From the NCBI GenBank assembly GCA_009838845.1, contig VXRD01000138.1, positions 1-42,017 of the forward strand: a DNA stretch of 42,017 nucleotides. Direction: 5' to 3'. The DNA is from Gemmatimonadota bacterium. Its GTDB lineage: Bacteria; Latescibacterota; UBA2968. Position 1 is the stretch's first letter. Every line of letters starts with the position of its first letter. The notes below the pieces were generated by a model that saw only the letters and a list, made by a program, of their open reading frames with translations, was not told where the DNA came from and did no database searches. This document shows, one piece after another, positions 1 to 42,017 of this stretch. The position numbers and the translations under genes are program-made.

Positions 1-300
1 GCTTCTTTTTTGTAATAATTATCAATGCGAATAATATTTAACGAGGTGTATATATCGTCTCAATATTATCTTTGGAGACGATATATAGCCTAAAAATCTG
101 TAAATTAAATAAAATATAGACGGCATGTCGGCCGAAAATTATTCCTTATATTATTGATAAATGAGATATGAGTCAGGTTAAATTTAGTTTGGCTTTTTTT
201 TTTATATTTTCAATTAAACAAGAATTCGATTGGCTGCCACACGCGTCTTTCAACAACCGCATCTCTCCCCCGTGTTCTCATAACACAAAGGAGTTTTTTT
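1..300. other. AT-rich leader region upstream of the TonB-dependent receptor
   Basis: No convincing gene is seen here. The stretch is AT-rich and holds a perfect 13-bp inverted repeat (listed separately) and a possible promoter for the receptor: TTGATA at 154-159 and TTAAAT at 178-183, 18 bp apart. A strong ribosome binding site (AAAGGAG) lies 7 nt before the ATG at 301. ATAATTATC-like words near 15-35 resemble half of a Fur box, but the match is too weak to call. Confidence 0.5.
49..87. repeat. Perfect 13-bp inverted repeat (hairpin or operator)
   Basis: TATATATCGTCTC at 49-61 is repeated in exact inverted orientation at 75-87, with a 13-nt spacer. No T-run follows on the plus strand, so a simple intrinsic terminator is unlikely on that strand. 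It may be a dimeric-regulator operator or a stable leader hairpin for the downstream receptor. The palindrome is seen directly; its function is inferred. Confidence 0.6.
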
Positions 301-2970
301 ATGCAATATAAATTCCATTTCAAGTCTCTCGCCCTTGGCCTCGTTGCCCTGCTTGTGATGAGTGGTGCTGTCGTATCACAAGAAACACCGCGTACCGAAA
401 GCGCGGATACAACTGCCTTACCCCCACTCACAGATATACTCGAGGAAGTGGTCGTGCTCGAAGAATTGGTGGTCATAGGCACCCGCGCACAACCGCGTTC
501 TGTCACCGAATCCGCCGTGCCCATCGATGTGGTTACCGGCGAAGATTTCGTCAAGCAAGGCGGTAGCGATGTACAGGACTTGCTGAGAAATGTTGTGCCC
601 TCTTATAACGTCAATCTCCAGCCGATCAGCGATGCGGCAACCGTCGTGCGACCGCCCAACCTGCGAGGGCTGGCACCCGACCACGCGCTGGTACTCGTCA
701 ACGGCAAGCGTCGCCACCGCGCATCTGTAATTTACTGGCTGGGCAATGGTCTCTCCAATGCCGCACAGGGGCCAGACATATCCGCCATACCGAGTATTGC
801 CCTCAAGCGCGTGGAAGTTCTGCGCGATGGCGCATCCGCGCAATACGGCTCTGACGCCATTGCCGGCGTGTTGAATTTCGAGCTCAAAGACAATTACGAA
901 GGCGGCTCTATTGAAGTCAAACCCGGTATTTTCCGGCAAGGGGACGGAGGCACTTACGCCCTGGCTGGCAATATCGGTCTGGGCACATCCGATACATGGA
1001 TCAACCTCAGCGTGGAATATGGGAATACGGATGAAACCGACCGCTCTATCCAGCGCGACGATGCCGCGCGTTTGATACGTGTAGGCAATACCCAGGTCAA
1101 CGATCCCGCACAACCCTGGGGTCAACCCTTTGTTAGAGACGACCTGAAACTCTTTGTCAACTACGGTGCCACCATTAACGAGAATATGGAGTTCTACGGG
1201 CACGGCAACTATGCGAGCAAAGAAGTTGAAGGTGGGTTTTACTTCCGCAATCCCAATACGCGAGGTGCCGTATATCAGGGACCCGTATTGATGTGGGACG
1301 GCACGAACTATTACACGAAATCGGAAGCCGAAGCCCTGGGGATTGTCGATGGCGTCAACGGCAATCTGGTCGCGACCTTGCTCGTCGGCAACATGAGCGG
1401 TGGCGATGTTCCTGTGGTAGCCATAACCTGCTCGGAGCCAGATGCAGTAGCCTTAAAACAGGTTTTCGACGATCCCAATTTGTTCACATTCCAGGAACTC
1501 TTTCCCGGTGGCTTCACGCCCCGCTTTGGTGCGAACACCACAGACCGTGCCTTTCTGGCGGGTATCAAGGGCTCGACGCAATCGCTGCTGACCTGGGACC
1601 TCAGCGCATCTTATGGGCGTCACCACTCCGATTTCTTCATCTTCAACACCGTAAATGCTTCTCTGGGGCCCAACACGCCAACGGAATTTAACCCCGGCGA
1701 TTATATCCAGACAGATACCAATTTCAACTTTGATGTGACATACCCATTCAGCGAAGAGTTTTTCTTTGCCGCCGGTCTTGAATATCGCACTGAAAATTTT
1801 GAAGTTGTACCCGGTCAGCGCGAGTCTTTTGAAATAGGCCCCCTGGCGAGTCAAGGATTTAGCTCGGCTTCCAATGGGTTCCCCGGTTTTGGTGATATTG
1901 CCGCGGGAAATTGGAGCAGATATAACTGGGCGATTTATGGAGATGCCGAATTTAGTCCACAGGAAAACTGGTTGCTCGGCGCTGCCCTGCGTTTTGAAAA
2001 CTTTGAGGATTTTGGTGCCACGACGACTTTCAAGGTGGCGACCAATATCGGGTTGAACGAGAACGTGAACGTGCGCGGCAGTTTCAGCACGGGCTTCAGA
2101 GCACCCACGCCCGGCCAGCAAAATGCCTTTAATGTCACGACTGAGTTTGGAGAAGATGACAACGGTAATTTTATTTTGGTCAATAGAGGCACAATTCCCT
2201 CTATCCATCCCGCAGCGGCATTGGTAGGTGGCGAAGGGCTTAAACCGGAAAAGTCCGTCAATATCTCGGCTGGCTTTATTTTTACGAAGCACGTTTATCC
2301 CGTCGATACCAATATCGCTCCGCTCAATGTAACGATAGACTATTTCAATATTTCAGTGAAAGATCGCATGACGACCTCCAGCGACAAAGCACTTACGTCT
2401 CAACAAATTGACCAATTGGAGGCCACGGGCATCAATGCGAGAAACCTGCAAGAATTTGCGTTTTTTACCAATGACTTTGAAACAAAAACCCAGGGGATTG
2501 ACTTTGTTCTTACGGCCCCGGTGTGGTGTCATGGCGAACTGAGTATCGCGTATAACTACACCAATACCGAAGTGACCAAATACGACTCTAACCTTCTCGA
2601 CGAACAACGCATTACGCTATTGGAGAAAGGTCTTCCCAGACACCGCGGAAACTTGACCCTGTCAAAACCCATAACGCCTTATTGGAGTGCATTGGGGCGC
2701 GTCAATTATTACGGTTCCTGGGATGAGTGGAGCGTGGGGCATCAAGTCTTTGGAGACGCATTTTTGATCGACCTCGAGTCCAGCCTTTCTCTTGGCAACG
2801 GAGCGACAATAACTGCTGGCATTCAGAACATTCTCGATGTCGAGCCTGATAATATCGAAGAAGGTGTCAACCCGGGTCCCATAGTCGGCAGGCCATTCGG
2901 GGAGTACAGCCCTTACGGCTTTGGCGGCACATTCCTGTACGCAAAAGCCAGTTACAATTTCAGCTATTAA
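301..2970 (+). CDS. TonB-dependent outer-membrane receptor
   Basis: This is an outer-membrane active-transport receptor that would take up a ligand with energy from TonB/ExbBD. Residues 1-26 form a signal peptide (basic start, hydrophobic core, break near VVSQ). A TonB-box-like segment (EELVVIGTR, about 54-62) precedes the plug domain (about 65-200, with the conserved DVQDLLRNVVP and VEVLRDGASAQYGSDAIAGV stretches). The rest is a 22-strand-type beta barrel ending in the aromatic residues expected of an Omp85-assembled barrel (last residues NFSY). The length of 889 is normal for the family. The start is fixed by AAAGGAG and the signal peptide. The gene stands alone, with a terminator directly after it. 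The substrate cannot be told from sequence; no partner SusD or siderophore gene is adjacent. Confidence 0.95.
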   Translation: MQYKFHFKSLALGLVALLVMSGAVVSQETPRTESADTTALPPLTDILEEVVVLEELVVIGTRAQPRSVTESAVPIDVVTGEDFVKQGGSDVQDLLRNVVPSYNVNLQPISDAATVVRPPNLRGLAPDHALVLVNGKRRHRASVIYWLGNGLSNAAQGPDISAIPSIALKRVEVLRDGASAQYGSDAIAGVLNFELKDNYEGGSIEVKPGIFRQGDGGTYALAGNIGLGTSDTWINLSVEYGNTDETDRSIQRDDAARLIRVGNTQVNDPAQPWGQPFVRDDLKLFVNYGATINENMEFYGHGNYASKEVEGGFYFRNPNTRGAVYQGPVLMWDGTNYYTKSEAEALGIVDGVNGNLVATLLVGNMSGGDVPVVAITCSEPDAVALKQVFDDPNLFTFQELFPGGFTPRFGANTTDRAFLAGIKGSTQSLLTWDLSASYGRHHSDFFIFNTVNASLGPNTPTEFNPGDYIQTDTNFNFDVTYPFSEEFFFAAGLEYRTENFEVVPGQRESFEIGPLASQGFSSASNGFPGFGDIAAGNWSRYNWAIYGDAEFSPQENWLLGAALRFENFEDFGATTTFKVATNIGLNENVNVRGSFSTGFRAPTPGQQNAFNVTTEFGEDDNGNFILVNRGTIPSIHPAAALVGGEGLKPEKSVNISAGFIFTKHVYPVDTNIAPLNVTIDYFNISVKDRMTTSSDKALTSQQIDQLEATGINARNLQEFAFFTNDFETKTQGIDFVLTAPVWCHGELSIAYNYTNTEVTKYDSNLLDEQRITLLEKGLPRHRGNLTLSKPITPYWSALGRVNYYGSWDEWSVGHQVFGDAFLIDLESSLSLGNGATITAGIQNILDVEPDNIEEGVNPGPIVGRPFGEYSPYGFGGTFLYAKASYNFSY

Positions 2971-2991
2971 GTATTGTAAGCCGTTACAGAA

Positions 2992-3027
2992 AAGCCGAGT
3001 TTTTCAAAAAACTCGGCTTCTTTTTTT
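2992..3027. terminator. Bidirectional intrinsic terminator
   Basis: GCCGAGT at 2994-3000 pairs with ACTCGGC at 3011-3017, extended by T4/A4 next to the loop, and is followed by a T-run at 3018-3027. A-rich sequence before the stem gives the T-run for the opposite strand. It separates the receptor gene (+) from the convergent BrkB-family gene (-), whose stop codon lies at the edge of the T-run. Confidence 0.85.
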
Positions 3028-3985
3028 AAAACAAAGAACTTTGAAGATCAGCAGCCTGCCTTTCGCGACAGAGCTGGGCGATCTGAGCGCCTATAATAAA
3101 AATAATTGCCGAGAAGTATATCCACAAGGCCACGACCACCAGCAGAACATAAGCCCCGTACAGATACGATATAGAACCGAAGTGACTCAGGTAATAGCCA
3201 AAGCCCCATTCGGTGAATTTCCACAGCAGAGCAGCCCAAAAAGCGCCTGTTGCCAGCATCTTTATCTGGATCTTTTGGTATGGAAGCAGCCAGTATAACC
3301 CCAGAAAGACGGCAAAAATCAGGGCGAGGGAGGTAAGACCGTAGAAGTAGGTGATATATGTGTGCAGCAGAGATGGAGCAGTGTCGATGACGGTAGATAG
3401 GATGGGCAAAGCGAGGACTAATAGAAGAAAAATATATATTACCAGAAGTACCATAGTGAGATCTTTCAATTTGCCCACTGCTATTGGCAAAATCCCTTGC
3501 AAGAATTTTATCCAGCGTCCTGGGGTATTTATATTTTTTATCTGGTCCATCGCGACCCACTCTGTCTCATCCCCATTCGGTCCTAAATGGTGTTCGATCT
3601 TGAAGACCGCATTGAGCAGGGTTCGCATGCTGCTGAACAGACTACTGGCACTCACTATCAAAATCAGCAAACCCGAAATCCCATAAGCCTGTTTGAAGGT
3701 CATGACACCTGAGACGCGCAAGGATAAAACCTCCTTCAGATACTCGGCCTCTTCTGGATATGGGATGAGCACATCCACCGTTTGATTGACCAGGTGAGCT
3801 ATCGCCCTCACGTCCAGAATGGCCTCAAGTGCGAAGAAGATCAGAAAGACCAGAGGTACAAGGCACAAAAGAGTGGCAAAAGCCAAGCCGCCACAGAGCA
3901 GAAAGAGATTGTTATCGCTCATCCTGACAAACAGACCGCCCAGATAGTAGGCACAAAAGCCTTTTTTTGTTATTTGTTTGCCCAT
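3026..3985 (-). CDS. YihY/virulence factor BrkB family inner-membrane protein
   Basis: A 319-residue polytopic protein with about six hydrophobic segments (near residues 28-53, 95-120, 160-200, 210-235, 245-260 and 270-305). The spacing and motifs match the YihY/BrkB (formerly ribonuclease BN) family, including a first segment with GGLAFATLLCLVPL, a central FKQAYGISGLLILIVSASSLF and a late GAYVLLVVVALWIYFSAIIFIIGAQIA. The exact cellular role of the family is not settled; members are inner-membrane proteins and are not the RNase BN once proposed. No strong Shine-Dalgarno precedes the ATG. It is a single gene, convergent with the receptor gene and divergent from the ABC module. Confidence 0.9.
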   Translation of the reverse strand: MGKQITKKGFCAYYLGGLFVRMSDNNLFLLCGGLAFATLLCLVPLVFLIFFALEAILDVRAIAHLVNQTVDVLIPYPEEAEYLKEVLSLRVSGVMTFKQAYGISGLLILIVSASSLFSSMRTLLNAVFKIEHHLGPNGDETEWVAMDQIKNINTPGRWIKFLQGILPIAVGKLKDLTMVLLVIYIFLLLVLALPILSTVIDTAPSLLHTYITYFYGLTSLALIFAVFLGLYWLLPYQKIQIKMLATGAFWAALLWKFTEWGFGYYLSHFGSISYLYGAYVLLVVVALWIYFSAIIFIIGAQIAQLCRERQAADLQSSLF

Positions 3986-4146
3986 AGATATCAGTGGTTA
4001 ATGATATAGATGAACGTCTGCATTATGATAAAGTTGTGCCAAATATATACCCTGTATTGCCCCTCTCCAACCCCAAACTCAGATATTGCGCTTGCTATTG
4101 CGCGTTAAGATATGAATATTGAAGAAATCAGAGTCCGGGTCCTACC

Positions 4147-4869
4147 ATGATTCAAGCCACAGACGTCGCAAAATGGTACGGTTCAATCAGAGCCGTTGAA
4201 AACATCAGCTTTTCACTCGCGCCTGGCGAAATTGTTGGGTTTGTCGGCCCCAATGGTGCGGGCAAAAGCACGGTGCTCAAAATGCTGGCGACCTATATTT
4301 TGCCTTCCTCGGGAAAAATCACAATTGATGGCCTCGACGTGGTTTCACATTCCTTGTCCATACGCCGCAAAATCGGCTACCTCTCTGGCGATACGCCGCT
4401 CTATCAGGCAATGCGCGTGGATAAATTTTTGAGATTTTGTGGCAAAGCGCGCGGCCTCTCAGGCGATGTTCTCGAAAAAAACTTCGCCTGGATTGTCGAT
4501 ATATGCGGTCTCTCTCCTCATCTATACAAACGCATCGACCAGTGTTCCACGGGATTTCGCCAGCGCATCGGTGTAGGGGCTGCTCTCATCCATGATCCGC
4601 CTATTCTCCTGCTCGATGAGCCTACGCACGGTTTTGATCCTCTGCAAGTTCTGGCATTCCGGGACTTGATCCAATCCCTCAGCAAAAATCGGATTATCTT
4701 ATTCAGCAGCCATATTATACATGAAGTCTCTACCCTATCTGATCGCGTGCTAATAATACATCAGGGCAATTTGTTGGCTGATGGCCGCATAGATGATCTG
4801 GCGCAACAAACGGCGCAGTCCAGGGATCTTGAAGCCATTTTTACCCATCTTATACATCAGCAAAATTAA
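4147..4869 (+). CDS. ABC transporter ATP-binding protein, GldA-like
   Basis: This is the nucleotide-binding subunit of an ABC-2/gliding-type ABC complex, energising the permease encoded next. Walker A is GPNGAGKST (34-42), the signature is degenerate STGFRQR (134-140), Walker B is ILLLDEP (153-159) and the H-loop His is residue 189 in SSHI. Length (240) is typical. It aligns without gaps over about 210 residues with the ATPase on the opposite strand at 11,551-12,495 (shared PLYxxMRV, HSLxIRxxIGYL), so the two are paralogues. It is the first gene of a three-gene plus-strand operon. The ATG at 4147 has only a weak ribosome binding site. The substrate is unknown. Confidence 0.92.
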   Translation: MIQATDVAKWYGSIRAVENISFSLAPGEIVGFVGPNGAGKSTVLKMLATYILPSSGKITIDGLDVVSHSLSIRRKIGYLSGDTPLYQAMRVDKFLRFCGKARGLSGDVLEKNFAWIVDICGLSPHLYKRIDQCSTGFRQRIGVGAALIHDPPILLLDEPTHGFDPLQVLAFRDLIQSLSKNRIILFSSHIIHEVSTLSDRVLIIHQGNLLADGRIDDLAQQTAQSRDLEAIFTHLIHQQN

Positions 4870-4882
4870 GGAGAAATCGCGC

Positions 4883-5644
4883 ATGCCCGATCGCTTGCGC
4901 CCAAAGGCCTTTGCACGGGGTATTGGCGTGATCTTTACCCGCGAAATTAATGCCTATTTTGACACGCCAATTGCCTATATCTATGCCTCGGTTTTCATCA
5001 TTCTGTCCTGCTCGACATTTATGAACGCCTTTTTTCTCAATGGCGTACTCGAAATGGCACCTTATTTTGACCTGCTTCCCTTTTTTCTCATACCATTTAT
5101 CCCCGCCATAACCATGCGTTCATGGGCTGAAGAACGCGCGCAATACACCATTGAATTGTTGATGACCATGCCCCTGCAATCTCTCCAGATTGTACTTGGC
5201 AAATATTTATCCGCCCTTGTCTTTTACATGATCGTCCTCTCGGGTACCTTGCCTATCGTTTTTATGCTACTCGTCCTGGGGACTCCAGACCTCGGTCTGA
5301 TTTTTTCATCCTATTTAGGCGCGCTCTGCCTGGGTGCATTTTTTCTTTCATTTGGTCTGTTTGCATCGGGGCTTACGCGCGATCAAATTGTCGCTTATGT
5401 TGTCGCAGTGCTATTGGGTTTTGTATTTGTATTGAGCGGACACGAAAAAGTGGTTGAAATCCTCGACGGATTGGTTCCCGCATATCACATCGGCAGCCTG
5501 CTCTATGAATCGCTCTCCATTGCCCCGCACTACAGTGCCTTTACCCGCGGCATCATTGCCCTGCCGGCAGTGCTCTATTTCTCCTTGCTTAGTGTCTTTT
5601 TTTTATGGATGAACGATCTATCTCTCAAACGAGACCGCGGATGA
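4883..5644 (+). CDS. ABC-2 type permease, GldF-like
   Basis: The membrane subunit of the GldA/GldG-like complex: 253 residues with about six transmembrane segments and the family hallmarks REINAYFDTPIAYIY near the N-terminus and RSWAEERAQYTIELLMTMPL after the second segment. The reading frame is open from 4793, but AAGGAG at 4869-4874 just before the ATG at 4883 and the alignment with the paralogous permease decide the start. The gene begins 13 nt after the ATPase stop. Its stop is 1 nt before the next start, so the three genes are probably translationally coupled. The paralogue is at 10,845-11,558. Confidence 0.9.
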   Translation: MPDRLRPKAFARGIGVIFTREINAYFDTPIAYIYASVFIILSCSTFMNAFFLNGVLEMAPYFDLLPFFLIPFIPAITMRSWAEERAQYTIELLMTMPLQSLQIVLGKYLSALVFYMIVLSGTLPIVFMLLVLGTPDLGLIFSSYLGALCLGAFFLSFGLFASGLTRDQIVAYVVAVLLGFVFVLSGHEKVVEILDGLVPAYHIGSLLYESLSIAPHYSAFTRGIIALPAVLYFSLLSVFFLWMNDLSLKRDRG

Positions 5645-5645
5645 T

Positions 5646-8600
5646 ATGGATAATTGGATAAAAATTCCTCTGGTCTTTCTTTTTCTTATCGCCCTGGTGT
5701 TTTACACAGGTCGTCTTTTGGAAAATCAGGGCACAGGACACCTGTATCTGACGGCAGCGCTTTCGCCCGATTCACAAACCTTTTATACCAAACTCGAAGC
5801 ACCCCTTTCTCTGACGTATATCGCAAAGCATCTGAAGGGCGTAAAAACACCCGTACAAAACTTTCTCGCGCGCCTCAAGGCACTGGCTCCCGACCGCATA
5901 GATTACCGCATTGTGGATCCGGACTCTGAACCTGGACGCGCTTACGCCATTGAAAAAAAAGCCGCCCCCTTTCACGTGCGCGATATTCAACGCGACGAAC
6001 ACGGTGAACAAACGGTCTGGTCTTCGCTCGTCATCGCTTATGGCGATCATCCCGAAATTTTGATCCCCAGGATCACATCCTCAGACTTACCTTACCTGGA
6101 GCACCTGCTGCTCGCTCATCTCAAAGCACCCACACATCTCCCACGTCCCGTCATCGCGATTTCCGCGCCACAACAATTTGGTCTCTTCACAAAATTTCTC
6201 GGCCAATGGGGTGATATTGCCCTCGCCGATTCCAATACAATTCCACCAGATGCGGATGTGATCTTCTGGCTCGATCCCACATCCGCCAATTCTTCTGTCC
6301 TTCAAAACGCGATTGACAAGGGCCGCACAGTCGTGCTTGCAGGCAGTCCATATTTCATCGACTACTCGGTCAATGATACTGGAGAAGTAACATACCGCGC
6401 ATATTTCAACGCGACCTGGGAAAAAATTCTGGCACCTCTGGGAATACGCCCACAATCCGATCTTTTGATGGATCAGAGCCAGGGGCCGATTTTATTTCGC
6501 GATAAAAAAAATAAAATCCACCAGATCAATGCCCCCTTTCACCTGCGCGTTATGCCGGGTTTTTACGACCTCAAAGGCTTTTTATCACCAGCCAGAGGCG
6601 CGCTGAATTTTGTATCGGCAGGTGCGCTGACAGTCGATTCGCGTGCGGTATCCGAAGCGGGCTATCACCCCGATATTCTGGGCACAACCACGGATAATGC
6701 GTATATACAACCCCTTCCAACAGGGCCATTTACAAACAGCCACCTGAAGGAAGCACCCACAATAGGCAAACAAAATGTGATGCTGCGGCTCAGACACAAG
6801 GATCCGTGGAAAGGAGAAATTCTGGTGCTCGCGACGTCCAGTCCGTTCCTCAATGGCATATTTAATCAACCCAACTACGCGCATCGTGTCTTTCTTCAGA
6901 CAATCATGCGCACATTCACCGACCACGACCGCATTTTGCGCGGTCGCGTTAAAAGACCATCATCGCCGCCAATACCACAACTGAGCGCGACTTCGCGTGT
7001 GATCTGGCGGGTCTGTGTCGTATTCGTTGTCCCCTTGATCCTTCTAATCCTGGGCGTGTGCTTGTACTATAGCCATATGCGCGTATCTTTTGGACATCTC
7101 TCCTTACGTACATGTATTGCGATATTGGTGCTGATTCTCGCCTCCCGCCTCTGGGCCTACCAGTGGGGCCAATTACTTGACCTCACAGCCGAAAAAATAC
7201 ATACCCCTTTGTCATTTTCTCGGGAGCAAATTCAAAATCAAATCCCAAAAACCGACTTGATCATCCCCACTCGCGCGCATCTTCCACCCGCACTAAAAAA
7301 AGTAGAAATGGAGACCGTTGCGCGACTCAACAGCCTCGGCATAAACTACACGCTTCGACGACCAAAAGATCTGTCAACAGCTTATCTCAACCGCATTGGC
7401 CTGCGCCCATATCAGGTGAAAACCGTGCGGGATGACGTAGAAATTTCTCAATCCGTTATCAGCGGCCTCTTGCTACACTATCCCGGCAGCGCGACAATCA
7501 TCCCGCGTTTAGATGACCAAACAACAGATCACCTCGAATTTTTGCTCACAACGGCTACTCTTCGTCTATCCACGGGAAAAACGCCCCATATTGCCCTTAT
7601 CTCAGAATCCCCGCGCCTCTCCCCCGCCGAGGCACATGAGTATCGCCAGAAACACCTGTCTCCCCCCAGAGGTGCCGATGTATTCAGTGAACTAAAAACG
7701 CTTTTGCTTACGTATGGATACCGCGTAAGCTATGTCAATCCGCGCACCCCCCATCTCCCGCCGCAAACCGACCTCGTAATCTGGATGCAACCGCGCCGAG
7801 ATGCCAGCCCCATGATCGCCCTTTTGAGTCAGCACCTCGCTCGGGGTGGTCGCGCCATTGTCGCACTACAACACTACAATATCCAACAGCGCCAGTACTC
7901 AGGTGGAGATTTTGAAACCGTGTACTGGCCTCAGCCCCAATACCAGGACCTCAACCGCTATCTGGAACCTCTGGGCATTCCACAGGCGCGCGAAGTGCTC
8001 ATGGATCAAACCCGCTCGCGCCTCGCCCTTGAAACCCAGATTTATAGACGCGCAGTCCGCGAATACGACGCCCAGGAAGTGGCTCTACCCTTTCTCATCC
8101 GGGCTGTTCCGCCACATTTTGATACCACATTGCCCATTGCGCGGCAACTCGGCGATCAGCTCTTTATCTGGGGCAATCGCTTTGTGCCAGATCCGCATCG
8201 GCTACAGATGTACAATCTGACGGTAACCCCTCTGATCAGCACGTCAAACCGCACCTGGGCATACCACTGGTCGGGCGGGTGGTTGCCTAAAACTGCATTT
8301 TCCCCAGACTCACTTCTTTTGAGCCACCAATCTCTCGCACTACTCGTGACGGGCACATTTCCCCTGGCCGAGTTCAATGCATCATCCCCCACCCTCACGC
8401 ACCCAATGCCCAATCCCCAAGGCCATCTGCTGCTAATCGGCAGTTCTGAAATGTTCAAAAATGAGTATCTCTATGCGCCGGGTTTTCAACACGAACAATT
8501 CCTGCTCAATGCCGTTGCCTATCTCACACATGGCCCACAATTTGCCGATCTTCAAGCCCGCCGAAAAATCGCGCCGGGCTTTTCCTATTTGTCCCCCGAC

Positions 8601-8696
8601 CAAAAAATCCTCTGGCGCGTTCTGGTCGTTGGCCTTGGTCCACTCTCCTTCGGTCTTTACGTTTTTTTTCGATACATTAAAAAAAGGCCATGGTGA
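5646..8696 (+). CDS. Internally duplicated GldG-like ABC-associated protein (1016 residues)
   Basis: The protein consists of two GldG-like halves in tandem. Half 1 (about 1-480) has an N-terminal membrane anchor (6-22), the soluble GldG-type region and a transmembrane helix at 452-474. Half 2 (about 485-1016) repeats this plan with helices near 488-505 and 986-1008. Matched marks are PVIAISAP 168-175 with PHIALISESP 647-656, DVIFWLDP 204-211 with DLVIWMQP 709-716, and APLGIRPQSDLLMDQ 263-277 with EPLGIPQAREVLMDQ 774-788. GldG-family proteins are usually about 500-560 residues with one copy; their role is an extracytoplasmic subunit of a gliding-type ABC complex with unknown substrate. The stop TGA lies in the loop of the terminator. 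Confidence 0.85.
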   Translation: MDNWIKIPLVFLFLIALVFYTGRLLENQGTGHLYLTAALSPDSQTFYTKLEAPLSLTYIAKHLKGVKTPVQNFLARLKALAPDRIDYRIVDPDSEPGRAYAIEKKAAPFHVRDIQRDEHGEQTVWSSLVIAYGDHPEILIPRITSSDLPYLEHLLLAHLKAPTHLPRPVIAISAPQQFGLFTKFLGQWGDIALADSNTIPPDADVIFWLDPTSANSSVLQNAIDKGRTVVLAGSPYFIDYSVNDTGEVTYRAYFNATWEKILAPLGIRPQSDLLMDQSQGPILFRDKKNKIHQINAPFHLRVMPGFYDLKGFLSPARGALNFVSAGALTVDSRAVSEAGYHPDILGTTTDNAYIQPLPTGPFTNSHLKEAPTIGKQNVMLRLRHKDPWKGEILVLATSSPFLNGIFNQPNYAHRVFLQTIMRTFTDHDRILRGRVKRPSSPPIPQLSATSRVIWRVCVVFVVPLILLILGVCLYYSHMRVSFGHLSLRTCIAILVLILASRLWAYQWGQLLDLTAEKIHTPLSFSREQIQNQIPKTDLIIPTRAHLPPALKKVEMETVARLNSLGINYTLRRPKDLSTAYLNRIGLRPYQVKTVRDDVEISQSVISGLLLHYPGSATIIPRLDDQTTDHLEFLLTTATLRLSTGKTPHIALISESPRLSPAEAHEYRQKHLSPPRGADVFSELKTLLLTYGYRVSYVNPRTPHLPPQTDLVIWMQPRRDASPMIALLSQHLARGGRAIVALQHYNIQQRQYSGGDFETVYWPQPQYQDLNRYLEPLGIPQAREVLMDQTRSRLALETQIYRRAVREYDAQEVALPFLIRAVPPHFDTTLPIARQLGDQLFIWGNRFVPDPHRLQMYNLTVTPLISTSNRTWAYHWSGGWLPKTAFSPDSLLLSHQSLALLVTGTFPLAEFNASSPTLTHPMPNPQGHLLLIGSSEMFKNEYLYAPGFQHEQFLLNAVAYLTHGPQFADLQARRKIAPGFSYLSPDQKILWRVLVVGLGPLSFGLYVFFRYIKKRPW

Positions 8697-8716
8697 TTTA
8701 AACCATGGCCTTTTTT
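8680..8716. terminator. Bidirectional intrinsic terminator between the two convergent ABC modules
   Basis: GGCCATGG (8686-8693) pairs with CCATGGCC (8703-8710). The stem is extended by A6 on the left and T6 on the right, so each strand ends in a T-run. The loop contains the stop codon of the plus-strand gene. It serves both the plus-strand module ending at 8696 and the minus-strand module ending at 8736. Confidence 0.92.
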
Positions 8717-8735
8717 ATTTTTTCACCTACCTAGT

Positions 8736-9341
8736 CTATCCTTCGTCTCCTGCTTTAGTTGAATCCACTACTGTGGGTGCGGGAGCTACATCTGAGGAAT
8801 CCACCGCTGCTGGTGCGAAATCAGGCAGTTTCTCTCCCCAGAATGTTGCATCGGTGCTGACCTGATAGACGATGCTTCGGTCCGTCAAATACACTTCTGG
8901 ACCATCTCCAATCCGCACATAATTGCGCGCCCAATCGGTACTCGACCTGCCGAATACCGCGTGCGCGAGTAACTCATCTTTCGCATTATAGATCACAACA
9001 TGCGTTCCCATCGCGTCATCTACGGCATACTTAGACCAGTTGTCGGACTTGTCTGTCATTGTGGTCTCGCGACTTACCTTCAACACCTGCTCAAACAATG
9101 CCGTGATTCGCAGATCCCGAATTTTCAGAGTATCGTGTCCCACAATCGTCCACTCAAGATCCTTCTTGTGCAGCGTCAGACTATCGCCCTTTGCCATCAT
9201 TTCAATCCTGTAAATATCATCAGTATTTTCGGGAAAGACCTGGCCTGTAGGGGTCGTATATCCGCTTTCTCGCACCTGCAAAAGCGCGTAAAGACCCAGC
9301 AGTACTGCAATCCCGATGAGAAGCCATTTTAAATTATTCAT
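8736..9341 (-). CDS. DUF4340 domain-containing protein
   Basis: A 201-residue protein with one N-terminal transmembrane anchor (about 5-20) followed by an extracytoplasmic domain of the DUF4340 type (DIYRIEMMAKGDSLTLHKKDLEWTI..., then VFGRSSTDWARNYVRIGDGPEVYL). DUF4340 proteins commonly follow GldG-type genes and are believed to belong to the same ABC complex; function is unknown. The frame is open from 9377, but the ATG at 9341 overlaps the stop of the upstream GldG gene by 8 nt, which fits translational coupling, and it gives a clean membrane anchor. The C-terminal tail is rich in Ala, Pro, Asp and Ser. It is the last gene of the minus-strand operon before the shared terminator. Confidence 0.87.
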   Translation of the reverse strand: MNNLKWLLIGIAVLLGLYALLQVRESGYTTPTGQVFPENTDDIYRIEMMAKGDSLTLHKKDLEWTIVGHDTLKIRDLRITALFEQVLKVSRETTMTDKSDNWSKYAVDDAMGTHVVIYNAKDELLAHAVFGRSSTDWARNYVRIGDGPEVYLTDRSIVYQVSTDATFWGEKLPDFAPAAVDSSDVAPAPTVVDSTKAGDEG

Positions 9342-10842
9342 AGAGTGCCTCCAATCGCTTTGCACGTGCCACCACAAGCCGCCACTGTACCAGACCTAAG
9401 ACAATGACCAGCAGCACGGGTAGCGCAATATTGAGGGTTTTTGCCGTGGTTCGAGTCGTATCCTCCACAGTTTGCAACGGTCGCGTCGTAATCTCGCGCG
9501 ATCTCAAAGCCACGAGGTCGCGGTCACCAATGAGCACATCTACCGCATTCATCACAAAAATCCCATTGGATGGCACCTGTCCTCCTCCTCCGTCGAGTAG
9601 AAAATCGGTCGTAGAAACCAGCACCAATTGGCTCATCACATTTTCCAAACTATCTGAGGTAGCTGTCGCATAAACTCCCACTACCTTGCCCGGTTCGTTG
9701 AGCGATTGGAATGCCTGATTTTGAATGGGATTGAGATTGATAAACCCGGCCGCTGCACCCGAATGGTCCGATGTGACCAGCAAAGGCTTCACAAGGCGCG
9801 TTGAATCAGCAGTATCGTAAACAATCTCACTGGAAAACAGCATCTGAACTTGTTCCAGGCCACTGACTATTTCGTGATCGGGAAAAGATTGCAACACTGG
9901 AAAGAAAGGATACTCCACAGCCGAATTAAAGCGGAAAAATCCGCGCTGCTGAGATACTGTAACCGTGCCACAAATCCGGTCCATCACCAGGTTGTCAGCC
10001 AGACTCACGCCAAATGGTTCGAGCACCTCGAAGATATTGGACTGAATGGGCGTCCCGCGCTGCGCCTGAAGGTCGCCATTGATCTTGCTTTGCGCCAAAA
10101 ACAGATTGCCTCCCGAGTTGATATAGATCCTCAGCGCACCGAGTGCATCTTCAGACAGAGAATCGACAACCCCATTGACGAGCAACATTTCAATATCGTC
10201 GGGCACGCCGGCACTCAAAAAGACCGAGCGCACGTCGTAGGCTTCCCGAAGTCGCGCACTCACCCGCTCCATTGCCGGTGCCGAAGCCCCGGTATTCGCC
10301 ACCCCAACTACAGAGCGGTTATCGTCAACCAGTTTTTTAATTCGCGTTGTAATCTCGTATTCCAGTCCCGTGGTCGTTTGAATAACCGGCAACACCTCTC
10401 GCTTATCGCCGTAGAGCAACACCATTCCCATATAAATGCGCTTCACCTCAAATTTGTCGTTTTCGAGTACCTGCAATTGCACGGGCTGAATACCGGATTT
10501 TTGCGCGTCAAGCGCCAATTTTTCATCGTCATCGGGTCTGTAAAACTCAAACCGAAAATTGCCATCAGAATACGCGGCATATTCTTCCAGAATATCCTGC
10601 AAATACCGCCGCGTATTGCCGTATTGCCCGGGCAAATTTTCGGAAAAATAGACTTTAGCAGTCAAAAAATCGTCGATCTTCTCGAGTATCACCTTGCTCG
10701 ATGGCGACAGCGAATAAATCTGATTCTCCGTCAGGTCCAGCCGAAAGAAAAAGTTGCGAGAAACCAGATTGCCGAGTGCCACAAGCGCGATAGCAACGAC
10801 AATAAAAATTACAAAGCTCTTTTTGGAATCAATCGCAGGCAT
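9334..10842 (-). CDS. GldG family protein (auxiliary subunit of gliding-type ABC complex)
   Basis: About 502 residues, with a transmembrane segment near the N-terminus (about 10-28), the GldG/ABC_transp_aux region (RFEFYRPDDDEKLALDAQKSGI..., EVLPVIQTTTGLEYEITTRIKKLVDD..., VNGVVDSLSEDALGALRIYINSGG...) and a C-terminal transmembrane helix (about 473-492). A GTG at 10854 is in frame, but the ATG at 10842 has GGAGG five nt upstream, so it is preferred. It overlaps the DUF4340 gene by 8 nt and follows the permease stop by 2 nt. Unlike the plus-strand homologue it holds a single GldG unit. Its work is presumed extracytoplasmic, with the GldA/GldF-like subunits. The substrate is unknown. Confidence 0.9.
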   Translation of the reverse strand: MPAIDSKKSFVIFIVVAIALVALGNLVSRNFFFRLDLTENQIYSLSPSSKVILEKIDDFLTAKVYFSENLPGQYGNTRRYLQDILEEYAAYSDGNFRFEFYRPDDDEKLALDAQKSGIQPVQLQVLENDKFEVKRIYMGMVLLYGDKREVLPVIQTTTGLEYEITTRIKKLVDDNRSVVGVANTGASAPAMERVSARLREAYDVRSVFLSAGVPDDIEMLLVNGVVDSLSEDALGALRIYINSGGNLFLAQSKINGDLQAQRGTPIQSNIFEVLEPFGVSLADNLVMDRICGTVTVSQQRGFFRFNSAVEYPFFPVLQSFPDHEIVSGLEQVQMLFSSEIVYDTADSTRLVKPLLVTSDHSGAAAGFINLNPIQNQAFQSLNEPGKVVGVYATATSDSLENVMSQLVLVSTTDFLLDGGGGQVPSNGIFVMNAVDVLIGDRDLVALRSREITTRPLQTVEDTTRTTAKTLNIALPVLLVIVLGLVQWRLVVARAKRLEALYE

Positions 10843-10844
10843 GA

Positions 10845-11558
10845 CTACCTCCACTTCCGCATGTCAATAACGCGCACTGTAAGCGCCAAAAACAACCAGA
10901 TCAGCGAGCCGAAATACACCAGATTGCGCGAATCTACAACCCCGCGCGACATATTGGACAAATGGTAATCGACCGCCATAAACTGAAGGGGGCTAGCAAG
11001 GGCTGCTGGCACAAAAATCAGCAATTTATCGAGCAGATAAAATCCCAACACGAATACCGCTGCGAGAATAAAGGCAACCACCTGATTATCCGTCAAACTG
11101 CTCGTGAATGTGCCAATAGCTGCGTAAAATGCACCCACCAGAGCCAGTCCCAAATACCCACAGATTATGCCGCCGTAGTCGATATTTGTACCAACGGTCA
11201 AAAGTGTCAAAAAATGTATCAGCGTAAAACCCAACCCGGCCAACACCAGGGTAAATGCCGACAAATACTTCCCAATCACAAGTTCAATATTTTTAATCGG
11301 GAGTGTCGCCATCAACTCGTGGGTGCCCGCGCTTTTCTCGCGTGCAAGCACCCCCATCGTGACCGCGGGTACAAAAATCAGATAAATCATCGGCGTAATA
11401 TTAAATAGTGCCCGCATATCGGACTGACTGAACAGGAAGAACGTGTTGCTAAAGAAATAGCCGTTAAACAGGGCGAAAAATACCAGAAAAATATACGCCA
11501 TAGGACTTTTGAAATACGCGCCGACTTCTTTGCGATAAATCGCCATCACATTATTCAT
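10845..11558 (-). CDS. ABC-2 type permease, GldF-like
   Basis: The membrane subunit of the minus-strand gliding-type ABC module: 237 residues and about six transmembrane helices. It begins with YRKEVGAYFKSPMAYIF and carries LAREKSAGTHELMATLPIKN after helix two, both matching the plus-strand paralogue at 4,883-5,644. Its start overlaps the end of the ATPase gene by 8 nt and its stop is 2 nt before the GldG ATG, so the four genes 12,495 to 8,736 form one coupled operon in the order ATPase, permease, GldG, DUF4340. Confidence 0.92.
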   Translation of the reverse strand: MNNVMAIYRKEVGAYFKSPMAYIFLVFFALFNGYFFSNTFFLFSQSDMRALFNITPMIYLIFVPAVTMGVLAREKSAGTHELMATLPIKNIELVIGKYLSAFTLVLAGLGFTLIHFLTLLTVGTNIDYGGIICGYLGLALVGAFYAAIGTFTSSLTDNQVVAFILAAVFVLGFYLLDKLLIFVPAALASPLQFMAVDYHLSNMSRGVVDSRNLVYFGSLIWLFLALTVRVIDMRKWR

Positions 11559-12495
11559 CGCCCCCTCCTTCCCCAGTCAATCCGCGGAACACATCTTCGA
11601 GGTGAACTTGTTTTTGTGTCATCTCCAAAATGGCCCAGCCACTGTTTTTGGCATAATCAAAAATCGCCTCGCGGGGATCCATCTCACGGGCGTATTCTAT
11701 CGACAGAACACTGTGGCCATCGACCACCTCTATATTTGCAACTTCGATCTCATCAACGCTGCTGGTCAGTTCGGCGAGGCTCTCTTCATTGGCGTATTTT
11801 ACATCGAGCGTGAGTTGCGTGCGCCCCATAAATCCCGCCATCAACTCTTGACTCGTCCCATTGGCCACAATTTCGCCGTGATCAATAATCACAATGCGAT
11901 CCACAGTGGCTTCAATCTCTTGCAAAATATGGCTGGATATAATCACCATCTTCTGCTGACCCAATTCTCTAATCAGGTTCCGAATCTCCACAATCTGGTT
12001 GGGATCCAGCCCGGAGACCGGCTCATCGAAAATCAACACCTTGGGATCGTGCAAAATCGCGGCAGACAGCCCGACGCGCTGTTTATAACCCTTTGAACAC
12101 GCAGAAATGGGCAGATGAATCACATCGCGCAAACCACATTGATCAACCACGCGGTCCAAAGCCGTTTTGAACTCTCCGGCGTCTATACCGCGAACTTGAG
12201 ATATAAACTCGAGATAGTCATACACTCTCATTTCCCCATACAGAGGATTCATTTCGGGCAAATAGCCGATTTGCTCGCGAATATCCAGCGAATGGTCCTG
12301 AATATTCAGGTCGTCTATAAAGACATTCCCAGCACTTGGTGCTAAAAAGCCCGTCATAATTTTCAATGTTGTGGATTTACCCGCGCCATTTGCACCCAGG
12401 AACCCGACGATTTCCCCGTCGTCAATCTCAAAATCAATGCCCTTGAGTGCATGAATGTCGCCGTAGAACTTCTCCAAATTCTCAACTCGAATCAT
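11551..12495 (-). CDS. ABC transporter ATP-binding protein, GldA-like
   Basis: A 314-residue ATPase. Walker A is GANGAGKST (34-42), the signature is degenerate SKGYKQR (134-140), Walker B is VLIFDEP (153-159) and the H-loop is SSHI (His189). The C-terminal 100 residues (from about 215) form the extra domain typical of GldA-like and DrrA-type subunits, which the shorter plus-strand paralogue lacks. It starts the minus-strand operon and has a ribosome binding site (GGAGG upstream of the ATG). The export substrate is unknown; gliding itself cannot be inferred because none of the gliding-specific GldB/D/H-N genes is in the window. Confidence 0.93.
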   Translation of the reverse strand: MIRVENLEKFYGDIHALKGIDFEIDDGEIVGFLGANGAGKSTTLKIMTGFLAPSAGNVFIDDLNIQDHSLDIREQIGYLPEMNPLYGEMRVYDYLEFISQVRGIDAGEFKTALDRVVDQCGLRDVIHLPISACSKGYKQRVGLSAAILHDPKVLIFDEPVSGLDPNQIVEIRNLIRELGQQKMVIISSHILQEIEATVDRIVIIDHGEIVANGTSQELMAGFMGRTQLTLDVKYANEESLAELTSSVDEIEVANIEVVDGHSVLSIEYAREMDPREAIFDYAKNSGWAILEMTQKQVHLEDVFRGLTGEGGGDE

Positions 12496-12630
12496 TCTGG
12501 AACTAACCTCCTGAAAAATGGGGAAGGACGACTAATTTTTCAAAACCAAAGATTTAAACAAGTTTATGAAAAAAAATCAAGGAAAATTATAAAAAGAAGA
12601 CAGCGATAAACACAAATAAAGATAAAAAGT

Positions 12631-12667
12631 AAAAAAAGGGCGTGCCCACAGGCCGCCCATTTTTTTA
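12631..12667. terminator. Intrinsic terminator after the amidohydrolase-like gene
   Basis: GGGCG (12638-12642) pairs with CGCCC (12654-12658), flanked by A7 on the left and T7 on the right, giving a T-run on both strands. On the minus strand it ends transcription from the amidohydrolase-like gene before the GldA-like operon. Confidence 0.7.
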
Positions 12668-12671
12668 TTTT

Positions 12672-12693
12672 ACACTTCACACTTCACACTTCA
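12672..12693. repeat. Heptamer tandem repeat abutting a stop codon
   Basis: Three copies of CACTTCA (minus strand TGAAGTG) follow the stop codon of the amidohydrolase-like gene directly; the TGA itself is the first triplet of the array. See the finding on stop-proximal tandem repeats. Confidence 0.7.
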
Positions 12694-13443
12694 TTCAATC
12701 CCATAAATCCGTCCCAAATTACCTCCGAAGATCAGTGCTTCCGCCTCGTCCCCCAATTCCAACCGCTGAATTGCCCGCTTGACCTGAATCGGGCGATATT
12801 CCGGCAAATTGGACCCAAAAACAATCCGTTCGGGTCCCAATTCTTCAACAGCCTGTTTGACCTCATTCGGTACGGTTTCTTCGGGGTTAATAGCCCACAA
12901 CTTGTGAAATCGCAGAATCGTTGTGCCCAGATAAACATCGGGGCATTCACGACATACTTCAAGCGCTGTGTCAAACCCATCGGGAAAGCCCATGTGATCC
13001 ATAATAATCGGCACACCAGGCACTTGTCGCGCCACATTGCCAATACGCTCGGCACTGCAGTTGTCGCGCCCAGAATGAATCGATACCACAATCCTCAGGT
13101 CGCGCGCCGTCTCAACAAAAGGAATGACCATGGGATCATCCACATTGTATTTGTGAATAGCACCCATCAGCTTCACGCCCTGAGCACCGCGATCAACATA
13201 CGTCTTCAAAGCAGAAATCCCTTCTTCGCCCCAATGCGGATCCACGAGCGGACAGGGCAAAAGCTGGGGATGTCCCGCTGTCTTGTCGAGCAACCCATCA
13301 TTATCTGGAAGGGGCTTGGTCTGCGGCATCACCACTGCCATCTCAAATCCCGCTTCGGCTTCACATTCCAGCAAAGCGTCAATCGTTATCTGCTGCCCAT
13401 ACCAGTCATCTGTCAAATACGCTTCAAAATCTGCGGTAATCAT
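12691..13443 (-). CDS. Amidohydrolase-like (ACMSD/Amidohydro_2 superfamily) protein, metal site degenerate
   Basis: A 250-residue TIM-barrel-type protein of the amidohydrolase-2 family. Matching marks are GAQGVKLMGAIHKYNVDDP (about 88-106), VSIHSG, IIMDHMG and the C-terminal ERIVFGSNLPEY. Two metal/catalytic features usual in active members are missing: the N-terminal HxH (the start reads ITADFEAYL) and the late Asp of the GSD motif, which here is Asn (GSN). It may be catalytically altered or act on an unusual substrate. Two adjacent ATGs exist (13446 and 13443); AAGGAGG lies 2 nt before the first and 5 nt before the second, so the second is chosen. It is a single gene between an octamer-repeat element and a terminator. 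Confidence 0.8.
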   Translation of the reverse strand: MITADFEAYLTDDWYGQQITIDALLECEAEAGFEMAVVMPQTKPLPDNDGLLDKTAGHPQLLPCPLVDPHWGEEGISALKTYVDRGAQGVKLMGAIHKYNVDDPMVIPFVETARDLRIVVSIHSGRDNCSAERIGNVARQVPGVPIIMDHMGFPDGFDTALEVCRECPDVYLGTTILRFHKLWAINPEETVPNEVKQAVEELGPERIVFGSNLPEYRPIQVKRAIQRLELGDEAEALIFGGNLGRIYGIE

Positions 13444-13455
13444 CATGCCCTCCTT

Positions 13456-13565
13456 GAATCTACGAATCTACGAATCAGCGAATCAGCAAATCTACGAATC
13501 AGCGACGCAGTTCTGACTAACTTTGGGGGGCGAGGCGGGGTTCGTCTATTCGTCTATTCGTCTAA
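13456..13565. repeat. Dispersed octamer-array element, copy 1
   Basis: The left arm (13456-13503) holds six tandem octamers of the form GAATCWRC/GAATCTAC. A G-rich core follows (13504-13541, with GCAGTT, AACTTTGGGGGG, GGCGGGG). The right arm (13542-13565) holds tandem GTCTATTC octamers, whose complement GAATAGAC resembles the left unit, so the arms are imperfect inverted arrays. A homologous copy lies at 21,478-21,598. The last codons and the stop of sppA lie in the right arm. Confidence 0.85.
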
Positions 13566-15317
13566 CCGAATATCCATGGGTGTCATCTCCAAAACCTGTC
13601 GCGGCTGCCTCACTGTGCGCGCAAAGTGAAAAACGGGTTGCAACTCTGTGGTGAGTCTCTCCAACGCATCGTCCCTGCTCAGCGTGCGGATCAACCCTTT
13701 TTCCATCACCTGTTCTATTAGCGTCTTTTCTTTGGGAAATACCACGAGATTGAGAGATGCATCAGCTTCCAATTCCAATGCCTCACGAATCAGACTCATC
13801 GCAGTCTTCATGCCGCCCAATTCATCGACCAGGCCATGCGCTTTGGCATCCTCCCCAGTCCAGATTCGTCCCTTTGCCACGGCGTGAACATCGGCCTGTG
13901 ACATGTCGCGCCCCTCTGCTACCTTCGCCGTAAAATCTTCATAAATGCGGTCCAACCACGTCTGAAATTTCGCCCATTGCTCGGGCGTAAATTCTGCACC
14001 CGTGCCCCATATCAGCGCGTTTTCGCCTACCTGCGCCGTATCCCAGGTAATGCCCAGCCGTTCCCAAAATTCAGTTGTCACAAACTTTCCCGCTAATACC
14101 CCAATGGATCCCGTGATACTACCGGGTTGCGCCACAATTTTATCGGCATTCATCGCCACAAAATATCCCCCGGATCCGGCTACATTACCCATTGATACAA
14201 CTACTGGTTTGTCGGCCTTCTTAGCTTTGGCAACCTCGCGCCAGATCGCATCTGAGGCAACGTAAGACCCACCGGGAGAGTCTATTCGAAACAAAATTGC
14301 ACGTACATCCTTATCCTTCACAGCATCGCGAAAAGCTTTGGTCAACGTAGTTGCGCCCATTGTAGCAGACCCATATAAGGGATCGTAGGCACTCTTCCCG
14401 CGAAGCACAGGTCCCACGCCGTAGATCAACGCCACCTTTGTCCCTTCACCATAAGGTTTTTCATCAATGCGCTTGAGATAATTTTTTATATCCAACCATT
14501 TGGTATCTTCGCCATGCTCGCGCTTCACCAGACCGTGCACCTCATCCCAATACGCCAGACTATCTACCAGGCCTTCGGCATGGGCAGATAAGGCCAAAAA
14601 AGGTCCGCGGTTAATGAAATCGCGCACGGCTTCGGGCGTTGTGCCCCGCGCCTGTGAAATACCCAGGACCATCTGATCGACCATCGACTTTAAAAGTGCT
14701 TCACTCGCCTGGCGGTGTGCGTCTGTAAATTTGGTTTCGGTATATAGGTTCATCGCATTTTTATACTCATACCGGTGATCCATCTGCACACCAATCCCAA
14801 GCGAATCCAATGTTCCCTTGACAAAAGGATGCTCCATCGCCAGTCCCATCAAGCCCACATCGCCCGAGGGTTGGAGATAGATGCGCTCAAATGCCGTCGC
14901 CAGATAATATCCGACATTACCCGCCCCGAATTCGCCAAATGTCTCGGCAAAAATCGCGGTGGGTTTTCCGCTTTTTCCAAAATCCAGAACCGCATCTCTT
15001 ATCTCTTGTGCCTGTGCAAATCCCATCGCTGCGCCGCCCCCACGAGCCAGCAATCCCACAACGCGGTCATCCGAAGCCGCCGCGTCTAAAGCGCCGACCA
15101 CATCGCGCAACGAGCGCACATCGTCTGAGATTAATTTTGCAAATGGATCTTCGGGCACATACTCCGCAACCCCTTGCTCCAGGTTGATCTCCAAAATCAC
15201 CTGGTCGGGCACGGGATCTTCGCCAGATAGCAATACAACTGACAAGATGGTCAGGGCGACCAGCCCAACCGTAATCCCACCAATCCACGCCAAAATTCGA
15301 CCAATTTTCCTGCGCAT
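13554..15317 (-). CDS. sppA: Signal peptide peptidase SppA, 67-kDa type
   Basis: A membrane-bound serine protease that digests cleaved signal peptides. The single N-terminal transmembrane anchor is residues 8-30. The tandem peptidase S49 halves of the long (67K) form are both present (about 40-290 and 295-560). The catalytic dyad is visible: Lys186 in YEYKNAMN of the first half and Ser382 in NVAGSGGYF of the second. The length of 587 is normal. The start has AGGAGG six nt upstream. The last residues (LDE) and the stop are encoded within the octamer repeat array. It is a single gene, with a palindrome in the promoter region and the terminator of the DUF1854 operon just upstream. Confidence 0.95.
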   Translation of the reverse strand: MRRKIGRILAWIGGITVGLVALTILSVVLLSGEDPVPDQVILEINLEQGVAEYVPEDPFAKLISDDVRSLRDVVGALDAAASDDRVVGLLARGGGAAMGFAQAQEIRDAVLDFGKSGKPTAIFAETFGEFGAGNVGYYLATAFERIYLQPSGDVGLMGLAMEHPFVKGTLDSLGIGVQMDHRYEYKNAMNLYTETKFTDAHRQASEALLKSMVDQMVLGISQARGTTPEAVRDFINRGPFLALSAHAEGLVDSLAYWDEVHGLVKREHGEDTKWLDIKNYLKRIDEKPYGEGTKVALIYGVGPVLRGKSAYDPLYGSATMGATTLTKAFRDAVKDKDVRAILFRIDSPGGSYVASDAIWREVAKAKKADKPVVVSMGNVAGSGGYFVAMNADKIVAQPGSITGSIGVLAGKFVTTEFWERLGITWDTAQVGENALIWGTGAEFTPEQWAKFQTWLDRIYEDFTAKVAEGRDMSQADVHAVAKGRIWTGEDAKAHGLVDELGGMKTAMSLIREALELEADASLNLVVFPKEKTLIEQVMEKGLIRTLSRDDALERLTTELQPVFHFARTVRQPRQVLEMTPMDIRLDE

Positions 15318-15369
15318 AAAATCCTCCTGATAACCGGATTAAAATGACTTGTTGATATTGCTTAGATTG

Positions 15370-15395
15370 CAGTGAGACGCACAAATGTCTCACTG
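15370..15395. promoter_or_regulatory. Palindrome upstream of sppA (candidate operator)
   Basis: CAGTGAGAC (15370-15378) and GTCTCACTG (15387-15395) are perfect 9-bp inverted arms with an 8-nt spacer, about 53 nt upstream of the sppA start. Such a dyad suits a dimeric regulator or an mRNA hairpin; no T-run follows. The dyad is seen, its function inferred. Confidence 0.5.
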
Positions 15396-15432
15396 AGTTT
15401 CGACAAGTTAGTGATTCAAGACTGACCATACA

Positions 15433-15466
15433 AGAAAAAAAAGGGCATTTGAGAAAATGCCCTTTT
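15433..15466 (-). terminator. Intrinsic terminator of the PPTase-ABC-ABC-DUF1854 cluster
   Basis: AAAAGGGCATTT (15439-15450) pairs perfectly with AAATGCCCTTTT (15455-15466) around a GAGA loop. Read on the minus strand the stem is followed by a T-run (complement of the A-run at 15434-15442). It lies 30 nt after the DUF1854 stop. Confidence 0.9.
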
Positions 15467-15495
15467 GGGTAATGACGCAGATAGATGCCCTCACA

Positions 15496-16065
15496 TCACA
15501 CAACGGATTCCAACAGCCCCTGACTGCGGCGGTCCAGTGCCAGTATATCGGGCACCTCAAAGCGATTGTTATCCACATCAAAAATCATCAATCGCGTCTC
15601 TCCCAGCCACTGCGCGTTTTCAGCGACGGACTTGGCTACAAAATCGCGCCTGCCCCGGTCTGTATCGACGGTCCAGTACGTTACCCCGTATTCATTTTGC
15701 AACGCCACGATCTTCTGTATCTCCGCTGTCAAATACCGATTGTCCAGTTCTTCATAAACCAGAGCCTGGCTCTCTTCAGGCAAATCAGACAGGTCCTTGA
15801 TCATGCAGATCGCTTCATCCTTGATATCCAAAATGCAAAAATAGCGATCTGGTTCCGTCAACGGCGCTGCCCGCACCACTTTCACGCGGGTATAGGACCG
15901 ATCTCCTTCAATCGTCATCCGCAAAATCCACTGCGGCTCCTTAAACAAGCGGATCTTACCCGGGTCAACCGATTCGGGATGCACCATCTCAATTGGTATT
16001 GGCTTCCATTCTTCTGTTTTTTCTTCAATCTCTTCCACTTCCATCTCCAGCATATCCGTAGCCAT
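15496..16065 (-). CDS. DUF1854 family protein, ABC-exporter associated
   Basis: A 189-residue soluble protein with an acidic N-terminus (about 1-20). A DUF1854-type core follows: TRVKVVRAAPLTEPDRYFCILDIKDEAICMIKDLSDLP, then EELDNRYLTAEIQKIVAL, YWTVDTDRGRRDFV and the ending VPDILALDRRSQGLLESVV. DUF1854 proteins are found beside ABC exporters, including those annotated as cyanophycin-metabolism associated; the molecular role is unknown. A TTG at 16077 is in frame, but the ATG at 16065 has GGAG six nt upstream and is preferred. It is the last gene of the minus-strand cluster after two ABC exporters, separated from them by a 116-nt gap with micro-repeats. Confidence 0.82.
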   Translation of the reverse strand: MATDMLEMEVEEIEEKTEEWKPIPIEMVHPESVDPGKIRLFKEPQWILRMTIEGDRSYTRVKVVRAAPLTEPDRYFCILDIKDEAICMIKDLSDLPEESQALVYEELDNRYLTAEIQKIVALQNEYGVTYWTVDTDRGRRDFVAKSVAENAQWLGETRLMIFDVDNNRFEVPDILALDRRSQGLLESVV

Positions 16066-16151
16066 CAAAATCTCCAATCAGAATTACTCCCCCAACCCCG
16101 AACCTCCTGTTGTCAGTTATCAGTCCACCCAGCCCCCTTACCCTTCGCTTT

Positions 16152-16180
16152 TCATCTGTGTCCATCTGCGTCATCTGCGG
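16152..16180. repeat. Short tandem repeat after an ABC exporter stop codon
   Basis: Three imperfect units of TCATCTGCG(T/G) (minus strand CGCAGATGA) follow the TAA of the ABC exporter gene within 2 nt. A second short motif, GTCAGTTATCAGT (16112-16124), lies nearby. They belong to the stop-proximal micro-repeat class described in the findings. Confidence 0.6.
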
Positions 16181-16181
16181 A

Positions 16182-18461
16182 TTACTCCAACTCTATCCCC
16201 ACCGCAGTCATAAACATATCCAGCGTTGTCTCTTGCTGTGTCTTGACCAAGCGATAAAAAATGCCCTCCCGGTCCATCAACTCACGATGCGTTCCGACTT
16301 CGGCGATATTGCCTTCATCCATCACCACAAGCCGATCCGCGCTGCGAAGAGTTGATAAACGGTGTGCAATGGCGAATGTCGTGCGCCCTTCAACCAAACG
16401 CGCAATCGCCATTTGGATCTTCTTCTCGGTCGGTGTATCCAGCGAAGACGTGGCTTCATCGAGAATGAGAATCCGCGGATTGTGCAAAATTGCCCGCGCG
16501 ATAGACACCCGCTGTTTCTCGCCGCCCGACAGACGCCCACCGCTTTCCCCTACCCGCATGTCATAACCATCGGGTTTTTTGACAATGAACTCGTGTGCTT
16601 CGGCTGCGATTGCTGCGCGCATCACCTCGTCAAAGGTCGCGTCTGGTTTGCCATAGGCGATATTTTCGGCTATCGTGCCGTCAAACAAAAAGGGCTGTTG
16701 ATGTACCATCCCAATTTGCGATCGCAAATCGCGTAAATTCACATCGGTCATCGGTACACCATCCACCAGCAACCGCCCTCGGTCGGGATCGTAGAACCGA
16801 CACACCAGATTGATCAGCGTTGACTTGCCAGCTCCCGATTTGCCCACAAGCCCAATCATCTCACCCGCTTTCACCTCCAGGTCAACCCCCTTGAGCACGG
16901 GCTTGCCGGGATCATAACCAAAAAACACGGACTCGAACTCCAGATGGCCTTCAATTTTGGGCAAGCGCACAGCATCGGGTTTTTGGTATGGCTCGGGTTC
17001 GGAATCAATCACTTCGAACACGCGCTGCGCGCCGGCAAATGCCCGCAAAATATAACTGTAAAAATCGCCAAACCATCGCAGCGGTTGGTACAACATCCAG
17101 AGATAACTCATAAATGCGATTAACGCACCCAGCGTCAATTCACCGCCCAGAATCTGCCGCCCGCCAAAATACCACACAAAAAACACCCCCACGTTCATAA
17201 ACAGGTTTGTCACGGTCCAAAAAACAAACCAGGCACGTTCGCCCCGGGTATCCACATCGCGCAGATCCTCGTTGTATTGGTCAAAACGCTCGCTCTCCTT
17301 TGCTTCCTGTGCAAATGCTTTTACAACGCGAATACCGTGAATCGACTCATTCAACTGCGCCGATAGCCTGCCCCACTTTCCCGACCACTGCGTCCAGAAG
17401 GTCATAATGCGGTACCATATCCGTGTGCCCGCGAGCACAATTAGCGGAATAGGTGCCACGACAAACAGCGTGAGTTGCCAGTTCATCCACGCCAGAAATC
17501 CCAGAATACCGACAAATAACAAACTGTTTGAAAACACAAAATAAAAATCATACGTCATGATCACTTCCATGCGGTCCGTATCATTATTCATGCGAGACGT
17601 CAACGCACCCACTTTTCGCCGATCGTAAAAGCGAACGGGCACCATCTGAAACGCGCGGTAGAGATCTTCCCGCAAATCGCCAATAGCGCGCAACCCCAAC
17701 GATCGACTCAGCGCAGCCATCACGACATCGACCCCCCAGATTAACAGCCGTATAATAACAAGCCCTAAGATCAAAAGTCCCAATCGATCAAGGCGATCTG
17801 TTGACTCAATGAATGGAATTGCAACCGCGTCCCAGCCCGTTGTCAAAACACCGTCGATCACATACTCCGTAATTTTAGGTGGCAACAGCGTAAATAAAGC
17901 GCTGATAAATGTCAGGGCTATGGTGGTGACCAGTCGCACGGGATAAGCAGCCATATAACCCACAATGCGCCGAAACGTCTGCCACTTTTTTAAACACGCA
18001 GCACATACCCCATTTTTTTCGGGCAATCTCTTGCCACAATGCTCGCATTGCGTCTGCTCTAATTCTGTGGGCAATGTTAGCGGCTCATTGTCCTTCAACT
18101 GCCGAATTCCATCGGCCACTTCGGCAAACACAGCGGTAAGAGATGGCGAATAGGGGACATGCATTTCAGGTCCTGCTTTGTGCGTCAACGCCAGGGCGCC
18201 CAACCCCACGCGCTCCTCCACTTTCACGTCTTCCACATCGCCAATCGCCATCGACTGCGTACCATCCACACCCGATTCGGGAATCACCAGTACCTGTTGA
18301 TCGGTCACCACTACCCACTGTGGGTTGTAATTCAGGGACTCGTCCAGATCCGTTCCCACCTGTATCAGCACAGTCTCGCCATTGGACTTTGCTGCACCCA
18401 GCTTCCTCGCCACGGATGGCGGGAGTTTTTCAATCAATGGCTTTCCTGGTACGTAATTCAT
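16182..18461 (-). CDS. ABC exporter (transmembrane plus ATPase) with PH-like and zinc-ribbon N-terminus
   Basis: A 759-residue half-transporter of the ABCB/MsbA type with an unusual N-terminus. Residues about 30-125 look like a bacterial PH-like beta domain (ESLNYNPQWVVVTDQQVLVIP...). A four-cysteine ribbon follows (Cys139, Cys142, Cys153, Cys156 in CEHCGKRLPEKNGVCAAC). Six transmembrane helices span about 165-445. The ATPase has Walker A GLVGKSGAGKST, signature LSGGEKQR and Walker B ILILDEATSS. The same layout is found in exporters annotated as cyanophycin-metabolism associated. It starts 6 nt after the paralogous exporter, so the two probably form a heterodimer. The substrate is unknown. 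Confidence 0.92.
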   Translation of the reverse strand: MNYVPGKPLIEKLPPSVARKLGAAKSNGETVLIQVGTDLDESLNYNPQWVVVTDQQVLVIPESGVDGTQSMAIGDVEDVKVEERVGLGALALTHKAGPEMHVPYSPSLTAVFAEVADGIRQLKDNEPLTLPTELEQTQCEHCGKRLPEKNGVCAACLKKWQTFRRIVGYMAAYPVRLVTTIALTFISALFTLLPPKITEYVIDGVLTTGWDAVAIPFIESTDRLDRLGLLILGLVIIRLLIWGVDVVMAALSRSLGLRAIGDLREDLYRAFQMVPVRFYDRRKVGALTSRMNNDTDRMEVIMTYDFYFVFSNSLLFVGILGFLAWMNWQLTLFVVAPIPLIVLAGTRIWYRIMTFWTQWSGKWGRLSAQLNESIHGIRVVKAFAQEAKESERFDQYNEDLRDVDTRGERAWFVFWTVTNLFMNVGVFFVWYFGGRQILGGELTLGALIAFMSYLWMLYQPLRWFGDFYSYILRAFAGAQRVFEVIDSEPEPYQKPDAVRLPKIEGHLEFESVFFGYDPGKPVLKGVDLEVKAGEMIGLVGKSGAGKSTLINLVCRFYDPDRGRLLVDGVPMTDVNLRDLRSQIGMVHQQPFLFDGTIAENIAYGKPDATFDEVMRAAIAAEAHEFIVKKPDGYDMRVGESGGRLSGGEKQRVSIARAILHNPRILILDEATSSLDTPTEKKIQMAIARLVEGRTTFAIAHRLSTLRSADRLVVMDEGNIAEVGTHRELMDREGIFYRLVKTQQETTLDMFMTAVGIELE

Positions 18462-18467
18462 GTGAGC

Positions 18468-20693
18468 CTATTCCTTAATCGCAATAATCTGTGAAATCTC
18501 TTCTTGCATCTGTACCAATTTGTAAAACATACCCCGCTGTTCCAGCAATTCGCGGTGCGTTCCCATTTCCACAATGCGACCGGCGTCCATCACCACCAGC
18601 CGGTCGGCATTGCGAAGGGTGGACAAACGATGGGCTATTGCAAAAGTCGTTCGTCCTTTGACCAATCGCACCACCGCATCTTGAATGCGTTTTTCCGTTT
18701 GCACATCAACAGACGATGTGGCCTCGTCTAAGATCAAAATCCTGGGATCGTGTAAAATGGCCCGTGCAATAGACACGCGCTGCCGTTCACCGCCCGAAAG
18801 CGATTCTCCGCGCTCGCCGATGAGCGTATCGTAGCCATCGGGTTTTGTCACGATAAAGTCGTGTGCATGGGCAGCCCTGGCCGCTTCCACAATCTCATCG
18901 AATGTTGCGCCCGGCTTGCCATAGCCGATATTTTCCGCAATACTGCCCGAAAATAGAAACGGCTCTTGCAACACAATGCCAATTTGAGACCGCAAATCCT
19001 CCAGCCGAATATCGCGTAAATCCACCCCATCTACCTCAATGCTTCCGCGGTCAACATCGTAGAACCGACAAATCAGATTTACCGTTGTCGTCTTGCCCAC
19101 GCCGGATTTTCCCACCAGTCCGATCATCTCCCCCGGTTTGACATCGAGGTTGATATCGTGAAGCACGGGTTTACTCTTGTCGTATCCAAACGTGACATCA
19201 TTAAACTTCACGCGACCCCCAATATGCGGCATTGGCACGGCATTGGGGTCTTGGTACGCCTCGGAGGGCGTATCGATAATCTCAAAAATGCGTTCTGCAC
19301 CGGCCATTGCGCGCGTCATCCAGGAATTGACCATCCCAAACCATTCCAGAGGACCGTAGAGCAACATCATATAGCTGTAAAAAGCCATCAAAGTGCCGAG
19401 CGTCAACTCCCCATCGATCACCTCCAGCCCCCCGTAATACCACACAATAATCACGCCGGCCGCGGTCAATAGGGTCATCGTTTTATAAAAAATGCCCCGG
19501 TTGACCTCTGTGGTAATACCGATGCGCGTCAATTTATCATTGCGCCTTTTGAACACCCTGATTTCCTGCTTTTCTTGTGCAAATGCCTTCACCACGCGAA
19601 TGCCCGTGAGCGCTTCATTGACCCGCGCCATAGTGTCAGACCAAGACTGCATCCAACTGGTAAAATATTTCCGCATCCGCCGATAAAACGCATATCCCCA
19701 GATCATGATTAACGGAACGGGAATCAGCACCAGAATAGCCAGTGACCAACTCATCATAAACAGCGCGGCGAGAATCCCCAGCAACATCATCGCTTCGATC
19801 ACCAGATAGGGCAATCCATCGACCAAAAACATCTGTAAACGACTGCTATCGGTCGTCACGCGGGACATCACTGCGCCAACTTGCCGCTTGTCGTAAAATT
19901 GCAGGGATAGCAACTCCAAACGCCTGTAAAGCTGGCTGCGGATATCCGCCGTCACCCGTGCGGAAAGCCACGTAACTGTCCAACCGTGCGCCCATTCTGC
20001 CCCCCAGGTTAGCAGCCGGATACCCACCAGAATCAGCACGAGCCAGCCGAGCAAGCTGAGCCGTTCGTCGTACAGCGCCTCTACGCCCTCGGGCAGCACC
20101 AATACATCATCGACAATGAGCTTAGTCACGTAAGGCGGAATCAACTCGGCAACTGTCGTCACAATAGACGCCAGAGCCAGCACAATCGCGCGTGTTTTGT
20201 AGGGCTTCAAATACGATGCAATGCGTCCCAACGTTGCAAATTTGTTTAAACAGGCCGGACATATCCCATTTTTTTCGGGCAATAGCCTGCCACACGATTC
20301 GCAGATTGTGCGATCCAGATGCGCATTGATAAAAAATTCTTGCCCCTTGCGCAGTTGCTCGATCCCTCGCGTGGTCTCCGAAAATTTTTGTGCCTGCGTC
20401 AGGGAATACGGAACGTGAATGGTCGGCTTATTTTTTCGATGAATTTCCAGACGCGCACCGCCCACCAGAGCCTCTGTTCGCGCCAGTTCTATTTCTGAAA
20501 TAGGAATATCTGCAATCGAGCCATTTTGCCGCACCAGTACGCGATTGCGCGTCACCACTACCCACTGGTTTCCGAAGTCGCCTTTTTCATCCAGATCGGT
20601 CTGCACCCGGATAAGTGCATCTTCCCCTTCGGGCAAAGCGTGTTTCAACCAATCCAAACTACCGTTTTGTTCATTATCCAGTAAACGATCCAT
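18468..20693 (-). CDS. ABC exporter with PH-like and zinc-ribbon N-terminus, paralogue and likely partner
   Basis: A 741-residue half-transporter with the same plan as the next gene. The PH-like region is about 25-115 (LIRVQTDLDEKGDFGNQWVVVTRNRVLV). The four-cysteine ribbon is Cys131, Cys134, Cys145 and Cys148 (CESCGRLLPEKNGICPAC). A six-helix ABC membrane domain is followed by an ATPase with GLVGKSGVGKTT, LSGGERQR and ILILDEATSS. Both ATPases of the pair keep all canonical motifs, so neither site looks degenerate. The gene follows the phosphopantetheinyl transferase by 33 nt and precedes its partner by 6 nt, consistent with one operon running 21,461 to 15,496. Confidence 0.92.
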   Translation of the reverse strand: MDRLLDNEQNGSLDWLKHALPEGEDALIRVQTDLDEKGDFGNQWVVVTRNRVLVRQNGSIADIPISEIELARTEALVGGARLEIHRKNKPTIHVPYSLTQAQKFSETTRGIEQLRKGQEFFINAHLDRTICESCGRLLPEKNGICPACLNKFATLGRIASYLKPYKTRAIVLALASIVTTVAELIPPYVTKLIVDDVLVLPEGVEALYDERLSLLGWLVLILVGIRLLTWGAEWAHGWTVTWLSARVTADIRSQLYRRLELLSLQFYDKRQVGAVMSRVTTDSSRLQMFLVDGLPYLVIEAMMLLGILAALFMMSWSLAILVLIPVPLIMIWGYAFYRRMRKYFTSWMQSWSDTMARVNEALTGIRVVKAFAQEKQEIRVFKRRNDKLTRIGITTEVNRGIFYKTMTLLTAAGVIIVWYYGGLEVIDGELTLGTLMAFYSYMMLLYGPLEWFGMVNSWMTRAMAGAERIFEIIDTPSEAYQDPNAVPMPHIGGRVKFNDVTFGYDKSKPVLHDINLDVKPGEMIGLVGKSGVGKTTTVNLICRFYDVDRGSIEVDGVDLRDIRLEDLRSQIGIVLQEPFLFSGSIAENIGYGKPGATFDEIVEAARAAHAHDFIVTKPDGYDTLIGERGESLSGGERQRVSIARAILHDPRILILDEATSSVDVQTEKRIQDAVVRLVKGRTTFAIAHRLSTLRNADRLVVMDAGRIVEMGTHRELLEQRGMFYKLVQMQEEISQIIAIKE

Positions 20694-20726
20694 CTCTACT
20701 CCTGAATCGGACGGTCACCTTGCGTT

Positions 20727-21461
20727 TTAATTCACACCCTTATTCAGACAAAGATCGCGCAACAAGTGTTTCAAGACCTTCACTTCAACATCTTTTTTCG
20801 CAATCGCTACCGACCCGACATAACCCTCTGCGGGGTCGAGGTGTAGCAGCGTCCAATCTTTTATATTCCCTTCTTTTATCCACAACAATTTTGCTTTGCA
20901 TCCCAAACTGACTTCAAAATTTTTTAATGACTGGGCAAGACCCGTGCCCACAGCTTTCAGATATGCTTCTTTGCGCGTCCAGCAACAAAAAAAAGCCCGA
21001 CGCCGTTCTTTTCGCGGCAACGCACACAACTGCTTGTATTCACCAGGTGCAAAAAAACGTTTCGCAAGGTCCTGCATATGGCCGACCTTGCGACTGAGAT
21101 GCTCAATATCAACTCCAATTTCACAGCGCAGAGAAACCGCAATAAGGGCCAGCCCTGCCGAATGGCTCAAATTGAATCGCAATTGAGATTTATCCCACGG
21201 AGATGCCAGAGCGGGTTTGCCGTGTTCTCCATAAAAAAAAGCCAGTTCACCTGGCTTGCACTCCATGTATTTGGCGAGAATCGCGCGCAGACATCCGCGT
21301 GCGGCAACAAAATGCGCCCGGTGCTTTTCAAAGAGAAATCTGTCGGCACGCACCCACTCATCTGCCGATAGCGTTTCGGCCAACATGTGACCATCAAATG
21401 TCTCGCGGTCTAAATCCACCGCCCAGACATGGGCCGTATTTGCTTCTAAACAGGTATGCAT
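20727..21461 (-). CDS. 4'-phosphopantetheinyl transferase, Sfp/Gsp type
   Basis: This enzyme transfers 4'-phosphopantetheine from CoA to a carrier-protein serine, activating acyl, peptidyl or polyketide carrier domains. Sfp-type motifs are all present in 244 residues: FNLSHS (96-101), GVDIE (116-120, a magnesium ligand) and WTRKEAYLKAVG (161-172, with the conserved Lys and Glu). The N-terminal half is the first pseudo-repeat of the two-domain Sfp fold. No carrier protein, NRPS or PKS gene is in the window, so its partner lies elsewhere. It heads the cluster with the two ABC exporters and DUF1854. No clear Shine-Dalgarno is seen before the ATG. A repeat element lies immediately upstream. Confidence 0.93.
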   Translation of the reverse strand: MHTCLEANTAHVWAVDLDRETFDGHMLAETLSADEWVRADRFLFEKHRAHFVAARGCLRAILAKYMECKPGELAFFYGEHGKPALASPWDKSQLRFNLSHSAGLALIAVSLRCEIGVDIEHLSRKVGHMQDLAKRFFAPGEYKQLCALPRKERRRAFFCCWTRKEAYLKAVGTGLAQSLKNFEVSLGCKAKLLWIKEGNIKDWTLLHLDPAEGYVGSVAIAKKDVEVKVLKHLLRDLCLNKGVN

Positions 21462-21477
21462 AAGTTTACTGACTTGA

Positions 21478-21598
21478 ACGAATCAGCGAATCAGCGAATC
21501 AGCGAATCAACGATGGAGTTTGTAACAACTTGGGGTGGCGGGGCGGGATTCGTCTATTCGTCTATTCGCGCTTTTCTCGTCTATTCGTCTATTCGTCA
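21478..21598. repeat. Dispersed octamer-array element, copy 2
   Basis: The left arm (21480-21511) has four GAATCARC octamers. The G-rich core (21512-21548) matches copy 1 in AGTT, AACTTGGGG and GGCGGG. The right arm (21549-21598) holds tandem GTCTATTC octamers interrupted by CGCTTTTCT. It lies between the PPTase start and the DUF362 stop, the same gene arrangement as copy 1. Confidence 0.85.
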
Positions 21599-22807
21599 CC
21601 CCGTCATTCTCAAACACGCCTCATAAGTCTCAAAGCGTTCGCCCTCGATCTCTTCGGGATCGACCAGCTTGAGCCACATTCCCTGATCTTTTTTGTTTCC
21701 GCTCAACTGCCTGCGACTGCCCAAATTGGCGGGATCTGCACCGTGCCAGACCACATCGCCATCTTGTAAAAAGATAAATTCATTCCGATACCGGTCAACG
21801 ATATCCCGCCGACGGTCCTGGTAAAACAGAGCCTGCTCACAGGTGGTGCGACGCCAGCTTTCTACAATTTCCTCGCTATCTGTGCGCTCTGAATCAAACT
21901 CGGCCAGGGGGGCAGATACCTCGCTATGAAAATCAATCTCGCGTAGATCAACCGTACCAAAACCGCGCCTGTCTGCGATCAACAAATGGTTGCGGTCGCG
22001 TCGAAACGGCGGATTGGGCCAATCGGACGCGGGGTCGTGACCCATCAAATGGGCACCACATGCATCGGTTGCGGTTACATGGTCACCGGCTAATAACGCA
22101 TTGCAAATACGCCCCTGTCCGCCCCATTCTCTACCCCATTGTCCGGTTAGTGCATCCACAATATTCAGACAAGGTTGGGTGATCAATCCCAAATCGGGCA
22201 ACACATAAGACAGGCGGATAAAGTGGTGATAATAGGATCTCACGCGGCCGTGTGGCAGCGTGATTGGGGGCAGGCCAAAGAGGTTTTTCATGCAAAGCGT
22301 AACCCCCATAAACAGATGATTTTTCATCTTGGCCACAGAAACCACCTCAGCTCCTTCAAAACACGCGCTGAGCGTATAGCGATCAAACATACATCCGCCA
22401 CCCGGCACGTCATACTGTTTGAACGGCGGTGCATTTGAATCGACAAATCCCACATCGTATTCTTTCAAAATATGCGCGTAATTAAAATCCTCACCCATCA
22501 AATGTTCGCGCGTATAGGGATTGGTATCCGTTGCAATAATTTCCGCACGGGTTCGTTCTCGCAACAAACGCAAAACAGCGCGTGCAACCATGTCATCGAC
22601 CAACTCGCGCCGCCGTCCCATGTAGTAAATAATGCGATTGTGTAGCTTCATCATATTGAACTTGATCACAATCCGGTTGGCTTTTTCCAGCCTTTCCCAC
22701 GACCGATGCAATGGATCTGTAATGCGGCGCAACGTCCGGTATATTTCTTCCTCCGATGCCCGCCAATTGCAATGCGCTGCGCGAACCTTGTAATTCTTCT
22801 CTGTCAT
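21596..22807 (-). CDS. DUF362 domain-containing protein
   Basis: A 403-residue protein of the DUF362 family, recognisable from NRIVIKFNMMK, the central AEVVSVAKMKNHLFMGVTLCMKNLFGLPP and NIVDALTGQWG. The family includes predicted iron-sulfur or redox-associated proteins, but this member shows no clustered cysteines of ferredoxin type, so its activity cannot be stated. The frame is open to 22927, but the ATG at 22807 has GAGG nine nt upstream and begins the conserved part. The short plus-gap region to the divergent gene holds a candidate promoter. The stop lies within the right arm of repeat element copy 2. Confidence 0.85.
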   Translation of the reverse strand: MTEKNYKVRAAHCNWRASEEEIYRTLRRITDPLHRSWERLEKANRIVIKFNMMKLHNRIIYYMGRRRELVDDMVARAVLRLLRERTRAEIIATDTNPYTREHLMGEDFNYAHILKEYDVGFVDSNAPPFKQYDVPGGGCMFDRYTLSACFEGAEVVSVAKMKNHLFMGVTLCMKNLFGLPPITLPHGRVRSYYHHFIRLSYVLPDLGLITQPCLNIVDALTGQWGREWGGQGRICNALLAGDHVTATDACGAHLMGHDPASDWPNPPFRRDRNHLLIADRRGFGTVDLREIDFHSEVSAPLAEFDSERTDSEEIVESWRRTTCEQALFYQDRRRDIVDRYRNEFIFLQDGDVVWHGADPANLGSRRQLSGNKKDQGMWLKLVDPEEIEGERFETYEACLRMTG

Positions 22808-22849
22808 TCCGACCTCTGTGGTTAAATGCGATGATATTAGGACTGTCTT

Positions 22850-22878
22850 ATTGTACCTATAAAAGCGAAAAATGAAAA
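22850..22878 (-). promoter_or_regulatory. Candidate promoter of the DUF362 gene
   Basis: On the minus strand TTTTCA (22878-22873) and TACAAT (22855-22850) are separated by 17 bp, about 43 nt before the start codon. This is a plausible sigma-70-type promoter in an AT-rich divergent region; low information, so tentative. Confidence 0.3.
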
Positions 22879-22959
22879 GTGAAATTATAAAGATTTCCTT
22901 ATATTGACTACATCTAATCCCGAACAAACTTCAATTGGCATTCAGACAGGTATTTTTTT

Positions 22960-24660
22960 ATGCTCGCCGGATTCATCTCTCAATCGCCTCTTACCCCTCG
23001 CGAACTCACCCGCACGCTCACGCGCATGGCAGATAGCCTTGTCGTACACCCAAAAGCTCACCGTATCACTTTTGCCCCGCATATTGCGGGCGTTGCATTC
23101 GCGCCAGATTGGCGTACGACACCCCCTGTTTGCCAGACACAAATGGGACATATTGCCTATCTCGATGGCGAATTTTTTAACCGCGCCGCGCTGACTCGCT
23201 CTGCTACTTCTGACCCAGAATTTTTGGTTCAGACTATCACAGGCAAGCGCGAACAATTGAACCGCATTGATGGCATTTTTTCTGGCGTGGTTTTTGATAC
23301 GCACAAAAATGAACTGCACATTATCACCGACCGCTATGGCTTGCGTCCGCTCTACTGGACGCGCCTGGGCAATCGAATTACCTGGGCGTCTCAGACCAAA
23401 GCCTTCCTCGCGCTTCCCGAATTTTCGCCTGTGATTGACCCCATTTCCCGCGACATGTTTTTCTCTACCGGACAATTGCCTTCTGATCGCACCTGGCTCA
23501 AAGACGTCGCGCCCGTGCCTCCTGCAACGCAAATGACATTTCGCATTTCCGACGGTAGTCTTACACAGCAGCGCTACTGGTCCTGGGATGAAATTGCCCC
23601 TCTCACTGGGCATCACAGCCAACGCGAATTGGCACAGGAATTGGGCACGCGTTTTCGCACTGCCGTAGAACAGAGAACCACAGGACGAACTGGTCTCGCT
23701 CTCAGCGGAGGTCTCGATTCGCGTGCGATCCTCGCCGCCATGCCCAGCACGCCCCAAATCTTCACATTTGGTCACCCCGACAGCGCAGATGTTCGCATTG
23801 CAGCCCAGGCCGCATCAGTAAAAAACGCGCCACACACTGTTCTCCCCATCCACAGTCAAAATTGGCTCTTGCCGAGAATCTCCGGCGTGTGGTATGCCGA
23901 TGGCGCGCTTGACCTGCTCCATATGCACGGGATTGAACATCTCAAACAACAGAAAGAGGCCTGTGATATCTGTCTCAATGGCGCAGGTGGCGATGGATTA
24001 GCAGGTGCGGGCCATCTATTTCATCCAAAAGGACTCTCTGTTTACCTGAAAAATAAGCTACATATCCAGGCAGATCGCAACACAGCCCAATACCTCGAAA
24101 CCGCATTTAACAAGGCGGGATCGGCACACGCTTTTTACATAGACTGGCGCATGCGCGGATTCACCATTCACGGTCCCCGTCTGGGACTTTTGCACGGGCT
24201 TGAATACCGCTTGCCATTCCTCGACAATCAGGTGCAGGAATTTCTCTATTCTATTCCCCTGCAACAAAAAGCCAACAATCGCCTCTATCGAAAAATGCTT
24301 CTCGAGACCTTTCCTGAATACTTCAAGGATATACCCTATCAGGCCACGGGATTTCCCATATCCCATTCTTCCTGGACGGTCAAAATCCTGCGGAGACTCA
24401 CAGGATTGCGCAACCCCACGTCCCAGACCTTTGCCGATTACGCCAATTGGTTGCGCCAATCGCCGGGTAAAAATTTAGGCGACCATTTTCTCTATAACAC
24501 ATCTGAAACCTCCAAGCTTTGGCAACGCCACCTCGCAGGTGAAGACCACACGATCGTCCTGAGTCGCTACGTGACCTATCAACTCTATCTTCTCCAACTT
24601 TTTGACGGCAAATACCGCACATCAGAAGAAGTGGCTGAACTATTGAAAATTACCCCATAA
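22960..24660 (+). CDS. Asparagine-synthase-like protein lacking the glutaminase cysteine
   Basis: A 566-residue protein with the two-domain plan of AsnB-type enzymes. The N-terminal class II amidotransferase-like domain is about 1-190 and keeps IDGIFSGVVFD and DRYGLRPLYW. The C-terminal PP-loop ATP-pyrophosphatase domain has SGGLDS at 249-254 and NGAGGDGLAG at 340-349. The mature N-terminal Cys (Cys2 of MCGI) that forms the glutaminase nucleophile is absent: the protein starts MLAG. It therefore should not use glutamine in the usual way, as in beta-lactam synthetase-like members; an adenylating ligase role is possible. The ribosome binding site is weak. It stands alone, divergent from the DUF362 gene, and ends at a strong terminator. 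Confidence 0.88.
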   Translation: MLAGFISQSPLTPRELTRTLTRMADSLVVHPKAHRITFAPHIAGVAFAPDWRTTPPVCQTQMGHIAYLDGEFFNRAALTRSATSDPEFLVQTITGKREQLNRIDGIFSGVVFDTHKNELHIITDRYGLRPLYWTRLGNRITWASQTKAFLALPEFSPVIDPISRDMFFSTGQLPSDRTWLKDVAPVPPATQMTFRISDGSLTQQRYWSWDEIAPLTGHHSQRELAQELGTRFRTAVEQRTTGRTGLALSGGLDSRAILAAMPSTPQIFTFGHPDSADVRIAAQAASVKNAPHTVLPIHSQNWLLPRISGVWYADGALDLLHMHGIEHLKQQKEACDICLNGAGGDGLAGAGHLFHPKGLSVYLKNKLHIQADRNTAQYLETAFNKAGSAHAFYIDWRMRGFTIHGPRLGLLHGLEYRLPFLDNQVQEFLYSIPLQQKANNRLYRKMLLETFPEYFKDIPYQATGFPISHSSWTVKILRRLTGLRNPTSQTFADYANWLRQSPGKNLGDHFLYNTSETSKLWQRHLAGEDHTIVLSRYVTYQLYLLQLFDGKYRTSEEVAELLKITP

Positions 24661-24664
24661 TAAA

Positions 24665-24706
24665 AAACTGCCATCCAAAAAATATCTGGAGGCAGTTTCT
24701 TTTTTT
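24665..24706 (+). terminator. Intrinsic terminator of the asparagine-synthase-like gene
   Basis: AAACTGCC (24665-24672) with TCC pairs with GGA and GGCAGTTT (24688-24698), followed by CTTTTTTTC. It lies directly after the stop codon and faces the convergent HigBA operon. Confidence 0.9.
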
Positions 24707-24723
24707 CTGTCAATACTGTACAA

Positions 24724-25020
24724 CTATACCGGTGCAAAAACCTTAACCTCTTTTTCTATTCGGTCAGCCAGTGTCATTTTTGCTTTTTCTATCTCATAAT
24801 GTGTTTGAATGCCTGTCCAAAATTCAACCGACATACCAAAATAACGAGCAAGTCGGAGTGCTATATCTGCACTAATCCCCTTTTCTTCGCGAATAATTTG
24901 GTTGATTCTCATTGCGGGAACGCAAATATCACGAGCAAGCCGATCACAACTGATTCTCATTGGCTTTAAAAATTCTTCTTGCAAAATCTCACCCGGATGA
25001 ATGGGAGGTCTGTCTCTCAT
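24724..25020 (-). CDS. higA: HigA family antitoxin (XRE-type)
   Basis: A 98-residue helix-turn-helix antitoxin of the VapI/HigA addiction-module type. It opens with the diagnostic PPIHPGEILQEEFLKPMRIS, carries the helix-turn-helix about 24-60 (LARDICVPAMRINQIIREEKGISADIALRLARYFG) and then MSVEFWTGIQTHYEIEKAK. It should bind and neutralise the HigB toxin and repress the operon. It follows higB by 9 nt and has GAGGTGAT just before the ATG. The toxin-first order is typical of HigBA. Confidence 0.93.
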   Translation of the reverse strand: MRDRPPIHPGEILQEEFLKPMRISCDRLARDICVPAMRINQIIREEKGISADIALRLARYFGMSVEFWTGIQTHYEIEKAKMTLADRIEKEVKVFAPV

Positions 25021-25029
25021 AATATCACC

Positions 25030-25311
25030 TCAATGATAATCGACGATTTCAACAGCATAAACACCATCCTCATTCCATTCAAAACAAATTCGCCACTGAT
25101 CATTTATGCGAATACTGTGCTGTCCTCTTCGATTGCCTTTCAAAGCCTCTAAACGATTAGATGGTGGTACACGCAAATCGTTTAAATTTGTCGATTGGTG
25201 AAGTAAAATCAATTTGCGTTCAGCAATGTGGTGAATATTCTGTGGCAATTTTTTGGAAAAACGACCCTTAAATATTTTTTCAGCCTCTTTATCCTTAAAT
25301 GTCCTGATCAT
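25030..25311 (-). CDS. higB: HigB family toxin (RelE/ParE superfamily)
   Basis: A 93-residue toxin of the HigB/plasmid maintenance killer type, opening with MIRTFKDKEAEKIFKG and ending with QHSIRINDQWRICFEWNEDGVYAVEIVDYH. The segment RINDQWRICFEW is characteristic. Family members are ribosome-dependent mRNA endonucleases. The ORF is full length, so the pair may be active. A candidate promoter lies just upstream. It sits between tamB and the asparagine-synthase-like gene, on the same strand as tamB. Confidence 0.93.
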   Translation of the reverse strand: MIRTFKDKEAEKIFKGRFSKKLPQNIHHIAERKLILLHQSTNLNDLRVPPSNRLEALKGNRRGQHSIRINDQWRICFEWNEDGVYAVEIVDYH

Positions 25312-25316
25312 ATAAA

Positions 25317-25345
25317 AAATTAACCTTACAGGATAATATTGTCAA
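25317..25345 (-). promoter_or_regulatory. higB: Candidate promoter of higBA
   Basis: On the minus strand TTGACA (25345-25340) and TAATTT (25322-25317) are separated by 17 bp, ending 6 nt before the higB ATG, so the message would be nearly leaderless if this promoter is used. The -35 box is a perfect match to consensus; the -10 is imperfect. Confidence 0.5.
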
Positions 25346-25367
25346 CCGTTGTTATTTCGTTTTTTTA

Positions 25368-28300
25368 TCACCACTCCTTCTTCCAGAATAACCCTACCGA
25401 TCCTCGCCTGCGTCGATTCACCTCTTCTATCTGACTCGCTTCCAATATCACTTCTGGGAAGATCTCAAACTCCATCGCCGCTTCATAAGCCGTGCTCGAA
25501 AAATCCTGTGCATAACTTATAAACAACCTGTCCCCAATATACTTGCCCAATCTAATCCTGGGGAGAAGGCGGCCCTCGCCACTATCGATCTCCACCAGAT
25601 CCAGACGCAATTTTTGCCCAATGTGCCGCCCCAGGCGATTTGCAACAACCCCCGCAACCAGATCCAGCGTATGATCGCGGGAAAACGGAAAATGACCAGC
25701 CGGTCTGCCTGTCAACAGTAGAGATGCAATATTCCCCACATCCTCTCCAAGTGGCTGATCGCTGTCAATGTCAAACGAAATCTGAGGATACGTCAATGTC
25801 CCCGCCACTGTGACAATAATATCGACAGGTCCTGGCTTCTCGCCTACTGCAGTCACAGCGCGCACGCGTGTCTCGGCGCGAATATCCAGATCGGGATTCC
25901 AGTCAGGTCTGCCCTGAAATTGAATTTCACCTCGTGTAATACGCAAGCGGCGGTTTTGCCAGATGTAATTGCCCTGGCGGCTTGACATCGTGCCATAAAT
26001 ACGCGAATCTTCGCGATTTTTTATCACATCCAGATCGCCCCCAATTTCCACCTCAAAGGTCGGGTCGCGCAACCACACCTGTCTGTCGGCAGACACTTGC
26101 AGGTGTATTTCCGGATCCCTCAGAAATGTCGGCATTTCCGGGCTCGGTTCTTCAAACAATTCCGTCAAGCGAATCTCCGCCTGTTTCGTCGCCAGGCTCG
26201 GTACTCCGAGCAATTCCGCCAGGCGAATCTCTGCCTGTTTCATCGCCAATTTGCCCACAACTTTGATGCCCTGAAGCGTTCCAGCGATCTGCAATTGACC
26301 ATCTGTCACAAGTTGTAATTCGGGCAGGGCAACCGGTTCAAAATCGCGGAATTGTGCAGACAAATCCCATCTGCTCGGCAAAAAACCCTCAAGCATTATG
26401 TCACCTGAAAGATTCGCCGAAGTCCCAATCGAAAGACTGTCAATCTGAATTTTTCCGTCGCCAATCACAGCACGTCCCGAAACAGGTTTGTGAGAGCGAT
26501 GCAGATCGGGCAGGTGGAATACCCCATCTCGAATTTCGATCTCTCCCCGAATGTCCGGTTGCTCAAAACGACCGCGCGCCTCCAGATCGAACGATAACAT
26601 CCCTGAAATTCCCTCATCGGCACCAAAAAACGCGTTTGAGACTGTGCCAAATGTCAATCTATCGGATCGTTTTATTCCGACCAATTCTGTTTTTTCATCC
26701 GATAGGTTCGGGCGCGTCTTCAACCCGATCCCCTCAGATCGAGCGCGCAGGTGCATATCACCTGTACCTGCAATGGGAAAACTGCCAAACAGTGCCAGCA
26801 TCTCATCTCCATGAGGTGCGACTTTCACTTCAAAGTGTATCCTGTCATTGCCCAGGGACATCTCTCCTGCGGCACTATCAAATCCCACACCCGATATTTT
26901 GCCCTTTGCAAGAGCGAAATGAATAAAAATAAGGGGATCAGTCAATGTGCCAGCAAAAAGCACTTCACCATTGAGAATACCCCCCATACCTGAAGCACCC
27001 GCCAGAAATGCCCAGGGGCGCAAATCCAGATCTTTTAACAATACCTCTACAGTCGCCTGAAAACCCTGTTGATCCCGCGCAATCAGACGCCCCGCTGGGC
27101 CAGAAAGCACCAGATGCCCGATGTGAACGCCCCGAGATGGCGAATACGCAAATCGAACAGGCCCTTCGTTGTGCAGCACGACCTGATCGACCTTAATGTA
27201 CAGCGAATCCATTGCCACCTGGAAATGATCTTCTTTTTGCCCTGCGCGCCCCTGAAAAAAGACCCGGTCATCTACTTGCGCGCCGTTACCCAACAAAAAT
27301 GATGTTTCGCCATGTGCGTACACCGCCTCGAAAAACACCTCTTGCAATGAACGTTCACCCCAGGTCAAACGATCCACTTGGAGGTTAATAGCACCCGAAT
27401 CAGGCCGCGCCCACTGCGTCTCTATCGTAAGGTTTTGTATTGGAATGCCCGCTACGACGAGGCTATCTGCGCCACCTTGTGCAGAAAAACCGGGTGTATC
27501 CAACGTTCCCGACCATGTGCCCGATAGGACCAACGTCCCCGATAAATCCACACCCACCACCTCACCTATCGCCTCTAAATCCCGTACATCCATCAGCCAT
27601 TGGCCCTCGGAATGCCGATCAATATGCCCCTGAGAGGAAAACACCCCACCCGTCCCCGACAGATTCGCGCGAATATCAGATCGTCCCTCAGAATTGACCA
27701 ATGCAGAAATGTGCAAACTATCAGCTGCTGCATTGCCCGTGATATTCCCCCTCAATTCAACCGTCAAATCGTCTCCTGTGATGCCATCCACATTTCCAGC
27801 AAGCGTCAGCGATGTACCCCATCTGTTTGTACCCGTTAAATGTGGCAACGCCACCTCCGCCTGAACATTCCCCGCAATAGCTGGCTTTTCTCCTTCAAAA
27901 TGCAACTGCCCATTTCCATTGACGCGCGTTCCCCAATTCTGCAATTGTGTCTCAAAATGATCGATAAAAAGCTGTTGATCTACATATCTCGCACCATCAA
28001 TACGCCCCGTCACGCGCCCGACTTTTTTGGGCACACCGGGTAAATGTTCAGCATATAGATCGCGGAATCGCATTTCCCATTTCCCATTCCAGGTGGTCAA
28101 CCGCGCTTCCCCATTGCCCACTATATTGCCACTTGGCCCATTAGCAGTGACCTGCGTTCGCACCAGGTCATTTGCCAAATTGACGGCAAAACGCACGGAA
28201 TCGAATCGCGCATCCCCAAACTGCACGCGTCGAAAAACACCCCCAGCAACGGCATTTTCTACGCCAGAGGAATCCACCGCGAAAGTGATCATCCCATCCA

Positions 28301-29249
28301 GACTTGTACTGATACGGGGTAAATCAGTATCAAATTCTGTATATCCCAACGAAATGAGGTCATTGGTCTCGATCTTAAAAATAGCGTCTCCGCGCACTTC
28401 AAACGGCGCAATCCCCATGACGCCATTAAACGCAATTGAAACTTCTTCATCTTTCACAACCAATTCTGTAACAAGGGATTGCAAGTTGCCCTTCACGTTT
28501 CCACGCATCTGCATAGCGCGTGTGGGTAGATCGACCAGATTTCTGAGATCTGCCAGCCATAGAGAATCGGCTTCCACAACGAGATCTACCTCGGGATTAT
28601 CCAATTGTTGCACCGATCCACGCAGCAAAATGCGAGAGCCGTGGGTGTGCAACGCCACATCGTTTAATTGCAAGTGATCGGCCTGTAAAATGGCAATACC
28701 AGACAGATTGGTCACCTCCAGTGGCGGATCGAATTGCACCGAGCGAAAACGCTCCAGGATCAAACGGCACTTAGATTCTCCCGCGAAAATAGCGCCCTTT
28801 AGCGAGATATCGCGCACCTGTGTGTCTCCAACTACAACATTGGCATTCGCAATCTCCAGCGATTCGATACCTAAATCCAGGGGTAGCGGAACATCCCACC
28901 TCGGCGTCTCGGTCTCTTCGTCAGAAGCATCGATCCTCACCTCAATCTCCGACAACCTCAGTTGATGAAACACAGCCTTCCCTGTTAGCAGACCCCAAAA
29001 ACTGTACTCTACATCAAGCGTATCCACCTGCACCCAATCTCCGACCTGTATATCCACGATGCGACAATCTCCCAGCGGATTGCCCTGAACCTCGCCAATC
29101 AGACAGACATCATCCCCTTGCCAGGCGCGTTGCGCCAACCCGCGCAAAATACCATTGGCATAGCCACCCGCGACCAGTATTGCTCCTACCGCCAGCACAA
29201 TGCCTGCGCCGACCAGTATCCAGATTATTGATTTTGTTCGCCTGTTCAT
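25368..29249 (-). CDS. tamB: TamB-like translocation and assembly module protein (DUF490)
   Basis: A 1293-residue AsmA-like/TamB-type protein thought to span the periplasm as a long beta-rich groove and help outer-membrane protein assembly or lipid transfer. One N-terminal transmembrane helix (7-29) is followed by long beta-repetitive sequence. The conserved DUF490 C-terminus runs about 1050-1293, with PDWNPDLDIRAETRV, IIVTVAGTLTYPQISFDIDSDQPLG and LTGRPAG. Two near-identical segments about 14 residues apart (MKQAEIRLAELLGVPS and TKQAEIRLTELFEEPS, about 1050-1080) mark a small internal duplication. It starts 25 nt after the TamA-like gene, the usual partner order. Confidence 0.9.
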   Translation of the reverse strand: MNRRTKSIIWILVGAGIVLAVGAILVAGGYANGILRGLAQRAWQGDDVCLIGEVQGNPLGDCRIVDIQVGDWVQVDTLDVEYSFWGLLTGKAVFHQLRLSEIEVRIDASDEETETPRWDVPLPLDLGIESLEIANANVVVGDTQVRDISLKGAIFAGESKCRLILERFRSVQFDPPLEVTNLSGIAILQADHLQLNDVALHTHGSRILLRGSVQQLDNPEVDLVVEADSLWLADLRNLVDLPTRAMQMRGNVKGNLQSLVTELVVKDEEVSIAFNGVMGIAPFEVRGDAIFKIETNDLISLGYTEFDTDLPRISTSLDGMITFAVDSSGVENAVAGGVFRRVQFGDARFDSVRFAVNLANDLVRTQVTANGPSGNIVGNGEARLTTWNGKWEMRFRDLYAEHLPGVPKKVGRVTGRIDGARYVDQQLFIDHFETQLQNWGTRVNGNGQLHFEGEKPAIAGNVQAEVALPHLTGTNRWGTSLTLAGNVDGITGDDLTVELRGNITGNAAADSLHISALVNSEGRSDIRANLSGTGGVFSSQGHIDRHSEGQWLMDVRDLEAIGEVVGVDLSGTLVLSGTWSGTLDTPGFSAQGGADSLVVAGIPIQNLTIETQWARPDSGAINLQVDRLTWGERSLQEVFFEAVYAHGETSFLLGNGAQVDDRVFFQGRAGQKEDHFQVAMDSLYIKVDQVVLHNEGPVRFAYSPSRGVHIGHLVLSGPAGRLIARDQQGFQATVEVLLKDLDLRPWAFLAGASGMGGILNGEVLFAGTLTDPLIFIHFALAKGKISGVGFDSAAGEMSLGNDRIHFEVKVAPHGDEMLALFGSFPIAGTGDMHLRARSEGIGLKTRPNLSDEKTELVGIKRSDRLTFGTVSNAFFGADEGISGMLSFDLEARGRFEQPDIRGEIEIRDGVFHLPDLHRSHKPVSGRAVIGDGKIQIDSLSIGTSANLSGDIMLEGFLPSRWDLSAQFRDFEPVALPELQLVTDGQLQIAGTLQGIKVVGKLAMKQAEIRLAELLGVPSLATKQAEIRLTELFEEPSPEMPTFLRDPEIHLQVSADRQVWLRDPTFEVEIGGDLDVIKNREDSRIYGTMSSRQGNYIWQNRRLRITRGEIQFQGRPDWNPDLDIRAETRVRAVTAVGEKPGPVDIIVTVAGTLTYPQISFDIDSDQPLGEDVGNIASLLLTGRPAGHFPFSRDHTLDLVAGVVANRLGRHIGQKLRLDLVEIDSGEGRLLPRIRLGKYIGDRLFISYAQDFSSTAYEAAMEFEIFPEVILEASQIEEVNRRRRGSVGLFWKKEW

Positions 29250-29274
29250 TTTAAGCGATACCAGTCTCTACGAT

Positions 29275-31005
29275 TCAAAACGCCTGTCCCAAACTAATGT
29301 GATACTGAATTCGTTTCGTCACAGTACTATCATCTGATATACGGTAGCCCAAATCAAATCTCACGGGACCAACCGGACTCAAATATCGAAGCCCCGCGCC
29401 TACGGCATACTTAAGCGATCCGGGATTAAACGCCCCCGATTTCGCATCGACATTGCCCACATCTACAAAAATGGCTGTACCCAGTGAAAAAAATATCTGC
29501 GTTCTAATCTCCATGCTCATTTCTACGCGACTCAAACCGCCCGTTGGATTGCCCCCGTGGTCTTTTGGCCCCAATTCATTCAGTCCCCATCCTCGCACAC
29601 TATTGAGTCCCCCCGCAAAAAAACGTTCGACATTGGGCACACCTCCCGCCTTCCCCAGTTCAAAAATTATGCCACCCTGCACGCGCAGTGCCAGCACACT
29701 TCGCAAGGGTATGCGGCGAAACCATCGCCCCTCTGCCGTTGCCTGCAAAAATTCGCTATCGGATCTGAAAAACCGCCCGCGTTCGCGCACTGTGAACTGT
29801 GCGAGCATACCCGATTGCGGGTCAAAAATATCGTCGCGAGTGTCCATGAGCAACCCGACCTCCATCTCGGCAAACGCACTATCGGCCGAAAAATCAACCA
29901 CACCACCGCTGAACTGAGCGATCAAATCCGCTGTCGTTGTAATATTTCGTTCAAGAGATAGATTTCCCCCCAACTCATCCTGCACAAACGCTGCCTGCCG
30001 TTCGCGCTGCACAAACCCGCTGATATTCAACCAATTGTTGCTGCTGATAAAATACGGCTGCCGCAGGCCCAGCACTGTTTCCCTATTGTTCCCGGAAATC
30101 CGCCCAGAGAGTTTGAGCTGACGAGCACCCCCACCAAAATTGCGATGGGTCCACGCCCCCGATACCCACAAGTCTTCATCCGTATCATATCCCGCCCCCA
30201 GGCGCAACGCTTGAAAAGGTCGCTCAGACACGCGCACATCTACATCTACCCGATTTTCAGAGCTATCCTTTAAGGCCAGAGCTACAGACCGGAACACCCC
30301 TGCGCGGTAGAGCAGATGCTGGCTCTTCTGCAACGCCTCTTCGTTGAATAGCTCGCCCGATTGAAATGTCAATCCGCGTGAAATGGTGTTCTCAGACACG
30401 GCTTTGTTGCCCGATATGTGAACAGTACCCAGAGAGCATACGGGACCAGATGTGAGTTTTAGAACGAGTTCGGCTTGTTGCGCCACAATCGTCGTCTCGA
30501 CTTCGGCTCGCACAAACGCATAGCCCTTATTCCGCAACCCGCTTACAACCCGCGATACGCTCCTATCTACGATGTCGCGCGATAGTGGCTTACCTTCGAG
30601 CTGTCCAAAAGCATTCTCACTATCTTCATTGCCAATTACCGACGTCTTGGAAATCCGTGTCAAAGGTCCCTCTGTAATGTGTACCCCCAGTCCAATCTCA
30701 TCTGCGCTAAGTTGCTCAACGGTCAAATGTACTGCAACAGCTAAATATCCCAAATCGCGGTAATATGCTCGCAATTTTTTCAGATCAGATGCAAGGGTCA
30801 AAGGATCGTATCTACGCGCCTGGACCCAGGGTAGAAAATCGTACCATGGCGAAGCGTGCGTGATCATTAGCGCTTTCAGTTCCCCCCCCCAAATCGTCCG
30901 ATGACCCGAAATGTAGAGCCATCTCACAATGGGATCATCAGATGGCGTTTCCCCATGAGCTGGCACAACGACCATTAGAGCGGCCAGTATAAAACAGGCC
31001 CTCAT
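29275..31005 (-). CDS. tamA: Omp85 family outer-membrane assembly protein, TamA-like
   Basis: A 576-residue outer-membrane protein. A clear signal peptide (MRACFILAALMVVVPAHG) is followed by three POTRA-type repeats (about 25-300) and a 16-strand Omp85 barrel with the L6 motif SVRGWG and a terminal Phe. With the downstream TamB it should form the TAM complex. The frame is open 87 nt further, to an ATG at 31092 only 5 nt after the pyruvate kinase stop. That longer form would bury the signal peptide 29 residues in, so the ATG at 31005, with AAAGG about 11 nt upstream, is preferred. Use of the upstream start is not excluded. Confidence 0.9.
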   Translation of the reverse strand: MRACFILAALMVVVPAHGETPSDDPIVRWLYISGHRTIWGGELKALMITHASPWYDFLPWVQARRYDPLTLASDLKKLRAYYRDLGYLAVAVHLTVEQLSADEIGLGVHITEGPLTRISKTSVIGNEDSENAFGQLEGKPLSRDIVDRSVSRVVSGLRNKGYAFVRAEVETTIVAQQAELVLKLTSGPVCSLGTVHISGNKAVSENTISRGLTFQSGELFNEEALQKSQHLLYRAGVFRSVALALKDSSENRVDVDVRVSERPFQALRLGAGYDTDEDLWVSGAWTHRNFGGGARQLKLSGRISGNNRETVLGLRQPYFISSNNWLNISGFVQRERQAAFVQDELGGNLSLERNITTTADLIAQFSGGVVDFSADSAFAEMEVGLLMDTRDDIFDPQSGMLAQFTVRERGRFFRSDSEFLQATAEGRWFRRIPLRSVLALRVQGGIIFELGKAGGVPNVERFFAGGLNSVRGWGLNELGPKDHGGNPTGGLSRVEMSMEIRTQIFFSLGTAIFVDVGNVDAKSGAFNPGSLKYAVGAGLRYLSPVGPVRFDLGYRISDDSTVTKRIQYHISLGQAF

Positions 31006-31097
31006 TTTGAGGACCTTTAATAAATCATTGTAATCCATTCTGCCACAATAAGTCATGGAAATTAGGAGTAAAAAACGCTTAATATCAAACATGAGAG

Positions 31098-32513
31098 CTA
31101 TATTTCTCCAACCCGATGCAATTTTAGCAAATTGGTCTCTGCCCGCGCCGTGATGGGCGCACCGGCCAGGATCACCAGCGTATCTCCAAAACGCACATTG
31201 CCCTCAGAGAGCAAACGCGCTTCAACTTCGGCAACCATGCGATCCGTATCGTCAATCAGCGTAATTTGACGGGGTTCAACGCCCCAGCACAAGCACAACC
31301 GCCGACATATCCGCGCGCTGGGCGTAAATGCAATAATCAGCGTGCGCGGTCTGCGCTTTGAAATCAGACGCGCTGTGGATCCCGATTGGGTAAATGCGAC
31401 AATGGCTTTGGGAGATACCGCTGTCGATACCGCAGCGGCAGCTTGTCCAATCGCATCGGGAAAAGAGAGCGATGAATCCAGATTCAAAATTGGTGGAGCC
31501 AGTTCCACACTCGCTTCGGCCTTTTCAATAATCCGCGCCATCATTTGCACGGTTTGAACGGGATATTTGCCAATCGCGGTCTCCCCAGATAGCATCACCG
31601 CATCGGTGCCGTCAAAAATCGCATTGGCCACATCTGACGCTTCGGCGCGCGTGGGCCGTGGGTGGCCGGTCATCGACTCCAGCATCTGCGTGGCCGTAAT
31701 CACGAATACCCCTGCGCGGTTGGCCGCCGAAATCACGCGCTTCTGGATCACTGGCACATCTTCAGGTGATAATTCTACGCCCAGATCGCCCCGCGCAACC
31801 ATCACGCCATCGGCGACATCGAGAATATCTTCGAGGTGATCGACAGCTTCGGCGCGTTCCAGCTTTGCAATAACGGGGATCTCCTTCTCTGCCCGTTCAA
31901 TAATATGTTGAACCTCTCGCACATCGTCGGGTTCCCGCACAAAAGACAGAGCAATATAATCCACACCCAATTCGATACCCAGGTCCAGGTCCTCTCGATC
32001 TTTGGTCGTCAGAGAAGGCGCGCTGACCTGTACCCCGGGCAAGTTGATGCCCTTATTGGATTTTAACAGCCCGCCCACCACAACCTCACACACGACATCC
32101 GAGCCATAGACCTCGCGCACCAGCAACTCAATGTGCCCGTCGTCGAGCAAAATGCGATCCGCTGGCTTCACATCTCGGGGCAATCTCGTATAAGTTGTCG
32201 ATACACACTCGGCATCGCCCGGAACTTCGCGGGTCGTCACCGTCAGCCTGTTGCCTTCCTTCAGTTCAATCGGATCCTCTGCGAGTTTTCCCACCCGCAT
32301 TTTTGGACCCTGCAAATCCTGCAAAATGGCGATACTGCGCTGCATGTTATCCGCTATCTGCCGAATGCGCCCAACATTCTCCGCGTGTTCATCCCGCGTC
32401 CCGTGTGAAAAATTGAGCCGAAAAACATCCACCCCCGCCCCAATCAGTTGCTCTATCACGCGCTCCGATGAACTCGCAGGACCCAGTGTACTCACAATTT
32501 TCGCTCTGCGCAT
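31098..32513 (-). CDS. pyk: Pyruvate kinase
   Basis: This glycolytic enzyme converts phosphoenolpyruvate and ADP to pyruvate and ATP in the cytoplasm. The 471-residue length is typical of bacterial forms. Marks in order are RRAKIVSTLGPAS (N-terminus), VFRLNFSHG, ILQDLQGPKMRVG, the catalytic-site VIAKLERAEAVDHL, VMVARGDLGVEL, ITATQMLESM and PTRAEASDVANAIFDGTDAVMLSGETAIG. The C-terminal allosteric-type domain is present. AAGG lies seven nt before the ATG. It lies upstream of tamA on the same strand with a very short gap, so the central-metabolism gene may share a transcript with the TAM genes. Confidence 0.97.
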   Translation of the reverse strand: MRRAKIVSTLGPASSSERVIEQLIGAGVDVFRLNFSHGTRDEHAENVGRIRQIADNMQRSIAILQDLQGPKMRVGKLAEDPIELKEGNRLTVTTREVPGDAECVSTTYTRLPRDVKPADRILLDDGHIELLVREVYGSDVVCEVVVGGLLKSNKGINLPGVQVSAPSLTTKDREDLDLGIELGVDYIALSFVREPDDVREVQHIIERAEKEIPVIAKLERAEAVDHLEDILDVADGVMVARGDLGVELSPEDVPVIQKRVISAANRAGVFVITATQMLESMTGHPRPTRAEASDVANAIFDGTDAVMLSGETAIGKYPVQTVQMMARIIEKAEASVELAPPILNLDSSLSFPDAIGQAAAAVSTAVSPKAIVAFTQSGSTARLISKRRPRTLIIAFTPSARICRRLCLCWGVEPRQITLIDDTDRMVAEVEARLLSEGNVRFGDTLVILAGAPITARAETNLLKLHRVGEI

Positions 32514-32543
32514 GTTTTACCTTTTCGTTTTCCGTCCGATGCA

Positions 32544-32696
32544 TTAAAGCTCCTTGAGCGTTCCCTTCTCTTTCTCTTTCAGGGCTTCAGCGATTAAAAA
32601 ATCCAATTTCCCCGATTTCGAGTCCGCCTCAATCTGTTTGTCCCATGTGTCCCAATCTTTTTTATTTGCCGACTTGATTGTCTCTATATTTGACAC
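32544..32696 (-). CDS. Small antitoxin-like protein (50 residues, GTG start)
   Basis: A short ORF with a GTG start and a near-perfect Shine-Dalgarno, so probably real. The protein is charged and helical (starts SNIETIKSANKKDWDTWDKQ). It has the segment SGKLDFLIAEAL followed by a lysine- and glutamate-rich end, a C-terminal pattern common in small antitoxins partnered with RelE/ParE-type toxins. No toxin gene lies next to it; pyruvate kinase starts 31 nt after its stop. It could be an orphan antitoxin or a remnant. The family assignment is by pattern only. Confidence 0.55.
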   Translation of the reverse strand: MSNIETIKSANKKDWDTWDKQIEADSKSGKLDFLIAEALKEKEKGTLKEL

Positions 32697-32697
32697 A

Positions 32698-32708
32698 GAT
32701 CACCTCCT
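32698..32708 (-). promoter_or_regulatory. Near-perfect Shine-Dalgarno of the 50-residue ORF
   Basis: The minus strand reads AGGAGGTGATC, 11 nt fully complementary to the 3' end of 16S rRNA, with its core GGAGG six nt before the GTG at 32696. It supports translation of an ORF that would otherwise be dismissed as too short. Confidence 0.75.
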
Positions 32709-32775
32709 CTATTTTCCCAATAATACGACGCTCAGTCAAACACATCAAATGTTTTTCAAAAAAATAGTTTAGCAA

Positions 32776-32814
32776 AAATAAAAAAACCCCACAAAATCAG
32801 TTGATCTTGTGGGG
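32776..32814 (-). terminator. Intrinsic terminator of the ATPase/TOPRIM unit (hairpin copy 1)
   Basis: CCCCACAA (32787-32794) pairs with TTGTGGGG (32807-32814), with an inner ATCA/TGAT extension. On the minus strand a long T-rich tail follows (complement of the A-run 32776-32786). It lies 30 nt after the stop of the small membrane protein. A near-identical hairpin occurs at 36,725-36,750. Confidence 0.85.
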
Positions 32815-32843
32815 TAAAATGATCATCAGCGTGAGGTTTAGAT

Positions 32844-33095
32844 TCACCACACTTTATCGATAATTTTCAATAGAATCCCAGTCCCTAAAATCGCACCGAT
32901 CAGCCACTTAAAATCTTTGTGCATCCGGTCAGATAAGTCTTTGTGGTTCTGCCTTAGCTGGTTGGACAAGTCCTTATTGTCTTGCCTCAACTCATGAAAA
33001 GTGTTGTCCATCCGAGCAAGCAAAATTTCAAATTTATTGTCCATTTGGGTCTTCAAGCTATTCTGGTTCTGCTCCGAACGGGCGTCAGGAATCAA
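32844..33095 (-). CDS. Small coiled-coil protein with C-terminal membrane helix
   Basis: An 83-residue hypothetical protein. Residues about 15-62 form an amphipathic coiled coil with a repeated element (RQDNKDLSNQL then RQNHKDLSDRM). Residues 63-80 (KWLIGAILGTGILLKIID) form one transmembrane helix. The first codon is TTG at 33095 and overlaps the DUF3226 stop by 11 nt; ATG at 33044 is an alternative. It is the third gene after the ATPase and TOPRIM genes and ends at a terminator. A tail-anchored coiled-coil next to a suspected defence pair suggests membrane anchoring, but that is inference. Confidence 0.65.
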   Translation of the reverse strand: MIPDARSEQNQNSLKTQMDNKFEILLARMDNTFHELRQDNKDLSNQLRQNHKDLSDRMHKDFKWLIGAILGTGILLKIIDKVW

Positions 33096-33714
33096 AAAAT
33101 AATCGCTTCAGCCAAGAGACAAGAGGATCTACCTCAGCGATGTTCGGATCAAGGAATCCAGCAGTAATAGCTATGCCGTAAGGCTGACCTGGATCTTCTT
33201 GCCATGCAAGCCAGGTATGTATAATCGCCTTGATTTCATCCAGGTCTTTGAAACGCCGATGTTCTTGCGGGATAGCCGCCACGCTCGCCTCTACATGGTC
33301 GAACAGATCGTTTGGTGGACGGACGAGAAAGCGCAGAAAATTCTCTAAAATTCCGTCTGTTCGGTTATTCGGCATAATCCAAATACCTACTTTTGGTAAC
33401 AGGGTTCCCTCGGGCGGATCAAGGATGGTTCCGTCCACAACCGGTTGTATTGGCACACTCTGGTATCCAACACTGATGATTTGGTCGCGAATCGATTGCC
33501 AACGGCTATTCATATCGGTATCAGCATCTACAACCACACCAACAGCTTCCAGATCACTTTCTCTGAGCTCAGCAGGTATGCTTGCACGCAGTTTGTAAAA
33601 ACCGCCAAGATTTTTTACCTTGTCAAGGCGACCTACGCCGCGCGTTCCACAGATATGTTTCAAGACATTCTCGTCGTCCGTGCCTTCCACCAAAAGTTTC
33701 TTTCGGACAGCCAT
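33085..33714 (-). CDS. DUF3226 TOPRIM-fold protein
   Basis: A 209-residue protein of the DUF3226 family, which belongs to the TOPRIM fold. The N-terminal TOPRIM Glu motif LLVEGTDDE has Glu10, and the DxD motif VVVDADTD covers residues 61-67 (Asp63, Asp65, Asp67). The TOPRIM fold binds divalent metal in nucleases and topoisomerases. Its ATG is 1 nt after the ATPase stop, with GAGGTG before it, so the two are translated together. The pair resembles a split OLD-type nuclease (ATPase plus TOPRIM), such as AriA/AriB of PARIS. That AriB carries a different TOPRIM domain (DUF4435) is recalled knowledge. Confidence 0.85.
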   Translation of the reverse strand: MAVRKKLLVEGTDDENVLKHICGTRGVGRLDKVKNLGGFYKLRASIPAELRESDLEAVGVVVDADTDMNSRWQSIRDQIISVGYQSVPIQPVVDGTILDPPEGTLLPKVGIWIMPNNRTDGILENFLRFLVRPPNDLFDHVEASVAAIPQEHRRFKDLDEIKAIIHTWLAWQEDPGQPYGIAITAGFLDPNIAEVDPLVSWLKRLFFDS

Positions 33715-33715
33715 A

Positions 33716-34834
33716 TCAGCGCACCTCGATTCTATTACGAGTCACTATAGCCAGTTCATCTTCCGAGAATACGGTGGGAATGATCTCTTCACCTCTCCGG
33801 GTCAGACGCACGAGAGCCCCATCTTCAGGTGTTTCAGCCGCAGCCTGCTGAAATGCCTCCACCGCATCCCAACTATGTGAAGTAGCGAAGACCTGTATGT
33901 CAAGTTCTCTCGCCAATAGGAATATAGTCTTCCAGGCATCAAACTGGACTGTGTGATGCAAGCCGTTTTCAAATTCATCTATCAACAAGATCCCCCCGCG
34001 AGCGTTGACGAGCGAGAGAGCTATGTCGAGGAGGCGATTCACGCCGTCGCCCAATAACCGTAGTGGTATAGGTCGATCAATATTCTCTATCCGGACAATC
34101 GCTTTGCGTCCTATGTTACTGTTTTCATCATATATCATATTGACAGCAGATATGCGTGGTTCGATGATTTGCAAAGCCTCAACGACATGATTCTCAAATT
34201 TCGTTAGCGAGACCTTGTCCCATAAGGGAGCTAATATCGTTGTACGATCATCATAAGGACTGACAAAGATGCAGGGTATTTGAGTTTCAGAACCAGGTGC
34301 GGAAATTCTGCTCAGGTAAGAGTACCGCTCAAGCCTTTCCAGTGCAAGGATTCGCTTTTTTTTATTTTGTGTCTCAACTACCAATGCTGCTACATCATCA
34401 GGCTCATCAAAGGAGTCTGCTTGCAAAGGAACCAACCGCAAGTTGCCGTCAGAGTCACGTTCCTCCGAAAACCAGCCTACTTGTATTGTCAACTGCATGG
34501 GGCATGAATTGTCTTTGGTGGAAATAATGATCGGCTCAGTGAAATCTGAAGGTTCGGGGAACCCATAGAATAGAGTGGAAATTTGAATTAGGCGCTCCCT
34601 ATCAGCAGTACGCCCTTCCCCTTCTACTCTAATGTTTCCTTCGCGCCGTTCAAGTACGTGGCTAATTACGTCAAGTGCTGCGCCATGCGCGAAAATGTGT
34701 AATGCTTCGAGCACTGACGACTTTCCGGTATTGTTTTTTCCAGTGATGAGGTTCACGCGGCCCAAGCCATTGATATGCAATTCGCGGAATGCGCGAAAAT
34801 GTTTTAATGTAAGGTTTTGAATCTTGAGGCCCAT
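33716..34834 (-). CDS. AAA (ABC-type, OLD/AAA_15-like) ATPase
   Basis: A 372-residue SMC/OLD-type ATPase. The N-terminus is KIQNLTLKHFRAFRELHI, then Walker A TGKNNTGKSS (31-40), a signature-like LGDGVNR (261-267), Walker B GGILLIDEFENG (280-291) and the H-loop TSHSWDAV (His320). It has no TOPRIM domain of its own; that activity is supplied by the next gene, 1 nt away. The central part (60-250) is unlike known effector domains. The family acts in defence (OLD, Gabija GajA, PARIS AriA), as a sensor of phage activity. It has no clear ribosome binding site of note and no upstream gene on the strand within 107 nt. Confidence 0.9.
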   Translation of the reverse strand: MGLKIQNLTLKHFRAFRELHINGLGRVNLITGKNNTGKSSVLEALHIFAHGAALDVISHVLERREGNIRVEGEGRTADRERLIQISTLFYGFPEPSDFTEPIIISTKDNSCPMQLTIQVGWFSEERDSDGNLRLVPLQADSFDEPDDVAALVVETQNKKKRILALERLERYSYLSRISAPGSETQIPCIFVSPYDDRTTILAPLWDKVSLTKFENHVVEALQIIEPRISAVNMIYDENSNIGRKAIVRIENIDRPIPLRLLGDGVNRLLDIALSLVNARGGILLIDEFENGLHHTVQFDAWKTIFLLARELDIQVFATSHSWDAVEAFQQAAAETPEDGALVRLTRRGEEIIPTVFSEDELAIVTRNRIEVR

Positions 34835-34941
34835 CGTTCCATCTCCTATTTTGGATGTGCGCCTGCCTTCAATTTACCTTTAATTCCAAAAATATAAAAA
34901 AAATCTACACCATGATCAAACCACAACAGTTTGAGATTGCG

Positions 34942-35550
34942 TCAACAAAACTCCTTACCCAACTGATAAGCCTGTGCGAGATTTCTGAGCCTCAGACTTT
35001 CTCTACTTTCTGCCATCCCTCCCAACACAACTATATCCGTCCGTGCCACGCCTGTTTCAGGGCGAAGGCGATCATTGAGATATATCCGCTGCAGGCTCTC
35101 TAAAATGCCGGTTTCTTCGAGATGCTCAAGTGTGTGACCTGCAGTACACAAGACCAACGCCCTATCAATATCGAGTCCAGATATCGCATATTCCTCGTTC
35201 TCATACACATACGTATATCCACATACACAGACCCGATCAAACCATCCCTTCAATTTTGCCGGACCATCACTCCACCAATTTGGAAAGATGAACACCAGAC
35301 CGTCGGCCTTTTCGATCTTTGCGTGTTCAGCCTGCACATCAGGGGGAACAGGTAAGTCTGGACGATTGCCATAAACATTCATCTCCCGGTTGTATTCATC
35401 CAAACTCATATCGGTCATGAAATCCATTTCGTACAAATCGCCTATCTGATATGAGTGGCCCCCATCCTCCAACCCACGACAAAATTCTGCCAGCACATCA
35501 CCCGTAAAAGATCGCCTACTCGGATGAGCAAATACGATATAAACATGCAT
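34942..35550 (-). CDS. NAD(P)H-dependent oxidoreductase, flavodoxin-like fold (NQO1/KefF/MdaB type)
   Basis: A 202-residue quinone-reductase-like flavoprotein. The N-terminal FMN/FAD phosphate-binding region is VYIVFAHPSRRSFTGDVL. The middle has the family's FIFPNWWSDGPAKLKGWFDRV segment and a CTAGHTLEHLEETG stretch near the substrate site. It should transfer two electrons from NAD(P)H to quinones or nitro compounds. It starts 13 nt after the stop of the transglutaminase-fold gene, so the two are probably cotranscribed. GGA lies ten nt before the ATG. Its place within an accessory region has no obvious link to the neighbouring ATPase. Confidence 0.9.
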   Translation of the reverse strand: MHVYIVFAHPSRRSFTGDVLAEFCRGLEDGGHSYQIGDLYEMDFMTDMSLDEYNREMNVYGNRPDLPVPPDVQAEHAKIEKADGLVFIFPNWWSDGPAKLKGWFDRVCVCGYTYVYENEEYAISGLDIDRALVLCTAGHTLEHLEETGILESLQRIYLNDRLRPETGVARTDIVVLGGMAESRESLRLRNLAQAYQLGKEFC

Positions 35551-35563
35551 GCTGTTTTCCTTA

Positions 35564-36286
35564 CTAACGCACCAGCTTATTTACAATTCTTTCAATTGTG
35601 CAATGCATATTCTCATCTACCATACGAGAGAGAAGATGGTCAGACAATGCTTCAATAAATTCTTCTCTGCATTCCGCCTTTACTCCAGAGTTTAGTTCAC
35701 GAAGCCATTGCTTCTTATAGTTCAACCCATCCTGATTCGCTGGAATTTCGACGTATTCTTCAATATCTACCGCCAGATTGAAATTTTCCTTTCCATCCCA
35801 AGAACTTGTAACAGGAAAACCATCTCTTTTGAGCGATTCAGGCCATGTGATATCCACTATGATCTCATGATGATCAACTTCAATTTTCAGAAAGTTATGA
35901 ACATCCCAAATTCCATCCTCTGGAATTTTCTTTCGAACCTTTCTTGGAATCCAGTCAACCTGAGGCGTAACTCTACATTGAGCCATGTAAAAGCGAGAAA
36001 TATAACCAAGCGACGTTACTATCTCATGCAGAGCAAGGTGTTTTCCAGAGCAAGTTCCCCGCCATTCTCTCAAGACATCCTCTGGCGTATTGTTTGTCGG
36101 ACGGCCATAAGGTATATCGCGAATAGAAAATAGAATATGCCTGAGATCGGGTGCGCGCCCCACATTTTTACACGCCTGCTCTATTGCACCCGCAAAATCA
36201 AACCAGCCGCCCCCTCGGATTTTCAGGCACTCCAAATCGATATACATCTTTGGGATTTCCATTATGAATGATAGAACAATAGCCAC
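35564..36286 (-). CDS. Transglutaminase-fold protein of unknown function
   Basis: A 240-residue protein with the transglutaminase-like cysteine-protease triad order: Cys79 in RGTCSGKHLALHEIV, His130 in DVHNFLKIEV and Asp145 in IIVDITWP. This fold includes peptidases, transamidases and peptide N-glycanases; which reaction applies cannot be read. An AGGA lies before a GTG at 36286; ATG at 36262 is a possible later start without a ribosome binding site. No signal peptide is evident, so it is probably cytoplasmic. It precedes the flavodoxin-fold gene by 13 nt. Confidence 0.7.
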   Translation of the reverse strand: MAIVLSFIMEIPKMYIDLECLKIRGGGWFDFAGAIEQACKNVGRAPDLRHILFSIRDIPYGRPTNNTPEDVLREWRGTCSGKHLALHEIVTSLGYISRFYMAQCRVTPQVDWIPRKVRKKIPEDGIWDVHNFLKIEVDHHEIIVDITWPESLKRDGFPVTSSWDGKENFNLAVDIEEYVEIPANQDGLNYKKQWLRELNSGVKAECREEFIEALSDHLLSRMVDENMHCTIERIVNKLVR

Positions 36287-36351
36287 CAGGCATCCTGTAC
36301 TAAAAAAAACGAGCCGATGTTTGGTGACAGTAAAAGTAATATGGCTATTTC

Positions 36352-36588
36352 TTAAGCCAATGATTGCAAATGAGGAATGACAACAACGCGTTCTTCACCT
36401 GTGTCGGGATTGCGTAACGTGATTTCAGAAAAGCCTTGCTTCGCCTGGGTTTGAAGAACACGACTGATTCGCAAAGATTCACGAACAGTATCAGCCATCG
36501 AGTCATAATTACCTTCTTCAGTCATAACTTCCAAAGCTCTTAAACTCCGCTCATCAAATGAAAAACCAACACGCTTGCTTTTCGCCAT
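36352..36588 (-). CDS. Ribbon-helix-helix-type regulator or antitoxin
   Basis: A 78-residue protein. The N-terminal SKRVGFSFDERSLRALEVMTEEGNYDSMADTVRESLRIS matches a ribbon-helix-helix DNA-binding domain (basic strand then two helices). The C-terminal tail (TLRNPDTGEERVVVIPHLQSL) could be a partner-binding arm. The frame is open to 36729, but the ATG at 36588 with AGGAG nine nt upstream decides the start. The operator-like inverted repeat lies just upstream, which suggests autoregulation. It has no recognisable toxin partner next to it, and the next gene downstream, transglutaminase-fold, is 65 nt away. Confidence 0.75.
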   Translation of the reverse strand: MAKSKRVGFSFDERSLRALEVMTEEGNYDSMADTVRESLRISRVLQTQAKQGFSEITLRNPDTGEERVVVIPHLQSLA

Positions 36589-36601
36589 GATGGGTCTCCT
36601 T

Positions 36602-36645
36602 TCGTATGTACAAATAAACATACGATGTGATGTCGTATTTATCAA
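36602..36645 (-). promoter_or_regulatory. Promoter with overlapping inverted-repeat operator for the RHH gene
   Basis: On the minus strand TTGATA (36645-36640) and TATGTT (36622-36617) are 17 bp apart. TCGTATGT and ACATACGA (36625-36618 and 36609-36602) form a perfect inverted repeat over and just after the -10 box. This is where an RHH dimer would be expected to bind to repress its own gene. Confidence 0.55.
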
Positions 36646-36694
36646 CATATAGTATGCCAAAATATGTACTATTGCTTGCATCTCTGATCGAATC

Positions 36695-36868
36695 ATGTAC
36701 CTACAAATTGATGATATGAAAAATCCCACAAAATCAATTGATCTTGTGGGGGTAGATTCTGAAGCAGTATCGTCTTATTGTTTACTTTCTGTCGCGTGTG
36801 CGCTACATTCTGAAAATGAACGCGCCAAAATCTATTGGCAAGACTTGAGGAGCCGCAGTAATGACTAA
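36695..36868 (+). CDS. Possible 57-residue ORF overlapping the HI1420-type antitoxin
   Basis: An uninterrupted ATG-to-TAA frame, too short for most gene finders, that overlaps the start of the antitoxin gene by 8 nt. Its middle encodes the hairpin repeat as NPTKSIDLVG and its end reads ENERAKIYWQDLRSRSND. There is no clear ribosome binding site and no family match by eye. It could be a remnant of the toxin gene expected before an HI1420-type antitoxin, or chance. Confidence 0.2.
   Translation: MYLQIDDMKNPTKSIDLVGVDSEAVSSYCLLSVACALHSENERAKIYWQDLRSRSND
36725..36750. repeat. Hairpin copy 2 (matches the terminator at 32,787-32,814)
   Basis: CCCACAA (36725-36731) pairs with TTGTGGG (36744-36750), with an inner AATCAATTGATT palindrome. 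It differs from copy 1 at only one base over 26 nt. On the minus strand an A-run before it gives TTTTTC after the stem, but no minus-strand gene is seen upstream, so if a terminator it serves nothing visible. Confidence 0.75.
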
Positions 36869-37187
36869 AAAACAGGTTTTGAAACACACGGTCAGTTATG
36901 AAGAGGGACTGCTAAAAGCGCTCAAAGACCCCGAAGAAGCTCGGGCTTATCTGGAAGTTGCACTGGATGAGTGTGAAGCAAGCGGCGAGACGGATGGGCT
37001 GTTATTGGCCTTGCGCGATGTCGCCCAGGCACAAGGTGGCGTTGGTGCATTGGCAAAACGCGCCGGACTAAACCGCGAACATCTCTACCGCGTGCTTTCG
37101 AGTCGCAGCAAACCGAAGCTCGACAATCTGATGGCTATTATTTCTGCTCTGGGATTTAGGCTGAGGTTAGATTGTATCAAGTTGTAG
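36861..37187 (+). CDS. HI1420-type addiction-module antidote protein (orphan)
   Basis: A 108-residue XRE-like antidote of the HI1420 family. It has the typical plan DPEEARAYLEVALDE, then LLLALRDVAQAQGGVGALAKRAGLNREHLYRVLS with the helix-turn-helix at about 65-90, and LDNLMAIISALGFRLRL at the end. These antitoxins normally follow a Gp49-like/HI1419 RelE-superfamily toxin gene, but the 100 nt upstream has no such gene. It is an orphan: antitoxin remnant, anti-addiction gene or regulator. GAGGAG lies 9 nt before the ATG. Confidence 0.85.
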   Translation: MTKKQVLKHTVSYEEGLLKALKDPEEARAYLEVALDECEASGETDGLLLALRDVAQAQGGVGALAKRAGLNREHLYRVLSSRSKPKLDNLMAIISALGFRLRLDCIKL

Positions 37188-37368
37188 CACAGCACGACGG
37201 GAAAGCCGCTCGAATACATAACGTCAGTTCGCCCAGACAGTTAGCATAATCAATTGATTTCGGGCGTGTCAATCATTCTACATCCCTATTTTGACAGACC
37301 TGCACATAGGTTAATGATTCAGTATCAGCTTATTTGATACGCTCGTCTCAAATCCTAAGTTTTATGCT

Positions 37369-40300
37369 TCAAAGTTCGGGTGTATAGCGGGCGATAAGCC
37401 AACGAGTCAATTGTTCTCCTCGCTTAGCAAGCCGCTCAATATATTCTTCATTCATAGCAAAAAAATCTGTAGGATAGTTCCAGACATCTTCCCGGGGAAC
37501 AAGATCAGGAAGTGTTATCCTATCGTCATTTTGCCCCAAATAAGACAAGATAAATCCCTTTAATGTACCTGAAACCGCGTGGTTATGTAACCGCTGATTG
37601 CCTTGGTCCTGAACTTTACGAAAAACGGACTCAAATGACCGTTTTATGCGTGACACCCACCAATATGGATGTATATGATTACTTAAAATTCCTTGTCCTG
37701 CATTACAGCAAATAAGGTAATCACACCCGGATGAACGTTCTGGCTCTATACAGGTAATCCCAAGATTATCATAGACTCCTCCATCTGTAAGAATTACTCG
37801 GTCAGAAAATTGTTCACTATTATTTTTTAAAAAGGTAAACCTGCGATCAATAGCGGGTAAGATGGCTGGGTATGCTGCCGATGCTGCTACTGCTTGAGCG
37901 ACCTGAACTTCGTTCTCGGCTATACGACCAAACCGCCAGCATTCTGATTTCTTGCTTCCAAATCGAAATGCTGAACCTGTCCGCAGTTCAGTAGCGTTAA
38001 TAATAACGTCGATATCATTTCGACGCTTGTCGGTGAGCTTCATATCGTTAAAAAGCTTATGACGCAACGCAGATTCTAACGCGCTAGTTCTGCTGCTCCA
38101 GCGGCAGAAAGGTGGCTGAATATTATCGATCCAACTCAATTTTCCTTTGTCTTGTTTTTTGAATACATTAATTCCTTTTTTTAAAGTCCACCGGAAAACG
38201 CCTGCCACCAAAGCAGTCACACCGGATACGGCTACCGTAATTACAGACTTTACTAATGTGAGCGAAAACAATAATCGATAAACTATCGGGCGAAATATTC
38301 CTTGGCGTAAAAGAGTTATTACGCGTTTTTCAAATTCTTCAAATGGGACATCACTATAAGCATACATCGCTCCTATGATAGAGCCGCCAGAAACTGTTGA
38401 AATAACTTGAACCTGCTCCAGAATGCCACGGTCATGCAGAGCGCGAAGACATCCAAGATGGAAGGCAATCGCACGCGAGCCACCACCTGATAAGGCAAGA
38501 CCAATGCGGCGAGGCTTAGGTTCTTGACAAGCAACTTGAATAGAACAGCAGCGAACCTGAATATTATTTTTTGTATTTTTAAAATCAGACCGCTTAAAGA
38601 CGAAAGTACCAATCGTAAATGTATCAGAATCTGTGTTAGTACCCACTATCAGTAGCAGAGATTTAGGGGTAGGATTATCTGTGGTGCTAAGTATTTTTTT
38701 CATGCCGAGAAAGTCTATCGGGCTTGGTAGAGGTACAGAATTAGGATGAGTATGCCACATACCAATATACTGAACAGACCCACGTGTACGTTTACGTTTT
38801 TCGTCATTGGTTTCTCTTACTCCCTCTGTTCCGCACTCAAATCCCTTAGTGGACTTTTGGCTGTCACATGGTGGACCGGTGACTTCGGTGACCCAAATGA
38901 TCTGCGAAACATCATCTCGTTCTCCAAACAGTATTCCTCCAGTTTCCGTATCTGAACCATCAGTGCGTTGGTTTTGTCTGATCCAACCTATAATCTCGCT
39001 CCAAGCGGATGCCGCTATCCTAACTTCATAGCCACTATGTGGGTCTTGGCTTATCTGACCGCCACCCCAATTGAAACTCGCATAGGTATTTTGATCTATT
39101 TTCATGTTCAAATATGGCTGAGTAAGAAAATATGCAGAAGCGGTGGATGACATATCTTCAGCAAGTATCTGTGCTAGACGGTTCAGCATTGCACCCGCTA
39201 ATACAGTGACGTCGGCGGCAGATCCCACGAAGGTACTCTCAGAGCATCCCGGCTCGGGCTGAAAAATTTCTGTACGAGAAGGATCAGGCCAGAACTCATC
39301 AGCAAAATGTTTGAGGTGCGGCTGATTGCAGGCCTCTATTTTTGCACGCCGGTAAACATCAGCCGGTCCCCCATCGTATTCTTCCTGCGCCAAGACAAGC
39401 AGACCATTTTCAGCCTGATGTCCGATCATCAGGGAAGCGACAGGGACCGGAGGTATATTTGAAGTGCGGCGCACCAGTTCAAACTTTTTCATAACACTTA
39501 CCGAAGCGGTAGTATCAATAATAATATCAGCATCTTCCGTCCAGCTTTCGCTGTCTAATGGTCCATCTAAAATGCTCTTGGTGCAATAATTTACTTCGAT
39601 ATCCGGTCTGATACGTTTGACCTGTTTTGCTACGACCGCTGCTTTTGCATGTCCAATATCGCTATCATCAAAGGGCTGGCGTACCAATAGTCCCGGAGCT
39701 ACGACGCCTTTATCACGTAGGATTAGTTTTCTCACTCCTGCCCTAGCGAGAAACTCTGCGATTGGGCTTCCCAGCGCTCCGCATCCCCACAAGGCTACTC
39801 GTTTACCGGCAAACCATGTAACGGGAGATCCCCTATCGCGCCTCACTACAATCTCTGGTCGATCTTCTCGAACTATACACCACTCAACAGGTGCTTCTTC
39901 CATCCACTCTAATATAATTTTTTCTACCTTTTTCCCTATTTTTTTTAATTTTTCATTGTGAGAAAACTTCTCTAAAGATATCCGCAGGCCTTTCACAATT
40001 ATCGGGTCGATATACCAGGCTTCTAAGTGCTGGCGCAACTTTTTGCTTCCTGAAATGCCTCGCATTGGCGTTCCAAGAATTAAAAAAAAAGGATCGCCCT
40101 CATTATTTTTTAACACTGCATTTTGTAGCGTCCACAGCACTAACTCACGTGAAATTCCTTGCGCCTCAAGCTCGACAAGTAAATCACTGAGTTTGGACGG
40201 AAACTCATAAGGCATCGGTTGAGATAATAGGATCGCAGCACTAACAGGAGAAGATGCACTTTCTCCCATTTTCGACCACCCATGGATATCTACCCGCGTG

Positions 40301-40830
40301 TCTGATACAACCCGTAGGTGAGCTACGCCGAACCAAGGTTGATTCTCGGTGGGTGGAGTGTCTACACGCGGAATAACTGTGCGGAAAGGGCCGGATGAGA
40401 GGTAAGCCACAGGAGGATGTAAAGGAACCCCCTCCGGATCGAGTTGTCCGATTGCCCCATGTTTTAGCCAGATATTAAGTCGGTCAATAAAGCCAAACAT
40501 GCCGTCGCTTGGATTCCACTCGGTGGCTGGTGACTGGTAGAGGCAGAGCAATCTTTTCCATTGGACATGCGGAAATCCTTCAAAACGGGTATGCCGCGTA
40601 CACACTGTAGGAATATCGAATGGAAAGTCCAATGGGATTAATATAAAAAACCGCTCCCGATTCCTGAGAGGGAGTCCATCTGGCTTCTTATCCATATTTC
40701 CGCAGGATATGGATATCTCAACTTTAGTAGATATAGACTGTTCGGTTACAGAGATAATCTCCAAGAGACCGTCCGATATAGCAGCGATCTCTTGGAGTTG
40801 CTCAACCGCCAATTTCTGTTCTTTGGTCAT
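37369..40830 (-). CDS. E2-E1-JAB-patatin fusion: ubiquitin-like conjugation enzyme with phospholipase domain
   Basis: A 1153-residue multidomain protein. (1) Prok-E2-type domain about 1-125, active-site-like Cys96 in LLCLYQSPATEW. (2) Linker/inactive-like region 140-330. (3) ThiF/E1 domain about 340-560, with nucleotide loop GCGALGS (349-355) and candidate catalytic Cys529 in EPGCSESTF. (4) Prok-JAB/JAMM domain about 600-745, with Glu629 and the zinc motif H693, H695, S703, D706 (H-x-H-x7-S-x2-D). (5) Patatin-like phospholipase about 775-1140, with oxyanion loop SGGGSR (781-786), Ser814 in TVSGGS, catalytic Asp1016 in TDGG and a hydrophobic stretch (851-880) that may meet membranes. No start or stop lies within the fusion. 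It overlaps the MBL-fold gene by 4 nt (ATGA). The E2-E1 plan recalls CBASS Cap2 and the JAB domain recalls Cap3; the single-chain patatin is unusual. Confidence 0.93.
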   Translation of the reverse strand: MTKEQKLAVEQLQEIAAISDGLLEIISVTEQSISTKVEISISCGNMDKKPDGLPLRNRERFFILIPLDFPFDIPTVCTRHTRFEGFPHVQWKRLLCLYQSPATEWNPSDGMFGFIDRLNIWLKHGAIGQLDPEGVPLHPPVAYLSSGPFRTVIPRVDTPPTENQPWFGVAHLRVVSDTRVDIHGWSKMGESASSPVSAAILLSQPMPYEFPSKLSDLLVELEAQGISRELVLWTLQNAVLKNNEGDPFFLILGTPMRGISGSKKLRQHLEAWYIDPIIVKGLRISLEKFSHNEKLKKIGKKVEKIILEWMEEAPVEWCIVREDRPEIVVRRDRGSPVTWFAGKRVALWGCGALGSPIAEFLARAGVRKLILRDKGVVAPGLLVRQPFDDSDIGHAKAAVVAKQVKRIRPDIEVNYCTKSILDGPLDSESWTEDADIIIDTTASVSVMKKFELVRRTSNIPPVPVASLMIGHQAENGLLVLAQEEYDGGPADVYRRAKIEACNQPHLKHFADEFWPDPSRTEIFQPEPGCSESTFVGSAADVTVLAGAMLNRLAQILAEDMSSTASAYFLTQPYLNMKIDQNTYASFNWGGGQISQDPHSGYEVRIAASAWSEIIGWIRQNQRTDGSDTETGGILFGERDDVSQIIWVTEVTGPPCDSQKSTKGFECGTEGVRETNDEKRKRTRGSVQYIGMWHTHPNSVPLPSPIDFLGMKKILSTTDNPTPKSLLLIVGTNTDSDTFTIGTFVFKRSDFKNTKNNIQVRCCSIQVACQEPKPRRIGLALSGGGSRAIAFHLGCLRALHDRGILEQVQVISTVSGGSIIGAMYAYSDVPFEEFEKRVITLLRQGIFRPIVYRLLFSLTLVKSVITVAVSGVTALVAGVFRWTLKKGINVFKKQDKGKLSWIDNIQPPFCRWSSRTSALESALRHKLFNDMKLTDKRRNDIDVIINATELRTGSAFRFGSKKSECWRFGRIAENEVQVAQAVAASAAYPAILPAIDRRFTFLKNNSEQFSDRVILTDGGVYDNLGITCIEPERSSGCDYLICCNAGQGILSNHIHPYWWVSRIKRSFESVFRKVQDQGNQRLHNHAVSGTLKGFILSYLGQNDDRITLPDLVPREDVWNYPTDFFAMNEEYIERLAKRGEQLTRWLIARYTPEL

Positions 40831-41999
40831 AGGCTTCTCCCAAAACCAATGCGTTCAGTTGGTGGCTCTTTGTCACCCCTTGCGACAGCAACAGAATTTG
40901 CGAGATCATTTTCATTTTTTGACTCTTTGCTTCCCGGCTGGATATATTCAAAGTCCCCATCGTCTAAAGAAAAGATAATAGGTTCGGGGGCTTCCTCATT
41001 TGGATGTTCCTGTGTGCAAAGAAACTCATCCGGAGCGATTTCTTCGTATCGGCGTTTAGCCTTCGCGTGAGGCGGATTGTCTCCAGACTTGTTAGACGCA
41101 GGAATCGGTTCGCTGCTGGCAACGATGTAGCCTGGGTCAACTGCCGCTTCTTCCATATCATCTAGGATATCTTGCTTGAGAGATTCTTCATCTTCGTCCT
41201 CATCCTGCCAATACATAACCGACTTAGAGCAATGATGAGGCGCAAGCATCACGTTCCACTCAAGGTCATCAGCTTCACTGCGGTCGAATATCCGTTTGAT
41301 TATCGGGTAGCACAGATCTCCCAGGAGAAGTGCCCGTGCAGACGTATCACCCTGATACAAAGTTACCTGCAATGCCAAACTCGTATCATTTCTCTCGCTA
41401 TCGGCATCATCCTTGAAAGGGGCATGTACGAAGGCACGGAAGTAATCGCAGTAATCTTCTCCATCCAGATCCAAAATTTCGTTGCCCGGTATAGTCAGCC
41501 GATCACTCGGAAAGTCTTTATATTCTTTCTCTTCCAGTAAGTCATCATAGCCAATGATACGTACCCGGTCACCGGAAGTTGTGTCTTCCCCTTGACAGAT
41601 AGTCTCCTTAACTCGACGTTTCGCCTCTTTACGGAATGCTTTTGCATCGTCGCATAGATCCTTCGTATATTCTCGGAAGATACGTGGAGTAAACCAAAGT
41701 TCGCCAATATTGACTTGCTCCAGCAGATCAGCAAATCCGAGGCAGTGATCCTCGTCTGGATGCGTGAGGGCAAAAACCGATAGATAAGGTTTTTCATCAA
41801 TTTGCGGAAGTAATTCCACCAGCCGGTCTACAATAGGCGTGTGGGGATCGTCTTCTTCATCGGCAGCCTTCATGTGGCGTAGATCCACTTGCAGAACTAC
41901 ATCCTCTGTGACTGCAATAGTAGTACTGTCACCTGTTCCGACAGGCCAGAATACAAAGCCCTGTGAAGGTAACTCGAGGTTTGCACTTTTTTTTCCCAT
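40827..41999 (-). CDS. Metallo-beta-lactamase-fold protein, ComEC-like
   Basis: A 390-residue MBL-fold hydrolase. GTGDSTTI (21-28) starts the fold, then the metal motif THPDEDH (79-85), LLLGDL (Asp228) and APHHCS (His255, His256), all in the ComEC/Rec2-type spacing. No transmembrane helices are seen, unlike ComEC itself, so it is a stand-alone hydrolase. The C-terminal 100 residues are acidic and look disordered (KRRYEEIAPDEFL, SKNEND). A strong AAGGAGAT ribosome binding site lies just upstream at 42,003-42,010. The stop overlaps the next ATG (ATGA), so it is coupled to the E2-E1-JAB-patatin gene. The operon may continue upstream past the window edge. Confidence 0.9.
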   Translation of the reverse strand: MGKKSANLELPSQGFVFWPVGTGDSTTIAVTEDVVLQVDLRHMKAADEEDDPHTPIVDRLVELLPQIDEKPYLSVFALTHPDEDHCLGFADLLEQVNIGELWFTPRIFREYTKDLCDDAKAFRKEAKRRVKETICQGEDTTSGDRVRIIGYDDLLEEKEYKDFPSDRLTIPGNEILDLDGEDYCDYFRAFVHAPFKDDADSERNDTSLALQVTLYQGDTSARALLLGDLCYPIIKRIFDRSEADDLEWNVMLAPHHCSKSVMYWQDEDEDEESLKQDILDDMEEAAVDPGYIVASSEPIPASNKSGDNPPHAKAKRRYEEIAPDEFLCTQEHPNEEAPEPIIFSLDDGDFEYIQPGSKESKNENDLANSVAVARGDKEPPTERIGFGRSL

Positions 42000-42017
42000 C
42001 TTGTATCTCCTTTCGAG

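Follow-up and report, generated by a model that had tools for sequence, protein, structure and literature searches.

A short non-coding element, about 70-170 bp long and made of two inverted octamer arrays flanking a G-rich core, is present in at least 60 copies in the chromosome of this uncultured Latescibacterota bacterium. Comparison of orthologous loci suggests that it is a recently spreading, non-autonomous element, because orthologous sites are mostly empty in relatives, an 87-bp copy recurs letter for letter at a second locus, and array lengths differ between species. Taken as a whole, we consider it probable that this is a non-autonomous, lineage-specific dispersed repeat that is copied into gene-end gaps and whose survival is shaped by translation.

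Two copies lie in the window, that is, the whole stretch of 42,017 nucleotides analyzed here. Copy 1 (13456-13564) is located between sppA (13554-15317, minus strand, Peptidase_S49) and an amidohydrolase gene, which are co-directional on the minus strand. Its left array (13456..13503, plus strand; sequence and TRF) consists of six GAATCWRC-type octamers in the order GAATCTAC GAATCTAC GAATCAGC GAATCAGC AAATCTAC GAATCAGC, AAATCTAC being the fifth and one unit having a single change. The core (13504..13543, plus strand) carries G runs at 13525-13540 in a pattern matching other copies, and the right array (13544..13564, plus strand; sequence and TRF) has two and a half units, GTCTATTC GTCTATTC GTCTA. 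Read on the minus strand this right array is (GAATAGAC)n with a TAG in each unit, and it supplies the stop codon TAG of sppA (13554..13556, minus strand); the C-terminus R-L-D-E-stop lies inside the right arm, L-D-E being encoded by the element and the junction. The first-pass annotation had described six octamers, a G-rich core and inverted octamers, with the right arm encoding the last residues and the stop of sppA, and both points hold at this site. It had also noticed the same design 8 kb away, which corresponds to copy 2 (21480-21597), between a DUF362 gene and a phosphopantetheinyl transferase gene, again co-directional on the minus strand. Here the left array (21480..21511, plus strand; sequence) has three GAATCAGC and one GAATCAAC, the core (21512..21551, plus strand) has G runs at 21532-21547, and the right array (21552..21597, plus strand; sequence and TRF) reads 2 x GTCTATTC, a GCGCTTTTCTC spacer, 2 x GTCTATTC and GTC. 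The two copies have a common plan, with the GCGCTTTTCTC spacer in the right arm of copy 2. The stop codon TGA of the DUF362 gene (21596..21598, minus strand) is at the copy 2 junction; it is TAA in relatives with an empty site.

Copies fall into two classes: class I has GAATCWRC to the left and GTCTATTC to the right of the G-rich core, while class II has the arms swapped and a core sequence of its own (GGGAGGATGGGCGGGG). An invertible core was rejected on these grounds, class II being a subfamily. The inverted symmetry of the two arms is imperfect: GAATCWRC and GTCTATTC pair at 6 of 8 positions with a 2x2 mismatch per unit, the variable R preserving an A-T or G.T pair. The arms can thus pair as 6-bp blocks separated by 2x2 mismatches, and this block pattern is found in the best DNA fold of copy 1; the folding energies of whole copies did not improve on those of shuffled sequence (z about -1). 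Smaller modules were also observed. A second palindrome, ATGAACTGGYC...GRCCAGTTGTACMCCGCTCC, is placed within octamer arrays at nearly always one fixed point of the unit (L091, L065, L230 and others), with 4-17 matches per genus genome and 77 in G007, and one of its stem pairs covaries (T-A / C-G). A third module, GTCATTGCGGC...GCCGCAATCCAGA, forms a palindrome left of the G-rich core in many copies (L059, L071, L079); we take it to resemble the widespread GTCATTGCGAG...GCAATCC palindromes.

A two-octamer pattern gave 251 matches in the 5.75-Mb genome of the window (G000) and none in that genome read backwards, so the octamer arrays of copy 1 are not due to chance. A core-plus-arm search of the same genome returned about 62 anchored copies, and a strict G-run core had 58 matches, against 0 in the control; the genome-wide search proposed in the first-pass annotation therefore yields many further copies, and the idea does not fall for want of them. 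Arrays and cores are present in all eleven genomes of the genus. The sister species G003, 97.5% identical at the locus used for the tree, has 9 strict cores versus the 58 of G000, a difference which points to recent spread within one lineage or to loss in the sister. In the same family, G014, from another genus, displayed 94 two-octamer matches, some of them long, and one strict core, so arrays may exist there without this core; the remaining genera tested had neither arrays nor cores. An exact scan of GTDB genomes found at least 36 loci, a lower bound as only exact matches were counted, in records named Latescibacterota or Latescibacteria and in one record set called Gemmatimonadota. No kin of the element was found in phage and plasmid records, the core-plus-arm pattern had no match in IMG/VR, and a literature search by octamer strings returned nothing relevant. 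Two Burkholderia records (L233, L234) hold a plain (CGAATCAG)n microsatellite with no core, and were rejected as convergent and not kin.

The copy 1 site is empty in 8 of 10 relatives, the sister species included. In these eight it reads CCTCCTT-TATT-ACCGAATATCC or close to it and sppA ends CGG-TAA, whereas G000 has the element in place of TATT; the insertion alters the protein end, sppA gaining L-D-E compared with the empty relatives. Of the other two relatives, G004 has an element with a different core and array at the matching point and the outlying G008 has a decayed one, sppA ending RLDE-stop in both as well. A tree of the 2 kb adjoining this site places G000 as sister to the empty G003 and G004 as sister to the empty G002, both with full support; therefore at least two changes have taken place there. 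The simplest reading would be repeated insertion into the sole tolerated gap of a few bases, although transfer between species may be an alternative. At the copy 2 site, no such element was present in any relative read. Moreover, when the flanks of 16 further copies are joined, they match G003, G001 and G006 mostly without a break, which means an empty site, and two copies (C89 and C126) share a letter-identical 87-bp unit, GCGAATC...ATTCGTC, within unrelated flanks. The inverted repeats at the ends of this duplicate are only 6-7 bp long (GCGAAT / ATTCGTC). No target-site duplication was seen at the approximately 16 sites compared, where relatives are 3-10% diverged and junction details are soft; insertions often lack a few spacer or target bases relative to empty sites, and several empty relatives already hold GAAT or ATTC at one junction. 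The mobile repeat family that had been proposed for this DNA is supported by the large number of copies, the empty orthologous sites and the identical copy at two loci. The other proposal, a recombination or replication signal, gains no support, the copies being species-specific and placed at gene ends.

The bodies of the element also change where the site stays the same. In one case flanks and core are common to G000 and G001, whose left arrays have 8 and 7 units, respectively, in a different variant order; the body in G006 is another one there, and G003 lacks the element. At a second site G000 and G001 have a common core and both arms different, and at a third the cores of G006 and G000 differ, with an extra hairpin in G006. 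Array length thus varies and bodies are replaced at fixed sites, and the absence of length variation, which would have spoken against the first-pass idea, is not what is seen between species.

The survival of copies at gene ends may be linked to how the repeat unit reads in translation. Since an 8-bp unit shifts the reading frame at each repeat, three units of the GAATAGAC arm are enough to present TAG in every frame. On one strand the same holds for a stop codon in each arm type except GCAGATTC, and the other strand is open in all arm types. Gene strand was called by codon usage, which was right for 107 of 107 window segments, these being its own training genes. With these calls, gene ends that face the GAATAGAC arm terminate within the array in 18 cases and at their own stop in 15, versus 3 in-array and 17 own stops among those facing the GAATCWRC arm (Fisher p = 0.008). 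Among the 21 genes without their original stop, the orientation is 18:3 toward the GAATAGAC arm (p = 0.0015), the three facing the other arm being at L042, L043 and L072; among genes that kept their own stop it is random (15:17). Most in-array stops lie at a depth of 6, 14 or 22 bases, which corresponds to one step for each frame. With a looser rule that takes the longest open frame, the association was weaker (p = 0.20); this rule picks spurious antisense frames running through the arrays, and the result of the test depends on the gene calls. The first orientation counts, made with longest-ORF calls (26 vs 9), were replaced by those from codon usage because long antisense frames are common here.

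We read the orientation bias as survival selection, in which the loss of a stop to an insertion is tolerated if the array provides another; the element would often survive at gene ends because its repeats supply a new stop in every frame. As there is a TAG in each GAATAGAC unit, reached in any frame within three, a change in unit number leaves the protein end as it was while about three units remain. The point at which the protein ends depends on the junction rather than on the unit count, and array slippage should not normally change it; variable protein ends by slippage, one of the roles suggested in the first-pass annotation, are generally unsupported. The three-frame TAG of the GAATAGAC arm and the stop-orientation bias are new in this analysis.

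In the mechanism that we propose, the whole unit of about 70-170 bp is copied into the short gap between the stop codon of one gene and the ribosome-binding site of the next, a step shown by the empty orthologous sites and the identical copy at two loci. The arrays, whose change in length is observed, would then lengthen and shorten, probably through replication slippage, and the bodies seen to change would be exchanged between copies, slippage and recombination between copies being the likely processes. The element would most likely travel as a single-stranded hairpin or as a product of replication template-switch, and not by a cut-and-paste transposase, since there is no visible target duplication and a few bases are often replaced. 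An insertion that destroys a stop would be tolerated when the (GAATAGAC)n arm faces the gene, in agreement with the orientation test. It is conceivable, and we propose it only tentatively, that the element spreads itself, its 8-bp arm having been selected as a portable three-frame stop cassette, and that an unrecognised mechanism free of transposase replaces the spacer from stop codon to ribosome-binding site.

Elements similar to REPINs, which a RAYT or a different Y1 transposase of the IS200/IS605 type moves in trans by acting on single-stranded hairpins, would share the inverted, pairing-capable design, the lack of target duplication, the preference for gene ends and the nested hairpin palindromes with one covarying pair. 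G000 does have a single Y1 gene, IS200/IS605-like; however, the 1.2 kb of surrounding sequence that was read holds no octamer arrays. A search for Y1 with E up to 0.001 also gave no hit in G003, G005, G007, G008 and G010, and these five genomes, out of eleven in the genus, all bear arrays. The ends of the element also have no GTAG-tagged palindrome: palindromes tagged with GTAG or CGTC are absent as a unit, both motifs occurring only as parts of octamers. We regard this explanation as unlikely, and the check for a mobilising transposase that the first-pass annotation suggested found none. For an IS91-type Y2 transposase there was no match, with none in the control genomes either.

A classic MITE, derived from an insertion sequence by deletion and mobilised through its terminal inverted repeats by the DDE transposase of that sequence, would account for a short, non-coding, intergenic element in many copies (50-100), with short inverted ends RCGAAT...ATTCGT(C) and a recent identical copy. 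The missing target-site duplication at the sites compared and the frequent loss of a few target bases speak against it. So does the absence, among the copies read, of any larger form whose arms enclose a gene, and we find a MITE distinctly unlikely.

It is more doubtful still that the element is not mobile at all, its copies being intergenic octamer microsatellites that grew by local slippage from short seeds and converged on the same units. The array-rich, core-poor genome of G014 would fit, and so would the GAAT or ATTC already in place at empty junctions. Other tandem families fill the same gene gaps in other species, CATCCTGTTCATCCTTCC arrays and ATCTGCG arrays being observed there (L212 in G003; L147, L149, L151). 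Nevertheless, shared complex cores and an exact 87-bp copy at unrelated loci cannot arise from local slippage, which contradicts such an origin for copies with a core; loci that have arrays only may have arisen in this way.

It is very improbable that the element has a regulatory function (in mRNA processing, as a terminator or in control through a G-quadruplex) for which selection places and keeps it at gene ends: that position and the cores, in which G-run columns are conserved at 0.79-0.99 and spacer columns at 0.43-0.79 (86 distinct cores, from a collection that required eight G in sixteen), would agree with it, but copies are not conserved at orthologous sites of close species, Rfam gave no match up to E = 1, and an RNA energy model predicted a quadruplex in 42 of 92 cores versus 29-40 after shuffling, a slight excess, so that the column pattern, although that expected of a two-layer G-quadruplex, is suggestive only and hardly supported by the model.

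Returning to the dispersed repeat that we favor, the closest described design would be, by likeness of plan, the convergent GGGAATC arrays of Xanthomonas (PMC4692102). Inverted arrays of this heptamer, and GGGGA(C/T)T arrays in Nostoc, consist of short tandem units scattered through intergenic gaps. They frequently form a convergent inverted pair, overlap a stop codon in some cases and rarely lie between divergent genes; their length varies between close species, they have G-quadruplex potential, and no mobiliser was reported (PMC4692102). Our element is similar in its convergent pair of tandem arrays between genes, near stop codons, with length varying between species and no known mobiliser. 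However, in Xanthomonas and Nostoc the repeat unit itself is G-rich, whereas here the units, which are not, flank a separate G-rich core. The unit is not a GGGANTN heptamer with a G tract but GAATCWRC / GTCTATTC, of 8 bp instead of 7, with a stop in all three frames and two arms unlike each other. REPINs and the GTAG and CGTC REP families are small, intergenic, inverted, hairpin-capable elements of high copy number and lineage-specific, and the CGTC families likewise have no dedicated transposase (PMC3116915, PMC3733652). The element described here is also small, intergenic, inverted, abundant and lineage-specific, with pairing predicted for its arms and folding at the level of shuffled sequence; it differs by having tandem octamer arms in place of a GTAG- or CGTC-tagged palindrome of 20-40 bp and by showing no RAYT linkage. 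The BrickBuilt MITE of Porphyromonas gingivalis carries, in the same manner, a tandem repeat within a small intergenic mobile element (PMC4596501), but it has one 23-bp tandem repeat with a leader and a tail, in contrast to two inverted 8-bp arrays around a core.

These results offer a testable reason why frame-shifting short tandem arrays gather at bacterial gene ends, namely that they can replace a destroyed stop codon, and they document an intergenic repeat of fast turnover in an uncultured sponge/marine phylum. The differences in presence and absence between sister species could be used to learn how repeats with no recognised transposase spread.

Other repeats were also observed. A heptamer array, (ACACTTC)3, lies at window positions 12672-12693, at the 3' end of the amidohydrolase gene adjoining copy 1, and GAAGTGTGAAG was found again in several loci. 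In addition, a TamB-domain gene contains two tandem 54-bp copies that are 85% alike (window 26141-26248).
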